A DNA stretch of 64,000 nt from Halovivax cerinus (GTDB lineage Archaea; Halobacteriota; Halobacteria; Halobacteriales; Natrialbaceae), in the NCBI RefSeq assembly GCF_024498195.1, contig NZ_CP101824.1, positions 3,038,001 to 3,102,000 on the forward strand, written 5' to 3'. The position numbers and the translations under genes are program-made. Of the stretch, positions 1-64,000 are shown piece by piece. The notes under the pieces were generated by a model. The model did no database searches. It was given only the letters and a program-made list of their open reading frames with translations, and was not told the DNA's origin. Within the stretch, counting starts at the first letter, position 1; the number at the start of each line of letters is the position of its first letter.

Positions 1-19
1 TGCTCTTAGCCGAATCCGA

Positions 20-195
20 GGGGTCGTGGCCAAGCCAGGCATGGCGACTGACTCCAGAGGCACGCCCGCCCGGGACGACACTCCAGCTGATATACTGATC
101 GAGTGGCTGATCACCGCTCGTGTGATGACCCTCTGGAGTACCGAGGTGGGTCCGGAGATATCAGTCAATCGGGGGTTCAAATCCCTCCGACCCCA
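20..195 (+). tRNA. tRNA-Trp (CCA), intron-containing
   Basis: Exon 1 runs 20-57 and exon 2 runs 160-195. The acceptor stem is GGGGTCG (20-26) with CGACCCC (188-194) and discriminator A195. The D stem is GCC/GGC (29-31 with 43-45), the anticodon stem ACTGA (47-51) with TCAGT (161-165), and the anticodon CCA lies at 54-56. The T stem is GGGGG/CCCTC around TTCAAAT (176-182). A 102-base intron sits after position 37 of the tRNA, the usual site in haloarchaeal tRNA-Trp. CCA is not encoded. The exact splice points assume the standard bulge-helix-bulge. Confidence 0.95.
58..159 (+). ncRNA. tRNA-Trp intron, probable box C/D guide RNA
   Basis: Haloarchaeal tRNA-Trp introns are known to act as box C/D guides for 2'-O-methylation of the same pre-tRNA. 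Here GTGATGA at 122-128 fits box C, and CTGA occurs at 87-90, 95-98 and 107-110 as box D candidates. CTGGAGT at 133-139, just after box C, is the exact reverse complement of the anticodon-loop sequence ACTCCAG (51-57), so it can serve as guide and also as the pre-tRNA helix. Which CTGA copies are used is inferred. Confidence 0.75.
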
Positions 196-263
196 TGTGA
201 CATAAAAAGGAAGAGCGGCCAACACGGCCGTTTCCGACATTTTTCCGAAAGTAGTGTTTCGGG

Positions 264-533
264 GTGGCCTGCGTGAGCGCGGACCGTTCCGATATCGACC
301 CCGAGATTTTCCGAAAGCGGGTCTTCGTTGCACCCCCGCCGACCACGGATCGAGCGTTCCGGTGTGGTGAGTGTCGTGCGCGCTGCACACTCCTGCTCGA
401 CGGTCACTCGGAGGCCGGGCACCACTACTACTGCTCGCGACAGATGGAACGGACGGGATCGTATCGTCGGTCGCGACCGACGGGGGTGACCGACGGTGAC
501 GCTGACTCGGTTCGCGTACTGCGAGCGGTGTGA
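264..533 (+). CDS. small Cys/His-rich hypothetical protein
   Basis: This is an 89-residue frame starting at GTG 264 or GTG 273. Residues around 33-57 hold CGEC, a further Cys, paired His and a final Cys (HHYYC), which suggests a small zinc site. It overlaps the next small gene by 38 bases. It lies 70 bases after tRNA-Trp in a run of compact, overlapping genes typical of haloarchaeal accessory DNA. I do not recognise the family. Its last third is Arg-rich and may be non-homologous after decay. Confidence 0.45.
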   Translation: MACVSADRSDIDPEIFRKRVFVAPPPTTDRAFRCGECRARCTLLLDGHSEAGHHYYCSRQMERTGSYRRSRPTGVTDGDADSVRVLRAV

Positions 534-621
534 CGCTCGTCGCGAGCTCGCCCCTGTCGCTGGTGGCGAGGCGCTCGCCTGCTGTCGCTGCGACGCGACC
601 GACGGGGGTGAGCGCCGGTGA
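496..621 (+). CDS. 41-residue double-CxxC protein
   Basis: The frame starts at GTG 496 directly after an in-frame TGA (487-489) and encodes 41 residues with CERC near residue 9 and CCRC near residue 30, the pattern of a single zinc ribbon. It ends in GTGA shared with the next gene at 618, so the two are probably translationally coupled. Small zinc-ribbon proteins of this size are common in haloarchaeal accessory DNA. The function is unknown. Confidence 0.5.
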   Translation: MTLTRFAYCERCDARRELAPVAGGEALACCRCDATDGGERR

Positions 622-1091
622 CAGACGCGTTCGTTATCGCGTCGGCGCTGTACGACGTCGTGACGCGATCGACCCTCGTCCACCCGGCGAAACAGGCGAG
701 CGATATCGAAGTCCGTGAGTCGGTCGAGAAGGCCGACGAACGACTCGTCACCGACGGCGGGGCGTATAAGCGCAAGTCTGTTCAGACTCGCCTCGATGTC
801 GGAGATACGCGGAAGCCGCGCGCCCTCGAGGACGCGCGACGCGTCACCACTGGCGACCTTGCGCCTCTCGCGATGTGTGCCCACCGGTTCGAGCCGTCAG
901 GCCTTCAGGGATGGTACACTCACGAGTTCGACGACGTACTCCGCCAATGGATTTGTTCGAACGTCGGGAGCGTAATTGCGCGGCTCTCGCCCCACTGTGA
1001 GGACCGGCGCGGCGAACTCCCGCCGCTCCACCGATCGGAAGATCTCTGGAGAGGCGAAGAGGATATCGGACCGACGCAGGTGAGGAGGTGA
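618..1091 (+). CDS. hypothetical protein, overlapping the upstream zinc-ribbon gene
   Basis: The GTG at 618 overlaps the upstream stop by four bases. The product is 157 residues with no signal peptide or membrane segment. Third-position G/C is very high for roughly the first 80 codons and weaker afterwards, so the C-terminal half may be degraded or differently selected. The same frame continues past the TGA (1089-1091) into the next broken gene. I recognise no family. The antisense frames over 700-1100 are also fairly open, which lowers confidence. Confidence 0.45.
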   Translation: MTDAFVIASALYDVVTRSTLVHPAKQASDIEVRESVEKADERLVTDGGAYKRKSVQTRLDVGDTRKPRALEDARRVTTGDLAPLAMCAHRFEPSGLQGWYTHEFDDVLRQWICSNVGSVIARLSPHCEDRRGELPPLHRSEDLWRGEEDIGPTQVRR

Positions 1092-1097
1092 GCGTCG

Positions 1098-1694
1098 TTG
1101 ACGAATCGCGACGTTGCTATGGTCGTCTCGATCGTGGTCGCCAGGGAGTACGACTGGATCGAGACTGACGAGGACCACCCGACGTTTCAAGCCTTGAACG
1201 CGCTCGTCGCGAACGTGTTGTCGGGCGGCTCGATCGCCGAGGAGTAATTCCGGCCGTCGTTCGCGCTCGATCCGACGCGGCGCCAGCTGCACATCGTCGA
1301 CACGCTCGACGCGGTCGGCGTCGAGTACCAGGTGATCAACGATCGCGACGGCCGGGCCGACGAAGCGCGACCGACCGAACACGGTACCATCTTGGGCCGG
1401 GTGCTCGCCTGTCTCGGTGCGCCCGTCGGACCGAAGGCACAGCAACAGCTCACCGTGCCCGGCTACCTGGCCGACGCGTCCGACGAGACGCGCGAGTCGT
1501 GGGTGCTGTGCTACCTGGAAAACCGCGCCATCGAGCCGGTGAACGAGATCGTCCGGTTTCGCGAGGAACGAAACGACGGCTACCTCCGTGACCTGTCCGC
1601 GCTGATCGCCGACGTTTCCGATTCGGACGTGTCGGTTTCCGAAAAGAACGTGATTCTGTCGACGGCCGCGACCGAGTCACTCGGATTCGTCTGA
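1098..1694 (+). pseudogene. interrupted accessory protein (in-frame TAA)
   Basis: A TTG at 1098 follows a strong purine-rich site (GAGGAGGTGA, 1082-1091). The frame reads 49 codons, meets TAA at 1245-1247, and then remains open and protein-like for another 149 codons to TGA 1692-1694. The second part reads like a haloarchaeal accessory family containing LGAPVG, a PGYL-type turn, and YLENRA, which I recall only loosely and cannot name. The simplest reading is one gene of about 198 codons broken by a nonsense change; two short genes is the alternative. Its end overlaps a convergent wHTH remnant by 18 bases. Confidence 0.55.
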
Positions 1695-1835
1695 GACTTC
1701 CAGGTCGGACGCATCGAGCTCGCCCGCGAGGTAGGGGCGTTCCTTGTCGGTGATTCGGTAGGGTGACCCCTTCCGATCCTCGGTTTTTTCGAGATACCCA
1801 TTTTCAGGCAGTGAACGTGTCGTCCAAGAGAGTAA
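1677..1835 (-). pseudogene. C-terminal remnant of a winged-helix regulator
   Basis: The minus frame ending at TGA 1677-1679 encodes a wing-like tail: ENGYLEKTEDRKGSPYRITD followed by an acidic end with AGELDASDLE. This matches the C-terminal half of the short haloarchaeal wHTH proteins (recognition-helix end, wing, acidic tail). No helix 1-2 region or credible start is found upstream, so it is a truncated copy. It converges on the broken gene at 1098-1694. Confidence 0.55.
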
Positions 1836-1993
1836 CCAACACACATATTAGATTCCCAACATTTAACGAACACGATTTCAGAAAGTGCCGTATAGGTCCG
1901 GGTCGGCGGATTTTGTTGGAGAAGGAGTGTATAACCAACGCCTAGTTCCGCTTCCCCGAGCATTAAGTCTCGTGAGATGAACAATCGTGTGTG

Positions 1994-2134
1994 ATGGAAC
2001 AACGTAGCACGAATTCGGCTGGGAATTGGTTTGGCGAGCAAACTAGGTTCTGCTCGTCGAACGACTCCGGAATCAACACCACCGGTATCGGTGGCAATTC
2101 CGGCGAGTCCGGCACCAGAGGTGGTGAGCCATGA
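1994..2134 (+). CDS. 46-residue hypothetical protein, coupled to the DUF981 gene
   Basis: ATG 1994 opens 46 codons rich in Gly, Ser, Asn and Thr and stops in ATGA shared with the next gene at 2131. The four-base overlap suggests translational coupling to the membrane protein. There is no recognisable domain. It may be a leader peptide rather than a functional protein. Confidence 0.4.
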   Translation: MEQRSTNSAGNWFGEQTRFCSSNDSGINTTGIGGNSGESGTRGGEP

Positions 2135-2844
2135 CGACCGGCATCTTCTACAATACGCTAATCGGCCTTGTGGCGAGCGTAGCGCTGTTACTGCTCGTGG
2201 TGTTCCCACGACACGGTGCAACCGCATCGACCGACGTACGGCGAGCGTGGGCGTGGACCTTCGGTACCCTCGGTGGGTTGCTCGTGGTGATGAACCTCCA
2301 CATCAACTTCGTCTGGCCACTCCCCGGAGTCGCTAACATCGTCTTCGGTGAACCGGCGCTTCTGTTTGGAGCCCTCCTGGTTGCAGCGGCAGCGATCATA
2401 TACAGGACGCCGGTCGAAGATACCGACGATTCGATCGAGGAGGCATCAGGAGATGGCGGAATCCGTAGCCTCTGGGAGGTTGGCGAACTCCCCACCGAAC
2501 TGGTCGTGGCACTCCGTCCAGTCGGCTACGTTGGCGCCTTCGCTGGTCTGATGACGATTCTACTTGGGTGGGGGACCGCAGCTTTCGCCGAAATCGTCTT
2601 CCGAGCACCGGCCGCCGAGTGGCCAACGGGAATCGTCGCCGGGACTGGCATCGAAGTCGTCTATATGACTGGCACGTACACTATTCTCGGAATTGGAGCC
2701 ATCCTGGTCCCGTTCGGCCTCCACAATCCGCCCCGCCTGCGAACCGCAGGGAAGTTCCTCACAGTAGCCGCACTCTTGTTGTTGTTTATCACGCTCATCA
2801 GCTTTGTCGGCCACATATCGCTCACCGCTGGATACCAACCGTGA
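2131..2844 (+). CDS. DUF981-type integral membrane protein
   Basis: The 237-residue product has about six hydrophobic segments (near residues 7-25, 42-60, 68-88, 130-155, 175-195 and 205-228) and almost no soluble domain. Its size and the pattern of paired helices, with conserved HINF and GLHNPPR motifs, match the archaeal/actinobacterial DUF981 family, whose role is unknown. It begins inside the upstream small gene (ATGA). Family assignment is from memory of the sequence pattern. Confidence 0.65.
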   Translation: MTTGIFYNTLIGLVASVALLLLVVFPRHGATASTDVRRAWAWTFGTLGGLLVVMNLHINFVWPLPGVANIVFGEPALLFGALLVAAAAIIYRTPVEDTDDSIEEASGDGGIRSLWEVGELPTELVVALRPVGYVGAFAGLMTILLGWGTAAFAEIVFRAPAAEWPTGIVAGTGIEVVYMTGTYTILGIGAILVPFGLHNPPRLRTAGKFLTVAALLLLFITLISFVGHISLTAGYQP

Positions 2845-2879
2845 GGACTCTGAAGGGATACTACCCATCCAGCATCCGT

Positions 2880-3221
2880 TCAGAACTGCCAACGTAGCTC
2901 CGCGTCCGTGGTCACACTCGGCCACCAACCGATCACCGTCCGGATCGTGGGGATCGACGGGTCGGATCGGCAGAGCCGGAACCGCTCGGTACTGCCACGG
3001 TAGGACTTCTCGATGAACCGCTGACCGGCCCAGCCGCGCTGGGCTGCGACGTAGCCGAACCAGTTGGTGATCGACCGGGTCAGGGTGAGGCCGTATCTGT
3101 AGACACGTTCACCGCATTCGATGACGTGTACGGTCTCGTCGATCGTCCGGTAGCAGTGAAACGCCCCTTCGGGATGGATGCCGGCGTGAAAACACGGTCC
3201 GTATTGGCCAGTATCGCACAA
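2880..3221 (-). CDS. conserved-looking hypothetical protein (113 aa)
   Basis: The frame starts at TTG 3221 and ends at 2880. Third-position G/C is high throughout, so it is very likely coding. Residues 1-40 hold four Cys and two His, and the centre contains an aromatic-rich stretch (NWFGYVAAQRGW). There is no signal sequence. The start codon is weak, and no ATG exists further in, so a remote or alternative start is possible. It is downstream of the TFS-like gene by 124 bases. Family not recognised. Confidence 0.55.
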   Translation of the reverse strand: MCDTGQYGPCFHAGIHPEGAFHCYRTIDETVHVIECGERVYRYGLTLTRSITNWFGYVAAQRGWAGQRFIEKSYRGSTERFRLCRSDPSIPTIRTVIGWWPSVTTDAELRWQF

Positions 3222-3345
3222 TCATGACGGACACTGTCCGCGACTACACCACGGGAGGGGGGAACCCATCAGCGGTACACCGGTTCCAGTCTAGCAGCGG
3301 CGGTCTGTGCAAATTTCGGCACCTAGGTGTGCGGAGGATGGGGCG

Positions 3346-3663
3346 TCAGGACTCGCGCCACTTGTGGCCGCACTCGACGCAGGTGAACAGCCGAACCTCG
3401 TAGGAGCCGCCCGGCTTCGGCATCATCTCGGAGGAGACCCGCTCGCCGTCGCAGTCGTCCACCGGACAGGGCACCTCCATCGTCTCGGTGGAGCCCTGGG
3501 TCGCGTCGACTACAGACGGTGCCCCATCGTCCCGCTGTCCATCCCGGGTCGCCATCGCCGTTTCTGCGTGAGAGTTCCGCGTCTCCTCGTTCTCACAGGA
3601 GCGACAGACCCACCTGTCGCCCTCCGTGTGCATCATCGAACCACACTCGTCACAGAAGTGCAT
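3346..3663 (-). CDS. tfs: TFS/TFIIS-like transcription factor (RPB9-type zinc ribbon)
   Basis: The 105-residue protein has an N-terminal zinc ribbon (CDECGSMM near residue 4 and CRSC near residue 18) and a C-terminal TFIIS-type ribbon (CPVDDC near 60 and CVECGHKW near 97). This is the layout of archaeal TFS, which restarts backtracked RNA polymerase by stimulating transcript cleavage. The usual acidic DE dipeptide between the last Cys pairs is not evident: the segment carries ERVSSEMMPKPGGSYEVRLF instead. It may therefore be a non-cleaving paralogue. Start chosen at ATG 3663 for the expected length. Confidence 0.8.
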   Translation of the reverse strand: MHFCDECGSMMHTEGDRWVCRSCENEETRNSHAETAMATRDGQRDDGAPSVVDATQGSTETMEVPCPVDDCDGERVSSEMMPKPGGSYEVRLFTCVECGHKWRES

Positions 3664-3698
3664 ATACCGGAGGGATGCACGGTCGATGGACATATGTG

Positions 3699-4059
<361 letters not shown>

Positions 4060-4083
4060 GTCGAAGCGGTCGTGGTGTCTCGA

Positions 4084-4383
4084 TCACCCCATGACAGCTT
4101 CCGGAGCGACGGATATCGTGGCGAGAAGACAGACGAATACGAGGATCGCTGTGACTCGCAGAATACCAGTCGCTCGTCGTCGAGTTTTCGGGAGGGACTC
4201 GGCGATCCCGGACAAGGCCGTTCCGGCTATCATAAATAGAACGAAACGTCCCACGGTCGAATTTCCCAATACCGCGTAATATACGTAGAGACTCGAAATA
4301 AGGAGTGCGCTACAGAGTTGGACCAGTGCAAAGGGCCGACCAGCGGGTTCACTGAACACGACGTCGCCGATGGTGGAGGGCAT
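4084..4383 (-). CDS. small membrane protein, three predicted helices
   Basis: The 99-residue product starts at ATG 4383 and has hydrophobic segments near residues 19-38, 45-60 and 75-93, separated by a basic KTRRR loop. Its stop TGA (4084-4086) sits inside GTGA, and the tract-split gene continues directly after it, so the two are probably one transcript. No family recognised. Confidence 0.6.
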   Translation of the reverse strand: MPSTIGDVVFSEPAGRPFALVQLCSALLISSLYVYYAVLGNSTVGRFVLFMIAGTALSGIAESLPKTRRRATGILRVTAILVFVCLLATISVAPEAVMG

Positions 4384-4655
4384 TGAATGTGCGTTATGGC
4401 GCGACGTACAGGTAGTAACTGCATTCGACCAACCTCGTTTATTTATTATTCCAACGAATAGAGGTAGCGGTACCGTCGCCGCTACCCACCGATGGAACCC
4501 GATGGGACGGTGTCAGAAGGAATCTCCAAGCGATAGGTACTCCACGTGACGAGTTGGGTGATTGGGACTGCGAGCCGATCGGACCCGTACAACATTTGGA
4601 CTGGGGACCGACTGACGACCGGATTCGGTCGAACGATCGCGGGGACGAAACTGAG
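4384..4655. other. intergenic, AT-rich part upstream of the small membrane gene
   Basis: This stretch holds the presumed promoter of the minus-strand gene at 4383, with an AT-rich run (TTTATTTATTATT, about 4438-4450), and the region downstream of the copper ATPase. I see no coding frame or clear RNA in it. Confidence 0.6.
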
Positions 4656-6899
4656 TTACCCGTCTGCAGCGCGGCGGTCAGTCGGTGATGGCACTCCTGA
4701 ACGCGCAGGAAGGGTCAGATCCACACGCCGGAGCAACTGCGCGTTTATCGCGACGATCACCGTACTCAGTGACATCAAGAGCGCGCCGACGGCGGGCGAC
4801 AGCAGAATACCGATCGGTGCGAGCACGCCCGCGGCGAGCGGAATCGCGAAGACGTTGTATCCCGCAGCCCAGACGATGTTCTCCTGCATCTTTCGGTAGC
4901 TGGCCGTGCTGAGTTTGACGAGTCGGACGACGTCCATCGGGTTGTTCTGGACGAGAATGACGTCGGCCGACTGGACCGCGACGTCGGTACCGCTCCCGAT
5001 CGCGATTCCGACGTCGGCTCGCGTCAGCGCCGGCGCGTCGTTGACGCCGTCACCGACCATCCCCACGAGCTTGCCCTGATCTTGCAGTTCCTGGACCGTC
5101 ACGTCCTTGTCCTCGGGAAGTACCTCCGCGAACACCGTGTCGATGCCGAGTTCGTCGGCGACGGCGTTGGCGACGTCACGCGAGTCGCCGGTGAGCATCG
5201 CCACCTCGATACCCAGGTCGTGCAGGGCGTCGACGACCCGGTGACTCTCTTGGCGGATCACGTCGGCCATCGCGAACGCCGCGAGTAGTTCTCCCTCCCG
5301 AACCAGGTAGACCACCGTCTGGGCGTTCTCGCCGGCGTCGTCGGCGAACGACTGTAACTCCGCTGGCACGTCGCTCTCGAGGTGGTCCAGAAGGTTCGGG
5401 CCGCCGACGTACACCTCCCGACCATCGACAGACGCCCGAACGCCGCGTCCCTTCAACGCCTCGAAGTCCTCGGCTGCCGGGACGTCCACGCCCCGCTCGT
5501 TGGCGGCCTCGCGGATGGCACGGGCGATCATGTGCTCGGAATCCCCCTCGACGGCTGCGGCCAGCGCGAGCGTTTCGTCCGCGTCGACGCCCTCGACCGT
5601 CGCCTGACCGACGACACCGTGTTCGCCTTCGGTGAGCGTCCCGGTCTTGTCGAAGACGATCGAATCGAGGTTCCGGGCGTCCTCCATGGCGATGCGATCG
5701 CGGACGAGTATCCCGTTTCGGGCGGCCATCGACGTGTTGATCGCGACCACGAGCGGAATCGCGAGGCCGAGCGCGTGGGGACAGGCGATGACGAGGACGG
5801 TTACCGTCCGGGCGACGACGTCCGCACCGAAGGTGGTCGCGACGGTCCACGCCACGGCCGTGACGGCAGCGGCGGTGAGGGCCGCGTAAAACAGCCACCC
5901 GGCCGCACGATCGGCGAGCATCTGTGTCTTCGACGTGCTGCGCTGGGCGTCCTCGACGAGGCGCATGATCCCCGCCAGGGTGGTGTCTTCGCCGATCGCA
6001 TCGACGCGAACGCGGAGGCTCCCGTCGCCGTTGACGGTCCCGCCGATGACCTCGTCGCCGGGCGCTTTCGAGACCGGCTTCGACTCACCGGTTATCATGG
6101 CCTCGTTCACGTCGGAGTCGCCCTCTTCGACGACGCCATCTGCAGGCACGCTCGCGCCGGGGCGAACGAGGACGAGGTCACCTTCGGAGAGATCGCTGAC
6201 CGGAACGTCCTCCGTCTCGCCATCCTCCGTAATGCGCTCGGCGGTGTCGGGCATCAGCCTCGCCAGTTCGTCCAGGGCGCTGGAGGCCCGTCGAACGGAG
6301 CGCATCTCGATCCAGTGACCCAGCAACATGATATCGACGAGCGTCACCAGCTCCCAGAAGAAGGGGTCGCCGACGTCGACGGCGACGGTCGCGAGGCTGT
6401 AGACGAACGCCACGGTGATCGCCATCGAGATGAGCGTCATCATCCCGGGCGTGTGGTCTCGCAGTTCGGGGACGGCCATCTTCAGGAAGGGAACGCCACC
6501 GTAGGCGAAGACGATCACCGCGAAGACGGGTGTGATCCACTCGCTTCCGGGCACCGCCGGGACGGAAAATCCCAGCCACCCCTGGAGCGTCTCGCTGTAG
6601 AGGAGGACCGGGATCGAGAGCAGCGTCGAGACGAAAAAACGCCGTCGGAACAGCTGTTCGTGGCCGGCGTGCATCCCGCCGTGGTCGCCGTGGTCGTCGT
6701 CACCGTGTTCGTGTTGGAAGTCGCCCGCGCCTCGATTCGTATCGGTGGCTTCGGCGTGTCCTTCGAGCATCGACTGTTCGACGCCCGGTTCGGCAGTCCC
6801 CGTCGGTTCCCCGGTATCGGTTCCGGTGGTGTCGCGGTGGTGATCGTGCTCCCCAGACGATCGTCCATCGTCCGTGTTGTGTTCGTCGTCCATGGTCAT
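4656..6899 (-). CDS. heavy-metal P-type ATPase, CPH (CopB-like, P1B-3) class
   Basis: This membrane pump of about 747 residues should export copper (or a related soft metal) using ATP. The N-terminal 115 residues are His- and Asp-rich ([24 protein letters not shown]) instead of a folded HMA domain. Then come the membrane helices, the actuator TGES near residue 268, the metal-site motif CPH near 372, the phosphorylation motif DKTGTLTEG near 414, and GDGVNDAPA near 620. CPH rather than CPC and the His-rich head point to the CopB subgroup. The usual SEHP in the nucleotide-binding domain reads SEHM. Start set at MTMDDE (6899), since upstream codons look untranslated. Confidence 0.9.
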
Positions 6900-7160
6900 C
6901 TCAGTGCGTGGCTGGAGACCAGCAGAGATGTCGGATGTACGGTGTGGGTGCGTGAAAAAGGTGGGTACGAATGGGTGAGTTTCACGCTGGGTGACTGTAT
7001 CGTCCGTCTCGACGGTCGATCTGGAGGCACCAACGAGCAGGCGTATTCTCACCGTCTTACGCCGGTCACGCGAGGATGGCGCTCTCCCGCGTACGAACAC
7101 GTGATGGGATTTCCGACACGGTCTACACCATCAGTAGATTGTCGACCGGTTCCACGTCGA

Positions 7161-8189
7161 TCAGTCGCGACCGTACGTGTGAAAGTCGACGGCCTGTTCG
7201 AGGAGATCGTCAGGAATTCCGGGAACTTCGGCGGATCGTACCGGTCCCAGTTCGTCTATGGTTTCTAGGTCGCGTGGAAAGTCACGGAGCTGGAAGTGGA
7301 CGTCGATGCCGGCCTTCGCTCCCTGTCCGAGTGCGACCGGAACCTGGTTGTGACCGGGCGTGCAGTCGCCGACCGCGTAGACGTCGTCGACCGAGGTCCG
7401 GCCGTGATCGTCGACGGCTATCGTCCCGTCGGCCTCGAGTTCGCACCCGAGTTCTCGGGCGAGGCCGTTGTTGTAGTTGGCGCCGTACATCGCGAATCCG
7501 CCCGTGTACTCTCGCACGGCCCCATCCTCGAATTCCAGTGCCTCCAGCCAGCCGTCCTCGCCGTTCTTGACCCCCGAGATATCCGATTCGATCACGTCTA
7601 TCGGGTGTGCATCGAGAACTGCGGCCGTCTCGTCGCTCCACTCCGGTGATGCTCCCCGCGTCAGGATGTCCACGTCGTCCGTGAAGTTCAACATGATTCC
7701 CGCGACGTGAGCCGTGCTCTCGCCGTGACCCATCACGTAGACCGGCTCGTCGACGAACATGTACGCATCACAGTGCAAACAGTAGTGGAGGCCACGGCCG
7801 GTCCGAGGCAAGGGCGGTTCGGGTCGAACGTCGGTGAACCCCGTCGCGAGGACGACGACGTCGCCCGCGTACTCGGCCGCATCGCCCGACAGGTGGATCG
7901 AGCCGTCACCGTCGTCGCGAGAGCACGAGGTCACCAGGTCGCGGTGGATCTCGCAGCCGTAATCCTCGAGCTGATCGCGACCGACGCCGAGGTACTCGGC
8001 ACCGCTCGTCTCCTCTCGTACGCCGAGTACGTTGTGGACGTCCCGCATCATCGCCGCCCGGCCGCCGCCGCGATCGACGAGTGCCGTTCGGTGGCCGAGT
8101 CGTGTCGTGTACAGCGCCGCTGTCATCCCGGCCGGGCCGCCGCCCACCACGACGACATCGTATTCGTGGCTGGGGATCGATTCGGTCAT
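7161..8189 (-). CDS. thioredoxin-reductase-like FAD/NAD(P) oxidoreductase
   Basis: The 342-residue flavoprotein has an N-terminal FAD fold (VVVGGGPAGMTAALY, residues 11-26), a redox-type CLHC around 138-141, a second nucleotide fold (VYVMGHGESTAHVA), and the C-terminal FAD signature YAVGDCTPG. It resembles low-molecular-weight thioredoxin reductase, which reduces a disulfide protein with NAD(P)H. Neighbouring glutaredoxin, DsrE and copper-pump genes suggest a thiol or metal stress role. The active-site pair is CxxC in the expected place, so activity is plausible; the true substrate cannot be read. Confidence 0.82.
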   Translation of the reverse strand: MTESIPSHEYDVVVVGGGPAGMTAALYTTRLGHRTALVDRGGGRAAMMRDVHNVLGVREETSGAEYLGVGRDQLEDYGCEIHRDLVTSCSRDDGDGSIHLSGDAAEYAGDVVVLATGFTDVRPEPPLPRTGRGLHYCLHCDAYMFVDEPVYVMGHGESTAHVAGIMLNFTDDVDILTRGASPEWSDETAAVLDAHPIDVIESDISGVKNGEDGWLEALEFEDGAVREYTGGFAMYGANYNNGLARELGCELEADGTIAVDDHGRTSVDDVYAVGDCTPGHNQVPVALGQGAKAGIDVHFQLRDFPRDLETIDELGPVRSAEVPGIPDDLLEQAVDFHTYGRD

Positions 8190-8355
8190 GCAAGCGACGG
8201 ACGATATCGTCCGGTAAATAGCTCACCGGCGAGTTCTACTCGGTGGGTTCGGCTGTTCGATCGGCCGAACGCTCCCGGGCGTCCAGGTGAGGACTCGGAG
8301 AGCGTTCGATCGGTGCGAATCGGGTTCTCGTCGGTCGATCGGCGATCGATCGCGG

Positions 8356-8712
8356 TCAAAACGTGAGCACCTCGTAGCCGTCGTCCACGAGCGAGCGGAG
8401 GCTGGGGTGACCGTCGTGTTCGCCCAGCGTACTGACGGTCGCGTCGTCGACCGCGTCCCGGACGCCGAACGCACCGGTACAGAAGTCACAGGCCGCAGCG
8501 TCCTCCCGGACTGCGTCGTAGAGGTCGTGATAGTCGCTACCTTCGTCTTCGAGTTCGGGGATCCACTGCGTTCCCGCACCGTCGAAGATCAGTTCGACGT
8601 CGTCGCCGTCGGTTTCGGCGAACTCCCGTGCCGTCTCGAGCCCGTTCACGAGTCGGCCAGTGTCCGCGTGCGATTCGGTCCCCGCGAGGATCACGACTGC
8701 TGCGTTCGTCAT
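8356..8712 (-). CDS. DsrE-family sulfur-relay-like protein
   Basis: The 118-residue protein begins with a beta strand and loop (AAVVILAGTESHADTGR), contains VELIFDGAGTQW, and places two Cys in ACDFCTGAFG near residues 78-82. This is the layout of the small DsrE/YchN fold, where a conserved Cys can carry sulfur. It sits between the flavoprotein and the HxlR regulator on the same strand. Start at ATG 8712 fits the family length. Confidence 0.75.
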   Translation of the reverse strand: MTNAAVVILAGTESHADTGRLVNGLETAREFAETDGDDVELIFDGAGTQWIPELEDEGSDYHDLYDAVREDAAACDFCTGAFGVRDAVDDATVSTLGEHDGHPSLRSLVDDGYEVLTF

Positions 8713-8811
8713 GCACTCCGAGCGACGAAGAGCGTGGTCAAAAGGTCTCGCGAACGGTCCGGTAACGCCGTTACGGACTGGTAAGTGCCCGATGTGTGTC
8801 GACAGCTCCAC

Positions 8812-9186
8812 TCACGCTATCGACTCCTCCTTCGTCGCCGCCGACGTCAGGTGGGTCCGTCCCCATTCGGCCATCTCCAGAATGACCGGTTCGAGCGAGA
8901 CGCCCAGTTCAGTGAGCGAGTACTGGACGCGGACCGGTTTTTCGTTGACGATCTCTCGGTCGATCAACCGCTTCTCCTCTAGATCGTCGAGCACGTCCGA
9001 GAGAACCTTGCTCGAGATGCCGCCGATTTCGTCCTGGAGCGCGTTGAACCCGAGCGGTCCGGTGTCGAGCAGTCGATGGACGACGACCGGATGCCACTTC
9101 TTCCCGATCATCGTCGCAGTCGAGGTGACCGGACACCAGTCTTCGCCTGCACACCACACCTCGAATTGCTGCGTCGGTTCGTCCAT
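8812..9186 (-). CDS. HxlR-family winged-helix transcription regulator
   Basis: The 124-residue protein fits the HxlR fold: an N-terminal Cys pair (WCAGEDWCP), then IGKKWHPVVVHRLL, the helix-turn-helix around GFNALQDEIGGISSKVLSDV, and the wing (RLIDREIVNEKPVRVQYSLT). Such regulators sense thiol or redox stress through N-terminal Cys in several cases. It is 99 bases upstream of the DsrE gene on the same strand. A perfect palindrome covers its own promoter, which suggests autoregulation. It is the likely controller of the thiol block on either side. Confidence 0.88.
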   Translation of the reverse strand: MDEPTQQFEVWCAGEDWCPVTSTATMIGKKWHPVVVHRLLDTGPLGFNALQDEIGGISSKVLSDVLDDLEEKRLIDREIVNEKPVRVQYSLTELGVSLEPVILEMAEWGRTHLTSAATKEESIA

Positions 9187-9208
9187 ACGCTGGCCATCGA
9201 GGTGGACT

Positions 9209-9232
9209 CCTTTATAGTTACGTATCGTAACT
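9209..9232 (-). promoter_or_regulatory. TATA box overlapped by palindromic operator of the HxlR gene
   Basis: On the minus strand CTATAAAG lies at 9209-9216, 23-30 bases before the ATG at 9186, the spacing of a leaderless promoter. A perfect inverted repeat AGTTACG-TAT-CGTAACT occupies 9216-9232 and touches the TATA box. Binding of a dimeric regulator there would block or position transcription factor B. That the HxlR protein is the binder is inferred. Confidence 0.7.
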
Positions 9233-9253
9233 CGATTACTGATAGTTAGTCAC

Positions 9254-9496
9254 TTACTGCCCGTACGTTCGATCGAGATACGCCACGATCTCGTTACTCT
9301 CGGGCATTCCCGTAACGCCCTCGTCGGGATCGACGAGTACCGGAACGCCAGCCTGGCCGCTCACTTCCCTGACCGCGGGCCGATGCGATCGACTCGGGGC
9401 GACCTCGTGACGTTCGTACTCCAGGCCGAGGGAGTCGAGCTTGTTCTCGACTGTGGCACAGTACGGACACCCGGTGAGGCTGTAGAGTTCGAGCAT
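9254..9496 (-). CDS. glutaredoxin-like protein
   Basis: The 80-residue protein has the glutaredoxin/GST N-terminal fold with CPYC at residues 9-12, a cis-proline loop (AGVPVLVDP) and a C-terminal ESNEIVAYL helix. It should exchange dithiols with proteins or gamma-glutamylcysteine, the main haloarchaeal low-molecular thiol; its synthase gene is at 59300. Start at ATG 9496 gives the normal size. Confidence 0.88.
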   Translation of the reverse strand: MLELYSLTGCPYCATVENKLDSLGLEYERHEVAPSRSHRPAVREVSGQAGVPVLVDPDEGVTGMPESNEIVAYLDRTYGQ

Positions 9497-9828
9497 GCGT
9501 TTGACCGGTACTGTCACGGTGGGGAAAAGCCTCAGGCGAGGACGCGGTAACCGGGTAACTGGTGGGTAATTGCGAGTCGAATCGGTCGCGACGCCCGGCA
9601 CGTCCCTCCCACCCACGGGTACCATCGAACGTCGGGTCGGTTCACCGGCCGAATTCCATCTTCCGGGAGGGGTGGGCCGTTCGGAAGCGAAATGCGACGG
9701 GTACGCTGACGTCCGGACCAGGCGAGAGACGCTTCGTACGTCGAACCGTTCGCGGCCGGTAATCGATGTCGCCGTCACCACCCTACGTGAGCGAGAAAAT
9801 TATCACGACGTAGCCGTTCTCATTTCCC
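9497..9828. other. divergent intergenic region
   Basis: This holds the promoters of the glutaredoxin (minus) and DUF3179 (plus) genes. An AT-rich TATA-like AAAATTATC at about 9797-9805 lies 25-32 bases before ATG 9829. I see no coding frame or structured RNA in the rest. Confidence 0.6.
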
Positions 9829-10830
9829 ATGAACGTCCGTCAGGTCGTCCCGAAGGACGCGATTCCGAGCATCGACGCGCCGACGTTCGGGACGGAGTAC
9901 GTCGGCGGCGGGGACGACGACGTGATCGTCGTCGAGACGTCGCCACCGAAAGCGTACCCCGTTCGCATCCTGCAGTACCACGAAATCGTAAACGACGAAC
10001 TCACGGACGTGCCGTGGGAGGCGGGCCAGGAATCAACCAATGAGTTCGACGGCGCAGAACCGATCCCGATCGCCGTCACGTGGTGTCCGCTCTGTGCCAG
10101 CGCGGTCGTGTACGACCGGCGACTCGACGGCGACGTTCTGACGTTCGGCGTCAGCGGGAAGCTCGCCGACGACGATCTCGTGATGTACGATCGGGAAACC
10201 GACTCCGAGTGGAAACAGTCGACCGGCGCGTGTATCGCCGGTCGATACGAGAGCCGTCGGCTGCCGGTCCGTCCGAGCGCGGTCACCACCTGGCGAACGT
10301 TCCGTGACCGGTACCCGACCGGAGTCGTCCTCCAGCCGGTCGAAGACGCCCGGAGTGAAGCCGCGAGCGAGGACGACGTGCCCGCACCGATCGACTACGA
10401 CGACCGACCCTACGCGGGCTACTTCGACGGTGACGGCTTCGGGCTGGCCGCCCATCGCGGGACAGACGACGCCCGCTCCTGGGACCGAGCGGATATCGAT
10501 CCCAAAACCGTCATACTGGGGCTCGAGGTGAATAGCGACGCGGTCGGATTTGCGCTCCCTCGAGTGAACGCGGCGGGTGGTGTCGTCCACGAGACGATCG
10601 CGGGCACTCCGGTGGTCGTGTTCGCGACGGACGACGGCATTCACGCCTTCGAGAACCCGGGCTACACGTTCGAACGGACTGAGGACGGGGCGTTCCGGGC
10701 CGATTCGACGACGTGGACGGGATCGACCGGTGAATCGGCCGACGACCGGCGGCTCAGACGACTGCCAGCGCAACGGCTCTTCGCGTTCGCGTGGCAGGAC
10801 GATCACGGCCCGGACGCGTTCTACGGGTAA
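9829..10830 (+). CDS. DUF3179 domain-containing protein
   Basis: The 333-residue protein carries the DUF3179 pattern: YPVRILQYHEIVND, PIAVTWCPLCASAVVYDR, LTFGVSGKL, and LVMYDRETDSEWKQ. DUF3179 is widespread in haloarchaea and bacteria and has no settled function; the invariant CPLC suggests metal or redox chemistry. There is no signal peptide. A TATA-like site 25-32 bases before the ATG suggests a leaderless transcript. It is monocistronic here. Confidence 0.85.
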   Translation: MNVRQVVPKDAIPSIDAPTFGTEYVGGGDDDVIVVETSPPKAYPVRILQYHEIVNDELTDVPWEAGQESTNEFDGAEPIPIAVTWCPLCASAVVYDRRLDGDVLTFGVSGKLADDDLVMYDRETDSEWKQSTGACIAGRYESRRLPVRPSAVTTWRTFRDRYPTGVVLQPVEDARSEAASEDDVPAPIDYDDRPYAGYFDGDGFGLAAHRGTDDARSWDRADIDPKTVILGLEVNSDAVGFALPRVNAAGGVVHETIAGTPVVVFATDDGIHAFENPGYTFERTEDGAFRADSTTWTGSTGESADDRRLRRLPAQRLFAFAWQDDHGPDAFYG

Positions 10831-10942
10831 GTCCGGGCGAACCGAATTCAGACCACGACACGAACCCGGTGTGTCAGTCGGCAGCGACTGGCCGTATTGT
10901 GCGCCTGCGAAGTTTTTCACGGGATCGGCCGATCGATACCGC

Positions 10943-11420
10943 GTGGAGGCCCTACGCATCGACGAGATCGAAAACGAAGTTGGGACCGGCGACGATCCCC
11001 CGGCGGGCTGACCGACCCGCTCGGACCGACCGACGTCGCGACCACCTACTTCGACCTCGAACCTGGGGATAGCAACGCGTTCGGGTTCCACAGCTACGGG
11101 AGTCGGGAGGGGGTTTCGCCGTCAAAACAGGGACGTTCGAGACGGATGCCGATTGCGTACCGGTGAAGGAAGGACAAACCGTCCGCTTCGCACCCGGCGA
11201 ACTCGGCGCGGGTGGAATCGAGGTGGACCGCGTCGTTTCTCTCGCTGGGTGTATCCCCAGACGGACGGCCAAAACTTCGGTGGGACTGTCCCTATCGCAG
11301 CGAGGAAACCAGGAATGCGCTGGATCGCCGGACCGACGAAGACGCGCCAGAGGCGTCGCAATCGTCACCGTCAGCCGCGAGTGCGAAGCCGAAACGAGCC
11401 GTGGGGCACCGAATCGATGC
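10943..11420 (+). pseudogene. frameshifted cupin-domain protein
   Basis: Pieces of one cupin protein appear in order in different frames. They are an N-terminal start (GTG 10943, VEALRIDEIENEVG), then TTYFDLEPGDSNAFGFHSYG, then a strand ending TGTFETDADCVPVKEGQ with VRFAPGEL, then GWNRGGPR, then LRWDCPYRSEETRNALDR. The metal-binding His-rich loop and the FAPGE strand are typical of haloarchaeal small cupins. At least three frame changes are needed, so the gene is dead, barring assembly error in this G+C-rich stretch. The end is approximate. Confidence 0.75.
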
Positions 11421-11796
11421 CGGGACGCGGTGCCCGAGCCGGGATCGAGAGGCCGGATCCGACACCAGTTCGTTCGGGTGTTCACAGACGGGGTCCGTCA
11501 CTGCTTCGGTGACTCAGGGTCGACTGTCGGCCCGGTCTCTGCTCCGAACCGTTGCCGGTACCCGTCGTCCAGGCGTCAGCCTCGACACAGCCTCGTGGCC
11601 TCGTTCCGTCGAAATTCGGTTCCCAGTGACGCAATGAGTCACCACACCGGTCGAAACTCTCCTTCGCGATCGCCAGAATTGATATCGGAGGTCGGACGCC
11701 CCAAACCGGTTCTACCTGTCGAGTACTGCAGGTGGTTCGCTCCCAGGCTGTGACCACGACGGAAAGTATATATTGCTGACGCTATCTCGATCGCCC
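11421..11796. other. intergenic, possible cupin tail and a TATA box
   Basis: The first part may still be decayed cupin C-terminus. At 11767-11774 a TATATATT lies about 30 bases before the ATG at 11797 and is the likely promoter of the next gene. Otherwise nothing was recognised. Confidence 0.55.
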
Positions 11797-12312
11797 ATGG
11801 TCCTCACGAAGAGTGGACTCGGTGCAGTCCTCCTCGGAAGTGTCGTCGCGCTCCTGCACCTCGCACCCGGATACGTCACCTCACAGTTGATCGCGAACGA
11901 CGCCACTGCGATCGACTGGCTGGGATCGACTGCCAGACAGATCGTCTTCCTCAACGGATTCGTGAGTGCGATGGCGTTCGTCGTCGGGATCGGCGTCGTG
12001 TTCCTCCTCGGCTACTGGGCCGGATCGCGACTGGATCTTCGCCGCTCGTACCGGTCGTTCCTCCTCGTCGTCGGTGTTGGGGGTGGAATCGGGTACCTCG
12101 TCCCGATGCTGCTGGTTTTCGGATACACTGCGCTCGCGGCGACCGGGCCGTTCCAGAGCGATCAACTGGGGACGACGGCCCTCGTATTCCTCGGACGCAC
12201 CGGCGCAGTTGCGATCCAGTTCGCAGTAGTGGGGTTTGCCGGAGCGGCTCTGGCGACGCTCTCCAGCGGGACGGGGGTGACGGATCCATCCGACACGACG
12301 TCGATCGACTGA
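11797..12312 (+). CDS. hypothetical four-helix membrane protein
   Basis: The 171-residue protein has hydrophobic segments near residues 6-28, 50-75, 84-112 and 130-155, with a short polar C-terminus ending DPSDTTSID. The start at ATG 11797 agrees with the TATA box 30 bases upstream, so the mRNA is probably leaderless. No family recognised. Confidence 0.7.
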   Translation: MVLTKSGLGAVLLGSVVALLHLAPGYVTSQLIANDATAIDWLGSTARQIVFLNGFVSAMAFVVGIGVVFLLGYWAGSRLDLRRSYRSFLLVVGVGGGIGYLVPMLLVFGYTALAATGPFQSDQLGTTALVFLGRTGAVAIQFAVVGFAGAALATLSSGTGVTDPSDTTSID

Positions 12313-12430
12313 CGGAGGGTTGAGGGCGTTTCGGTAGGTCCGATCAGGAAGAAAACGCCCTGCGATACGACGACTGTTAGGTCACGAAATCAGGAAACGG
12401 ATCGTGTCCTCCGTCCGTAGCGTCGGGGCC

Positions 12431-12634
12431 TCACTCTTCGATATCGGCGTCCGTAACGGGCTCATCACCGCCTTCGTGTAGTTCAAGCGCCTCTGCGAGC
12501 ATCGAGAGGGCTTCGGCCTTGGTATCACCGTACGAGGCGACACCGGTTTCGAGGTCGACGGCAGTAATCTGGCCGTCGTCCTCGTGGACGAATTCGACGC
12601 CCTCGGTTGTGTCTTGCCGGGTCGTGCTCGACAT
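12431..12634 (-). CDS. HicB-like antitoxin-type protein (orphan)
   Basis: The 67-residue protein reads VEFVHEDDGQITAVDLETGVASYGDTKAEALSMLAEALEL, the partial RNase-H-like fold of the HicB family. In complete systems HicB neutralises the HicA ribonuclease. No HicA-like frame (dsRBD-like with a GSH motif) lies on either side, so it is an orphan. After its TGA the same frame reopens for 17 codons and ends in DPFPDFVT before TAA, which resembles a HicB tail and may mean the stop is a recent truncation. Confidence 0.75.
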   Translation of the reverse strand: MSSTTRQDTTEGVEFVHEDDGQITAVDLETGVASYGDTKAEALSMLAEALELHEGGDEPVTDADIEE

Positions 12635-12834
12635 AACGGTCCAAACGGGCAGGAGATTGATAAGCGTCGTACGACGGGTCCCGGACACGCCGTACAGCAG
12701 GTGGATGGGGTGCATTTGTGATGGTCGATTTGACCGACACGGGCCGACCGCGCGGTACGTTCAGTAGATCATCCCGACGCGTGATGGGCTGTTGTCGACC
12801 GACGAACGACGGGCTATGGACGAATCGATCGCCC

Positions 12835-13470
12835 TCAACACACGCCTCCGCCGCCGGTCGCGGCGCCGGCGCTGGCGCAACTGGCGGCGCTCGCGCTTGC
12901 CGCGGCGGCCGCTGTCGTGCCCGCGACGATCATCGCGGCGTCGTCGGTCCGGCTGTAGTCTTTGCACTCGCCCCACGCGACGGGTGCGATCTCGTCGTCG
13001 ATATCGTCGGCGGCCTCGACGGCCGCGCGGAGGTCGGCGGCGGTGAACGACGCGTCGGACGCGTATCGATCGACGAATTCGTCCGTGAGCAACACGCGGC
13101 GGCAGGTCTCGGCTTCGAACAGCCCGTCGCCGTCGAACGTGAACTGAACGTCGTAGTGGCGGACGTAGACGTCGTCGAAAGGACGCCGCAGCGCGCTCGC
13201 GGCCTCGGCCACCAGTTCCCAGACGAGGTCCATATCGGGATCTTCGACGTCCTCGCCGAGCGAAAAGCGCGCGATCGGGACGATGACCGGCTCCTCGTCG
13301 GGGCCCTCGTTGACGACGGCGACGCCCGTCACGCCGCAGTCGTCGATGGTGTACCCGCCGGCGTCGACGGCGTCCGCGAGCGCCTCGTCGGCATCTGACT
13401 GTCGGGATTCGAGGTCGACCTGTTCGTCCGGGGTGTCGTCGTCGAGAAGTCGCTGGAGTAGGGATCGCAT
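12835..13470 (-). CDS. haloarchaeal hypothetical protein, acidic with Ala/Ser/Gly tail
   Basis: The product has 211 residues from ATG 13470. The first 175 residues form a well-composed acidic soluble domain (VAVVNEGPDEEPVIVPIARF, DDVYVRHYDVQFTFDGDG). The last 30 are low complexity (TTAAAAASASAAS...GGGGVC) and end in Cys, which could form a short membrane-associating tail. There is no signal peptide. Function unknown. Confidence 0.65.
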   Translation of the reverse strand: MRSLLQRLLDDDTPDEQVDLESRQSDADEALADAVDAGGYTIDDCGVTGVAVVNEGPDEEPVIVPIARFSLGEDVEDPDMDLVWELVAEAASALRRPFDDVYVRHYDVQFTFDGDGLFEAETCRRVLLTDEFVDRYASDASFTAADLRAAVEAADDIDDEIAPVAWGECKDYSRTDDAAMIVAGTTAAAAASASAASCASAGAATGGGGVC

Positions 13471-13555
13471 GGTACCCGACCGGAGGACTGGTAGCCTCAT
13501 TTACGTTTTGGCGAGGCGGACCCGGTCCCAGCGGGACCAAGGATGCGCCCCGGCG

Positions 13556-13777
13556 TCAGGAGACCGTATGAGTGGCGACGGTCGTCTCCGCCCCGTCGTC
13601 GGTGGTGGCCACGGCTTCGACCTCGTCTCCGGCGGTGCACGAGTGGGAGACGGAACCGCCGATCTCTTCGATCGTGTCGGTATCGGAGGGAAGTAGTTCG
13701 AAGAATCGCTGTGGGGACAGAACGCACAGCTGAGTAGATGTCCGTCCGTGGGCAATCCTCCCTCGGAGGGGTTTCAA
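13556..13777 (-). pseudogene. truncated copy of the pilin-like secreted domain
   Basis: The last 45 residues of this frame (DTIEEIGGSVSHSC, DEVEAVATTDDGAETTV, ending THTVS) align with the C-terminal half of the domain in the lipoprotein immediately upstream (13774-14175) and in the pilins at 15497 and 16412. The N-terminal part of the frame has no similarity and there is no signal sequence. It therefore looks like a tandem duplicate that lost its front half. Confidence 0.6.
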
Positions 13778-14175
13778 GGAACCGTGTACCGATGTGCGAC
13801 AGCCTCCGAGCCATCATCGGCTATCGCTACGACACTAATCACCTGATCCGTCGAACACGATTGTGATGCGGAGTCGCCGACTTCCTGGATCGTGTCGTCT
13901 TCGAAGTCACAATCGCCACGAATCTCGAGTCGGTCCGCGTTTCCGCGGTTGGTGTACGTGACAGTGACGATTCCGTCGGCGTCTTGATCGACAGCGACGC
14001 CGGCATTGACAGTGTTTGCTGTTGGCTTTCCGGCGGATGGACTGTCCGGGTCGGTTGTGGCCGGTTGGTTCCCTGAGTCGTCACCCATCGGTCCGATGTC
14101 GTCCAGACAGCCGGCGATCGACGGAATCGGTATCGATGCTGCGAGTGCGGCACCGAATCGACGTCTACTGACCAT
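13774..14175 (-). CDS. Tat-type lipoprotein carrying a pilin-like domain
   Basis: The N-terminus (MVSRRRFGAALAASIPIPSIAGC) has a twin-arginine motif and a lipobox ending in Cys, so the protein should be exported folded and lipid-anchored outside the cell. A Pro/Ser/Thr linker follows. Residues about 60-133 form a beta-rich domain (AGVAVDQD, VTVTYTNRGNAD, IRGDCDF, QSCSTDQVISVVAIADDG) shared with the nearby pilins at 15497 and 16412. Two Cys likely form a disulfide. It may interact with or mimic pilus subunits; that role is inferred. Confidence 0.75.
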   Translation of the reverse strand: MVSRRRFGAALAASIPIPSIAGCLDDIGPMGDDSGNQPATTDPDSPSAGKPTANTVNAGVAVDQDADGIVTVTYTNRGNADRLEIRGDCDFEDDTIQEVGDSASQSCSTDQVISVVAIADDGSEAVAHRYTVP

Positions 14176-14325
14176 GTTCAATTCCAGGTCAATCTGTAGG
14201 CAACTTGAATTTTGTTATCTACGGTAGATCGGAGAGAATCCTAATTCAACGTACGTGGCGTTGATATAGACGTGTCGGGCTCACCGCGTATCGAACCTCC
14301 CGACCGAGAAAGAAGAGCCGGCTGG

Positions 14326-14559
14326 TCAGCGAGACGCGCCGTTTTTCCACTCCTGGGAGAACTCGGAGAGGTTCATCGCGGCCGCGCAGTGTTCACAGCA
14401 GTAGCGTTCCGAGGGTGCATACTTCGTCGGCGGGAGATCCGGCGGCTCGACCCGCACGCGGAAGAGAAATTCGGGGACCGTGGGTCGATCGCACCGGTAA
14501 CACTCACGGGGGTCGGGTGACTCGTCCGCATTGGCGGTCGATTGCCTGGCGGACGTCAT
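14326..14559 (-). CDS. small haloarchaeal zinc-ribbon protein
   Basis: The 77-residue protein has CYRCDRP near residue 20 and CCEHCAAAMN near residue 54, forming a four-Cys zinc site, and ends in a short amphipathic helix (SEFSQEWKNG). This layout is common among haloarchaeal small zinc proteins of unknown role. It is the first gene after the folded noncoding segment on its 5' side. Confidence 0.75.
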   Translation of the reverse strand: MTSARQSTANADESPDPRECYRCDRPTVPEFLFRVRVEPPDLPPTKYAPSERYCCEHCAAAMNLSEFSQEWKNGASR

Positions 14560-14722
14560 TCGCGGTCACCCTGAAGTGGGACGCGGAACCTGTTGGCAGA
14601 TCTCGAGATTTGGTAGTGGCCCTTAGAATCCGAAGTCCGTGTCAGGCATAGTTTCAACTCTCGATACCGAGAGCGGGCGAGACCTTTTTGTCTCGGTGGT
14701 GTATTTCGTAACATGGTGACTG

Positions 14723-14824
14723 AATCCCCGTCCAGGGATTTGGAAGCCAGACGTCTCGGGTGGGTACAACACCCGGGACTTTCTCTGCAGAGTCCCCTGC
14801 ATCGGATGGAGACGCTGGCTTCCA
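14723..14824. ncRNA. highly structured noncoding segment (candidate RNA or MITE)
   Basis: A hairpin AATCCC (14723-14728) with GGGATT (14735-14740) is followed at once by a long closing stem, TGGAAGCCAG (14741-14750) plus CGTCTC (14752-14757) pairing with GAGACG (14809-14814) plus CTGGCTTCCA (14815-14824). That is 16 pairs with one bulged base. Inside lie two further hairpins, GGGTG/CACCC (14758-14762 with 14770-14774) and GGGACT/AGTCCC (14775-14780 with 14791-14796). The strand and function are not known. A short inverted-repeat transposon remnant (IS200/IS605 end or MITE) is an alternative. Confidence 0.55.
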
Positions 14825-14986
14825 CCGGATTCTTCGAGGCCAGGATTTTTATAATTACTGGTGTATTTTTGGTATAGTAGTGTAATTACTTCGATGTATA
14901 AATGTCACACGAGGCGATTTTCAGCCACATATTTGAACATTTAATATAGTAAGAAAACAGGACAGCCTGAACGATTCTGGGTCAGA
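14825..14986. other. AT-rich noncoding stretch beside the pilin gene
   Basis: Markedly AT-rich (ATTTTTATAATTACTGG... and TTTAATATAGTAAG), unlike the rest of the window. It lies downstream of the first pilin gene on the minus strand. It may hold a terminator for that gene or a promoter for the structured segment. Confidence 0.5.
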
Positions 14987-15472
14987 TTATGGACAGTTCC
15001 ATTCCTCGGAATCGATCGTAGTCCACGTATCTTGCCCGTCTATGGATGCTACCACGGAAACAGACCCGGACTCCCCACTCCGAATACCGTACGCAGGTGC
15101 AGAATTAAGATTAGACTCTGAATCACATTCGAGAGTTACAACATCTCCAGGCCCGGAGAGAGTCTGGTAATTCCCGTTTGCGGCAGTAGAGGTGCTGGCC
15201 CCATCCCAATAATTGCCACGTACTTGCCATTCGTCTGCGTTACCGGAAGAGGTTAGCTCAATAGTCAGTTCATTGGCGTTATTGTCGAATTCGAGCGACG
15301 CACCTGACTGTGCTTCCTGGTTCACAGAATCACCGAAGTCCATCACGAGCGTCGCGATGACGGCCGCCAGAATCACCGTAATGGCAACCATCAGGATGAC
15401 ACCGATCACTGGAGACACTGCCCGCTCCTCTTCATCGCCAATCAGCAGCTTCTTGAATTGTATTGCTTTCAT
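14987..15472 (-). CDS. type IV pilin (class III signal peptide)
   Basis: The 161-residue protein opens with a charged leader and the pilin motif [18 protein letters not shown], where PibD cleaves before the hydrophobic helix that builds the pilus core. The N-terminal 50 residues are almost identical to those of the next pilin gene, including the DNA, while the head domains differ. The head has a beta-rich sequence with Asn, Ser and two Cys (LECDSES, EEWNCP). Its codon use is more AT-rich than the neighbours, suggesting transfer or fast change. Confidence 0.88.
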   Translation of the reverse strand: MKAIQFKKLLIGDEEERAVSPVIGVILMVAITVILAAVIATLVMDFGDSVNQEAQSGASLEFDNNANELTIELTSSGNADEWQVRGNYWDGASTSTAANGNYQTLSGPGDVVTLECDSESNLNSAPAYGIRSGESGSVSVVASIDGQDTWTTIDSEEWNCP

Positions 15473-15496
15473 AAATATCTGAACTGGGTGAGACGA

Positions 15497-15892
15497 TTAT
15501 GAGACAGTATGACTGTCAACTTGCGTCTCAACGTTGTTCGTGTTGTCAACTGCAACTGCAGTTACAACATCGTCCGTACTGCAAGAGGCAGTTGCTGTGT
15601 TCTCTACGTCGGAGATGGTACCGAAACCACTGCAGTCTCCTCTAACAATGATTTCATCGGCGGTTCCCTCTGAGGTCCAAGTGACTACCACATTCCCACT
15701 ACCATCATCCTCGATTGTAACCCCAGCATTGACTTCCTGTTGTACCGAGTCACCAAAGTCCATCACGAGCGTCGCGATGACGGCTGCCAGAATTACCGTA
15801 ATGGCGACCATCAGGATGACACCGATAACGGGTGAGACGGCGCGTTCGTCGTCCGATCCGATCAACTTGTCGCGGAGTATTGTTGCGTCCAT
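15497..15892 (-). CDS. type IV pilin with shared secreted domain
   Basis: The 131-residue protein has the class III signal [18 protein letters not shown] and hydrophobic helix, followed directly by the roughly 75-residue domain ([44 protein letters not shown]). Two Cys likely form a disulfide. It is 24 bases upstream of the previous pilin on the same strand, so both are probably one transcript. Start at ATG 15892 places the motif at the usual distance. Confidence 0.88.
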
Positions 15893-16411
15893 GGTTCGAT
15901 CGTCCACGGCTGCACGAACAGACAACGTTTTCCGGCGGTGGGTGACCGCCGTGTGCAGGTGAGCGAATCGGGATCGACTCACACTCTGCACGGCAACGTG
16001 TTCTGTCCGGTGCCGAGTACGACGAAGTGAGTGAACGGGGATAGTATAAATCTATCTGCCAGTCCGGATATCCTGACCGTTCCGATACCTGTAGTAGCAC
16101 CCCTTGTAGATTTCCAGCGGTAGTAGGAACCGTTCCAAGTGGGGCTTGAAACCGCTGAGGTGGCCGAAATTGGCGGATTTGTGGAATTTAGGTACGGAAT
16201 ATAATAGTTACGGACGAATCGGCGCCCGACTCGAGTCCCAATTTAACACGGCACTCCGGCCGATGGAAACTCGCGCGCACCTGACGAAGTCGCCCGATGA
16301 TCGGTCGATCGAGTACGGTTGAAACGGCCACGGTACTCCCCCCTTTCGCCGATTCGACGTACCAAGAGCACGACCGGAGCGTGCTCACGGCATCACCAGC
16401 CAAACCCCGGA
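15893..16411. other. intergenic between pilin genes
   Basis: The section near 16020-16060 contains an AT-rich patch (GATAGTATAAATC) that may be the promoter of the pilin pair, about 140 bases before the ATG. No coding frame with haloarchaeal codon bias and no RNA were recognised in the rest. Confidence 0.5.
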
Positions 16412-16810
16412 TCACGCAACCGTGTACGAGGTCACAAGACTCTCGGTCCCGTCGTCGTGAACCGCAACGACGAGTACCTCGTCCCCGGGCGAACACGACT
16501 GCGTCGTGGACTCACCCACGGCGTGCAAGTGAGTGGTCCCGAAGGCGCAGTCGCCGCGGATGACCACGTGATCGGAGGTCCCGACGGCCGTGTAGGTGAC
16601 CGAGACCGTCGTGCTCGACGGCTGATCGACGGTTACGCCTGCATCCACCTGCGGATCGACCAACCCAGTGAATCCGCCGACCAGGACGGCGAGCACGCTC
16701 GCCAGAATTACCGTGATCGCGAGTAGCGTCACGGCCCCGACGATCGGCGACAGCGCTCTCGATGCCTCCAGCGTTCCATAGCCCGCCCCCGCGTGTATTT
16801 CGTCCGTCAT
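16412..16810 (-). CDS. pilin-like protein with shared secreted domain
   Basis: The 132-residue protein has a variant class III signal (SRALSPIVGAVTLLAIT) and hydrophobic helix, then the same domain as in the 15497 pilin and the 13774 lipoprotein (AGVTVDQP, VSVTYTAVGTSDHVVIRGDC, TQSCSPGDEVLVVAVHDDG). The signal is less similar to the other two, so it may load into a different filament or act as a minor pilin. Start at ATG 16810. Confidence 0.82.
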   Translation of the reverse strand: MTDEIHAGAGYGTLEASRALSPIVGAVTLLAITVILASVLAVLVGGFTGLVDPQVDAGVTVDQPSSTTVSVTYTAVGTSDHVVIRGDCAFGTTHLHAVGESTTQSCSPGDEVLVVAVHDDGTESLVTSYTVA

Positions 16811-17396
16811 CGTTCGAGTTTCGGATCGTGACGGGCGGATCTGTCGACCGAAACGGCCGATACCGTCGTCTCCGTCCGTCCGATGTAACCGGTTCCAGAC
16901 ACCAATCACGAACATATAAAGGGTGAACTACGTTCAGATATCGCTGTCGTCCGCGCTCGATTGTACTGCTCCTTGAATCGATTTGACGGTTCTCCCTCGG
17001 TTTCCAAGACTCGCTTGAATCGACCAGCAACACACAGACGGACGAACCATTCCACCCCATCCCTGCTGAACCGATCTAGCCACAATCGTGCCGGTCGAGA
17101 TCCGTCATTCACATGGGCAGAGTTCGCTCTGGCCGGTGGGTGGGCGCGATCGAGCCGAGAGGTCACGCACCGTCGGCAACGATTCCAGGCCGCGGTGAGA
17201 GGCGGTCGTCCCGCCACGAATCGACATCACCACCGCCACTGGCGTGCGAACGGCGGACCCACACAGTCAGTGTCCGAATGACGCGGAACGACCCTCCGTA
17301 TCCTCCTTCGAACGGCTCTACCCGGAGAATTCGTCGATTCCCACCCGTCGGGACGAAGTGGGCAAATTCACATACCCCCGGTGCGAAGGCCCGTCC
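16811..17396. other. long intergenic region, nothing recognised
   Basis: No frame here has convincing third-position G/C or recognisable motifs. A minus-strand frame ending at 16906 is short and compositionally poor. The left end holds the promoter of the pilin-like gene (a TATAAAGG-like site near 16915 on plus numbering). Confidence 0.5.
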
Positions 17397-18002
17397 ATGA
17401 GCGACAACGAAGACACGGAACAGGTAGTCGCCGACGGAGAAGGCGACGAAGCGCCGATCGACGGTGAAGACGCGCCGGCCGACGGCGAAGACGCGCCGAC
17501 GGAGGAGTCGTCTGGCGCGCACGACGCCGAGTACGACGAGACTGGCACGCTCGACTCGCCGGACGTCGAACAGACGTCCGAGGAATCGGACCTCGCATCG
17601 TCAGAACCGTCCGGAACCTTCGCTGGGCGCAACGCTGTCCGCGCGATCGGCCTCGTCGCCGGCATCGGAACCTTCCTCTTCTTCGCGCCGGTCCTCTTCA
17701 CCGGTGCCGGAGACCCCATGTTCGTCCAGTTCGGCATCGGCCTCGCGCTCGCCGTCGTCGGTTCGATCGCCTCGATGAAACACGGACGGGACGCCGCCTC
17801 CGCGATGGGCCTCCCGCTGCTCGCCGCCATCCTCGGCGCGCTCGTGATCGCCCTGCCGTTCGTCGTCGACGTCAGTTCACAGACGCTCCAGTGGGCCAAC
17901 GTCGTCGCGGGCGCGCTCGTCGTCCTCCTCGCGCTGCTCGCGATCTACGGCTTCCGCAAAGACGCGGCCGCCGAGACCGGATTCGCAAGCGCGACCAGAT
18001 AA
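17397..18002 (+). CDS. membrane protein with acidic disordered N-terminus
   Basis: The 201-residue protein starts at ATG 17397. Residues 1-75 are extremely acidic and partly repetitive (DGEDAP units), typical of disordered haloarchaeal segments. Four hydrophobic helices follow at about 83-105, 108-126, 133-155 and 162-182, joined by short loops. No family recognised. Confidence 0.72.
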   Translation: MSDNEDTEQVVADGEGDEAPIDGEDAPADGEDAPTEESSGAHDAEYDETGTLDSPDVEQTSEESDLASSEPSGTFAGRNAVRAIGLVAGIGTFLFFAPVLFTGAGDPMFVQFGIGLALAVVGSIASMKHGRDAASAMGLPLLAAILGALVIALPFVVDVSSQTLQWANVVAGALVVLLALLAIYGFRKDAAAETGFASATR

Positions 18003-18112
18003 CCGCGACGCCACCCGATTTTCGACACCGACCGACTCGATAGCACCTGCACCGATCGCCGCAGGCCGACGGATTTTCCGCACCGATCGTCGGTCCCGGA
18101 ACTCGACCGCCC

Positions 18113-18508
18113 TCACTCTGCCTCGCGATGGACGACGACGCGATCGATGTGTCCGACCTCACCGGTCGTCGTCATCGCGCTGAACATCTCGTTCTCGTAG
18201 AGGAGGGCGCTCACCGACTGGCGTTCCTCCTCGTCTTCGTACTCCGTCCGGTGTTCGATCCAGTACGTACTCGCCGTCTCGTCGTCCTCGGGGACCGTGA
18301 GCGTGATGGATCGGAGGGATCCCGGCAAGAGGTCCGTCTCGGCGGTCAACTCCCTCGTCTCCACCGCTACCGCTGTGACCTGAATCGGCGATTGCGGGGT
18401 CTCGTCGTAGCTCTCGTTGTACCGGTCGAAGAACAGTTCGAGCTCGTCACCGGGTTCGACCGACGGCAACACCGCGACCGGCGGGCCGTCGAGTTCGTCG
18501 GCTGGCAT
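18113..18508 (-). CDS. hypothetical acidic protein (131 aa)
   Basis: A soluble beta-rich sequence with many Glu and Thr (PVAVLPSVEPGDELELFF, SITLTVPEDDETASTYW) and a C-terminal HIDRVVVHREAE. There are no Cys, signal or membrane segments. Third-position G/C supports coding. Start at ATG 18508. Not recognised. Confidence 0.6.
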   Translation of the reverse strand: MPADELDGPPVAVLPSVEPGDELELFFDRYNESYDETPQSPIQVTAVAVETRELTAETDLLPGSLRSITLTVPEDDETASTYWIEHRTEYEDEEERQSVSALLYENEMFSAMTTTGEVGHIDRVVVHREAE

Positions 18509-18685
18509 ACGAGACCGTTCCACCCCAATCGACAAAACCGTCACTCTCCGATCGCGGCGACGAATGGTGAGGACAGTACAAACGTGCTACTACGTCCACG
18601 AGTAACGATTCACGGCTTACACGGTCCGAGTCCCCACTCTGGCGCAGACCAGGGACGGTTCTCGGAAATCGAAACGGACGGCCCG

Positions 18686-19678
18686 TCAGTCGAAGAGCCC
18701 CGTCGAGAGGTACCGTTCGCCACTGTCCGGGAAGATGGTGACCACGAGCGGGCAATCCGCGGAGCCGCCACCGTCGGCCCGTGTCGCGCGAGCGGCATCC
18801 AGGTCTCCGAACTGGCGATCGAGAGCGTCTGGAAGGTCCGGACACGGGGTACCGGGGGTGGCGATTCGTTCCGCGACGGTGCGCGCGACGAGACTCGCCG
18901 CACCGCTCGATTGACCGACGAGGATACCCTCCTCCCGAGCGAGGCGGCGACACTCGGCCTCGGCGTCCTCCAGCGCGACGGTCTCGACGGCGTCGACGAG
19001 CGAGCGGTCGAGATTCTCGCTCACGAATCCGGGACCCATCCCCTGAAAGTCGTCGTCGCCCGACTTTCCGGTCGAGAGTACGGGGTTTCGTTCCGGTTCG
19101 ACGGCGACGATCTCGGCGTCGGGAAATGTCTCGCGAATCCGACGGCCCACGCCGGTGATCGTTCCACCGGTGCCGACGCCGGCGACGAATGCATCGATCG
19201 AGCGGTCGTCGACCTGGTCGACGATTTCGCGTCCCGTCGTCCGGTAGTGCGCTTCCGGATTCGCCGAGTTCTCGAACTGGCCGAGCTGGACGGCGCCGTC
19301 GGACGCGAGTTCGTCCGCTCGTTCGCGCGCGTCGGACATGTCGCCCTCGACCAGTTCGATGTCCGCCCCGTATGCCGCCATCACCTGCCGTCGCTCCGCC
19401 GACTTGCCGGCCGGCATCACGATCGTGAGGTCGTAGCCGCGGACCGCACTGACGAGTGCGAGGCCGATTCCGGTGTTCCCGCTGGTCGGTTCGACGAGTC
19501 GATCGCCGGGCGACAGCTCGCCCGCCTGCTCGGCCGCGTGGATCATCGCCATCGCGGGCCGATCCTTTGCTGAACCCCCAGGATTGCGCGACTCCAGTTT
19601 GGCCGCAACCGTCGCGCCGGACGGGCTGGTGACGCGCACCAGTGGCGATCCGACGGTGTCCAGGATACCGTTTCTCAT
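18686..19678 (-). CDS. cysK: PLP-dependent cysteine synthase family protein
   Basis: This 330-residue fold-type II enzyme should condense O-acetylserine (or O-phosphoserine) with sulfide to make cysteine. The PLP lysine is in NPGGSAKDRPA (K38), the substrate loop is TSGNTG (65-70), and the phosphate loop is GTGGTITG near 172-179. The C-terminal region is shorter than in cystathionine beta-synthase. ATG 19678 is chosen because the motif spacing then matches the family. It is monocistronic and convergent with nothing nearby. Confidence 0.9.
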   Translation of the reverse strand: MRNGILDTVGSPLVRVTSPSGATVAAKLESRNPGGSAKDRPAMAMIHAAEQAGELSPGDRLVEPTSGNTGIGLALVSAVRGYDLTIVMPAGKSAERRQVMAAYGADIELVEGDMSDARERADELASDGAVQLGQFENSANPEAHYRTTGREIVDQVDDRSIDAFVAGVGTGGTITGVGRRIRETFPDAEIVAVEPERNPVLSTGKSGDDDFQGMGPGFVSENLDRSLVDAVETVALEDAEAECRRLAREEGILVGQSSGAASLVARTVAERIATPGTPCPDLPDALDRQFGDLDAARATRADGGGSADCPLVVTIFPDSGERYLSTGLFD

Positions 19679-19845
19679 CGCCGGAGCAACGAGCGCGAGA
19701 CGTAAACACCTGCTGGAGGGCGAGAGGATGGCCGCGCCGGACGTCCGATTCTCGCTCCGTCCACCAGGCGATGACACTGGTTCGAGGGAGGCAACGAACG
19801 CCGGTACCCGCTGGTGTTATCTCCGTGCCAGCCCATCCGTCGCTC

Positions 19846-20226
19846 ATGGAACTCGAAAGCCTCAGACCGAATCCCACGTGGGACGGCGCCTCCTACGAGT
19901 ACGTGGTCGAGACGATCGAAACCCATCGTGACGAGCTAACCTACCGCATCTGGGCCGGCGACTGGTGTCCGGACTGTCGGTCCGCCCTCCCGGACGTCGG
20001 CGCGGCGCTCGACGCAGCGGACGTCCCGGACGAGCGGATCGACGCGCGACCCGTCGATCGCGACAAAGACGGCGAGGGCGTCGACGAGTACGGTATCGAG
20101 TACATTCCGACGATCGTCGTCGAGACGGACGATGGCACCGAAGTCGCCCGGTTCGTCGAGGACGAAGCCCTCCCGCCCGCGACATACCTCGCGGACGCGA
20201 TCGAGGAGTGGGCTGCCACCGCGTGA
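19846..20226 (+). CDS. thioredoxin family protein
   Basis: The 126-residue protein has WCPDC at residues 40-44, a cis-proline strand (EYIPTIVVETDDG) and a C-terminal helix. It should act as a cytosolic dithiol reductant or bacilliredoxin-like exchanger. The N-terminal 15 residues extend beyond the core fold. The gene ends eight bases before the convergent DUF255 gene. Confidence 0.85.
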   Translation: MELESLRPNPTWDGASYEYVVETIETHRDELTYRIWAGDWCPDCRSALPDVGAALDAADVPDERIDARPVDRDKDGEGVDEYGIEYIPTIVVETDDGTEVARFVEDEALPPATYLADAIEEWAATA

Positions 20227-20233
20227 TCGACCG

Positions 20234-22483
20234 CTAGAACGGTGCGTCGGCGGCTTCGTGCCACGAGAGCGCCGCTTCCATGTCGTGCTGGGGCGGCGAA
20301 CACGAGCGGTTCCGACACACGTACACCGTCGGTTCGCCGTCACGACGCGTCCGGTCGGCCCAGATCGGCGGGACGGCGTCGACCTCGAGCGTCGCCAGCC
20401 ACTCCTCGAGCGTCGCATCCGGGGGGCGCGGTGCGAGCAGTCGTCGTGGAATGTACGTCTCCGCGAGACTCGTTGCCCACTCCGGCGATCGGGAATCGGC
20501 GACCGTAGTGATCTCGAGCGGGCCACGGGCGAGGAGGTCGCGAGCGAGGGCCATGGAGACGAACGCAAGTGGTGACTCGTCGATCGCCTCGGCGTGAGTC
20601 GAGACGACCCGGCGAGCGAGTTCGCCGAAGGGTTCGTCGGTGAACGGGTCGACCATCGCGAAGACTTCTACGGCGACGCCGGTCGGGGAGGGTGTCGACT
20701 GATCACGAAGTTCCTGCGGACGCGCGAGCAGCGTCTCTCCGCTCTCGGGCGTGAAGTACAGCGTCCCGGCGGCCTCGTCCCAGAACTCCCGGCGAATACA
20801 CCGGGCGAGATCGAGGGCGAAAGCGAGGTGGTCGACGGCACCGGTCGCCTCGTAACACGACAGCGCACCACGCGCCAGGTAGGCGTAATCGTCGAGGTAG
20901 CCGTCGATGGCGACGTCGCCGTCGCGAAACCGTCGGTGAAGCCGTCCGGCCCCGGGATCCCACAGTCGGTCGCGAACGAACGAGAGCGCGTCGACCGCCA
21001 GGCCGGCGTAGCGGTCCGACTCAGGCCCCGAATACCGGTCGGCGTCACCGTCGACACTCACACCGTCCGCGTCGACGCCGTCCGCCCCCAGTACTACCGA
21101 GGCGTTCGCGAGGGCGTCGATGGCGAGGCCGTTCCACCCGGCCAGCACCTTCTCGTCGCGCGCGGGTCGCGGCCGCGACGCTCTGGCGTCGAAGACGGCC
21201 TCGCGAACGGATTCGAGTCGGTCCACGACGGTCGATTTCGCCAGTCCGTAGTTTGCCGCGAGCTCGTCGACCGACGCGTCGACGTTCAACACCGTCCGTC
21301 CCTCGAAGTTGCCAGAGTCGGTGACGCCGTACCGATCCGAAAAGAGGTCGGCGTCGGTCTCCGACAGACCTGTACGCGCGACGACCGATGCTATCTCGTC
21401 GGGCGTCCACACGTAGAAGGCGCCCTCCACTCGCTCTCCGGACTCGTCCTCGCTCTGAGCGTCGAGCGTGCTGTAGAAGCCGCCAGCCGGGTGGCGAAGT
21501 TCCCGTTCGACGAAGTCGACGGTCTCGCGAACCGTTCGCGCGTAGCGTTTCTCGCCGGTCAGCTGATAGCCGGCCAGGAGCACGCGCGTGATCGTCGCGT
21601 TGTCGTACAGCATCTTCTCGAAGTGTGGGACCGTCCAATCCGCGTCGACGCAGTAGCGGTGAAACCCCCCACCGACGTGATCGTACAGGCCGCCGGCGCA
21701 CATCGCGTCGAGCGTCCGCGTGGCCGCGTCGAGGGCCGCAGGTCGGTCGTGGTCTGCGTACAGCCGGAGGAGTGCCTCGACGCGCCGGGGCTGTGGAAAT
21801 TTCGGCCCGCCTCGGCCGAATCCGCCGTGGTCGTCGTCGGTGGCGCGGAGCGCGGCCTCCCCCACCAGTTCGATCGCGTCCGGTTCGTTCGGTCCGACCT
21901 CTGTGTCGAGTTCGAGCGTCGACTCGGCAGTGTCCGTCGCCGGTTCGCTCCCCGATGTAGTTGCGTCGAGTCGATCGGCGGCCATCGACGCCCACTCGTC
22001 CGCTCGCGACTCGAGCTCGTCGCGGTTCTCGCTCCAGGCGCTGCGGATCCGTCTGCAGAGGTCGAGAAATCCCGGCGTTCCGCGCTGGGCCTCGCGCGGA
22101 AAGTACGTCCCGACGTAGAACGGTCGCCCGTCGGGGGTGAGCCAGACCGAGAGTGGCCAGCCGCCCCGGCCGGTGACGGCCTGACTGACGGTCATGTAGA
22201 CTGTGTCGACGTCGGGTCGTTCCTCGCGGTCGACCTTGATCGGAACGAACCCCTCGTTCAGTACCTCGGCGACGGTCTCGTCGGCGAAGCTCTCCGCTTC
22301 CATGACGTGACACCAGTGACACGCCGAGTACCCGACGGAGAGAAAGATCGGTCGATCGCGCTCGCGAGCCGCGCCTAGCGCCCGTTCGTCCCAGGGTTGC
22401 CAGTTGACCGGATTGTCGGCGTGCTGGCGGAGGTACGGGCTCGCCTCGTCGCCGAGTCGATTACGATCCAGCGGGTCGGTCAT
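20234..22483 (-). CDS. DUF255 (thioredoxin-domain, YyaL/SSP411-type) protein
   Basis: At 749 residues it has the family layout. An N-terminal thioredoxin-like DUF255 domain carries NPVNWQPW and CHWCHVM (Cys55 and Cys58), followed by an alpha/alpha-barrel glycosidase-like domain (HVGGGFHRYCVDADWTVPHFEKMLYDNA, split by motifs). Members are named after human spermatogenesis protein 20; the biochemical role is unsettled. The next 150 bases upstream separate it from the divergent MgtE pair. Confidence 0.9.
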   Translation of the reverse strand: MTDPLDRNRLGDEASPYLRQHADNPVNWQPWDERALGAARERDRPIFLSVGYSACHWCHVMEAESFADETVAEVLNEGFVPIKVDREERPDVDTVYMTVSQAVTGRGGWPLSVWLTPDGRPFYVGTYFPREAQRGTPGFLDLCRRIRSAWSENRDELESRADEWASMAADRLDATTSGSEPATDTAESTLELDTEVGPNEPDAIELVGEAALRATDDDHGGFGRGGPKFPQPRRVEALLRLYADHDRPAALDAATRTLDAMCAGGLYDHVGGGFHRYCVDADWTVPHFEKMLYDNATITRVLLAGYQLTGEKRYARTVRETVDFVERELRHPAGGFYSTLDAQSEDESGERVEGAFYVWTPDEIASVVARTGLSETDADLFSDRYGVTDSGNFEGRTVLNVDASVDELAANYGLAKSTVVDRLESVREAVFDARASRPRPARDEKVLAGWNGLAIDALANASVVLGADGVDADGVSVDGDADRYSGPESDRYAGLAVDALSFVRDRLWDPGAGRLHRRFRDGDVAIDGYLDDYAYLARGALSCYEATGAVDHLAFALDLARCIRREFWDEAAGTLYFTPESGETLLARPQELRDQSTPSPTGVAVEVFAMVDPFTDEPFGELARRVVSTHAEAIDESPLAFVSMALARDLLARGPLEITTVADSRSPEWATSLAETYIPRRLLAPRPPDATLEEWLATLEVDAVPPIWADRTRRDGEPTVYVCRNRSCSPPQHDMEAALSWHEAADAPF

Positions 22484-22637
22484 ACGTCCCCTACGGGCAG
22501 TGCGTTCAAAAGGTATGGTCTCGCGGCCACCGGGACAGCCCGAGCGGCGAGGCGAGAAAGCGCCTCGTCACGCGCCGTCACGTCCGCCAGAAGGGCTCAT
22601 CCGGTACGTTTAACAGGCGACTGAGAGTGCATCCGCT

Positions 22638-23210
22638 ATGTCCGTTCGGTCGGAGGCCTGGACGATCTATCGCCAGGCGGTACCGATCCTCCTCGTCTCG
22701 CTGCTCGGCGGTCTCTTCGCCGGTCTCGTCCTAGAAGACATGGTGCCGAGAGTCGCGGACTTTCCCGGGTTACTCGTGATGATACCCGTGTTCCTCGCCA
22801 CGCGCGGGAACGTCTACGGCGCACTCGGCGGTCGGATCTCGAGCGGCCTCCATCAAGGTGTGATCGAACCGCGGTTCGCTCGTGACGACAGACTGGTCAA
22901 CGCGGTCGTCGCCTCGCTCGTCAACGCGATCGGCATCTCGATCGTCATCGCCGTGCTCACGTGGGTCGTCCTCCGCGGGCTCGGTCGCGACGTCGCCGCC
23001 CTGTACGAACTCGTCGCGATCATGCTCATCTCGGGCGTGCTGACCGCCGTCGTCCTCGTCGCCGGCCTCCTGGGCGTCATCTTCGTCGGCTTCGAACGCG
23101 GGTACGATCCCGACAACCTCGTCGGCCCCGTCGTGACGACCATCGGTGACATCTTCGGCATGCTCTTTCTCCTCTTCGCGGTGGTCGCCGTGGAGGTGCT
23201 CGTCCCGTGA
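22638..23210 (+). CDS. MgtE-type membrane domain protein, first half
   Basis: The 190-residue protein has five hydrophobic helices and the MgtE/SLC41 channel motifs (MIPVFLATRGNVYGALGGRISSGLHQG, in parts). It lacks the cytosolic N and CBS gating domains of bacterial MgtE. It overlaps the second half by GTGA (23207), so the two are translated together and probably assemble as a heterodimeric Mg2+ or divalent cation channel. This two-gene form is common in haloarchaea. Confidence 0.87.
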   Translation: MSVRSEAWTIYRQAVPILLVSLLGGLFAGLVLEDMVPRVADFPGLLVMIPVFLATRGNVYGALGGRISSGLHQGVIEPRFARDDRLVNAVVASLVNAIGISIVIAVLTWVVLRGLGRDVAALYELVAIMLISGVLTAVVLVAGLLGVIFVGFERGYDPDNLVGPVVTTIGDIFGMLFLLFAVVAVEVLVP

Positions 23211-23803
23211 TCGGCGCAGGCGGGAGCGTCGAATCCGACGGTGGACTCGACACCTGGTCGACGCGATCGATCGTTCGGACGATGTTTCCCCTGCTCGTCG
23301 TCCTCTCCGCGATCGTGCTCTGGGCGGGCCTCACGCTCGAAGACGCCGAGGCCCTCCTGGCCGAGTACGGCCTACTCGCCGTGATGGTGCCGACGATCAT
23401 CGGAACCGGCGGCAATCTCGGAGCGATACTCAGTTCGCGGCTCACGACCCGGTTTCATCTCGGGATGACCGACCTCGACGTTCGCGATCCCGACCTCTGG
23501 GCGAACGTGATCGCCATCGTCGCCCTGGCGCTCACCGTCTTCACCCTCCTCGGCGTGGGTGCGTTCCTCGTGGGACTCGTGATCGGTTCGAGCCTCTCGC
23601 TGTCGGCACTGCTCGCCATCTCGATCGGGAGCGGACTCGCGATCGCACTCCTCGTCGTCGTGTTCAGCTTCGCGGCCACGTACGGTTCGTATCGACTCGG
23701 CGTCGACCCCGACGACACGACGATCCCGATCATCACCAGCCTGATCGACGTCTTCGGCGTGGTCATCTTCATCGCGGTGTCGTCGCTCGTCGTCGGGCTA
23801 TGA
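23207..23803 (+). CDS. MgtE-type membrane domain protein, second half
   Basis: This 198-residue partner of the previous gene has the matching motif (VPTIIGTGGNLGAILSSRLTTRFHLG, in parts) and five hydrophobic helices, with the TIPIITSLIDVFGV segment near the end. It starts at GTG 23207 within the upstream stop. The PhoU/TrkA-C protein is convergent on the other side of a tandem repeat. That protein may gate these channels, since CBS domains are absent. Confidence 0.87.
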   Translation: MIGAGGSVESDGGLDTWSTRSIVRTMFPLLVVLSAIVLWAGLTLEDAEALLAEYGLLAVMVPTIIGTGGNLGAILSSRLTTRFHLGMTDLDVRDPDLWANVIAIVALALTVFTLLGVGAFLVGLVIGSSLSLSALLAISIGSGLAIALLVVVFSFAATYGSYRLGVDPDDTTIPIITSLIDVFGVVIFIAVSSLVVGL

Positions 23804-23834
23804 GAACGGACTGTTTGGATCGAGCGAACGTGGA

Positions 23835-23996
23835 CGCTCCGGATCGGACGGACGTGGTGTTCAGTTCGGACGAACGAGGGCGCTCCGGATCGGACGGACG
23901 TGGTGTTCAGTTCGGACGAACGAGGGCGCTCCGGATCGAGCGGACGTGGTGTTCAGATCGGACGAACGTAAAGTTCAGTTCGGACGAACGAGGTCG
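23835..23996. repeat. 46-bp tandem repeat, about 3.5 copies
   Basis: Units start at 23835, 23881 and 23927 with the core CGCTCCGGATCGGACGGACG followed by TGGTGTTCAG and a GGACGAACGA end. A partial fourth unit (TTCAGTTCGGACGAACGAGG) ends near 23992. Copies one and two are identical over 46 bases; the third differs at a few positions. It fills the gap between the convergent mgtE pair and the PhoU gene. Spacers are absent, so it is not a CRISPR array. Confidence 0.92.
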
Positions 23997-23997
23997 C

Positions 23998-25206
23998 TCA
24001 GGATTCCGAGAGTGGCTGGACCGACTCCTCGGCGTTTCGCGTTCCCTTCGCGATGAGGACGTCGTGGGCGCGCAGTCGCGCGTCGGCGTCGGCGATGAGC
24101 AACCACCCGTCCTCCGGACGGCGGATCGCGATGGCACTCATGCCGGCGTCCGCGTCCAGGCGCCCGTCGATCACGTCCGCGTCGACGAGTTCGCTCCCGG
24201 GTTCGACGACGATCCGGGTGATGATCTCGTCCGACTCCTGAACGGCCAGGTGGACGACAGGGTGGACGTCAAGTTCGCGGAGGACCCCTTCGCTGATGCC
24301 GATCGCCGCGTCGCTGATCTCCTCGGTGGCGCTCGCGAGGATCATCAGCCCGCGGATGCGAACCGGATCCTCGGCTTCGCCCGCGGCCTTCAGCGCCCAC
24401 GCGGTGAAGCGCGACTGGAGCGCGTCGACCTCGATTTCGAGGTTACGCACCTCTTCCGCCAGGGGTCGGCTGTCGAAGAGGACGCTGCTGTAGGCCAGGT
24501 CGACCGCGAGTTCGCTCACGTTCTTCATGTGAACGATCGTGTCGATCGCCCGCTCGAGGTCGGCGATCTCCGGTGACTCCGGCTCGGCCAGCTCGTACGG
24601 CTCGCCGGTGAGTGTCTCGACGACGGGTCCGAGATCCGTCTCGGTCCCGCGCAAGAAGGCCACGTCGCCAGCCTCGACGGTGGTCTCGGGGCCGGGGTCG
24701 AAGAGCCACTCGGCACCCCTCCGGAGCGCGATGACGCGGACGCCCGTCTCGGATTCGAGGTCGATGTCGACCAGTGTGCGACCTGCGTACGCGGAGTCGG
24801 CCGTCACCTCGGCGCGTTCGAGCGACTCGATCGCCTCCGGGAGGGTCGTCCGCATCGCCTCCGGGAGGCCAGCGTCCTCCAGAAGGATCTTCGCGATGTC
24901 GCCCGCCGCGTCGCTTATCTGGTCGGTCGCGGCGACGATCCCGAGTACCGGCGCGAGGCGCTCCGCGTCGTCCGGGTTACGGGCGGCCATCAGGAGACTC
25001 ATCCGGGCGCGTAGTTCGAGGAGATCCATCCGCTCTTCCAGCCGGAGGACTTCCCGGGCGAGATCGTGGTGCTGGTGGAGGATCGCAGAGAAGGAGAGGT
25101 CGATCAGCAACTCGGCCGTGTCCTTCATCTCGACGAGGACGTCCTTCACGCTGACCGGCTCGTACTCGATCGAACCGGCCGAGATCTCGCCCTCGAACGG
25201 GTCCAT
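23998..25206 (-). CDS. PhoU-TrkA_C-PhoU-TrkA_C protein
   Basis: The 402-residue soluble protein repeats one module twice. PhoU-like helices (about residues 15-120, VKDVLVEMKDTAELLIDLSFSA) precede a TrkA-C-like beta fold (about 130-205, ETGVRVIALRRG). The second copy is at about 220-400 (DTIVHMKNVSELAVDLAYSS, then GMSAIAIRRPEDGW). Such proteins sense ligands through TrkA_C and are linked to ion channels. The convergent MgtE pair, which lacks regulatory domains, is the likely partner. Start at ATG 25206. Confidence 0.85.
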   Translation of the reverse strand: MDPFEGEISAGSIEYEPVSVKDVLVEMKDTAELLIDLSFSAILHQHHDLAREVLRLEERMDLLELRARMSLLMAARNPDDAERLAPVLGIVAATDQISDAAGDIAKILLEDAGLPEAMRTTLPEAIESLERAEVTADSAYAGRTLVDIDLESETGVRVIALRRGAEWLFDPGPETTVEAGDVAFLRGTETDLGPVVETLTGEPYELAEPESPEIADLERAIDTIVHMKNVSELAVDLAYSSVLFDSRPLAEEVRNLEIEVDALQSRFTAWALKAAGEAEDPVRIRGLMILASATEEISDAAIGISEGVLRELDVHPVVHLAVQESDEIITRIVVEPGSELVDADVIDGRLDADAGMSAIAIRRPEDGWLLIADADARLRAHDVLIAKGTRNAEESVQPLSES

Positions 25207-25276
25207 GGGTGGAGAGAACACGCGCTGGCTGAAAAACGTTCCTCACACGTACTGGACCGGTCGTGACGCGGTGAAA

Positions 25277-25849
25277 CTACGATCCAGAACGCGTGCGCTC
25301 GTACTCAAGAAACGTCACCGCATCGCGCTCGTCGCGGGCGATCTCCCGCCAGACGGCCGGGTCGATCTCCGGGAAGAACGCGTCGCCGTCAGGCGATCGA
25401 TCGACTTCGGTGACGACGAGGCGATCGACGGCCGGGAGGAACTGCTCGTAGACGGACGCGCCGCCGGCGACGTAGGCGCGCCCCGATCTGTCGTGACGAT
25501 CGCGATCGGCACGTTCTGCGGCACGGACGGCCGCCTCGATCCCGTCGACGACCACCACGTCCTCGGGCGTCTCCAGGTCCCGGGAGGTGAGGACGATCGA
25601 GGTGCGATCGGGCAACGGCTCGCCGAGTCCCGCGACGATGCTCTCGTACGTTACCCGGCCCATGATGACCGGATGCCCAGTCGTCTCCCGTTTGAAGTGT
25701 GCCATGTCCTCGGGAATGTGCCAGGGCATCCCACCGTCGACGCCGATGACGCCGTTTTCGGCCACGGCGACGATCGCGACCAGTTCCAGCTCCGTCTCGA
25801 TCGTGGGAGCCCCATCCCCGTCACGCGGTGGCGTATCGGAGTTCGTCAT
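25277..25849 (-). CDS. dihydrofolate reductase
   Basis: The 190-residue enzyme reduces dihydrofolate with NADPH. It shows VAIVAVAENGVIGVDGGMPW, IPEDMAHFKRET (the catalytic acidic residue), GHPVIMGRVTYESI and AYVAGGASVYEQFLPAVD. A roughly 17-residue polar N-terminal extension precedes the fold. It starts two bases after the thyA stop, an operon that supplies folate for dTMP, as for hdrB in Haloferax. Start at ATG 25849. Confidence 0.93.
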   Translation of the reverse strand: MTNSDTPPRDGDGAPTIETELELVAIVAVAENGVIGVDGGMPWHIPEDMAHFKRETTGHPVIMGRVTYESIVAGLGEPLPDRTSIVLTSRDLETPEDVVVVDGIEAAVRAAERADRDRHDRSGRAYVAGGASVYEQFLPAVDRLVVTEVDRSPDGDAFFPEIDPAVWREIARDERDAVTFLEYERTRSGS

Positions 25850-25851
25850 CG

Positions 25852-26868
25852 TCACTCCGCCACGCCGAAGGTGAGTCCGTCGTGGCTCTCGTAGTCGCGA
25901 AGTTCGACGTCGGCCGCAGTGATGTCGTCGATGGAGACGTCGCCTACCGAGAGCGTCGGGCGCGAGAGGGGTTCCCGGGCACACTGCTCCAGTAACCCCG
26001 GAACGTGGTCCATGTTTTCGTCGCCCTCGGCCTCTGGCGGCGCGTTCGCTTCGACCCACTCGCGAACGTCCCGGTACTCCTCGCGCTCGCCGACGTCGGC
26101 CAGTCGGTCTTGCAGCGCGTCGAGGGTGTCTGCGTACCACTCGCCGCGCTCGCCCGCGCCGCAGTAGACGTGTGCGTCGACGATCGTGTGACCGAAGGTA
26201 CCGGGTTCGAATCCGGTCTGTTTGGCGATCACTTTCGTGAGCAGTGAGTAGGCGGCGACGTTGAACGGAACGCCGAGCGCGACGTCGCCAGAGCGCTGGG
26301 TCAGGTGGCAGTTCAACCGATCGCCCTGGACGTTGAAGACGAACGTGTAGTGACACGGCGGCAGCGTCGAGACGGCCGCGTTCGCCGGGTGCCAGGCGTT
26401 CACGACGAGGCGTCGCGAGTTTGGGCTGTCAGAGAGGGTGTCGATCACGTACTGCAGCTGGTCGAACGTCCGCCGACCGTCGGCCTCCTCGGTCACCCAG
26501 CGGTGGGCCTCGTCGGGCCAGGACTCGCCCGCGAGCTGGGACGATTCGTCCGGGACCGGAAACCGTCGCCAGAATCGGCCGTACGCCGTGTCCAGTCGGC
26601 CCTCGTCGTCGGCCCAGGCGTCCCAGATCTTCGTCTCCTCTCGCAGGGTCCGAATGTGTTCTTCGCCCGATAGGTACCAGCAGACCTCGTGGATCATCGA
26701 GTTCCAGCGGTAGCCGTCCATCTGTTTGGTCGTCAGGAGCGGATAGCCCTCCTGCAGGTCGACCTCGTAGTGACGGCTGAAGCGCGAGATGGTGTCGACG
26801 CCCGTCCGGTTGGGCTTGTACGTCCCGTCGGAGAGGACGTCGTCGACGAGGTCCAGGTACTGTTGCAT
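25852..26868 (-). CDS. thyA: thymidylate synthase (ThyA)
   Basis: The 338-residue enzyme makes dTMP from dUMP and methylene-tetrahydrofolate. The catalytic Cys is in TLPPCHYTF, with RRLVVNAWHPAN before and QRSGDVALGVPFNVA after, and DAHVYCGAGE near the C-terminal part. An insertion of roughly 40 residues around WADDEGRLDTAYG to EAHRW is common in haloarchaea. A TATA-like AATTTATGA 25-33 bases upstream of the ATG (minus strand) suggests a leaderless mRNA covering thyA and the reductase. Confidence 0.95.
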   Translation of the reverse strand: MQQYLDLVDDVLSDGTYKPNRTGVDTISRFSRHYEVDLQEGYPLLTTKQMDGYRWNSMIHEVCWYLSGEEHIRTLREETKIWDAWADDEGRLDTAYGRFWRRFPVPDESSQLAGESWPDEAHRWVTEEADGRRTFDQLQYVIDTLSDSPNSRRLVVNAWHPANAAVSTLPPCHYTFVFNVQGDRLNCHLTQRSGDVALGVPFNVAAYSLLTKVIAKQTGFEPGTFGHTIVDAHVYCGAGERGEWYADTLDALQDRLADVGEREEYRDVREWVEANAPPEAEGDENMDHVPGLLEQCAREPLSRPTLSVGDVSIDDITAADVELRDYESHDGLTFGVAE

Positions 26869-27093
26869 GGAGAGTCACTCCGTGCGGAAGGTCATAAATT
26901 CCGATGATACGGTGCTGTGACGTCCTGTGCGAAGCGAAATGCCGGGCATGAAGCCATCGTTTTGTATTTTGGATCGTTGGGGGCCGGGAAGGATAACTCA
27001 CACCATAATACCCCCAACACGAATTCGAATCGACGGACCACTTTCGCCTCGGTCTCGGAACCCTCTTGAGACGAGCCTCCCTTCCTCCGTTCG

Positions 27094-28668
27094 ATGACTG
27101 GCGACGTCGGTGCGCGAGTGCTCGCGCTTCCCACCGAGATGGCGGCGACGCGGGAGTCAGCGGCCCTAACCGACGTCCGATCGCACGCCGACCCCGATCT
27201 CGTCTTGCTCCCGGGCCCGGGTCGCCGACCGCAAGCCGCCGCCCGGGCGCGACAGTACTTCGACGTCCCAATCGTCCACCCGCCCCTCGGCGACGCCGGC
27301 GGCACCGTCTCGGAACACGAAGTCGGTAGCACTCGACTGATCGCCGTCCAGCGCGCGACGGCGCTGTCGACGGCGGCCGCCACCGTGGAGCGGCTCGAAT
27401 CGAACGCGACCGACGGACCCGCGATTTTCGTCTGCGACGACATCGGTGTGACGGTCGATCGAACCACGCTCGGCGCGTCGCTCGATCACGCCGACGCCCT
27501 CGTCGACTGCGTCCCCGGCGATCGACGTCTGGGGACGGTCCTCACCGGTCGCCTGCCTGCAACCTACGATCGGTGCTGGGTGCTCGATCGGGACGGCGGC
27601 GTCCGCGCCGTCCGCGAACCGGCGGAACTCGGGTCGGACGAGCACTCGACGCCGGACGCGTCCGCCGTCTGGCTCCGAATTCGAGGCGTCGGCTCGATCG
27701 ACGACTACGGCGATAGCGGGACCGTCGTCACGATGGATCTCGCACCCGGTACGTCGTCGGAACGCGACGGTGCGAGCGACGACGGTGACCCCGGCGACCC
27801 CTGGCCGATCCGGAGCGTCGAACCGATCGGCGCGGACACATTCGGAATCCGGGCCGTCGCGGGCGTAGGTGCGAAGACGGCAGGGGCACTGGACGAGCGG
27901 GGTATTCGAAGCAAAGCCGACCTCCTCGAGACGCCGGTGTCCGAACTGGCTGTCCTCTCAGGAATCGGCGAAACCGCCGCCCACCGGATGCATCAGCACG
28001 CCCGCGTACTCGAAACCGGCGAGCCCTGTCGGGTGACGGCGGAGCCGCTTCCCGGGGAATCCGACGCCGACCCCCCGCTGTGCCTGGACATCGAGACCGA
28101 CGGCCTCTCGCCGACGATCATCTGGCAGATCGGCGTGTACGACCCTGCGACCGACGACCATCACGCGTTCGTTGAGCGGACCGACCCATCGGAGCCGGGA
28201 ACCGTGATCGAATCCGTCGTCGAGTGGCTCGTCGGAACGCACCCTGACCGGACGCTGCTCACGTGGAACGGCTGGCAGTTCGATTACAAACACCTCGGGT
28301 CCTTCGTCGAGCGATACGTTCCCGCCTACTGCGAAGCCTGGGACTCGATCGCGAAGCGCGACCTCTACGGGTGGGCCGTTACCGACGGGAACGCCGTGCT
28401 CCCCGGCCGGACGAACAAACTGGAAGACGTCGCCGACGCGCTGGGGTACGCAGGTTCGGGGACCGGTCTCGACGGGGCGACCACCGCAGCCGCGTACTCG
28501 CAGTTCGTCCGGACCGGAGAGCCACTCGACTGGGACCGTCACGAACGGTACTGCGAGAACGATTGTCGCGCACTGTGGACCGTCTACGAGGCGCTGGCCG
28601 ACACGCCGATTTCAGGTGCGTCTGCAGCCGCGACGCCGTCCGGCCAGACTGGACTCGGTGACTTTTGA
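27094..28668 (+). CDS. MrfB/YprB-like RNase H-fold exonuclease with HhH domain
   Basis: The 524-residue protein has an uncharacterised N-terminal half, a helix-hairpin-helix pair around residues 255-310 (AVAGVGAKTAGALDERG, LSGIGETAAHRM), and a C-terminal DEDDh exonuclease. Visible acidic residues are LDIETDG (near 333), NGWQFD (near 391) and NDCRALW (near 488). Bacterial YprB/MrfB pairs with the helicase YprA/MrfA in mitomycin-damage repair. The next gene, three bases downstream, is a YprA-like helicase, so the same pairing is inferred here. Confidence 0.85.
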   Translation: MTGDVGARVLALPTEMAATRESAALTDVRSHADPDLVLLPGPGRRPQAAARARQYFDVPIVHPPLGDAGGTVSEHEVGSTRLIAVQRATALSTAAATVERLESNATDGPAIFVCDDIGVTVDRTTLGASLDHADALVDCVPGDRRLGTVLTGRLPATYDRCWVLDRDGGVRAVREPAELGSDEHSTPDASAVWLRIRGVGSIDDYGDSGTVVTMDLAPGTSSERDGASDDGDPGDPWPIRSVEPIGADTFGIRAVAGVGAKTAGALDERGIRSKADLLETPVSELAVLSGIGETAAHRMHQHARVLETGEPCRVTAEPLPGESDADPPLCLDIETDGLSPTIIWQIGVYDPATDDHHAFVERTDPSEPGTVIESVVEWLVGTHPDRTLLTWNGWQFDYKHLGSFVERYVPAYCEAWDSIAKRDLYGWAVTDGNAVLPGRTNKLEDVADALGYAGSGTGLDGATTAAAYSQFVRTGEPLDWDRHERYCENDCRALWTVYEALADTPISGASAAATPSGQTGLGDF

Positions 28669-28670
28669 TC

Positions 28671-31397
28671 ATGGACGGGACCGACGCACCGCCGACCCAC
28701 GACGGCGAACTGACCGCCAATGACGTGATCGAGACGTTCCCGGGTGACCCGGGGGAGGCGACGATCGTCGACGTCCCAGCACGTGAGGCATCGACGGTAC
28801 CCGCACGCGACGTCCTCCGTCCGCGCCTGGCCGAGGCACTGGGCCACGACCTCTACTCGCACCAGGACGCGGCGCTCCGGGCGCTCGCCCGTGACGAGAA
28901 CGTCTGCGTCGCAACGAGCACGGCCTCTGGGAAGACGCTCGTGTACGGCCTGGCGATCGCTCGTCGCTACCTCGACGCGGGCGGACCCGCGACGACGCTA
29001 GACGGGGTGGATCGCGGATCGACTGCACTCGTCGTCTACCCGACGAAGGCCCTCTCCCGAGATCAGGAGCGGGAACTGAACGACCTCTACGAGACGCTCG
29101 GCTTGGACGTCACCGTCCGCGTCTACGACGGCGACACCGAACGGGGCGAGACGCGTCGCGAGATTCGAGAGACGGCCGACGTCGTGATCACCAACTTCGC
29201 GGGAGTGAACACCTACCTCCACGACCACGATCGCTGGGCGGGTTTCTACGGGGCCTGTGATCTCGTCGTGATCGACGAGTCCCACACCTACACCGGCGTG
29301 CACGGTATGCACGTCGCCTGGACGCTCCGCCGATTGAAGCGCGTCCTCGGGTACTACGGGGCCGACCCGGGATACGTCCTGACGAGTGCGACGATCGGCA
29401 ATCCGGACGCACACTCACGGGGGCTGATCGACGAACCCGTCACTGTCGTCGACGACGACGGGTCGCCACGTGGTCCCCGGGACCTCGTCCTCTGGAATCC
29501 GCCGCGCGCATCGTCCGAGGACGGGGACGCCGTACCGCAGACCCAGGCCGAGACGGGAACCGAAACCGACGACGATGCGGAACACGCCGATCGGCTCCCC
29601 GCGTCCGTCGACGCCCCGCGGTTGTTCAGCCACCTCACCTATCACGGCGCCCAGACGCTGCTGTTCACCCCATCGCGAAAGCTCGCCGAACTCTCGATCG
29701 AGCGTGCCGGCCGCGCCAGAGAGCGGTGGTCTGGGTACTACACCGATCCCGAGCGCGGCACCGACCTGCGGGCCTATCACGCCGGCCACGCACGGAATAC
29801 GCGCCACGCCACGGAACAGGGGTTGAAGACGGGAACCATAGATGGCGTCGCGTCGACGAATGCCCTCGAACTTGGGCTCAACATCGGCGCGATGGACGCG
29901 ACCGTCCAGCTCGGCTACCCCGGTCAGCGCCAGGCGTTCTGGCAGCAGATCGGCCGTGCCGGCCGCGGAACCGAGCGCGCGCTCTCGGTGCTCGCCGCCG
30001 ACCACCGAACCCTGGACCAGTACGTCGTCTCGAACCCGACCTACCTCACCGAGTCCGACGTCGAGGATGCCGTCGTCGACACGGAGAACGACGCCGTCTT
30101 CGCTACGCACGTCCGCTGTGCGGCGGACGAACTCGCGCTCGACCAGACCGACGCGGACTCCTTCGCCGAACGCGAGCGGCTCGAATCCGCCATCGAACTC
30201 TGGCGACGGGCGGGCCAGCTTTCCGGCCGACTCGAAACCGGCGTCTCCTACACCGGTCCACCACGACCGCAATCGACGGTGTCGATGTACGCGACGGCCG
30301 GCGAGGAGTACGCGGTTCGCCTCGCCGACGGCGTCGATGCCCGACACGACCCCGAGATGGAGCCACTCGCCCGCGAACGGGTCTTCCGGGATTTCCACGA
30401 GGGCGCCGTCCGGTTCCACGAGGGCCGTCAGTACGAGGTCACGGACGTCGTCCACGAGGGGGCCCAACCGCACGTCGTCGTGCAACCCGTCGACGTGGAC
30501 TACTACACGCGGACGAACCGCGAGGTGACCGTCCTCGACGCCGAAGCCGAGCGCTCTCGCGAGATCGGCGACTTCGTCCTCCACCACGGTACCGGGACCG
30601 TCCTCTCGTACTACGGCACGTACGACCAGGTTCGAATCGAAGGCGGAGGGAAGCGTCGGCAGAACGTACCCACGGGGTTGCCGGCACTCCCGATGGAGAC
30701 CCAGCTCTGCTGGATCGAAGTCCCGAACGACGTCGAGGTACGGCTCGTCGATCGGTACGGGGACTTCGCGGTGCCCGAACTCGACGGCGAACTCGGCGAG
30801 AGCGTGCACGTCGGGTACGCCGGCGGACTGCACGCCGCCGAACACGCGACCATCGGCGTCGCACCGCTCGAACTCATGGTCGACAAACGCGACCTCGGCG
30901 GCCTCGCTACCCTCTCGCTCGACGCCCACCTCACGGCCGCGACACCCGATCCCGCCGGCGACGACGGCTCGTCCGATGCGTCGATCAGGACGCCGGACTC
31001 GATCGCCGCGGCCGAGGCACGGATCCGCTCGCGGGCGGACGACCTGGAGCGACCACCGGCCAGCGGCTGGTTCATCTACGACGGCGTCGAAGGTGGACTC
31101 GGCTTCTCCCGGGCCATCTACGAGGAGTTCGAGTCTATCGCCGAGCGCGCACGGGCGTTGATCGCCGGATGCGATTGCGGGCGGGTCGACGGCTGTCCGG
31201 CCTGCATCATGGACGACCAGTGCGGAAACGACAACCGACCGCTGCACGGCGAGGCGGCCATCGACGTCCTCGACGCCCTGCTCGGGCAGACATCGACGAC
31301 GTCGGAGTCCACCGCCGACGAGGGGACTGTGAACGAGGACACCGCGGACGAGGTGACCCCCGAACGGGGACACCGACCGACCCTGTTCTACTCCTGA
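28671..31397 (+). CDS. MrfA/YprA-like DEXH helicase with DUF1998 zinc site
   Basis: The 908-residue superfamily 2 helicase has Walker A (ATSTASGKT near 85), DESH (near 202), SAT (near 241) and motif VI within QQIGRAGRG (near 430). The C-terminal DUF1998 region ends with CDCGRVDGCPAC and a further Cys (near 833-850), the four-Cys cluster of MrfA. It likely translocates 3'-5' on damaged DNA ahead of the nuclease encoded upstream. An acidic, Thr-rich tail follows. The ATG at 28671 is chosen over TTG 28665. Confidence 0.9.
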   Translation: MDGTDAPPTHDGELTANDVIETFPGDPGEATIVDVPAREASTVPARDVLRPRLAEALGHDLYSHQDAALRALARDENVCVATSTASGKTLVYGLAIARRYLDAGGPATTLDGVDRGSTALVVYPTKALSRDQERELNDLYETLGLDVTVRVYDGDTERGETRREIRETADVVITNFAGVNTYLHDHDRWAGFYGACDLVVIDESHTYTGVHGMHVAWTLRRLKRVLGYYGADPGYVLTSATIGNPDAHSRGLIDEPVTVVDDDGSPRGPRDLVLWNPPRASSEDGDAVPQTQAETGTETDDDAEHADRLPASVDAPRLFSHLTYHGAQTLLFTPSRKLAELSIERAGRARERWSGYYTDPERGTDLRAYHAGHARNTRHATEQGLKTGTIDGVASTNALELGLNIGAMDATVQLGYPGQRQAFWQQIGRAGRGTERALSVLAADHRTLDQYVVSNPTYLTESDVEDAVVDTENDAVFATHVRCAADELALDQTDADSFAERERLESAIELWRRAGQLSGRLETGVSYTGPPRPQSTVSMYATAGEEYAVRLADGVDARHDPEMEPLARERVFRDFHEGAVRFHEGRQYEVTDVVHEGAQPHVVVQPVDVDYYTRTNREVTVLDAEAERSREIGDFVLHHGTGTVLSYYGTYDQVRIEGGGKRRQNVPTGLPALPMETQLCWIEVPNDVEVRLVDRYGDFAVPELDGELGESVHVGYAGGLHAAEHATIGVAPLELMVDKRDLGGLATLSLDAHLTAATPDPAGDDGSSDASIRTPDSIAAAEARIRSRADDLERPPASGWFIYDGVEGGLGFSRAIYEEFESIAERARALIAGCDCGRVDGCPACIMDDQCGNDNRPLHGEAAIDVLDALLGQTSTTSESTADEGTVNEDTADEVTPERGHRPTLFYS

Positions 31398-31516
31398 GTC
31401 GGGCGTCTGGGTCCGACGACAGGAGCGATTCGTCGCGAACGGACGACCGACGGCACCGACGTTTCAGCCATCGAAACGGTAACGCTTACCCGTCGGCCCC
31501 TCTCGCTATCGACTAT

Positions 31517-32809
31517 ATGCGAGAGATCGTGCTCCTCATCGGTGGCGGCGGTCGCGAACACGCCATCGCCCGCAGCCTCGCCGACAGCGAGGTCGACCTG
31601 TACGCGTGTGCGAGCAACCGGAATCCGGGTATCGCGGCGGTCGCGAACGGGTTCGAGACGCTCGATCCGACCGACACGGACGCCGTCGTCGAGTACGCAG
31701 CGTCCGTCGACGCGACGATCGCAGTCGTGGGCCCCGAAGCACCCCTCGCCGAGGGCGTCGCGGACGCCCTCGAACGCGCGGGCGTCTACGCGTTCGGCCC
31801 GAGACAGGCCGACGCCCGGATAGAGACGGACAAGTCCTTCCAGCGAGAGTTCATGGCCGAAAACGAGATTCCGGGCTGTCCGGACTTCGAGACGTTCACC
31901 GATACCGAGGCGGCGTGCGCGTTCGTCGACGAGTACGACGGCGACCTCGCGATCAAGCCCGCCGGTCTGACGGGTGGCAAGGGCGTGAAGGTCATCGGCG
32001 ACCAGGTCACCCCGGAGGAAGGAACGGCGTACATTCGCGACTCCGACTACGACGAACTCGTCCTCGAAGAGCGCCTCGTCGGCGAGGAGTTCACCGTACA
32101 GGCGTTCGTCGCGAACGGATCGGTCCGGACGACACCCGCTGTGCAGGATCACAAACGCGCCTACGAGGGCGACGAAGGGCCAAACACAGGCGGTATGGGG
32201 AGTTACTCGGCGGCCGGACGAACCCTCCCGTTCATGGACGACGATGACTACGACCGTGCCGTCGAGATCATCGAGGCGACCGTCGACGCGCTAGACGACT
32301 ACAAGGGTATCCTCTACGGTCAGTTCATGCTCACCGCCGACGGGCCGAAGGTGATCGAGTTCAACGCTCGGTTCGGCGACCCGGAGGCGATGAACACGCT
32401 GCCGGTCCTCGAAACTGATTTCCTGGACGTCGTTACGGCCGCTCGTAACGGCGAGGCGCTTCCGGCACTCACCTTCTCCGAACAGGCCACGGTCTGTAAG
32501 TACGCCGTCCCCGAGGGGTATCCAACCGATCCACAGGCGGGTGCCCTGGTCGAGATAACTGAAGAGAACGCTGGCGACGCCCAGCTCTACTACGCCAGCG
32601 TCGACGAGCGCGACGACGGCATCTACACGACGACGTCGCGATCGTTCGCCGTCGTCGGACTGGCCGAGTCGATCGCCGAGGCCGAATCGATCGCCGAGGA
32701 CGCGCTGGCCGTTGCCGGCGAGGAGGGCCTGCACATCCGTCACGACATCGGGACGCAGGAACTCGTTCAGCGACGAATCGACCATATGGCCGAACTACGC
32801 GGCGAGTGA
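31517..32809 (+). CDS. purD: phosphoribosylamine-glycine ligase (PurD)
   Basis: The 430-residue ATP-grasp enzyme joins glycine to phosphoribosylamine in purine synthesis. It shows VLLIGGGGREHAIA at the N-terminus, PLAEGVADALE, KPAGLTGGKGVKV (ATP loop), EERLVGEEFTVQAF, PNTGGMGSYS and EFNARFGDPEA (metal ligands). The start at ATG 31517 fits. Its promoter region is the 119-base gap after the helicase gene. Confidence 0.95.
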   Translation: MREIVLLIGGGGREHAIARSLADSEVDLYACASNRNPGIAAVANGFETLDPTDTDAVVEYAASVDATIAVVGPEAPLAEGVADALERAGVYAFGPRQADARIETDKSFQREFMAENEIPGCPDFETFTDTEAACAFVDEYDGDLAIKPAGLTGGKGVKVIGDQVTPEEGTAYIRDSDYDELVLEERLVGEEFTVQAFVANGSVRTTPAVQDHKRAYEGDEGPNTGGMGSYSAAGRTLPFMDDDDYDRAVEIIEATVDALDDYKGILYGQFMLTADGPKVIEFNARFGDPEAMNTLPVLETDFLDVVTAARNGEALPALTFSEQATVCKYAVPEGYPTDPQAGALVEITEENAGDAQLYYASVDERDDGIYTTTSRSFAVVGLAESIAEAESIAEDALAVAGEEGLHIRHDIGTQELVQRRIDHMAELRGE

Positions 32810-32894
32810 ATCGACGGGCGAACGATCGGGGTATCCACCGAGCACACGGTTCGGTCACCGTCGAACACGTTCTTGTACCCGCGAATCGAAGACG

Positions 32895-33452
32895 GTGACA
32901 GTGACGGCAGACGACCCTTCCCGCCACGATCGGATCGACCGACATCCGACGCCCGGGCCAGGAAACTCCCTGTCTGGGTGGCCGGGCGAGCGCAATCCAA
33001 TCCGCGTCGCGGTCAACTACGTCATCGTCTGGCTCGTGCGTCTCTCGCCGAGCCTGCGGCTCAAACGCTGGCTCCTTCGCCGTCTCGGCGTCGACGTCGG
33101 AGAACGCGTCTCGTGGGGACTCGAAGCCACGCCGGACGTCTTCTGGCCCGATCTGATCACGCTCGAGGACGACGCGCTCGTGGGCTACGACGCCACCATT
33201 CTCTGTCACGAGTTCCTCCAGGACGAGTACCGCACCGGCGAGGTCGTCGTCGGCGAGCGCGCCATGATCGGCGCGGGAGCGATCGTCCTCCCGGGCGTCG
33301 AGATCGGACGCGACGCGAGCGTCGCGGCGAACTCGCTGGTGACGCGGGACGTACCGCCCGACGCGGTCGTGGCCGGCGTTCCGGCGCGGCCGATGAACGG
33401 CGACGCGATTCACGGTGACGCGGCCGAAACGGGCGGGGAGTCGGACGACTGA
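32895..33452 (+). CDS. left-handed beta-helix acyltransferase (hexapeptide family)
   Basis: The 185-residue protein has a membrane-proximal N-terminus (VNYVIVWLVRLSPSLRLKRWLLRRLG) and a C-terminal hexapeptide repeat (VVVGERAMIGAGAIVLPGVEIGRDASVAANSLV, in parts) ending in VAGVPARPM, the typical end of maltose/galactoside-type acetyltransferases. The acceptor is unknown. The GTG start at 32895 follows the purD stop by 85 bases. Confidence 0.85.
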   Translation: MTVTADDPSRHDRIDRHPTPGPGNSLSGWPGERNPIRVAVNYVIVWLVRLSPSLRLKRWLLRRLGVDVGERVSWGLEATPDVFWPDLITLEDDALVGYDATILCHEFLQDEYRTGEVVVGERAMIGAGAIVLPGVEIGRDASVAANSLVTRDVPPDAVVAGVPARPMNGDAIHGDAAETGGESDD

Positions 33453-33497
33453 GCGGCGAATCGCCGCATCGAAACTGGACGCGAAAAGCGACCGAGA

Positions 33498-34667
33498 CTA
33501 CAGCGCCGACCAGCGTTTTCGCGCGTCGTTCCAGCCGGTCAGGTCGGCGATCCAGCGGGCGGCGATCAGCTTCTTCAGATTCCGAGCCGGGAAGCCGCCA
33601 AATGTCGTAACTGGAAGGGAGACGCCGAAGGCGGGCGTGACGTCGTGGGCCACGGCGCGCTCACCGATCGAGACGACCGTCCCCTTGTCCTCGTACTGCC
33701 AGGTCCGGAGCGGGCGTCCCTCGATCGCGCGGGTGATGTTCTCGCCGACGACCGCCGCGGCCTGCCAGGCGGCCTGCGCGGTCGGGGGGGCGGGCCGTTC
33801 GCCCTGGTCGACGATCGCGGAGTCGCCGATCGCGAAGACGCGCTCGTCCGACGTCCGGAAGGTCGACTCCGTCTCGACGCGGTTGTGCTGGTCGTCGAGC
33901 TCGGCGCCGTCGAGTGCGTCCTGCCCGGTGATGCCGCCGGTCCAGACGAGGACGTCGTAGGAGAGGGGATCGCTCTCGTCGAACTCGATGGCCTCGTCGG
34001 TCGCCTCCGTGATCGGATCGTCGGTGTGGATCGTCACGTTGGCGTCTTCCAGGCGCGATCGCAGGGCCCCCTGGATCGACGGGTCGTGTCCCGGGAAGAT
34101 CTCCTCCATCGCCTCGACGAGGTGGATCTCGAACGGGGCGCGGTTACGGTCACGAAACTCGGCGATCTCGCCGGCGGTCTGGATACCCGACAGACCTGCG
34201 CCGCCGACCACGATCTGTGCAGGGTCGCTGCGGGTCGCCTCCTCGCCCGCGGCTCGAATGGCCTCGTGGATCGAGAGGGCGTCGTTCAAGCTCTTCAGGG
34301 TGTGTGAGTGTTCGTCGAGCCCCGGAATGCCGTAGAACGCGGTCTGACTGCCCAGAGCGACGAGAAGGTAGTCGTACGAGACGGGGTCGCCGGATTCGAG
34401 TGCGACGAGCCTGTCGTCTGTGTCGACGGAGACGACGGTGTCTTCTACGAACCGCGTCGATCGATCGGCGATGTCGTCGATCGGAACGGTGATGTCGGCC
34501 TGAACGGCCGGCTCGCGGATGACGCGGTGGACTTCGTGCAGAACGAGGTGATAGTCGATCTCGGAGATCCAGGTCAGCTCGGCGTCTGGACCGAGTGACG
34601 ATTGAAGCGACTTGACCGCACCGGCTCCGGCGTAACCGGATCCGAGTACGACGACGTCGGTGCTCAT
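33498..34667 (-). CDS. NDH-2-like NAD(P)H dehydrogenase (FAD)
   Basis: The 389-residue flavoprotein has two Rossmann folds (VVVLGSGYAGAGAVKSL at the N-terminus and IVVGGAGLSGIQTAGEIAEF near 155), the TGGITG segment, and the FAD signature VFAIGDSAIV. The C-terminal region has an amphipathic character (FGGFPARNLKKLIAARW), suitable for membrane association of a non-proton-pumping NADH dehydrogenase. Sulfide:quinone reductase is less likely, as no redox Cys pair is seen. Start at ATG 34667. Confidence 0.83.
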   Translation of the reverse strand: MSTDVVVLGSGYAGAGAVKSLQSSLGPDAELTWISEIDYHLVLHEVHRVIREPAVQADITVPIDDIADRSTRFVEDTVVSVDTDDRLVALESGDPVSYDYLLVALGSQTAFYGIPGLDEHSHTLKSLNDALSIHEAIRAAGEEATRSDPAQIVVGGAGLSGIQTAGEIAEFRDRNRAPFEIHLVEAMEEIFPGHDPSIQGALRSRLEDANVTIHTDDPITEATDEAIEFDESDPLSYDVLVWTGGITGQDALDGAELDDQHNRVETESTFRTSDERVFAIGDSAIVDQGERPAPPTAQAAWQAAAVVGENITRAIEGRPLRTWQYEDKGTVVSIGERAVAHDVTPAFGVSLPVTTFGGFPARNLKKLIAARWIADLTGWNDARKRWSAL

Positions 34668-34811
34668 ACCAGAGACTCGGGATAGCTCCAATACAAACCT
34701 GTTGAAACCCACGTCGGGGTGCGTGTAGTTCCCACGCGCGGGCCGACTGCGACTGGCGAGAGCGTATGGCGGTTTCCGATCGGCGAGCGGGGGACGGTGC
34801 GTTCGTTTCGG

Positions 34812-35732
34812 CTACAGGGTTCGTTTGCCAAACGCGCTAGCGACGATCTCCGTCGCGACGGAGGCCGTCTCGTTGGATTCGTCGAGGATGGGGTTCACCT
34901 CGACGACGTCCATCGACCGGAACGAGCCGTGTCGTGCGTCGTGATCCGCGACGGTTTCGAGCGCCGAGTGAGCCTCGCGATAGGTGACACCGCCGCGTAC
35001 CGGCGTGCCGACGCCGGGTGCGGCCGACGGATCGAGCCAGTCGAGGTCGAGACTCACGTGCAGGCCATCCGTGTCGTCCGTCGCGACCGCCAGCGCGTCC
35101 TCGACGACGGCCGTGATCCCGCGTTCGTCGATGTCGGCCATGGTGAACGCCGTGATGTCGCTGTCGCCGATCACCTCACGCTCGCGCTCGTCGACGCTCC
35201 GGAGCCCGACGTAGGCCACGGACGATTCGCGGACGTTCGGCGCGGTCGCCCAGTCCTCGTCGGCGAACTCGTCGTATCCCAGGGCCGCGGCGAGGGGCAT
35301 TCCGTGGACGTTACCGCTCGGCGACGTCGACGGCGTGTTCAGGTCCGCGTGCGCGTCGAACCAGATCACGCCGATATCGGCGTCGCGGGAGGCGCCGTGC
35401 ATCGTCCCGATGGAGATGGAGTGGTCGCCGCCGAGGACGAGCGGAAACACGTCTTCGGCGAGCGTCTCCTCGACCCGATCGGCGAGACGGACGCAGGCGC
35501 CCCTGACTTCGTCGACGAACTTCGCGTTGTCGTGATCGAGCGAGCCCTCGTCCGGATCGCGTTCTTCCGCTCGCGGAACGAAGAGGTCGCCGTCGTCGGC
35601 TGGCTCGATGTCGGCTGCGGCAAGCTGGTCGGACAGGCCGGCGTATCGAATGGCAGACGGCCCCATGTCGACGCCGCGTCGGTTCGCGCCGTAGTCGACC
35701 GGCGCACCGATGATTCGCACGGTACGAGTCAT
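34812..35732 (-). CDS. rocF: arginase
   Basis: The 306-residue ureohydrolase contains GGDHSISIG, WFDAHADLNTPSTSPSGNVHGMPLA (in parts) and SLDLDWLDPSAAPGVGTP, the manganese ligands and substrate loop of arginase rather than agmatinase (SPSGNVHGMP is arginase-like). It should hydrolyse L-arginine to ornithine and urea in the cytoplasm. Start at ATG 35732. Confidence 0.88.
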   Translation of the reverse strand: MTRTVRIIGAPVDYGANRRGVDMGPSAIRYAGLSDQLAAADIEPADDGDLFVPRAEERDPDEGSLDHDNAKFVDEVRGACVRLADRVEETLAEDVFPLVLGGDHSISIGTMHGASRDADIGVIWFDAHADLNTPSTSPSGNVHGMPLAAALGYDEFADEDWATAPNVRESSVAYVGLRSVDEREREVIGDSDITAFTMADIDERGITAVVEDALAVATDDTDGLHVSLDLDWLDPSAAPGVGTPVRGGVTYREAHSALETVADHDARHGSFRSMDVVEVNPILDESNETASVATEIVASAFGKRTL

Positions 35733-35865
35733 AGTTACGCTTCGCGACCGGTGACGTAAATCCCTGCTGAAACGAATCCGGCCGGGACAAATCGCCACCG
35801 GTCGGGTCGATCGGTTCGGCAAACTGCGATAGGTTTAGGGTCCGAACGCTCGACGATTCGAGCGG

Positions 35866-36546
35866 ATGATGCTGAGCGACGTCATGGAAGATTACCTCAA
35901 GGTGATCTACCAGCTAGAGCGCGACCGGGACGAACGGATCCGCACCTCGGAGATCGCCGACGATCTGGACGTGACGTCGCCGACCGTGACGAGCATGGTC
36001 GAAAAGCTAGAGGAGCGTGGCCTCCTCGATCGCGAGAAGTACAACGGCGTCACGCTCACCCAGGAGGGCGAAACCGTCGCGATCGAAGTCGTCAGACACC
36101 ACCGCTTGCTCGAAGCCTACCTGGCCGAGCACTTAGATTACGACTGGGCCGAGGTCCACGAGGAGGCGGATCGGCTCGAACACTACATCAGTGAGAACTT
36201 CGAGGAACGGCTCGCCGCCGCGCTCGGTGATCCCGACGTCGATCCGCACGGTTCTCCGATCCCGGGCGCCGACCTCGAAGCGCCGTGTTCGCGCCCCGGC
36301 GAATCGGTTGGCGAATTCAAGGCGGGCGACACCGTCGTCGTCGAGGAGGTCGCAGACGACGATCCGGACGTCCTCTCGTACCTCGCCGACCGCGGCGTCG
36401 AACCCGACGTGGAACTCGAGATACTCGAGCGCGCGCCGTTCGGAATGATCACCGCTCGGGCCGCCGGTTCGGATCGGACGATTTCGCTCCCCGAGGACGT
36501 CGCGGCACACGTCCGCGTTCGTCGGCCGATAGACGTAGACCGGTGA
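35866..36546 (+). CDS. DtxR/MntR-family metal-dependent regulator with FeoA domain
   Basis: The 226-residue protein begins MMLSDVMEDYLKVIYQLE, then a winged helix (IADDLDVTSPTVTSMVEKLEERGL), metal-site residues in HHRLLEAYL and EEADRLEHYISE, and a C-terminal SH3-like FeoA domain (about residues 145-222). It should sense Mn2+ or Fe2+ and repress uptake genes. A TTTAGG-type TATA box lies about 30 bases upstream. The start may be the second Met (35869). Confidence 0.9.
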   Translation: MMLSDVMEDYLKVIYQLERDRDERIRTSEIADDLDVTSPTVTSMVEKLEERGLLDREKYNGVTLTQEGETVAIEVVRHHRLLEAYLAEHLDYDWAEVHEEADRLEHYISENFEERLAAALGDPDVDPHGSPIPGADLEAPCSRPGESVGEFKAGDTVVVEEVADDDPDVLSYLADRGVEPDVELEILERAPFGMITARAAGSDRTISLPEDVAAHVRVRRPIDVDR

Positions 36547-36647
36547 CCGTCCGGCGACGATCCCTCCATCGTCGTCCCCGATCGAGACGGGATCACCAGG
36601 ACACCCGGGACCAGCGGTTTTAAGAAAAACTGCTCCTAACGTCCACT

Positions 36648-37178
36648 ATGTCGTCCATCGAACTCACCTCCAGCCAGAAGATGATCCTGCGGGCGCTGAC
36701 CAATTTACACGCTGGAGACGAGGACGCCGTCAAAGGCGAGGACATCGCCGAACAGGTCGATCGCAATCCAGGAACGATCCGCAACCAGATGCAGAGCCTG
36801 AAAGCCCTCCAGCTCGTCGAAGGCGTCCCCGGGCCGAAAGGAGGGTACAAGCCGACGGCGAAGGCCTTCGAGGCCCTCGGCGTACAGCAACTCGACGAAC
36901 CGGCGCCGGTTCCGCTCGCCGTCGAGGGCGAGGTCGTCGACGACGTCGTCGTCGAAGAGATCGACCTCTCGAGCGTCCATCACCCGGACCTCTGCCGCGC
37001 GGAGATCTACATTCAGGGCTCACTCGACGTGACGGACGACGAACGCGTCCGGGTCGGTCCGACCCCACTCTCGAAACTCGTCGTCGAAGGAACCCTCGAC
37101 GGGAGAGACGACACCAACAACGTCCTCATTCTGGAGATCGAGGAGATGGTCGCCCCCGCGGACGACCCGGCACACTGA
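36648..37178 (+). CDS. Rrf2-like winged-helix regulator
   Basis: The 176-residue protein has an N-terminal wHTH (VKGEDIAEQVDRNPGTIRNQMQSLKALQLVEGVPGPKGGYKPT, in parts) with an Rrf2-style recognition helix and wing, then a beta-rich acidic domain of about 100 residues (HHPDLCRAEIYIQG) that may bind a ligand. There is no Cys cluster. A TTTTAAG TATA box 25-32 bases before the ATG supports a leaderless mRNA. The target is unknown. Confidence 0.78.
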   Translation: MSSIELTSSQKMILRALTNLHAGDEDAVKGEDIAEQVDRNPGTIRNQMQSLKALQLVEGVPGPKGGYKPTAKAFEALGVQQLDEPAPVPLAVEGEVVDDVVVEEIDLSSVHHPDLCRAEIYIQGSLDVTDDERVRVGPTPLSKLVVEGTLDGRDDTNNVLILEIEEMVAPADDPAH

Positions 37179-37413
37179 TCGTCGCCACGTCGACGCGTTC
37201 GACGAACGTCACCCCGGTCACGACGGACCAATTCTACAGGCGGAGCAGGCCGAGTGCCTCGGGGCTTGCCCCCGAGGCGGTTCACGTAATCGCGTGCCCC
37301 GTTCTGTGTGCGTCTTCGAGCAATGCGACGGTCGCAGAACGCAGGCCCACCGTACCGGTCGGTTCGCATGTGTCCAGTCGTAGACGAATCGGTTCAGTAC
37401 CGGAGCGGTTCCG
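37179..37413. other. intergenic with a strong hairpin
   Basis: GCCTCGGGG (37256-37264) pairs perfectly with CCCCGAGGC (37270-37278) around a five-base loop. It lies downstream of both the wHTH gene (plus) and gyrA (minus). A bidirectional terminator or an IS200/IS605-type transposon end are possible; no coding frame is seen. Confidence 0.6.
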
Positions 37414-39888
37414 TCATTCGTCTGCTGCGTCTGCGGCGTCGGTCACCGGCAGGACGTCGACGCTCGCGACGGCGTCGTCGCTGTCGACGTCCATCACCGT
37501 CACCCCCATCGTGTTCCGGCCGACCGTCGATATCTCGCCCGCTCGTGTACGCATGATCTGCCCGCGTTCGCTCATGATGACGAGGTGATCGTCCGGCGTC
37601 ACGGCTTTCAGCGCGGTGACCGGCCCGTTTCGATCGTTGGTCTTGATGTCGATCAATCCCTTCCCGTACCGCGATTGGGTGCGATACTCGGAGAGGAGGG
37701 TCCGTTTGCCGTAGCCGTTTTCGGTGACGGTCAGGAGGGCCCGGCCGGCGTCGCCGTCTGTGGCGACGAGGCCGGCGACGGCGTCTCCCTCCTCCAGGTC
37801 GATGCCGTTGACGCCGCGGGCGTTGCGTCCCATGGCGCGCGCTTCGGTCTCGTCGAACCGGATAGTCATCCCCCGTTCGGTCCCGATGACGAGGTCGTTC
37901 GTGCCGTCGGTGACCTCGACGTCCACGAGTTCGTCACCCTCCTCTAGCGAGGCAGCGATGATGCCCGTCGTGAGGATGTTGTCGAATTCGTCGCCCCGGG
38001 TCCGCTTGACGTAGCCGTCGCGGGTGACCATCGTCACGTACTCGTCGTCGCCGAAGGCGTCCGTGTCGACGATGGCCGTGAGTTCCTCGCCCGGATCGAG
38101 GTCGAGGATGTTGACGGCGGACTTCCCCCTGGCCGTCCGGCTCATCTCCGGAATCTCGTAGGCCTTGAGCTGGTAGACCTGGCCCTGGTTGGTGAAACAG
38201 AGCAGATAGTCGTGCGTGTTGGCCTGGAAGACGGTCGTCACGCGATCACCCTCTTTGACGTCGCAGCCGATGATCCCCTTCCCGCCACGACCCTGCGGGT
38301 CGAAGTTCGAGGCCGGCATGCGCTTTACGTAATCGTCCTCGGTCATGACGATGAAGACCTCCTCCTCTGGGATGAGGTCCTCGTGCGTGACGGTGCCGAC
38401 GTCCTCGATGATCGAGGTACGTCGATCGTCGTCGTACTCGTCCGTGATCGCCTCCAGTTCGTCCGTGATGACCTCGAGTAAGCGGGATTCGTTCTCCAAT
38501 ATCTCGGTCAGGTACTCGATCTCGTCCTGGACCGCTTCGTACTCTTCCTGGATCTCCGCGGCCTCCATGTTGGTGAGGCTGCCCAGTTGCATCCGGACGA
38601 TGTGGGCCGCCTGCATCTCGGAGAAGCCGAACTCGGTCTCGAGGCCGCTGCGGGCCTCGTCGCGGTTCTCGGAGTTGCGGATGAGTTCGACCACGTCGTC
38701 GATCATGTCGAGCGCCTTGAGCCGGCCCTCGAGGATGTGGGCGCGCTCTTCGGCCTCGGCGAGGTCGTGTTCGGATCGTCGGCGGACGACCTCGCGACGG
38801 TGTGAGATGTACTCTTCTAACGTCTCTTTGAGCGTCAGGACCTGCGGCTGACCGTCGACGAGCGCGAGGTTGATCACGCCGAAGGTCTTCTCGAGGTGGT
38901 TTTCGAGCAGCTGGTTCTCGACGATCTCCGTATTGGCGCCCCGCTTGAGTTCGACGACGATCCGGACGCCGTTGCGGTCGGACTCGTCGCGCAGGTCGGA
39001 GATGCCTTCGATGACGCCCTCGTTGACGTCGTCGGCGATTCGCTCGACTAACTTCGCCTTGTTCTGCTGGTAGGGGATCTCGGTGATGACGATGCGATCG
39101 CGATCTGTCTTCCACTCTTCGACCTCGAACTCGGCGCGGACGCGGATGCGCCCGCGGCCGGTCTTGTACGCCGAGTAGATGGCGTCGCGGCCGACGATGT
39201 TGGCGCCAGTCGGGAAGTCGGGACCTTTGACGTGCTCCATGAGGTCCTCGACGGTGGCCTCGGGGTTCTCGATGAGTTCGATCGTCGCGTCGATCACCTC
39301 GCCAAGGTTGTGTGGCGGGATGTTCGTCGACATGCCGACGGCGATTCCCGACGAGCCGTTGACGAGCAGATTAGGGAACGCCGAGGGAAGAACCGTGGGT
39401 TCCTGCAGGCGATCGTCGTAGTTCGCCTGGAAGTCGATCGTGTCCTTCTCTATGTCGGTCAGCAACTCCTCCGCGATGGGGGCCATCCGGGCCTCAGTGT
39501 AGCGCGGCGCGGCCGGCGGATCGCCGTCCATCGACCCGAAGTTGCCCTGCCCGTCGACCAGCGGGTAGCGCATCGAGAAGTCCTGGGCCATCCGCACCAG
39601 CGCGTCGTAGATCGGACTGTCACCGTGTGGGTGGTAATCACCCATCGTCTCGCCCACCACGGACGAGGACTTGCGGTGGCTCGACCCGCTGGTGACGCCC
39701 ATCTCGTGCATCGCGTACAGGATGCGTCGGTGGACGGGCTTCAACCCGTCTCGCACGTCCGGCAGGGCGCGTCCGGCGATGACGCTCATCGCGTAGTCGA
39801 TGTAACTTTGCTCCATCTCGTCTTCGATCCGAACGGTCTCGACCGTCCGCGCCTCGACGTCGCTCGGATCAGGGGCTTCAGAACTCAT
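37414..39888 (-). CDS. gyrA: DNA gyrase subunit A
   Basis: The 824-residue subunit cleaves and rejoins DNA. The catalytic Tyr is Y130 in APRYTEARM, and the drug-contact region [13 protein letters not shown] has Ser91 and Asp95 at the classic quinolone positions. The C-terminal beta-pinwheel contains the GyrA box (QGRGGKG) needed for wrapping and negative supercoiling. It follows gyrB after a spacer with four hairpins. The C-terminus ends in a short Asp/Ala tail. Confidence 0.97.
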
Positions 39889-40014
39889 GTCTCAGATACC
39901 TCGGTTGCGGTAGCGATTGGATCAGCGACTGCGGTAGCTGTAGTCGTCAGGCTGTTCCACCGCGAGCGCGGCCGCGGTGCGGCCACGCGAGCGGGCCGAC
40001 GACCGACCCGAAGC

Positions 40015-40152
40015 GCGCGGCTTTGCCGCGCCGGAGGGGAGGGAGGAGTGCTTTTCATCAAAGCTAAGCGGGAGCGGAGCTCCCGCGAGGTCCAAAAGAG
40101 CCGTCCGGCTCTTTTGAGGATTTTGCCGAGTGCGGTCGCTTCGCGACCGCAC
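40015..40152 (-). repeat. four consecutive hairpins in the gyrB-gyrA spacer
   Basis: Perfect or near-perfect inverted repeats occur at 40015-40031 (7 bp, TTT loop), 40068-40086 (8 bp), 40094-40115 (9-10 bp, AAAAGAGCC arms) and 40130-40152 (10 bp, TTC loop). The spacer is otherwise noncoding and is transcribed, if the two gyrase genes share an mRNA. These may act as an internal processing site, attenuator or translation separator. Confidence 0.85.
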
Positions 40153-40183
40153 GCAGCGCAAAAGTTTGCAGGGCAGAAGTTCG

Positions 40184-42190
<2,007 letters not shown>

Positions 42191-42388
42191 TCATCGTCAG
42201 TCTTCGGTCGAACATCGAAACTCAGTGCGCTCAGCAGTCTTGTGTCGAATTCGTCGATCGATTCGACCTGGTGATTCGGGAGGCGTCCAGTTTCCGGAGA
42301 CGACGGCTGAATCGGTGGTCACAGTCCCGTTTCACTTTCACCGGGCTAACGGGAACGTTTTAAGGCCGCCGTTGCTACGGATTCCGTA

Positions 42389-44812
42389 ATGACGTCGTTC
42401 CAGTCGTCGCTCGGCGACGAATCCGAGATCGCCCAGGAGCTGGCAGAGAGCCAGCAGGCGATCTCCATCGCCGAGTTCTTCGAGAAGAACAAGCACATGC
42501 TCGGCTTCGACAGCGGCGCGCGAGGCCTCGTCACGGCCGTGAAAGAGGCCGTCGACAACGCCCTCGACGCCGCCGAAGAGGCCGCTATTCTCCCGGACAT
42601 CTACGTCGAAATACAGGAAGTCGGGCAGTACTACCGCCTGATCGTCGAGGACAACGGACCCGGGATCACGAAAGAGTCCCTCCCGAAAGTCTTCGGAAAG
42701 CTCCTCTACGGCTCACGCTTTCACGCTCGCGAGCAAAGCCGCGGTCAGCAGGGGATCGGGATCTCGGCAGCCGTCCTCTACTCGCAACTGACCAGTGGCA
42801 AACCGGCGAAGATCACCAGCCGAACGCAGGGGTCGGCCGACGCGCAGTACTACGAACTGATCGTCGATACGGACGAGAACGAACCCGAGATCAGCGTCGA
42901 CGAGCAGACGACGTGGGATCGTCCGCACGGGACGCGCATCGAAATCGAGATGGAGGCCAACATGCGGGCCCGCCAGCAGCTCCACGACTACATCAAACAC
43001 ACGGCGGTCGTCAACCCCCACGCGCGGATCGAACTGAAAGAACCGAACGAGCACTTCAAGTTCGAGCGGGTGACAGACCAGCTACCCGACGAGACCGAAG
43101 AGATCCGTCCGCACCCCCACGGCGTCGAACTCGGCACCGTGCTCAAGATGCTGGCTGCGACCGATTCACACTCGGTCTCCGGATTCCTCCAGAACGAGTT
43201 CACCCGCGTGGGCAAGAAGACGGCCGAATCTGTCATCGAGGCGTTCCGCGATCGCCACTTCGGACGCGGGATGACGTGGCCAGCGCCTGCGAGTGGGGAG
43301 GACACGGACGTTGCTGCGGTCGTGACCGAGGCGACGGCGAACAAGGGAGCCGACGCGACGGAAAACTTCGCGACGGCAATCGCGGACGAGATCGACGCCG
43401 CCGGGCGGGTCGCATACCACGAAGTCCACGAGATCGTCGACGCTGCGGCGGAGGAGACGGAGGAGACCCACGGAACGACGTTTGGCACGACCGTCAGGGA
43501 GAACGCCGTAGAGGCCGCGTGGCTCGAACTCGCGCCCGTCGCCGCCTCGGACGTCGACGCCGTAGAGGAGACCCGCACAGCCGCGGATCTCTATCGCCGA
43601 GTCAACGACGCGACGAGTTCCCGAAAAGACGACGCCGTCATCGACGCCTTTGCGGGACGACTGGCCGGAAAGTTCGCAGACGAGGACGACCACAGACACC
43701 GACTCACATGGGCGACGCTGCGCTCGCACGTCGATCGGGCCGCCGATTTGACCGAGGATCGCGACGACACGAGTTTCGGTGAGACCGCCCGCGAGAACGT
43801 CACGGACGAACTCTGGGGGCTGATGCGCACAGTGCCGGACGATCCGCCATTGGTACGAGAACTCGCTGACGATCGTGACGGCGCCAGCGACCTCGTCGAG
43901 GCGATGCGGTCGACCGACATCATGGCTCCGCCGACGCGGTGTCTCTCCCCGATCACGGACGAGCTGATCGAAGCCGGCCTGAAGAAGGAGTTCGACGCGG
44001 ACTTCTACGCGGCGGCGACTCGCGACGCCGGGGTATCGGGCGGCGATCCGTTCGTCGTCGAGGCCGGCATCGCCTACGGCGGAGAACTCGACGCCGAGGG
44101 GAGCGTAGACGTCCTGCGGTTCGCGAACCGTGTCCCGCTCGTCTACCAGCGAGGGGCCTGCGCGACGACGGACGTCGTCAAGTCGATCGGCTGGCGCAAC
44201 TACGGACTGGACCAGCCAGGTGGGTCCGGGCTACCCAACGGCCCCGCCGTGGTCATGATCCACGTCGCGTCGACGAACGTGCCCTTCACCAGCGAGTCCA
44301 AGGACGCCGTCGCGAACGTACCGGAGATCGAAGACGAGATCGAACTCGCGATCCGCGAGGCGGCGCGCGATCTCAAACGCTATCTGAACAAGCGCCGCTC
44401 GATGCAACAGCGCCGGGAGAAGCGCAACAAACTCGGGACGATCCTCCCAGAGATGGCCGCAAAGCTCGCGACCGTCACTGAGCGAGAGCCGCTCGATATC
44501 GACGACTCGATCGCTCGAATCATGAACAACGTGCTGGTCGAACGGTCCGTCGAGGACGGCTCGGTCACGATCACGGTCGAAAACAACTCGTCGTCGAACG
44601 CCGACGTCGAACTGACCGACATCGTCTCCGTCGAACCCCAGGAGACCAACGGGGCCCAAGTGATCGAGATGGACGGTGAGTGGTTCGTCAAATGGGCCGA
44701 AACCGTGAGTTCGGGGGACGAGGCGGCACTCGAATACCGCGTCGATGGTGATGCCGAGTTCGATCTCGACGTCGCGGGTATCGAGGAGGAACTGCTGACG
44801 GTGAACACATAA
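42389..44812 (+). CDS. top6B: DNA topoisomerase VI subunit B
   Basis: The 807-residue GHKL ATPase subunit has [23 protein letters not shown], and [21 protein letters not shown]. The H2TH domain runs to about residue 300 and the transducer begins near 510 ([10 protein letters not shown]). Between them lies a roughly 210-residue insertion absent from methanogen and Sulfolobus enzymes, containing two copies of a 55-residue module (SFGETAREN type). The insertion is common in haloarchaea. A TTTTAAG TATA box 27-33 bases before the ATG indicates a leaderless mRNA. Confidence 0.96.
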
Positions 44813-44814
44813 TC

Positions 44815-45915
44815 ATGAGCACGGACTCTACGCTGAACGAGGAGGAAGCGCGCGAACAGTTGCTTGATCTGGCTGCGGACTTCTACGATCAGTTCGCCGA
44901 GGGAGACGTCCCCAAGATGCAGATTCCGACGCGGACCAAGTCGAACATCGAGTACGACGAGGACGAGGACGTCTGGGTGTACGGGGACCGAAGCAGCACG
45001 CGGAGTGCGAAGTCGGTTTCGGGTGCCCAGAAGCTCCTGAAGGCGACATATACCATCGATTTCCTCGCCGACCAGCTCGATCAGGATCGCTCGTCCACCC
45101 TGCGTGAGCTGTACTACCTCTCGGAGTCCTGGGATCTCGACGAGGCGCAATTCAACACGCAGGACGAGTCGAACAACCTCATCGAGGATCTCGAGATCGT
45201 CAGCGAGGTCAAGCGCGAGGACTTTCACATGCGACCGGAGGAGTCCGGTGCGAAAGTCATGGGGCCGCTCCTCATCAGAGAACAGACCCGGCGGGGCGAT
45301 CGTGAGATTCACTGCCAGAAAGACGTCGGCCAGGGTGGCTACCAGATTCCGAACAATCCCGATACGATCGAGTTCCTCGAGAACGACGCGGAGTTCGTCC
45401 TCGCCGTCGAGACCGGCGGTATGCGAGATCGACTGGTCGAGAACGGATTCGACGACGAGTTCGACTGCATCGTCGTTCACCTCGGCGGACAGCCCGCACG
45501 CGCGACGCGTCGATTGACCAAGCGAATGCACGACGAACTCGATCTCCCGGTGACCGTCTTTACGGACGGTGACCCGTGGTCGTATCGCATCTTCGGCTCA
45601 GTCGCGTACGGTTCGATCAAGTCCGCACACCTCTCGGCGTACCTCGCGACGCCCGAAGCGCAGTTCATCGGCATTCAACCGGCCGACATCGTCGAATACG
45701 ATCTGCCGACGGACCCGCTGAGCGATTCGGACGTCAACGCATTGGAGAGTGAACTGGAGGATCCGCGCTTCCAGACTGACTACTGGGAGGAACAGATCGA
45801 ACTCCAGCTCGAGATCGAGAAGAAATCGGAACAGCAGTCGCTGGCTGCACGCGGACTCGACTTCGTCACCGACTCGTACCTCCCGACGCGGCTCGAGGAG
45901 ATGAACGTCATCTGA
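44815..45915 (+). CDS. top6A: DNA topoisomerase VI subunit A
   Basis: The 366-residue Spo11-like subunit makes the DNA double-strand break. The WHD contains [11 protein letters not shown] with the catalytic Tyr (100 or 101), and the toprim fold shows VETGGM and [12 protein letters not shown]. It starts two bases after top6B stops, so the subunits are co-expressed. Complete length, with normal residues. Confidence 0.97.
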
Positions 45916-46002
45916 ACCAGCCGCGGATTGGCCAGTGACGACCGCTGTACGCACAGAGATGTCCGTCGGGTTCCTTTTGTCGGCGGTGCTCGTACGACCC
46001 GT

Positions 46003-46434
46003 ATGGCTTCACGCGTGGCGAAAGTGCGGGCGGCACTGACGGCCATCGGCGTCGTTTTCGCGGCTGCACTGGTACTCGGCATCGTCATCCTCGTTCTCGG
46101 CTCTCTCGTCGGATACGTCGGCGGAACGGTGTTCGGTGGCGGTGACGGGACTGGATTTCAGGGACCCGATGCCGAGTTCGAGACGACACTCGCGAACGAC
46201 TCGGTGGACGTACGGTACGTCGATGCCGAACCGATCGACGCCTCGGGGATCGTCTTCGAGGTCGACGGGGAGAGCCAGGGAACCTGGGCTACGTACGCCG
46301 CAGGCGATCCGTCGACGATCGAGGAGGGCGATGCGGTCACGATCGACGGGGTCGCGCCCGGGGACGAACTGGTCGTCCGATGGACGGACGGTGAGGTCTC
46401 CCAGGTGCTCCACCGGGAGACGCTCGAACCGTAG
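46003..46434 (+). CDS. membrane-anchored secreted domain protein
   Basis: The 143-residue protein has a single N-terminal hydrophobic helix (about residues 10-37, VFAAALVLGIVILVLGSL) and an extracellular beta-rich domain of about 90 residues (VDVRYVDAEPIDASGIVFEVDGE, in parts) ending VVRWTDGEVSQVLHR. The domain resembles the ligand-free heads of haloarchaeal pilin-like proteins, but the class III cleavage motif is absent, so a plain anchor is more likely. Start at ATG 46003. Confidence 0.68.
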   Translation: MASRVAKVRAALTAIGVVFAAALVLGIVILVLGSLVGYVGGTVFGGGDGTGFQGPDAEFETTLANDSVDVRYVDAEPIDASGIVFEVDGESQGTWATYAAGDPSTIEEGDAVTIDGVAPGDELVVRWTDGEVSQVLHRETLEP

Positions 46435-46464
46435 CGGGTCGTCGCCAGACGAACCGATTCTGGG

Positions 46465-47163
46465 TTACTCGTCGAGCGCGACGGGGACGCCACTCGTGGC
46501 GACGTCGACGACGAACGCGCTGGCGTCCGTCTCCAGTGCCTCGAAGGTGTCGTAATGGATGGGGACGACGAGATCGGGAGCGATGTCGACAGCGAGCGTG
46601 GCCGCTTCACGGCGATCCATCGTGAAACGCCCGCCGATTGGCGGACAGAAGACGTCGACGGGAAGCGTTTCGTGGAGTGAGAGTGCATCCGTGTCTCCCG
46701 GCCAGAAGACGGTGATCCCGTCCATGGTAAGCCCGAACCCGCATCCCGTCCCTGCCGGGTGGAACGGTGTGCCGTCGTCGCGGGTGTGAGGTCCGTCCGG
46801 TTCGTTGTGCGCCGGCGTCGTGTACAGATCGAGTGGTCCGACGGCGAACGATTCGTCGGCCTCGACACGTTCGACAGTAAACGGAAGCTCCTCCGGCTGG
46901 CGGGAGACTCGATCGATCTCGGTCGCGTCGATCGACTCGTGACAGACGACGATCGCGTCCTCGTGGGCGACGCGTTCGATGCCGTCGGGATCGAAGTGGT
47001 GAGCGTGACTGACCAGTACGAGATCGCCGTCTCGGGGTCGGTGGCCGTCGAGAACGCCGTATCGACCGGGGTCTACGTAGACCACCGTCCCGGTTCGCCC
47101 GGCGATGCGAATCGTCGCGTAGCCGAACCAGTCGAGTTCGACGGGCCCGTGTGTCACGGTCAT
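46465..47163 (-). CDS. metallo-beta-lactamase fold hydrolase
   Basis: The 232-residue protein has LVSHAHHFDPDGIERV (variant HxHxxD, here HAHHFD), CHESIDA, and further metal residues in TPAHN and FWPGDTDAL, with VPIHYDTFEAL near the C-terminus. It resembles UlaG/YfhP-type MBL hydrolases. The substrate is unknown. It is nine bases downstream of the FAH-family gene on the same strand, suggesting one transcript. Confidence 0.82.
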   Translation of the reverse strand: MTVTHGPVELDWFGYATIRIAGRTGTVVYVDPGRYGVLDGHRPRDGDLVLVSHAHHFDPDGIERVAHEDAIVVCHESIDATEIDRVSRQPEELPFTVERVEADESFAVGPLDLYTTPAHNEPDGPHTRDDGTPFHPAGTGCGFGLTMDGITVFWPGDTDALSLHETLPVDVFCPPIGGRFTMDRREAATLAVDIAPDLVVPIHYDTFEALETDASAFVVDVATSGVPVALDE

Positions 47164-47172
47164 GATGGTCGA

Positions 47173-47904
47173 TCAGGGCCAGCGAACAGAGTGCTCTAGA
47201 CGGCCGATGCCGTCGATCTCGATAGCGACCTCGTCGCCCTCTGATAGCGGTGTCACACCCTCGGGCGTGCCGGTCGCGATGACGTCGCCGGGTTCCAGTG
47301 TGAGGTAGGACGTGATTTCCGCGACGAGTTCTGGAACGGGGAAGATGAGTTGGTCGAGTGACCCCGCCTGGGCTGGTTCACCGTCGACGTACGACCGGAC
47401 GCCGGCGTCGGCTGGTACCTCGTCGGGAGTCGCCAATACGGGGCCGATCGGGGCCGCGCCGTCGAACGCCTTCCCGCGGACCCAGTTTTGCTCCTGGCGC
47501 TGGTCGTCCCGGTTCGAGACGTCGTCGACGCACGTATAGCCGGCGACGACGTCCATCGCATCCGCTTCGTCGACGTTCCGACACTGTTCCGAAATGACCA
47601 CGCCGAGTTCCGCCTCGACCTCCAATCGCTCGGTATCGGCTGGTGCCGTGATCGTATCGCCGTGACCGGCGAGCGTGTTCGGCGGTTTCAAGAAGAGCAA
47701 CGGACGATCCGGTACGTCGTTTCCCATCTCTGCTGCGTGGGCAGCGTAGTTGCGTCCGATGCAGACGATCTTCGAGGGCTCGCACGGTGGAAGAACCTGA
47801 ACCTCGTCGAAATCGTACTCCTGTCCGCCGAAGTAGACAGTCTCTCCGTGAACGGTCCCACGACGCACGGCACCCGCAGGATCGCGAAATCTGGCGTACT
47901 TCAT
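47173..47904 (-). CDS. fumarylacetoacetate hydrolase family protein
   Basis: The 243-residue FAH-fold protein has KIVCIGRNYAAHAAEMG, FLKPPNTLAGHGD, VEAELGVVI (metal Glu), GYTCVDDVSNRD and IATGTPEGVTPL. Members act as acylpyruvate or oxaloacetate hydrolases or decarboxylases. The substrate cannot be deduced. It starts at ATG 47904 and precedes the MBL gene by nine bases. Confidence 0.88.
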   Translation of the reverse strand: MKYARFRDPAGAVRRGTVHGETVYFGGQEYDFDEVQVLPPCEPSKIVCIGRNYAAHAAEMGNDVPDRPLLFLKPPNTLAGHGDTITAPADTERLEVEAELGVVISEQCRNVDEADAMDVVAGYTCVDDVSNRDDQRQEQNWVRGKAFDGAAPIGPVLATPDEVPADAGVRSYVDGEPAQAGSLDQLIFPVPELVAEITSYLTLEPGDVIATGTPEGVTPLSEGDEVAIEIDGIGRLEHSVRWP

Positions 47905-48036
47905 ACGACCTCTCATACAGGCCGGGGCTAAAAGAGTTCTAACTCACCGTCGTGACACGCCCACGCACGGGACAGCCGGAACGGAACGCTTTTTACTAGG
48001 CCCCGGCAACCCCAGACTGTCGCGTCACCGACGCGA

Positions 48037-48111
48037 GCTCCGTTGGTGTAGTCCGGCCAATCATTTCGGCCTTTCGAGCCGATGACCTGGGTTCAAATCC
48101 CAGACGGAGCA
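48037..48111 (+). tRNA. tRNA-Glu (TTC)
   Basis: A full cloverleaf: acceptor GCTCCGT (48037-48043) with ACGGAGC (48104-48110) and A48111; anticodon stem TCGGC/GCCGA with loop CTTTCGA giving TTC; T arm TGGGTTCAAATCCCA. No intron and no encoded CCA. A TATA-like CTTTTTACTA lies about 40-47 bases upstream. The 3' end is followed by partial copies of itself. Confidence 0.97.
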
Positions 48112-48341
48112 TTTTGCTGCGAACGAACGAGAGCAGCAAATGCGACCCTGGATTTGAGCCCTGTCAGTCGCAGCGCGAACGAAGTGAGCGACCGTCTGGC
48201 TTCGGTTCAAATCCCAGACGGAGCACTACAGCGAACGAATTTTTGCGAGTGAGCGAAGCGCGCACAGATGGGATTTGAATTATACCGAGGTTCTGCGAGC
48301 GAAGCGAGCAGGTTCTCGGAGTTCACATCCCAGACGGAGCA
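48112..48341 (+). repeat. two palindromic units repeating the tRNA-Glu 3' end
   Basis: Direct copies of the tRNA 3' end (TTCAAATCCCAGACGGAGCA, 48206-48225, and TTCACATCCCAGACGGAGCA, 48322-48341) close two successive units of 114 and 116 bases. Each unit also contains an inverted T-arm copy (CTGGATTTGA near 48147; TGGGATTTGAA at 48269-48279) that pairs with the direct copy. Unit 2 nests CCGAG/CTCGG (48285-48289 with 48315-48319) and CTGC/GCAG within. Unit 1 begins with TTTGCTGC/GCAGCAAA. They look like tRNA-derived or integration-made palindromes. Confidence 0.85.
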
Positions 48342-48512
48342 TCCGGCGACGTATCCGGGAGTGAAATGAGCGAGCGCTCGTGAGAACAGTATTCTCACGG
48401 TGAACGAAGGTCCGGAGTGGCTTGTGCCCCTGGGGGATCATATCGCAGGTCTGCGAGCGGAGCGAGCAGTTTCTCGTGAGTAGTTCGACCCCCGGTCGAG
48501 AGACGGGTACCG
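48342..48512. repeat. further hairpins and a degenerate third palindromic unit
   Basis: GTGAGAA/TTCTCAC (48380-48386 with 48392-48398) forms a perfect hairpin next to the palindrome CGAGCGCTCG (48371-48380). At about 48437-48497 a segment resembles the core of the preceding units (CTGCGAGCGGAGCGAGCAG, then TTTCTCG and GTTCGACCCCC) without the tRNA-Glu end. No gene is present. Confidence 0.65.
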
Positions 48513-49379
48513 TTACAGGATCCCCACTGCGGCGAGCGTAGCGACGAGGATCGCGAGGAAGAGGTGTTCGCCGTCGACGACGAAGCCGTAGAAGAGCGGG
48601 CTGGCGTCCGGGTCCGCACGCAGTGAGTAGGTGAAGACGTAGGCGCTGAAGGGACCGAGGACGAGGTACCGAGGTGGGACGAGCGTGCGGGCAACCGCGC
48701 CGACGACGCCAGCGGTCACGAGGACCGCCGCTCCGGCGCAGATGTGTCGGGTCCGTCGGGTCCCGATGAGACGGGGGACGGTCAGGATTCCCTCGTGACG
48801 ATCCCCGACGATGTCCTTGAGATCGAAGACGACTGCGGCGATGGTCAGCATGGCGAAGACGAACGTGGAGAGGAGCGCGATCTCGAGGGTCGTCGCGACG
48901 CCATAGTAGACACCGACGCCGAGCGGGATACCGCTCCAGGCGAGACCGACGAGGAGGTTCTTCACGAGCGGGATTCGCTTCAGGCCGAGGACCGAGTAGA
49001 GCGTGATGACGGCGATCGGGGCGAGGAGCAACTCGGCGCGAGGAAGGTCGTACCAGAGGGCAATACCTGCAGCGGCCAGGTACGCGACGGTCCCTGCGGC
49101 GAGGGTGGCGCGTCCGTAGCGTCTCGTGAACACGGCGCGTCCCGGGACGTTGTACTCGTCCTCGTCGATGTCGGTGAACCGGTTGAGGCTGTAGACGAAG
49201 AGCGTTACGGCGAAGACGATGAACGCGGGGATCGGATCCGGTGGCAATTCGGCGAGGACGATCGTCGTGACGACCCAGCTCGTGGCCGCGAGTGCGATGA
49301 AGACGTTACTGTGGACGAGTGCGAGAACGAGTCCGATGCCGGGTCGTGCGGGTGCCGTTCCCGTCCAGGAGTCGCTCAT
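48513..49379 (-). CDS. UbiA-family prenyltransferase-like membrane protein
   Basis: The 288-residue protein has eight or nine hydrophobic helices and two acidic motifs, NRFTDIDEDEYN near residue 67 and DLKDIVGDRHEG near 190, the Mg-pyrophosphate sites of UbiA enzymes. It should attach an isoprenoid chain to an aromatic or lipid acceptor in the membrane. The exact acceptor (menaquinone, lipid or other) is not evident. Start at ATG 49379. Confidence 0.82.
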   Translation of the reverse strand: MSDSWTGTAPARPGIGLVLALVHSNVFIALAATSWVVTTIVLAELPPDPIPAFIVFAVTLFVYSLNRFTDIDEDEYNVPGRAVFTRRYGRATLAAGTVAYLAAAGIALWYDLPRAELLLAPIAVITLYSVLGLKRIPLVKNLLVGLAWSGIPLGVGVYYGVATTLEIALLSTFVFAMLTIAAVVFDLKDIVGDRHEGILTVPRLIGTRRTRHICAGAAVLVTAGVVGAVARTLVPPRYLVLGPFSAYVFTYSLRADPDASPLFYGFVVDGEHLFLAILVATLAAVGIL

Positions 49380-49551
49380 CCAGGGTGGTCGACCTACGGC
49401 GTCGAACCGCTTGAACGCTCGGACGCGACGACGCGGCAGTGGCGCGCCACGCTACCGATCGACGATGCGGATCCCGATTACCGGTTCGCGAGCGTCGGGG
49501 GCTTTCGACAGGTCTAACTCGGGGATTGCCGAACCTTCCGACGAGTTCACA

Positions 49552-50700
49552 ATGAAGCTGCACGAGTATCAGGCGAAGCAGGTGTTCGCCGACGCGGGGA
49601 TTCCGACGCCGGATTCACAGCTGGCGTCGGACGTCGACGGCGTCCTAGAGGCCGCCGGCGACGTCGGCTACCCGGTGGCGATCAAGGCGCAGGTACAGGT
49701 GGGCGGTCGAGGAAAGGCCGGCGGGATCGAACTCGTCGAGAACGACGAGGAGGCCCGCGAGGCCGCAGACCGTATTCTCGGTATGGACCTCAAAGGGATC
49801 CGAGTCGAGCGGGTGCTCGTCGAGGAGGCGGTCGATTTCACGAACGAGCTGTACGTCGGGGTCACGATGGACCGCGGCGAGGGGAAACCGGTCGCGATGG
49901 TCTCGACGAAAGGCGGTGTGAACATCGAGGAAGTCGCCGCGGAGGATCCGGACGCGATCGCCCGCGAACACGTCGATCCGTCGTTCGGGATGCACCCCTA
50001 TCAGGCCCGGAAGGCCGTCTTCGACGCCGGCGTCGACCGGTCCGTCGCGACCGACGTCGCATCGGTACTCTCGACACTGTACGACCTCTGGGACGCGAGG
50101 GACGGCGCAGACGCCGAGATCAACCCGCTGATGGTGACGGCCGACGACGAGGTCGTCGCCGCCGATGCGGTGATGAACATCGACGAGGACGCCCTCTTCC
50201 GCCAGCCCGAGATCGCCGAGATGGGCGAGGAGGCCGCCGCCGGTGACGATCTCGAGGCCAAAGCCGACGAGTACGGGTTCGACTACGTCCGACTCGACGG
50301 CTCCGTCGGCATCATCGGCAATGGCGCCGGTCTCGTGATGACCACGCTCGACCTGGTCGACTACTATGGCGGTTCGCCGGCGAACTTCCTCGACGTCGGC
50401 GGCGGCGCGAAGGCCGAACGGATCGCCAACGCGCTGGATATGGTCTTCTCCGACGACAACGTCGACAGCGTCGTCTTCAACATCTTCGGCGGCATCACCC
50501 GCGGCGACGAAGTAGCGAAAGGGATCAACGAAGCGCTCGAACAGTTCGACGAGATTCCCAAGCCGGTCGTCGTCCGACTGGCGGGGACGAACTGGGAGGA
50601 AGGAATGGAGATACTCAACGAAGAGCTCGTGACCGTCGAGCAGACGCTCGAGGACGCGGTACAACGCTCGGTCGAATACGCCGAGGAGGTGGACGCATGA
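49552..50700 (+). CDS. sucC: succinate-CoA ligase (ADP/GDP-forming) beta subunit
   Basis: The 382-residue ATP-grasp subunit starts [18 protein letters not shown] and contains [15 protein letters not shown], the EINPLMV loop, and the [14 protein letters not shown] segment. It makes succinate and ATP (or GTP) from succinyl-CoA in the citric acid cycle. It overlaps sucD by ATGA. Confidence 0.96.
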
Positions 50701-51566
50701 GTGTACTCGTCGACGAGGAGACGCGCGTCGTAGTACAGGGGATCACCGGCGGGGAAGGCAAGTTCCACGCCGGCCAGATGATCGAGTACGGTACGAACGT
50801 GGTCGCCGGAGCCGTCCCCGGAAAGGGCGGCCAGGAGGTCCACGGCGTCCCGGTCTACGACACGGTCGACGAGGCCGTCCGCGAGGAGAACGCCGACGCA
50901 TCGGTCATCTTCGTTCCGCCGGCGTTCGCAGGCGACGCCATCTTCGAAGCGCTCGATACGGACCTCGATCTCGCGGTCGCAATCACCGAGGGCATCCCGA
51001 CCCAGGACATGGCTCGGGTGAACAAGCGTCTCAGCGAGACCGATACGCGCCTCATCGGCCCCAACTGCCCAGGTATCATCACGCCTGGCGAGGCCAAACT
51101 CGGCATTCTCCCCGGGAACATCTTCGCGGAGGGTGACGTCGGTCTGGTCTCGCGCTCGGGAACCCTCACCTACCAGGTCGTCGACAACCTGACGAACCGC
51201 GGCATCGGCCAGACGACCGCCATCGGAATCGGCGGCGACCCCATCATCGGGACGGACTTCGTCGACGCCCTCTCGGCCTTCGAGGACGACCCCGACACGA
51301 AGGCCATCGTCATGTGCGGCGAGATCGGCGGCGAAGACGAGGAGGAGGCCGCTCGATACATCGACGAACACGTCGACACGCCCGTCGTGGGATTCATCGC
51401 CGGGCGAACCGCGCCACCGGGCAAGCGGATGGGCCACGCCGGGGCAATCGTCTCCGGGTCGGGTACCGGAACCGCCGAGAGCAAGATCGAAGCGCTCAAC
51501 GACGCGGGCGTCTCGGTCGGCGATACGCCCGAAGAAGTCGCCGATAGCGTCGAAGACCTGCTCTGA
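50697..51566 (+). CDS. sucD: succinate-CoA ligase alpha subunit
   Basis: The 289-residue subunit has an N-terminal CoA-binding fold ([22 protein letters not shown], in parts), [17 protein letters not shown], and the phospho-His loop with [18 protein letters not shown]. The start ATG overlaps sucC by four bases. Confidence 0.96.
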
Positions 51567-51729
51567 GCGGATCGGCACGTTCCACATCGAGCGTCTGGAT
51601 CGGCACGTTCCACATCGGTTCGAAACGAGCGGCTCGAAGTGACGAGTTGCCAGTCCGCTCCGGGTATCGCGTGACTGTGTGATTCCTACAGCACCGTTCT
51701 GGCCACTCGAGAAGCGATGGTGCGTGTCG
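51567..51729. repeat. intergenic with a 21-bp direct repeat
   Basis: GGATCGGCACGTTCCACATC followed by G occurs at 51569-51589 and again at 51597-51617, with a 28-base period, just after sucD. It may be a regulatory or termination element. Nothing else is seen. Confidence 0.8.
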
Positions 51730-52713
51730 TCAGCTTCGACCGCCGAGGCCCGGAACACGAGAGAGAAGTCGTTTGACGACGTCGACGCGTGACGATTGTG
51801 CCGGTTTCCGATGGTCGTAATATTCGATGGTCGTTCGAATCTCGCTCTTTGATTGGTTCGAGTCTGGGGCCGTCGGGTCATCCTCGACCCGAACGGATCT
51901 CTGGGAGTCGTCCGGTCCAGTCGGTTCCGTTTCGGGTTCAGTTGACGCCGCTGTACGGTCCGTCGCGTGTTCGGCAGACGCACCGCGTCGTTCCGATCCG
52001 CGCTCGCCAGCGGTCGACTCTGCAGTGTCGGTCGCCGCTCGGGGTGGAACCTTCCCGGAACCGGCCGCCTTCTCCCGTACGGTCGCCGACCAGTCTGTCT
52101 CGTCGGTCGTCGATTCGGCCGACGCCTCCCAGGCGATGGATTCGTCGGGAGTCGGGCCCTGATCATCAACCTGGGCCGCCGACCCGTCGCGAACTGTCTC
52201 CGTGTCGTCGTCCGTCACGTTCGTTCGTCCCCCGTCGTCTGTGGTAGGTGTCGAGTGCATCGTCGATTCCGTCTCGTCGTCGCGCTCCGTCGAGCGCTCG
52301 CGCTCGCCGTCCGCAGGACCGGTCTCTGTCCCTGACGGCGTCGCAGGTGAATCGTCAGCGGCCGGTTCGATCCACAGGAACGACCCGTCCGATCGTCGGT
52401 CTGGAAGGAGTAGCTGCTCGAACTCGTCTGCGTCGAACAGGGTCGAATCTGTAGACTGCGCCCGTGGCGGATCAGTCGCCCGGTCGATGAGCTCCGCCGG
52501 CGTCGTTCCATCGAGGACGGCATCCGTGTCGATTGCCGGCCCATCGGACGAGAGCGATCTGAAGACGTCCGTCGCCGTCTTGTCCCGAATGGCTGATCGC
52601 CGCCGGTCAGCCGAGTTGGTCAGCGTCAGTCCGGACTCCGACGTCGTACTCGCAGAACGTGCTGACTCCGAGTCAGTGGACTGGCGGTCCCGTCTCGACT
52701 CGTCGGTTCCCAT
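51730..52713 (-). CDS. disordered acidic/Ser-Thr-rich hypothetical protein
   Basis: The 327-residue protein is dominated by Asp, Glu, Ser and Thr, with no Cys after the N-terminus and no membrane segment. Only a few short ordered patches are apparent (TATDVFRSLSSDGPA, DADEFEQLLLPDRRSDGSFLW, IRTTIEYYDHRKP) and a basic C-terminal end with RLLSRVPGLGGRS. Function unknown; it may be a scaffold or a regulatory protein with the C-terminal helix as anchor. Confidence 0.6.
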   Translation of the reverse strand: MGTDESRRDRQSTDSESARSASTTSESGLTLTNSADRRRSAIRDKTATDVFRSLSSDGPAIDTDAVLDGTTPAELIDRATDPPRAQSTDSTLFDADEFEQLLLPDRRSDGSFLWIEPAADDSPATPSGTETGPADGERERSTERDDETESTMHSTPTTDDGGRTNVTDDDTETVRDGSAAQVDDQGPTPDESIAWEASAESTTDETDWSATVREKAAGSGKVPPRAATDTAESTAGERGSERRGASAEHATDRTAASTEPETEPTGPDDSQRSVRVEDDPTAPDSNQSKSEIRTTIEYYDHRKPAQSSRVDVVKRLLSRVPGLGGRS

Positions 52714-52972
52714 CCCTCTTCAACAAACAAATGCCGTGTATTGAATTAAATCCTTCGATAACTCGTCTGTCAGTACCCTTCGCGGCGTGAGCCAGTACGT
52801 CGTCGACCGAAATCGTCGGGCAGAAGCGGACGTGACGCACCGCGAATACCGTTTGGATTTTCACGGGAGCCGTCTCGCCGACCAGGAAGCTCGTGTGCCG
52901 GTGTTCGACGACACACGTGTGGCAAATCGAGTCCGGTTCCGGGACTGGATTGGCCGACGTATCGATCGACAT
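52673..52972 (-). CDS. small CxxC hypothetical protein
   Basis: From ATG 52972, 99 residues include ICHTCVVEHRHTSFLVGE and FCPTISVDDVLAHAAKG. Third-position G/C is high for the first 65 codons and falls after that, so the last 30 residues, overlapping the start of the previous gene by 41 bases, may not be genuine. Not recognised. Confidence 0.42.
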   Translation of the reverse strand: MSIDTSANPVPEPDSICHTCVVEHRHTSFLVGETAPVKIQTVFAVRHVRFCPTISVDDVLAHAAKGTDRRVIEGFNSIHGICLLKRDGNRRVETGPPVH

Positions 52973-53376
52973 CGGTGTGAGTTCAGCGTGTCTCGATACC
53001 GAATACATACCGTCGATTTCGTCACGTGACACTCGATTCGTTGTACGCGCGAGGCGGAGACAGAAGCGTACGAGGAGAGCGAGCAGACCGAGCGGACGAA
53101 GACGGTCGTCGAGTGGGTTCGACGTCCGCGAAGAATCACATATCGTTGCAGTACCCGTTGGGACGCTGTTGACGGCTCGCGATAGGACGTTCGAGTCCGA
53201 CGACTTTCGTCGTCGTGCCGGTCGGAGTAGTGAACAGACCTCGGGTGCGACGCGTGCCATTTGTGATGTCGACGCAGGAATCTGCACCGATCGTGGTCTG
53301 TCAGGAACCGCTTGCTGGAACCGCTAGGTCGGTAGCTGCTGACGAAGTCGGTCATCCCCCGTGCGTGCGAGATCGA
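52973..53376. other. intergenic, nothing recognised
   Basis: Several open frames cross this area on both strands, but none combines a start, haloarchaeal codon bias and recognisable sequence. It lies upstream of the minus-strand CxxC gene and downstream of the aspartoacylase-type gene. Confidence 0.5.
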
Positions 53377-54171
53377 TCATGGTCCCTGTGCCGGGACGAG
53401 GTCGGTCAGTTTCTTCGCGGAGTACCCGAAGACGTCCTCGTAGCCGTCGGCAGAGAGCAATACCGGGTAGAACGGTTCCTCGGCGACGCGAGCCTCGCCG
53501 TCTGCGGCGGCGAATTGGGCTCCCGATTCGACGCGTTCGAAGTTGTCCACGAATACCTCGTACCGATCGGCCGCGTTCTTCGATATCGTATCGATCAGTC
53601 GGTACACCGGAACGCGGTGCTGAATCGTCGTACCCGGTAGCGCGCCGGTCGCCGTCAGAAATTCGTGAACGAGGCGAGCGGCGTTCTCTGCTGCGGTCTC
53701 CGTTCCCTGGAGGCCACACTCGACTTCGATCGTCTCCGCGCCGGTGAACAGGCGTCCCTCTGCCAGAGGGCCGGTCTCGACGAGTGCGCCGATAGAGAGC
53801 TGAGAACAGAGTCGACGCGCCGTCCCGGTCAGACCGTCGACGACGGCGAACGGTTCCGCGTGGCTGCGTGTCGAGTGCATGGAGAACACGATCGTGTCCG
53901 CCAATTCTGTCGAGAGTCGCGACGCCAGCTGACCCTCGTGCGTCCCGGCGTCCGGATCGCCCGGGAACGCCCGATTCAGGTCCTCGTCGACGTACCGGAC
54001 ACCTCGCTCGATTGCCAGTTCATTCGCCACGACGAGTTTGACCGGCTCCGTGACTGGCGGCGCTTCCGAGATGAGCCGTTCGATCGCGGTGACGCCGCAC
54101 GGTTCGTCGCCGTGAATCCCACCGACGATCGCGATCGACGGCGTTCCCGTCCCGAGCTGTTCGACTCGCAT
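53377..54171 (-). CDS. succinylglutamate desuccinylase/aspartoacylase family protein
   Basis: The 264-residue protein has zinc-carboxypeptidase-like motifs: GGIHGDEPCG at residues 17-26 (His and Glu ligands), DEDLNRAFPGD near 62, and a His in FSMHSTRSH. It should remove an acyl or carboxyl group from an N-acylamino acid or similar substrate. The substrate is unknown. Start at ATG 54171. Confidence 0.85.
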   Translation of the reverse strand: MRVEQLGTGTPSIAIVGGIHGDEPCGVTAIERLISEAPPVTEPVKLVVANELAIERGVRYVDEDLNRAFPGDPDAGTHEGQLASRLSTELADTIVFSMHSTRSHAEPFAVVDGLTGTARRLCSQLSIGALVETGPLAEGRLFTGAETIEVECGLQGTETAAENAARLVHEFLTATGALPGTTIQHRVPVYRLIDTISKNAADRYEVFVDNFERVESGAQFAAADGEARVAEEPFYPVLLSADGYEDVFGYSAKKLTDLVPAQGP

Positions 54172-54296
54172 GTACCGCTACTGGGTGTGGGAGGACTATA
54201 GGCGATTCGAAGTCGAAGCGACGACGAACGGACCGGGGTACGGACAACCGGTACCCCAGCTCTCATCGAGTGCCGCCGTCAGGTCGCCGATCGGCG

Positions 54297-54791
54297 TCAC
54301 GATAGTTCGGCGGCGTAGGCGTAATCCGACTGCCTCGCGTCAGGTCGGTCCCCGTCGAGTTCGATCCGCCAGTCGTCGAGGACCGTCGGATCGGTACGCG
54401 CCGTCGTGAGCGTCGTTCGCACGTCGAGAACGTCGACGCCGTAATAGTCCTCCGGAACGTCGTGGAGGTACCGGAGTGCCGTCCCGAACAGGCTACACAT
54501 CCCGACGTCGTTCTCGAAGTCGAAGTGCTTGTACGCACCCGCCGCCACCTGAACCATCCCGTGCAGAAAGACACTTTCGGTGGTGCCGCGCCCGTAATTG
54601 TACCACTCCGCTTCGAAACAATCGTGTGACTCGTGGAACGCGCCGCCGTTGTACAGTCTGACACCGTGAATCACCGCCCGCCGAAGGGTGCCGTACTCCC
54701 ACCCGTTCGAGACCCCTCGATCACACCGCCAGCCGGTCGGATCGCCCGATATCGGGGGCGCGACGGTCTGGTCTCGCGTGTGGTCGTTCAT
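54297..54791 (-). CDS. DUF309 protein
   Basis: The 164-residue helical protein has the DUF309 pattern [20 protein letters not shown] and [18 protein letters not shown]. The family function is unknown, although conserved His and Glu suggest metal binding. Start at ATG 54791, with 35 residues before the domain. Confidence 0.85.
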
Positions 54792-55045
54792 GGTGGTGTC
54801 GGAGTTACCCGCGTCGTGTGCTCGTCCTGGGCCCGTGTACGTATCGTCTCTCCACGTCGTCGCCCTCCGGAGTCCAGCCGGACCATCGCGTGTGTGCCAC
54901 CCGGGTACGAGCGCCCATACAGTGTCGACGGTCGATAGAAAGGAAAGCGTTCCGACGACGGTCCGCCATGCGGACCGGCGATACCCCCACGAACCTGCGA
55001 GTATGGACCCGCTAGTTTACGCCGGCCGGAGCCGTACGACCGACG

Positions 55046-55177
55046 ATGCAACATCCACGCGGCCGGTGTGACCGCTGTGGGGAGCGCATGTACGCACAGG
55101 TTGCAGGCGGGTACCGGTGTTACAATTGTGGGCGCGAATCCTCCACAGGGACGAGCGATCGATATCGGGTACAGTGA
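55046..55177 (+). CDS. 43-residue zinc-ribbon protein
   Basis: ATG 55046 opens a frame with CDRCGERMY and CYNCGRES, two CxxC pairs separated by 14 residues, a typical single zinc ribbon, followed by a short basic tail. A TATA-like TAGTTTA about 28-34 bases upstream suggests a leaderless mRNA. Small zinc proteins of this type are widespread in haloarchaea and often regulatory. Confidence 0.7.
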   Translation: MQHPRGRCDRCGERMYAQVAGGYRCYNCGRESSTGTSDRYRVQ

Positions 55178-55295
55178 GTACGGACGGGCCATCGGAGTGC
55201 CGGGCTTCGTCGGTAGCGAGAGTGTCGAGGCGATCGCCACGCGCGGTACGGAACCGTAGCGTATTCAAACGACCCCCTCGAACGGGTGAACGCGT

Positions 55296-55378
55296 GCGAG
55301 GGTAGCCAAGCGGCCAACGGCGGCGGACTCAAGATCCGCTCGTGTAGACGTTCGTGGGTTCGATCCCCTCCCCTCGCA
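55296..55378 (+). tRNA. tRNA-Leu (CAA)
   Basis: Acceptor GCGAGGG with CCCTCGC and A55378; anticodon stem GCGGA/TCCGC around CTCAAGA (anticodon CAA); a long variable arm (TCGTGTAGACGTTCGT region); T arm GGGTTCGATCCCC. Length 83, as expected for a class II tRNA. No intron or encoded CCA. Partial copies of its 3' end follow. Confidence 0.96.
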
Positions 55379-55553
55379 TTGCAGTGAGGCGCACGACGCG
55401 CCGAACGAAAATGCACGGAGGGATCGAATGACGCCGAGATTCTGCGCGTTGCGCAGGTTCTCGGAGGTGGTTCGATCCCCTCCCCTCGCATCGCAAGCGC
55501 CGCACTGCCGCGGCGAGACGCGATGCGGAAGATCCGAGCGATCTTCCCTCGCA
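55379..55553 (+). repeat. palindromic unit repeating the tRNA-Leu 3' end
   Basis: A direct copy of the tRNA end (GGTTCGATCCCCTCCCCTCG, with CA, 55469-55490) pairs with an inverted T-arm copy (GGGATCGAA, 55420-55428). Inside are nested stems CCGAGA/TCTCGG (55434-55439 with 55459-55464) and CTGCGC/GCGCAG (55442-55447 with 55451-55456) around a GTT loop. A short further end (CCCTCGCA, about 55546-55553) follows. The inner CCGAG..TTCTGC and GCAGGTTCTCGG core is shared with the tRNA-Glu unit at 48285-48319. Confidence 0.85.
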
Positions 55554-55637
55554 ACATTTTACAGGGCTGGGTAGTTCGAGAGCCGTGGCATCACCTCGAT
55601 CACAGTGGCTTTGGCGCTTCGCTACGCCTGTACCGAT

Positions 55638-56459
55638 ATGACAGAACGCGGGAGGCACCCGACGCGTGTCGACGTCGCGATCGAAGCGGCGGCGGCCGGA
55701 GCGAGGGTCGCGGCGGATTCATTTCGATCGACGCTCGACGTCGAGACGAAGTCGAACGAGACCGACTTCGTCACGCAGGCTGATCGTGACGCACAGAACC
55801 GGGTAGTCGAAACGATCCGAGACCAGTACCGGGACGAACCGATCGTCGGGGAAGAGAGCGGCCGCGATGGCGCCGTTCCGGAGGCTGGTGCGGCGTGGAT
55901 CGTCGATCCGATAGACGGGACGGCGAACTACGTGGCCGGGATCCCGACGTTCTGTACCGCCGTCGCGTGCACTGTCGACGGTGACGCCGTCGTCGCGACG
56001 CTCGACTTTCCCGTCCTCGGGGACCGATACGTGTTCGACGGTGACCGTGTCGAGCGAAACGGTGAGGACGTACACGTCAGTGACCGAACTGAACCGCAGG
56101 CGTGCACGGTCAGCCCGACGCTGTGGTGGGATCGAGACCGGCGCGAGGAGTACGCACGGGCGTGTGCCGAGATCGTACACCGATTCGCAGACCTCCGACG
56201 AGTCCGGTGCGCGCAGGCCGAACTCGCGATGGTAGCGGCCGGCGCGCTGGACGGAACGTTCGCGAACGTGTCGGCGCACCCGTGGGACACGGTCGCCGGC
56301 GTGGCGATGGTCAGAGCGGCCGGTGGCACGGTGACGGACCTCGACGGACGGCCGTGGCGTCTCGATAGCGACGGAATCGTTGCATCGAACGGCGAGATCC
56401 ACGACGAGGTACTCGAAGCGGCGCGGGCGGTCGACGAACGGGCCAACGTCCCACGGTGA
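55638..56459 (+). CDS. inositol monophosphatase family protein
   Basis: The 273-residue Mg-dependent phosphatase has GEESGR (71-76), IVDPIDGTANYVAG (88-101) and HPWDTVAGVAMVRAAGG near 215, the metal and phosphate sites of the IMPase/FBPase superfamily. In archaea these act on inositol-1-phosphate or fructose-1,6-bisphosphate. Substrate not certain. Start at ATG 55638. Confidence 0.9.
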   Translation: MTERGRHPTRVDVAIEAAAAGARVAADSFRSTLDVETKSNETDFVTQADRDAQNRVVETIRDQYRDEPIVGEESGRDGAVPEAGAAWIVDPIDGTANYVAGIPTFCTAVACTVDGDAVVATLDFPVLGDRYVFDGDRVERNGEDVHVSDRTEPQACTVSPTLWWDRDRREEYARACAEIVHRFADLRRVRCAQAELAMVAAGALDGTFANVSAHPWDTVAGVAMVRAAGGTVTDLDGRPWRLDSDGIVASNGEIHDEVLEAARAVDERANVPR

Positions 56460-56528
56460 GTCACGGGGGAACGGCGCCGCCCTCTGCGAACCGGAACCGA
56501 TAACCGGTCGCACGATAGCACCCTGCGT

Positions 56529-57653
56529 ATGCAGAAGTACGTCGACCGCTACGGCGCCGAACGGGTGTGGGCGGCGATGGTCGTCACCGTGTTCGGCGGC
56601 CTCGCTCTCCTGGCGGCGCTGTTTCCCCACCGGGTGTACGTCGAGTTCCTCTGGGAATACTTCTGGGCTCCCGTGGTAGCCGACGCCAACGGGTGGAGTT
56701 GCGTCGCGTGGGCCGGTGGCAGCGTCGAGCCGTGTTCTACAGCCGGGCCGGGAGCCGGGCCCACGGCCACTCCCGGGTACACGTACGTCTCCTACGGGGG
56801 CTACATTCCGACGCTGCTACTGCTCTTGACGGGGTTCATCTTCGCCATCCGCCGGCTCGACGTCGATCGGTACCGGGCCGGGTTCTGGGGCCTCTTCCCG
56901 TTCATGCTCTTCGGCGGGGCCCTCAGGACGGTCGAGGACGCCAACGTCGCCGTCCGTGCGGAGACGGGAGAGGCGGCTCTGTCGCTTCCCTGGCAAGCGC
57001 TACTCATCAGCCCGTTCATCTACGTCGTGGTCGCGGTGATCGCGCTGGTTTCACTCGTCGTCGCCATCTGGCTCGAACGTCGCGACTACGTTCCGGGGTA
57101 CGAGTACGCCCTCGCCGGAATCGGAACGACGCTGCTCGCGCTCTCGCTCGTCGTCCTCGCTCGCTGGGCCAGCGTGGGAGGCTACGGCTTCTTCCCGTTA
57201 CTCGCCATCACCGTGCTGGTCGTCGCGAGCGCGATCACGGCGGTCGTCTGGCTGGCGATACAACGGTTCGCACCGGAACTCAACCGGGGGACGGAGTACA
57301 TGGGTATCGCCATCCTCTGGGCGCACACGATCGACGGGACGGCGAACGTCATCGGACTCGACTGGGCGACGGCGTTCGGTTTACCCGGAAATCTGAACCC
57401 GAAACACCCTGTCAACGCGGCGATCCAGAACATCATGGCCAGGTACCTCCCAGAATCGATCGCGACGGTCACCGGAGACGTGTGGCCGTTCCTCCTGGTG
57501 AAAGTCGCCGCGGCCGTCTTCATCATCTGGGTGTTCAACGAGGAGGTCTTCGAAGAGAGTCCACGATTTACGATCATGCTCATGCTCACCGTCGTCGCCG
57601 TCGGTCTCGGGCCCGGGACGCGGGACGTGCTCCGGGCGACGTTCGGGGTCTGA
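56529..57653 (+). CDS. DUF63 family membrane protein
   Basis: The 374-residue protein has about eight or nine hydrophobic helices with conserved features of the archaeal DUF63 family (PFMLFGGALRTVEDAN, HTIDGTANVIGLDW). Its function is unknown. It is co-oriented with the IMPase and Nop5 genes and starts 70 bases after IMPase. Confidence 0.85.
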   Translation: MQKYVDRYGAERVWAAMVVTVFGGLALLAALFPHRVYVEFLWEYFWAPVVADANGWSCVAWAGGSVEPCSTAGPGAGPTATPGYTYVSYGGYIPTLLLLLTGFIFAIRRLDVDRYRAGFWGLFPFMLFGGALRTVEDANVAVRAETGEAALSLPWQALLISPFIYVVVAVIALVSLVVAIWLERRDYVPGYEYALAGIGTTLLALSLVVLARWASVGGYGFFPLLAITVLVVASAITAVVWLAIQRFAPELNRGTEYMGIAILWAHTIDGTANVIGLDWATAFGLPGNLNPKHPVNAAIQNIMARYLPESIATVTGDVWPFLLVKVAAAVFIIWVFNEEVFEESPRFTIMLMLTVVAVGLGPGTRDVLRATFGV

Positions 57654-57702
57654 GGCGGCGTGATCGCGAACGTCTTTAGGCGAGGACCGACCACGTACGG
57701 AT

Positions 57703-58572
57703 ATGAGTGAGCCGACAGCGGCCTGGTTCGCCGGCGTCGATCCAGCCGATCGAGACGCCGGCGTCCGATCGGTCCGCGACGGATCCGTCGCCGAACCCGG
57801 CCCGTGGCCGACGAACGCGGTCGAATCTAGCGCCGTTTCGGACGAAGACGCCTACTACGACTGGCTCCACGAGGTGACGGTCGCGGCGACCGAGCGTGCC
57901 GCACGAGAGGCTGAACGAGCCGACGACCGCCAGTTGATCCACGTGGTTCGAGCGATGGACGACTGCCGGCGGACGGCGAACGAACTCGCGGAACGAGTGA
58001 CCGAGTGGGCCGGCACGCTCGACGACGATCCCGGTTCCGGCGTCGCGTACGCCCGTCGTCTTCGGGATTCGGAGTCGGAGGCCGCCGACGAATCCGTCCG
58101 ATCGCTCGCCGGACGCGTCGTCGACGTGGACGAGGAGGCGACCGCACTCGAACGGCGGATCGACCGATTGGCGCCGACGGTCGCACCGAACCTGTCCGCG
58201 CTCGCCGGGCCGATACTCGCCGCGCGTCTGATTTCGCTCGCCGGGGGCCTCGAAGCGCTCGCGAAGCAACCGAGCGGGACCGTCCAGGTACTGGGAGCCG
58301 AGGATGCCCTGTTCGCCCATCTCCGGGGCCAGGCGCCGTCGCCCAAACACGGAGTCATCTACACACACGAGGCGATCCGTGAAACGAGACCAGCGGACCG
58401 GGGATCGGCGGCTCGCGCACTCGCGGGGAAACTCTCCATCGCCGCCCGGATCGATCACTATTCCGGCGATCGTCGTCCCGAGCTCGAACGGGAACTCGCC
58501 GACCGGATCGATACGATCCGGTCTCGTGACCCGGAAACCGGAGCAGACGATGGCGGTGAGACAGATGTCTGA
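57703..58572 (+). CDS. nop5: Nop5/Nop56-like box C/D RNP core protein
   Basis: The 289-residue protein contains the Nop domain (APNLSALAGPILAARLISLAGGLEAL and GAEDALFAHL, GVIYTHEAIRE). It bridges L7Ae-bound guide RNA and fibrillarin for 2'-O-methylation of rRNA and tRNA. The N-terminal fibrillarin-binding part is shorter and more acidic than in methanogens, as is usual in haloarchaea. It overlaps the fibrillarin gene by eight bases. Confidence 0.93.
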   Translation: MSEPTAAWFAGVDPADRDAGVRSVRDGSVAEPGPWPTNAVESSAVSDEDAYYDWLHEVTVAATERAAREAERADDRQLIHVVRAMDDCRRTANELAERVTEWAGTLDDDPGSGVAYARRLRDSESEAADESVRSLAGRVVDVDEEATALERRIDRLAPTVAPNLSALAGPILAARLISLAGGLEALAKQPSGTVQVLGAEDALFAHLRGQAPSPKHGVIYTHEAIRETRPADRGSAARALAGKLSIAARIDHYSGDRRPELERELADRIDTIRSRDPETGADDGGETDV

Positions 58573-59203
58573 TCTCCCGACGGGCGTCGAGCGCCGTACG
58601 CTCGACGGACGCGAGCGACTCGCGACGCGTGGCGAACCGGTCTACGGCGAACCGACCGACGGAGCGTGGCGGGCCTGGGACCCACGCCGGTCGAAACTGG
58701 GCGCCATGCTCGAACTGGGCTTCGAGACCGGCTTCCGCGGCGGGGACGACGAACGCGTGCTCTACCTCGGCGCTGCGAGCGGAACGACGGTGAGTCACGT
58801 GGCGGACTTCGCCGGGCCCACGTACGCCGTCGAGTTCGCGCCAAGGCCAGCTCGCGACCTCGTGACGGTCGCGAACGACCGACGACGGCTCTTTCCCCTC
58901 CTCGCCGACGCCCGCATGCCGGCCCAGTACGCACACGTCGTCGAATCGGAACTCGACGTCGTCGTCCAGGACGTCGCGACGCGCGGGCAAGCTCGCGTCG
59001 CGATCGAGAACCGGCGCTTCCTCGCCGACGACGGTCGCCTGGTGCTCGCCGTCAAAGCCCGAAGCGAAGACGTAACCGCCGATCCGGCCGCCGTCTTCGA
59101 GCGCGTCCAGGACGAGCTAACCGAGGCGTACGAGATCCTCGAACGGAGGTCGATCGACGAGTATCACGCGGATCACTTCGGTATCGTCGCCACCCCCAGG
59201 TAA
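58565..59203 (+). CDS. flpA: fibrillarin-like methyltransferase
   Basis: The 212-residue SAM-dependent enzyme has VLYLGAASGTTVSHVADF (SAM loop), EFAPRPARDL and VVQDVATRGQ, followed by LVLAVKARSEDVT. It is the catalytic subunit of box C/D RNPs. ATG 58565, inside the nop5 end, fits the family start; an upstream ATG at 58550 would add five residues. Confidence 0.93.
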   Translation: MSDLPTGVERRTLDGRERLATRGEPVYGEPTDGAWRAWDPRRSKLGAMLELGFETGFRGGDDERVLYLGAASGTTVSHVADFAGPTYAVEFAPRPARDLVTVANDRRRLFPLLADARMPAQYAHVVESELDVVVQDVATRGQARVAIENRRFLADDGRLVLAVKARSEDVTADPAAVFERVQDELTEAYEILERRSIDEYHADHFGIVATPR

Positions 59204-59299
59204 TCGGCGTCGGCGTGCCGAGGGGCGTGCGATTCGATCGCAGTGGCGACGGTTCTGGTTCCAAACCCTATTTATCGTCGCACCCGCAAGACAGAGCCG

Positions 59300-60385
59300 A
59301 TGGATCGCGGGTCGCGTTCGGCGTTCGATACGATGGGAACGCTCGGCGTCGAAGAGGAGTACTACGTCGTCGACGAACGGGCCAGGCCGACGAGCGGAAC
59401 GGACGAACTCGTCTACGAATCGGAACCGCCGGCCGTCCTCGACGGGAAGCTCGATCACGAACTGTTCAAGTGCGTCATCGAGAGCCAGACGCCGACGTTC
59501 GAGGACCCTTCGAACACGGCCGAACACATTACCCGCGTTCGGTCGGCCCTGTGCGACCACGCGGCGGACCACGGATTCGACATTGCCGCGGCCGGGCTCC
59601 ACCCGCTCGCGAGATGGCGTGAGCTCGAACACGCCGAAAAACCTCGGTATCAGTCTCAACTCGATCGGATTCAGTATCCACAACACCGAAACACGACCGC
59701 GGGCGTCCACGTCCACGTCGGCGTCGACGACGCCGACAAGGCGATCTGGATCGCGAACGAACTGCGGTGGTACGTCCCGATCGTCCTCGCGCTCTCGGCC
59801 AACTCGCCGTTCTGGAACGGGTTCGACACCGGTCTCGCGTCGGCACGGGCGAAGATATTCGAGGGGCTCCCGAACACGGGGATGCCGACCGCGTTCGAGG
59901 ACTTCGAGTCGTTCGATCGATTCGAACGGCGGATGGTCGAGAGCGGGGCGATCGACGACCGGGGCGAACTCTGGTACGACGTCCGCCCACACACGGGCCA
60001 CGGCACCGTCGAAATTCGGACGCCGGACGGACAGGCCGATCCGACGGTCGTACGCGCCATCGTCGAGTACTGCCACGCGCTGGTCGTCGATCTCGCGGCG
60101 GCGTACGAAGACGGCGAGCGCGGGTACGCTCCGACACAGCGCCGGGAAGTTCTCGACGAGAACAAGTGGCGAGCCATCCGACACGGGCGCGATGCCACGT
60201 TTATGACACGCGACGTCACGGGAACGATCGAACTCGACGAGCTCGTCGACCGTGAGTCCGACCGACTCGGGGTCGACGGCATTCGTCGAATATACGACCG
60301 GGAGAGTGGCGCACACCGACAACGCCGCGTGCTGGAGCGCGATGGCGTCGACGCGCTCTGTGAGTCACTCCTCCTCGAAGTGTAG
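59300..60385 (+). CDS. gshA: glutamate-cysteine ligase (haloarchaeal GshA)
   Basis: The 361-residue enzyme has [40 protein letters not shown] and [10 protein letters not shown], the pattern of the GCS2/GshA family that forms gamma-glutamylcysteine, the main haloarchaeal thiol. No glutathione synthetase is present nearby, as expected. Start at ATG 59300. Confidence 0.9.
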
Positions 60386-60595
60386 CTCCGTGGATAGAGC
60401 GGGGAGGACTCGAACCGGCTCCGATCTCGACCACCTCCCATTGTAGACCGGCTCTGGAGTGGCTGGTCTATCTCGGAACGCTGCTGAGACCATCTTCTGT
60501 CTCGGAACGACCGAGACCGTCTTCCGCCTCGGACCGTCTCTGGGCTGACCGACCACTCTCAGGCCGTCTCTGAGAGCGGCTTCCGTCACACGTCA
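60386..60595. other. noncoding spacer with short repeats
   Basis: Pieces such as GAGACCATCTTCTGTCTCGGA and GAGACCGTCTTCCGCCTCGGA (each shortened here to its first 20 bases at most: GAGACCNTCTTCNGNCTCGG) repeat twice near 60489-60535, followed by CTCTCAG/CTGAGAG, a possible terminator hairpin near 60556-60575. No coding frame is likely. Confidence 0.5.
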
Positions 60596-60802
60596 CTACG
60601 TGCACCGACTCGTTTCAGAAGCAAGTGCGAGGCCGTGCGTATACCCCCGACCCGTCGCCTCGACCAGATCGTCGATTCGGATAGATAGTCGCACGTACCC
60701 AGGCGGTTCGTCGTGTCCGATCCGTTCCAGCTCGGTGGGAACGACTCGGTCGATTGAAATAGCGCGACCGTCAACTCGCACGCGATAGACCGTGGCCTCC
60801 AC
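60596..60802 (-). CDS. small hypothetical protein divergent from CtaA
   Basis: From GTG 60802, 68 residues form an alpha/beta sequence (YRVRVDGRAISIDRVVPTELERIGHDEPPGYVRLSIRIDDLV, in parts). Codon bias supports coding. It overlaps the GTG start of the divergent CtaA gene by 11 bases, which is unusual, so one of the two starts may be further inside. Not recognised. Confidence 0.6.
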   Translation of the reverse strand: MEATVYRVRVDGRAISIDRVVPTELERIGHDEPPGYVRLSIRIDDLVEATGRGYTHGLALASETSRCT

Positions 60803-61643
60803 AACACGCACCGAAGCGAGTGGGTTCGGACTCCTCTCACGTCGGTTCGGCGTCCCGGAACTGGTCGGTACGACGCTCGTCCTGGTGAGTGCGACGATTC
60901 TCCTGGGAATCGCGACGAAAGCGTCCGGTGCCGGATTGGCCTGTGACGCGAACTGGCCGCTGTGCGACGGCGGCATCCTCAACCTCTTTCCGGCGACGTT
61001 CCCCAGTTTCTTCGAGTGGATTCACCGTGTCGTCGCCGGCGTCTCCGGACTCTTCATCGTCGCCTCCGCGATCGTCACCTGGCGATCCGGCGCCGACCGA
61101 ACGGCCGCCTGGGCGCTCACGATCGGCCTGCTCCTCACCCCGGTTCAGGTAGCACTCGGCGCCGGCACCGTAAAACTCTACGATCTCGCCATCCTCGACC
61201 TCCACTTCTGGACGGCGATCGCCATCTTCTGTAGCTTCGCTGTCGGGGCGATCGTGCTGACGGCCGACCGCCTGAATACGACGACCGTCACGCGCGCACT
61301 CGGAATCGCGACGGTACTCGTCCCGGCACAGGTGGTACTCAGTCCTCTCGTCATTTCCACGTACACGGAAGTCCTCCAGACGACGCTCTACGCCGTCACG
61401 CTGGTGTTCATCGGATCACTGCTTTTCGCTGCGATCGTCGGCCGCCGCCGGTACGAAGGCCGAACCGCCCTGGTTCTCGGGGCCGCTCCGATTCTCGGCC
61501 TCGTCGTCGTCTACTTCGGGAGAGAATCCGTCATGGGGTTCGATCCAAGTATCGTCCTCGGGTACTGGCTCGTCACGATCGGCACGACGGTTGCGTTCGC
61601 GTGGCTCTGGTATTCCGTTCGAACGACCACCCCGAAGCATTGA
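60792..61643 (+). CDS. CtaA/COX15-family heme A synthase-like protein
   Basis: The 283-residue protein has eight hydrophobic helices and heme-ligand motifs EWIHRVVAG and LDLHFWTAI, with the Cys-rich loop GAGLACDANWPLCDGG between the first helices. It should oxidise heme O toward heme A for haem-copper oxidases. It starts at GTG 60792. The regulator with a TRASH copper-type domain follows. Confidence 0.88.
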   Translation: MASTTRTEASGFGLLSRRFGVPELVGTTLVLVSATILLGIATKASGAGLACDANWPLCDGGILNLFPATFPSFFEWIHRVVAGVSGLFIVASAIVTWRSGADRTAAWALTIGLLLTPVQVALGAGTVKLYDLAILDLHFWTAIAIFCSFAVGAIVLTADRLNTTTVTRALGIATVLVPAQVVLSPLVISTYTEVLQTTLYAVTLVFIGSLLFAAIVGRRRYEGRTALVLGAAPILGLVVVYFGRESVMGFDPSIVLGYWLVTIGTTVAFAWLWYSVRTTTPKH

Positions 61644-61800
61644 CCGTCGGTCGACCGGCACCGGTATTCGTCGACGGACCACGCTATCACAAGTATCCGT
61701 CAGCAACACGCTCGATAAGCCCTTCGAGGGACTCTCGAGAGTGTTTCCTCGATTAATCAGTACCGTAAAATGTAAAGTGTATCGGGACGAAGATTCCGGT

Positions 61801-62391
61801 ATGCGTTCGCTGGACGAAACAGACCTCGAAATCATCGCCCTCCTCCTCGAAGACGCGCGCCGTCCGTACAACGACATCGCCGACCGCGTCGACGTCTCCG
61901 CACCCACGGTGTCCGACCGTATCGATCGGCTCGAACGGCTCGGGATCATCCAGGGGTTCACCGTCGATATCGATCGTTCGTCGTTCTCCGACGGGATCGA
62001 AGTCCTGATCGACGTTGCCCTCTGTGCGTCTCAAAACGGCACCGTGACGACGGACCTCGCCGCAGTCGAGGGTATCGAACACGTGTTCATGACCTCCGAC
62101 GCCCGCCTGCTCGCGGTCGGTACCCTCCAGAGCCAGGACGTCGGTCCCTCACTTCTCTCAGCACTCGACGCCGGACAGATCGAATCGTACCGCGTTCACC
62201 TGATCCAGGAACGCGCCTGGGAGCCCTCTCTCGCCGACCGGTCGATAAACCTGACCTGCGAATCCTGTGGCGACGACGTCACCGAGAACGGTCGCTCCCT
62301 CCGATTCGATGGCGGATTGTACCACTTCTGTGACCGTGAGTGCCGGTCTGCCTTCGAAGATCAGCAGACGCCCCTCGCCGAGTCCTCCTGA
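61801..62391 (+). CDS. AsnC/Lrp-type regulator with C-terminal TRASH domain
   Basis: The 196-residue protein has an AsnC winged helix (DETDLEIIALLLEDARRPYNDIADRV, in parts), a RAM-like middle domain and a C-terminal TRASH motif (CESCGDDV, FCDRECRSAF near 150-185) for metal, likely Cu or Zn. In Halobacterium a similar Lrp-TRASH protein controls a copper ATPase. It lies just after the COX15 gene, supporting a copper or haem link. A promoter-like AT-rich stretch (GTAAAATGTAAAG) lies about 30 bases upstream. Confidence 0.87.
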   Translation: MRSLDETDLEIIALLLEDARRPYNDIADRVDVSAPTVSDRIDRLERLGIIQGFTVDIDRSSFSDGIEVLIDVALCASQNGTVTTDLAAVEGIEHVFMTSDARLLAVGTLQSQDVGPSLLSALDAGQIESYRVHLIQERAWEPSLADRSINLTCESCGDDVTENGRSLRFDGGLYHFCDRECRSAFEDQQTPLAESS

Positions 62392-62555
62392 CCCTGGCTG
62401 GTCACCCGAGCACGAACGTCCCCGCGTGAGACGGCGACCACCCTCGTGCATCGACCGATCCTGCGCATCGTCGTCCCGCTCATCGGTCGGGTCCGCGCAT
62501 CGACGCCCCGCACTGCACCCGTCTCACGGAGTCGAGATCGGAAATCGAGGCCGTT

Positions 62556-63215
62556 ATGCGATCGGCGAACCTTCCGTTCGCCGTGACGCACCTGACCGAT
62601 CGTCGGTCGAACCCGTTCGGACTGACGCCGCCGTTCGACCGCAGTGACGAATCGGCCGTCCCCGCCGTCTTCGGATACGGCGATCCCAACGCGGATTTTC
62701 ACGTGATCGGTGATCGTCCCGGCGTCCACGGCGGTTCGACGTCCGGGATTCCGTTCGCACTCGGGAGGCGGGAGACGCCGCTCACCTCGCTCCTTCGGTC
62801 GGTCGACTTCCTGTCAGACGATGCGGACGGACCCCACCTCGACGATTGTTTTCTGAGCTACATCCACATGTGTACCCTTCCAGCCGGCACGGAGCCGACC
62901 GCGGACTCGTACGCACGACTCGAACGCTTCTTCGACGCGGAACTTCGGGCGGTCAACGCGCACGTCCTCGTCCCGATCGGACGGCGTGCAACGGCACGCG
63001 TCGTCGAATCGTACACGACCCGACGAACACGAATCGAACTGGACATGGACGCGCTGCACGCGACGGAGATACGCGGTCGAGGCTTTCTCGTCGTTCCGTT
63101 GGCGGATCCTGATCGGTGGGACGAGTCCCTGGTGGCGAGAGCGTCCGATCGATTCGAGTCGATCCTGTCCAGCGACTACCGTCAGACGAAGGGAGTCGCC
63201 ACCACGGTCGGGTGA
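62556..63215 (+). CDS. uracil-DNA glycosylase superfamily protein
   Basis: The 219-residue protein has the UDG-like motif HVIGDRPGVHGGSTSGIPFA (the usual GExPG is GDRPG here), an aromatic region, and the helix with VLVPIGRRATARVVE. The C-terminal segment with FLVVPLADPDRWDE resembles the second active-site motif (usually HPS/HPA), lacking the His. It may be a catalytically altered member. Start at ATG 62556. Confidence 0.75.
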   Translation: MRSANLPFAVTHLTDRRSNPFGLTPPFDRSDESAVPAVFGYGDPNADFHVIGDRPGVHGGSTSGIPFALGRRETPLTSLLRSVDFLSDDADGPHLDDCFLSYIHMCTLPAGTEPTADSYARLERFFDAELRAVNAHVLVPIGRRATARVVESYTTRRTRIELDMDALHATEIRGRGFLVVPLADPDRWDESLVARASDRFESILSSDYRQTKGVATTVG

Positions 63216-63285
63216 CGCGGACGAGGCAACCGATCGGTCACACGTCGCGACGAGGAGTGAGCGGACGGTGACCGTTGTCGCCGGC

Positions 63286-64000
63286 TCAGACGCCGATACG
63301 GCGCCGGACGACAATCCTGACGGGGAGTCCGAGCGCACCGAGGAGGGGAACGACGACGAGCGCCACCAGTTCGATCGGTCCGAAGGCGAGCTCTATCGTG
63401 CCGGCGACGAGGACGGCGACCGGCGCCGAGACCAGGAGCAGATAGACGTAGGACGGAGACCAGCCTGGCAACCGACGTGAGTGATAGATCACCACGCCGA
63501 AGAGCAGTGGAAGGAGGAGCGATCCGGCGAGTAAGACGCCGCCAGCGAGTGTGCTGGTTACGCCCACGACGAGTGCGAGGAGGATCGTCTCGTCGATCGT
63601 CACCGGTCCGAGGAGGCTGCCACGTCGTGTGTGGCGCCACCCGAGGAGCAGCGCAATCGTCCCGACGATCGCTCCGGCGAGTACGGCGTACCAGAGCTGG
63701 CGAGCGATCGGTGGCGTGACCGGCTCCGTGGCCCCTACGTACGAAATTGCGCCGGTAAGACCGTCGCTGGCGGAGACGAGTGCGTCGTAGTCGACCCCCG
63801 ATGTGCGAAGCGTCTCCCAGATATCGCCGAACGCGTCACTGTTGGCGCGACCGTACTGAATCAGCCCGAGCAGGTACACCAGCGTGCCAGTCCAGAGGAG
63901 CGGGCCGGCGACGTTTATAGAGCGCCACCACCGGAGGAGCTCTGAAAGACGATCGTGCGGAGATCGGACGACGCGGCGGCCGATGCCCGTGGAGGAGCCG
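63286..64000 (-). CDS. membrane protein, 5' end beyond the window
   Basis: The minus frame remains open from 64000 to its stop at 63286, so the gene is cut by the window edge. It gives 237 or more residues with six hydrophobic helices (near window positions 63870, 63720, 63630, 63540, 63450 and 63340). The visible N-terminal section contains SELLRWWRSINVAGPLLW. No family recognised; it resembles nothing specific beyond a general haloarchaeal multi-spanning protein. Confidence 0.7.
   Translation of the reverse strand, partial: GSSTGIGRRVVRSPHDRLSELLRWWRSINVAGPLLWTGTLVYLLGLIQYGRANSDAFGDIWETLRTSGVDYDALVSASDGLTGAISYVGATEPVTPPIARQLWYAVLAGAIVGTIALLLGWRHTRRGSLLGPVTIDETILLALVVGVTSTLAGGVLLAGSLLLPLLFGVVIYHSRRLPGWSPSYVYLLLVSAPVAVLVAGTIELAFGPIELVALVVVPLLGALGLPVRIVVRRRIGV

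Follow-up and report, generated by a model that had tools for sequence, protein, structure and literature searches.

The nearest precedent for the arrays described here is provided by the 178-bp repeats of the Escherichia coli tyrT/tyrV locus (rttR RNA, tpr), which form a tandem array downstream of a tRNA gene, every repeat closing with the 3' end of that gene; when we checked this locus, it contained three 178-nt repeats that end in AATCCTTCCCCCACCA, the 3' end of tRNA-Tyr. To our knowledge, these repeats are limited to a single locus in one bacterial group, and neither an inverted T-loop copy nor a shared hairpin core has been described for them. They do not recur at many tRNA genes with arms changed to match, whereas the haloarchaeal units do, and no match between the units and the rtT RNA family of Rfam was detected at the gathering threshold or at E<=1. 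The REP/BIME hairpin repeats and the ends of IS200/IS605 elements are strand-specific, imperfect hairpins with conserved mismatches that spread as non-coding repeats, and they are neither anchored at tRNA genes nor accompanied by a 22-nt target copy. CRISPR-like or casposon-type integration by Cas1 would be expected to give target duplication and polarised addition beside a leader-like site; duplication and polarity are present in the units, but their inserted DNA also bears a target-matching arm.

Two further classes of archaeal elements are relevant for comparison. The palindrome-associated elements (PATEs) and small mobile repeats (SMRs) of Haloquadratum are likewise haloarchaeal, short, palindromic and transposase-free, and one of them, SMR-A (~110 bp), targets palindromes, its mode of mobilisation being unknown (PMC3119063). 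PATEs and SMRs produce no target duplication, and instead of tRNA genes they target mobile elements, among them IS605-type ends (PMC3119063), whereas the units duplicate a 22-nt tRNA tail, target tRNA genes and carry arms that match the target. Elements of the SSV, pNOB8 and SNJ2 types that integrate into tRNA genes also duplicate the tRNA 3' end that they target, regenerate an intact tRNA and can occur in tandem (PMC8371274), but they span kilobases and encode an integrase, in contrast to units of ~110 nt that contain no gene and include an inverted T-loop copy. The flanking direct repeats of the tRNA 3' end by which tyrosine-recombinase elements are recognized are present in the units, but an integrase gene or a full-length relative is not, the units being too short for a gene and the viral, plasmid and phage searches having returned no match. 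Our search of the open literature found no description of tRNA-tracking hairpin arrays, and their novelty should be regarded as unproven.

In the window, that is, the entire stretch of 64,000 nt of the Halovivax cerinus chromosome analysed here, a sequence-only reading had placed a palindromic unit immediately 3' of tRNA-Leu, at 55379-55553. The existence of the unit was borne out, and the phenomenon turned out to be far larger than that reading had noted; the unit proper comprises 112 nt (55379-55490), and the remainder, 55491-55553, is older post-tRNA sequence, which in sister species lies directly 3' of tRNA-Leu. Each unit runs from hairpin A through iT and hairpin B (core) to T', where iT is an inverted copy of the local T-loop and T' is a direct copy of the 3' end of the local tRNA (Table 1). 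The three nested perfect stems of 9, 6 and 6 pairs that had been described for the Leu unit are correct: the outer 9-bp stem is indeed formed by inverted and direct T-arm copies (iT and T'), and the inner ones are CCGAGA/TCTCGG and CTGCGC/GCGCAG. The iT pairs perfectly over 9 bp with 55471-55479 and also with 55359-55367, and T' is located 112 nt downstream of the original tail. Hairpin A is akin to the hairpin 3' of the tail copy in a sister species (G361).

Table 1. Positions of the tRNA-Leu(CAA) and tRNA-Glu(TTC) genes and their units in the window
Feature	Position	Strand	Basis
tRNA-Glu(TTC)	48037-48111	+	ARAGORN and Rfam
Glu unit 1 (114 nt): hairpin A, iT 48150-48160, B core CAGTCGCAG..CGTCTG, T' 48204-48225 (22/22)	48112-48225	+	
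Glu unit 2 (116 nt): iT 48269-48279, B core 48285-48319 (Leu-unit type), T' 48320-48341 (20/22)	48226-48341	+	
Degenerate third Glu unit: B-like hairpin ~48437-48476, 83% to Glu unit 2	48342-48500	+	
tRNA-Leu(CAA)	55295-55379	+	ARAGORN and Rfam
tRNA-Leu(CAA) 3' tail GGTTCGATCCCCTCCCCTCGCA	55357-55378	+	
Leu unit hairpin A, tRNA-proximal	55379-55419	+	folding and species comparison
Leu unit iT, inverted local T-loop copy GGGATCGAA	55420-55428	+	
Leu unit hairpin B core CCGAGATTCTGCGCGTTGCGCAGGTTCTCGG, CCGAG/TTCTG type	55434-55464	+	
Leu unit T', exact 22-nt direct copy of tRNA-Leu 3' end	55469-55490	+	
Older downstream hairpins and decayed tail remnant CTTCCCTCGCA (55543-55553)	55491-55553	+	sister-species comparison

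Hairpin B of the Leu unit is a nested hairpin that bears the words CCGAGATTCTGC and GCAGGTTCTCGG. The claim that its inner core is shared with a unit at tRNA-Glu, 7 kb away, holds as well: in the 64 kb, CCGAGNTTCTGC and GCAGGTTCTCGG are both limited to two sites, one in the Leu unit and one in the Glu unit, compared with 0.04 and 0.01 occurrences expected, respectively. The strand from 55380 to 55560 folds far more stably than shuffled versions (z = -7.2), and this fold, the counts of the core words and the foreign-tail controls given below rule out a chance palindrome. Cores of the same CCGAG/TTCTG type follow tRNA-Glu(TTC), tRNA-Val(TAC), tRNA-Ser(TGA) and tRNA-Met in the Halovivax cerinus chromosome and tRNA-Met and tRNA-Asp in genomes of another family. 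No Rfam family matches the units, with nothing credible at E<=1, and in the window the tRNAs alone match; a weak antisense match to mir-3200 was dismissed as chance. Elsewhere in the window (20-195), a tRNA-Trp with an intron of ~100 nt is present, with no hairpin unit after it; a near-identical sequence (GGGGTGGYCTGCGTGAGCGCGGACCGTTCCGATA...) was observed 3' of tRNA-Trp (window 241-360), tRNA-Ala(CGC) and tRNA-Pro(GGG) (L010 and L039), and these copies are probably a family of tRNA-integrated elements.

To survey the Halovivax cerinus chromosome, 41 tRNA genes with their flanks were each scanned for copies of their own tail; 24 of the 41 are followed by one to five tandem units, 44 units in total, each of about 100-180 nt. 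Across nine haloarchaeal genomes from several families, at least one unit was found at 110 of 244 tRNAs, for a total of 165 units with a median period of 126 nt; the resulting 45% is a value for this sample only because the tRNAs with the highest scores were taken as loci and the majority of the genomes were picked for having core matches. A genome that was picked for having no CAGTCGCAG-type match (G357) still has units at 11 of its 30 tRNAs. In the same nine genomes, tails of unrelated tRNAs matched in only 11 of 3,670 tests (0.3%). In non-haloarchaeal archaea of the phylum, a tail copy was found at one of 50 tRNAs, and that copy looks different: it is a perfect copy that includes the T-stem, 139 nt after tRNA-Ala(CGC) (L335, in G393), and looks like an attachment-site remnant of a kind other than the hairpin unit.

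T' extends from G53 to the discriminator base N73 (~21 letters) and is perfect over 22 nt in 91 of the 165 units. Its left boundary coincides with the T-loop-closing base G53, with mismatches in 34 of the 165 units at position 52, in 6 at position 53 and in none at position 54. The iT has at least 9 of 12 matches in 128 of the 165 units, compared with 5 of 165 shuffled units, and the partner of the local purine 57 is correct in 140 of 150 units; together with the rarity of foreign-tail matches, these counts agree with the earlier proposal that the arms match the neighbouring tRNA whereas the cores are shared. At non-consensus tail positions, the iT carried the local base in 36 cases and the consensus base in 38 when anchoring was biased against tracking, and in 45 and 27 cases, respectively, when anchored on the local tail; the tracking is imperfect because, where the local base departs from the consensus, between a third and a half of the arm positions still show the consensus base. 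Tracking of the local tRNA by the arms is thus strong but incomplete. The sequence just 5' of the iT is weakly complementary to the local acceptor end (3.38 vs 2.98 of 5, p = 5e-11), and at the iT ends G.T mismatches far outnumber A.C mismatches. The T-loop of tRNA-Lys(TTT) differs between two sister genomes (CAACT or CAAGT), and there the T-loop, T' and iT have changed together around a nearly unchanged B. A half-unit ground state (tRNA, A and iT) was considered and rejected as a general model because a clear iT was found at just 19 of 134 unit-less tRNAs and 5 of 110 array ends. As a separate observation, tail copies in L033, L152 and the Lys arrays of three genomes (G092, G346 and G100), that is, at different tRNAs and in distant genomes, show a recurrent extra C in the T-loop (TTCACAATC for TTCAAATC).

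The notion of a single fixed core did not survive the comparison: B comprises several families of linker and stem, which recur at different tRNAs and in different archaeal families, and variation extends to hairpin A and the linkers. An identical B is found at tRNA-Gly(GCC) and tRNA-Glu(TTC) of one genome and at tRNA-Glu(CTC) of another, and B cores can be 97% alike across families; by contrast, hairpin A is mostly tRNA-specific, is conserved at the given tRNA between species and is not shared in the way B is. In some orthologous units (for example, Asp unit 2 and Ser-TGA unit 1), A and the tail are kept and B is replaced. In the CAGTCG...CGTCTG family of B, a T.T mismatch is kept in 45 of 56 cases, so B is probably recognized by something, and the orientation is 45 to 0, with none inverted; active site-specific recombination between inverted T-loops, for which inverted B would be expected, was rejected. 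The loop motif GA-NN-GNA-NN-GA, in which N is free and the stems covary, has 125 sense and 5 antisense occurrences. DNA minihairpins in which a C-G pair closes a GNA loop are extraordinarily stable (PMC4686876), which suggests that folded single-stranded DNA matters here. Taken together, the sense bias, the GNA loops and the T.T mismatch suggest a cassette that works in the form of folded single-stranded DNA and that a protein may recognize.

The tRNA-specific B core is essentially confined to tRNAs. In Halovivax cerinus, 12 of the 15 matches to the core pattern belong to arrays that immediately follow a tRNA, and the remaining three have no hairpin interior; frequent occurrence of the core at non-tRNA sites, which would have spoken for an ordinary repeat, was thus not observed. 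A scan of ~85,000 species with a longer core yielded 11 places, all haloarchaeal, of which 10 are directly 3' of a tRNA whose tail is copied and the eleventh has an apparent tRNA-Thr tail, with no tRNA called in the stretch scanned. The core was not found in 2.9 million viral contigs (three patterns), and the queried units had no match in plasmid or phage records, so an element borne by a virus or plasmid was rejected. An ordinary dispersed repeat was rejected too, as no further sites of the tRNA-specific B core turned up; hairpins with GNA loops that are related to it are, however, present in other arrays. These are tandem arrays of GNA-loop hairpins without tRNA tails (L275, at G000:C1:1582000-1583500, L273, L266 and L279), with periods of 63-145 nt and up to five copies, located beside or within protein genes; they look like part of a wider hairpin family. 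The motif CGARCGNAGYGAG occurs 93 times in the genome compared with 16 in the control. Several paralogous coding regions (L267, L274, L281 and L282) contain a common hairpin block (GGGCGGCGCGAACGGAGTGAGGGCCGCC...), located shortly 3' of a stretch that reads HELAHV-like, a protease-type motif.

The arrays are polarized, with more decay distally than next to the tRNA: of 57 arrays with several units, 32 have a first copy superior to the last and 2 show the opposite (p = 2.6e-6). They also differ between relatives, unit numbers being different at most tRNAs among the Halovivax genomes. At tRNA-Leu(CAA), two sister species (G070 and G207) have no unit and a clean junction, the Halovivax cerinus site is filled by a unit with the 22-nt duplication, and G361 has at the same point a unit with different A and B; variation of units at the same tRNA, which the sequence-only reading had suggested checking between strains, is thus seen between species. 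At tRNA-Ala(CGC), two species are empty and three filled. The direction of these gains or losses is unpolarized because precise deletion between 22-nt repeats also yields empty sites, and precise presence or absence fits recombination between 22-nt direct repeats as well. At tRNA-Arg(TCT), the first displaced copy in Halovivax cerinus bears the tail allele of a sister species (G100) and is followed by the same hairpin A, as if a former 3' end had been pushed downstream. Near-identical tandem expansions are seen at tRNA-Gly(TCC) in G346, where the expansion is recent, and at tRNA-Arg(CCT) in Halovivax cerinus.

Overall, the arrays point to a process that adds DNA beside tRNA genes in register with each tRNA. 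We assign a probability of roughly 45% to the reading under which they are tRNA-anchored, non-coding hairpin arrays of Halobacteria, with strand-specific cassettes exchanged or inserted via the T-loop and the tRNA 3' end and with turnover beside the tRNA. B would be a strand-specific hairpin cassette that is gained or replaced through recombination or template switching, entering and leaving through the 11-nt T-loop homology common to nearly all tRNA genes; the process would then re-enter the local locus at the T-loop and copy the local tail, which would preserve the tRNA and give arms of local sequence in every case, and unequal recombination between tails would subsequently expand or delete units. 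Given the start of the copy at the T-loop, the exchange of B between loci with only T-loop and tail in common, the local arms and the proximal turnover, copying or recombination at the T-loop appears to be the best explanation. Points against this reading are that a T-loop of 11 nt offers little length for homologous recombination, that the arms track the tRNA imperfectly and that deletion between the 22-nt repeats would give empty sites too; the conserved T.T mismatch, in turn, speaks against the idea that the iT follows the local tRNA because the palindrome is often corrected. The earlier suggestion that the arms are copied from each target tRNA stands as a pattern, whereas its attribution to an integrase-mediated or tRNA-primed process found no support. 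It is conceivable, if doubtful, that an undescribed, dedicated haloarchaeal system reads tRNA 3' ends, writes hairpin cassettes and re-templates both arms for each tRNA, such that one family could colonise nearly any tRNA.

Rather unlikely, in our view, is the possibility that the units are miniature, non-autonomous integrative elements with an attachment site at the tRNA 3' end, mobilized in trans by a tyrosine recombinase or another enzyme, T' being the displaced site and accretion leaving the newest element beside the tRNA. Archaeal tRNA integrases prefer tRNA 3' ends, and the duplication from the T-loop to N73 resembles their att cores (PMC8371274); the clean filled and empty sites, the proximal polarity, the tRNA-Arg(TCT) allele in the first displaced copy ahead of the same hairpin A and the conserved, recognition site-like features of B are all in line with such elements. 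However, about 24 tRNAs would each need their own matching attachment site and iT, and no viral, plasmid or phage counterparts of the core or the queried units were found. An integrase acting in trans accounts for the duplication, the polarity and the displaced tail, but not for the concerted change of T-loop, T' and iT around a nearly constant B at tRNA-Lys(TTT) or for the lack of inverted B despite the inverted T-loop sites.

That the arrays are functional RNA, a transcribed tRNA 3' trailer whose hairpins act in processing, in termination or as a T-arm decoy, with selection keeping the iT complementary to the local T-arm, seems improbable. As RNA, the sense strand gives the better fold of the two strands in 119 of the 165 units (p = 1.6e-12), which leaves room for an RNA role, and the excess of G.T over A.C at the iT ends, the location of the units always downstream and in the tRNA sense, the conservation of the B sequence and its T.T mismatch across families and the higher frequency of T-runs after N73 in array tRNAs (34/110 vs 14/134) point the same way; but units are commonly absent, in sister species even from the very tRNA that carries them here, the number of units and the type of B vary freely, Rfam contains no matching family, and C-GNA-G loops typify DNA minihairpins of very high stability (PMC4686876). 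Tandem duplication and gene conversion, with no cassette mobility, of ancient arrays that each tRNA has inherited and that are for the most part in the course of loss would account for the near-identical expansions at tRNA-Gly(TCC) and tRNA-Arg(CCT) and for the locus-specific hairpin A common to species at the same tRNA, but is highly improbable given the identical B cores at unrelated tRNAs of one genome, the different B types in orthologous units and the frequent lack of units at orthologous tRNAs, even within the genus.

If the reading that we favour is correct, many tRNA genes of one archaeal class head evolving arrays that record past 3' ends, in effect CRISPR-style polarized arrays in which the repeat is the tRNA itself, and a target-templated process of insertion or exchange would be revealed. 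The 165 units examined here would then constitute a large comparative set for the study of single-strand hairpin recombination or of structured tRNA trailers, and the arrays would offer a route to studying why tRNA genes are integration hot spots.
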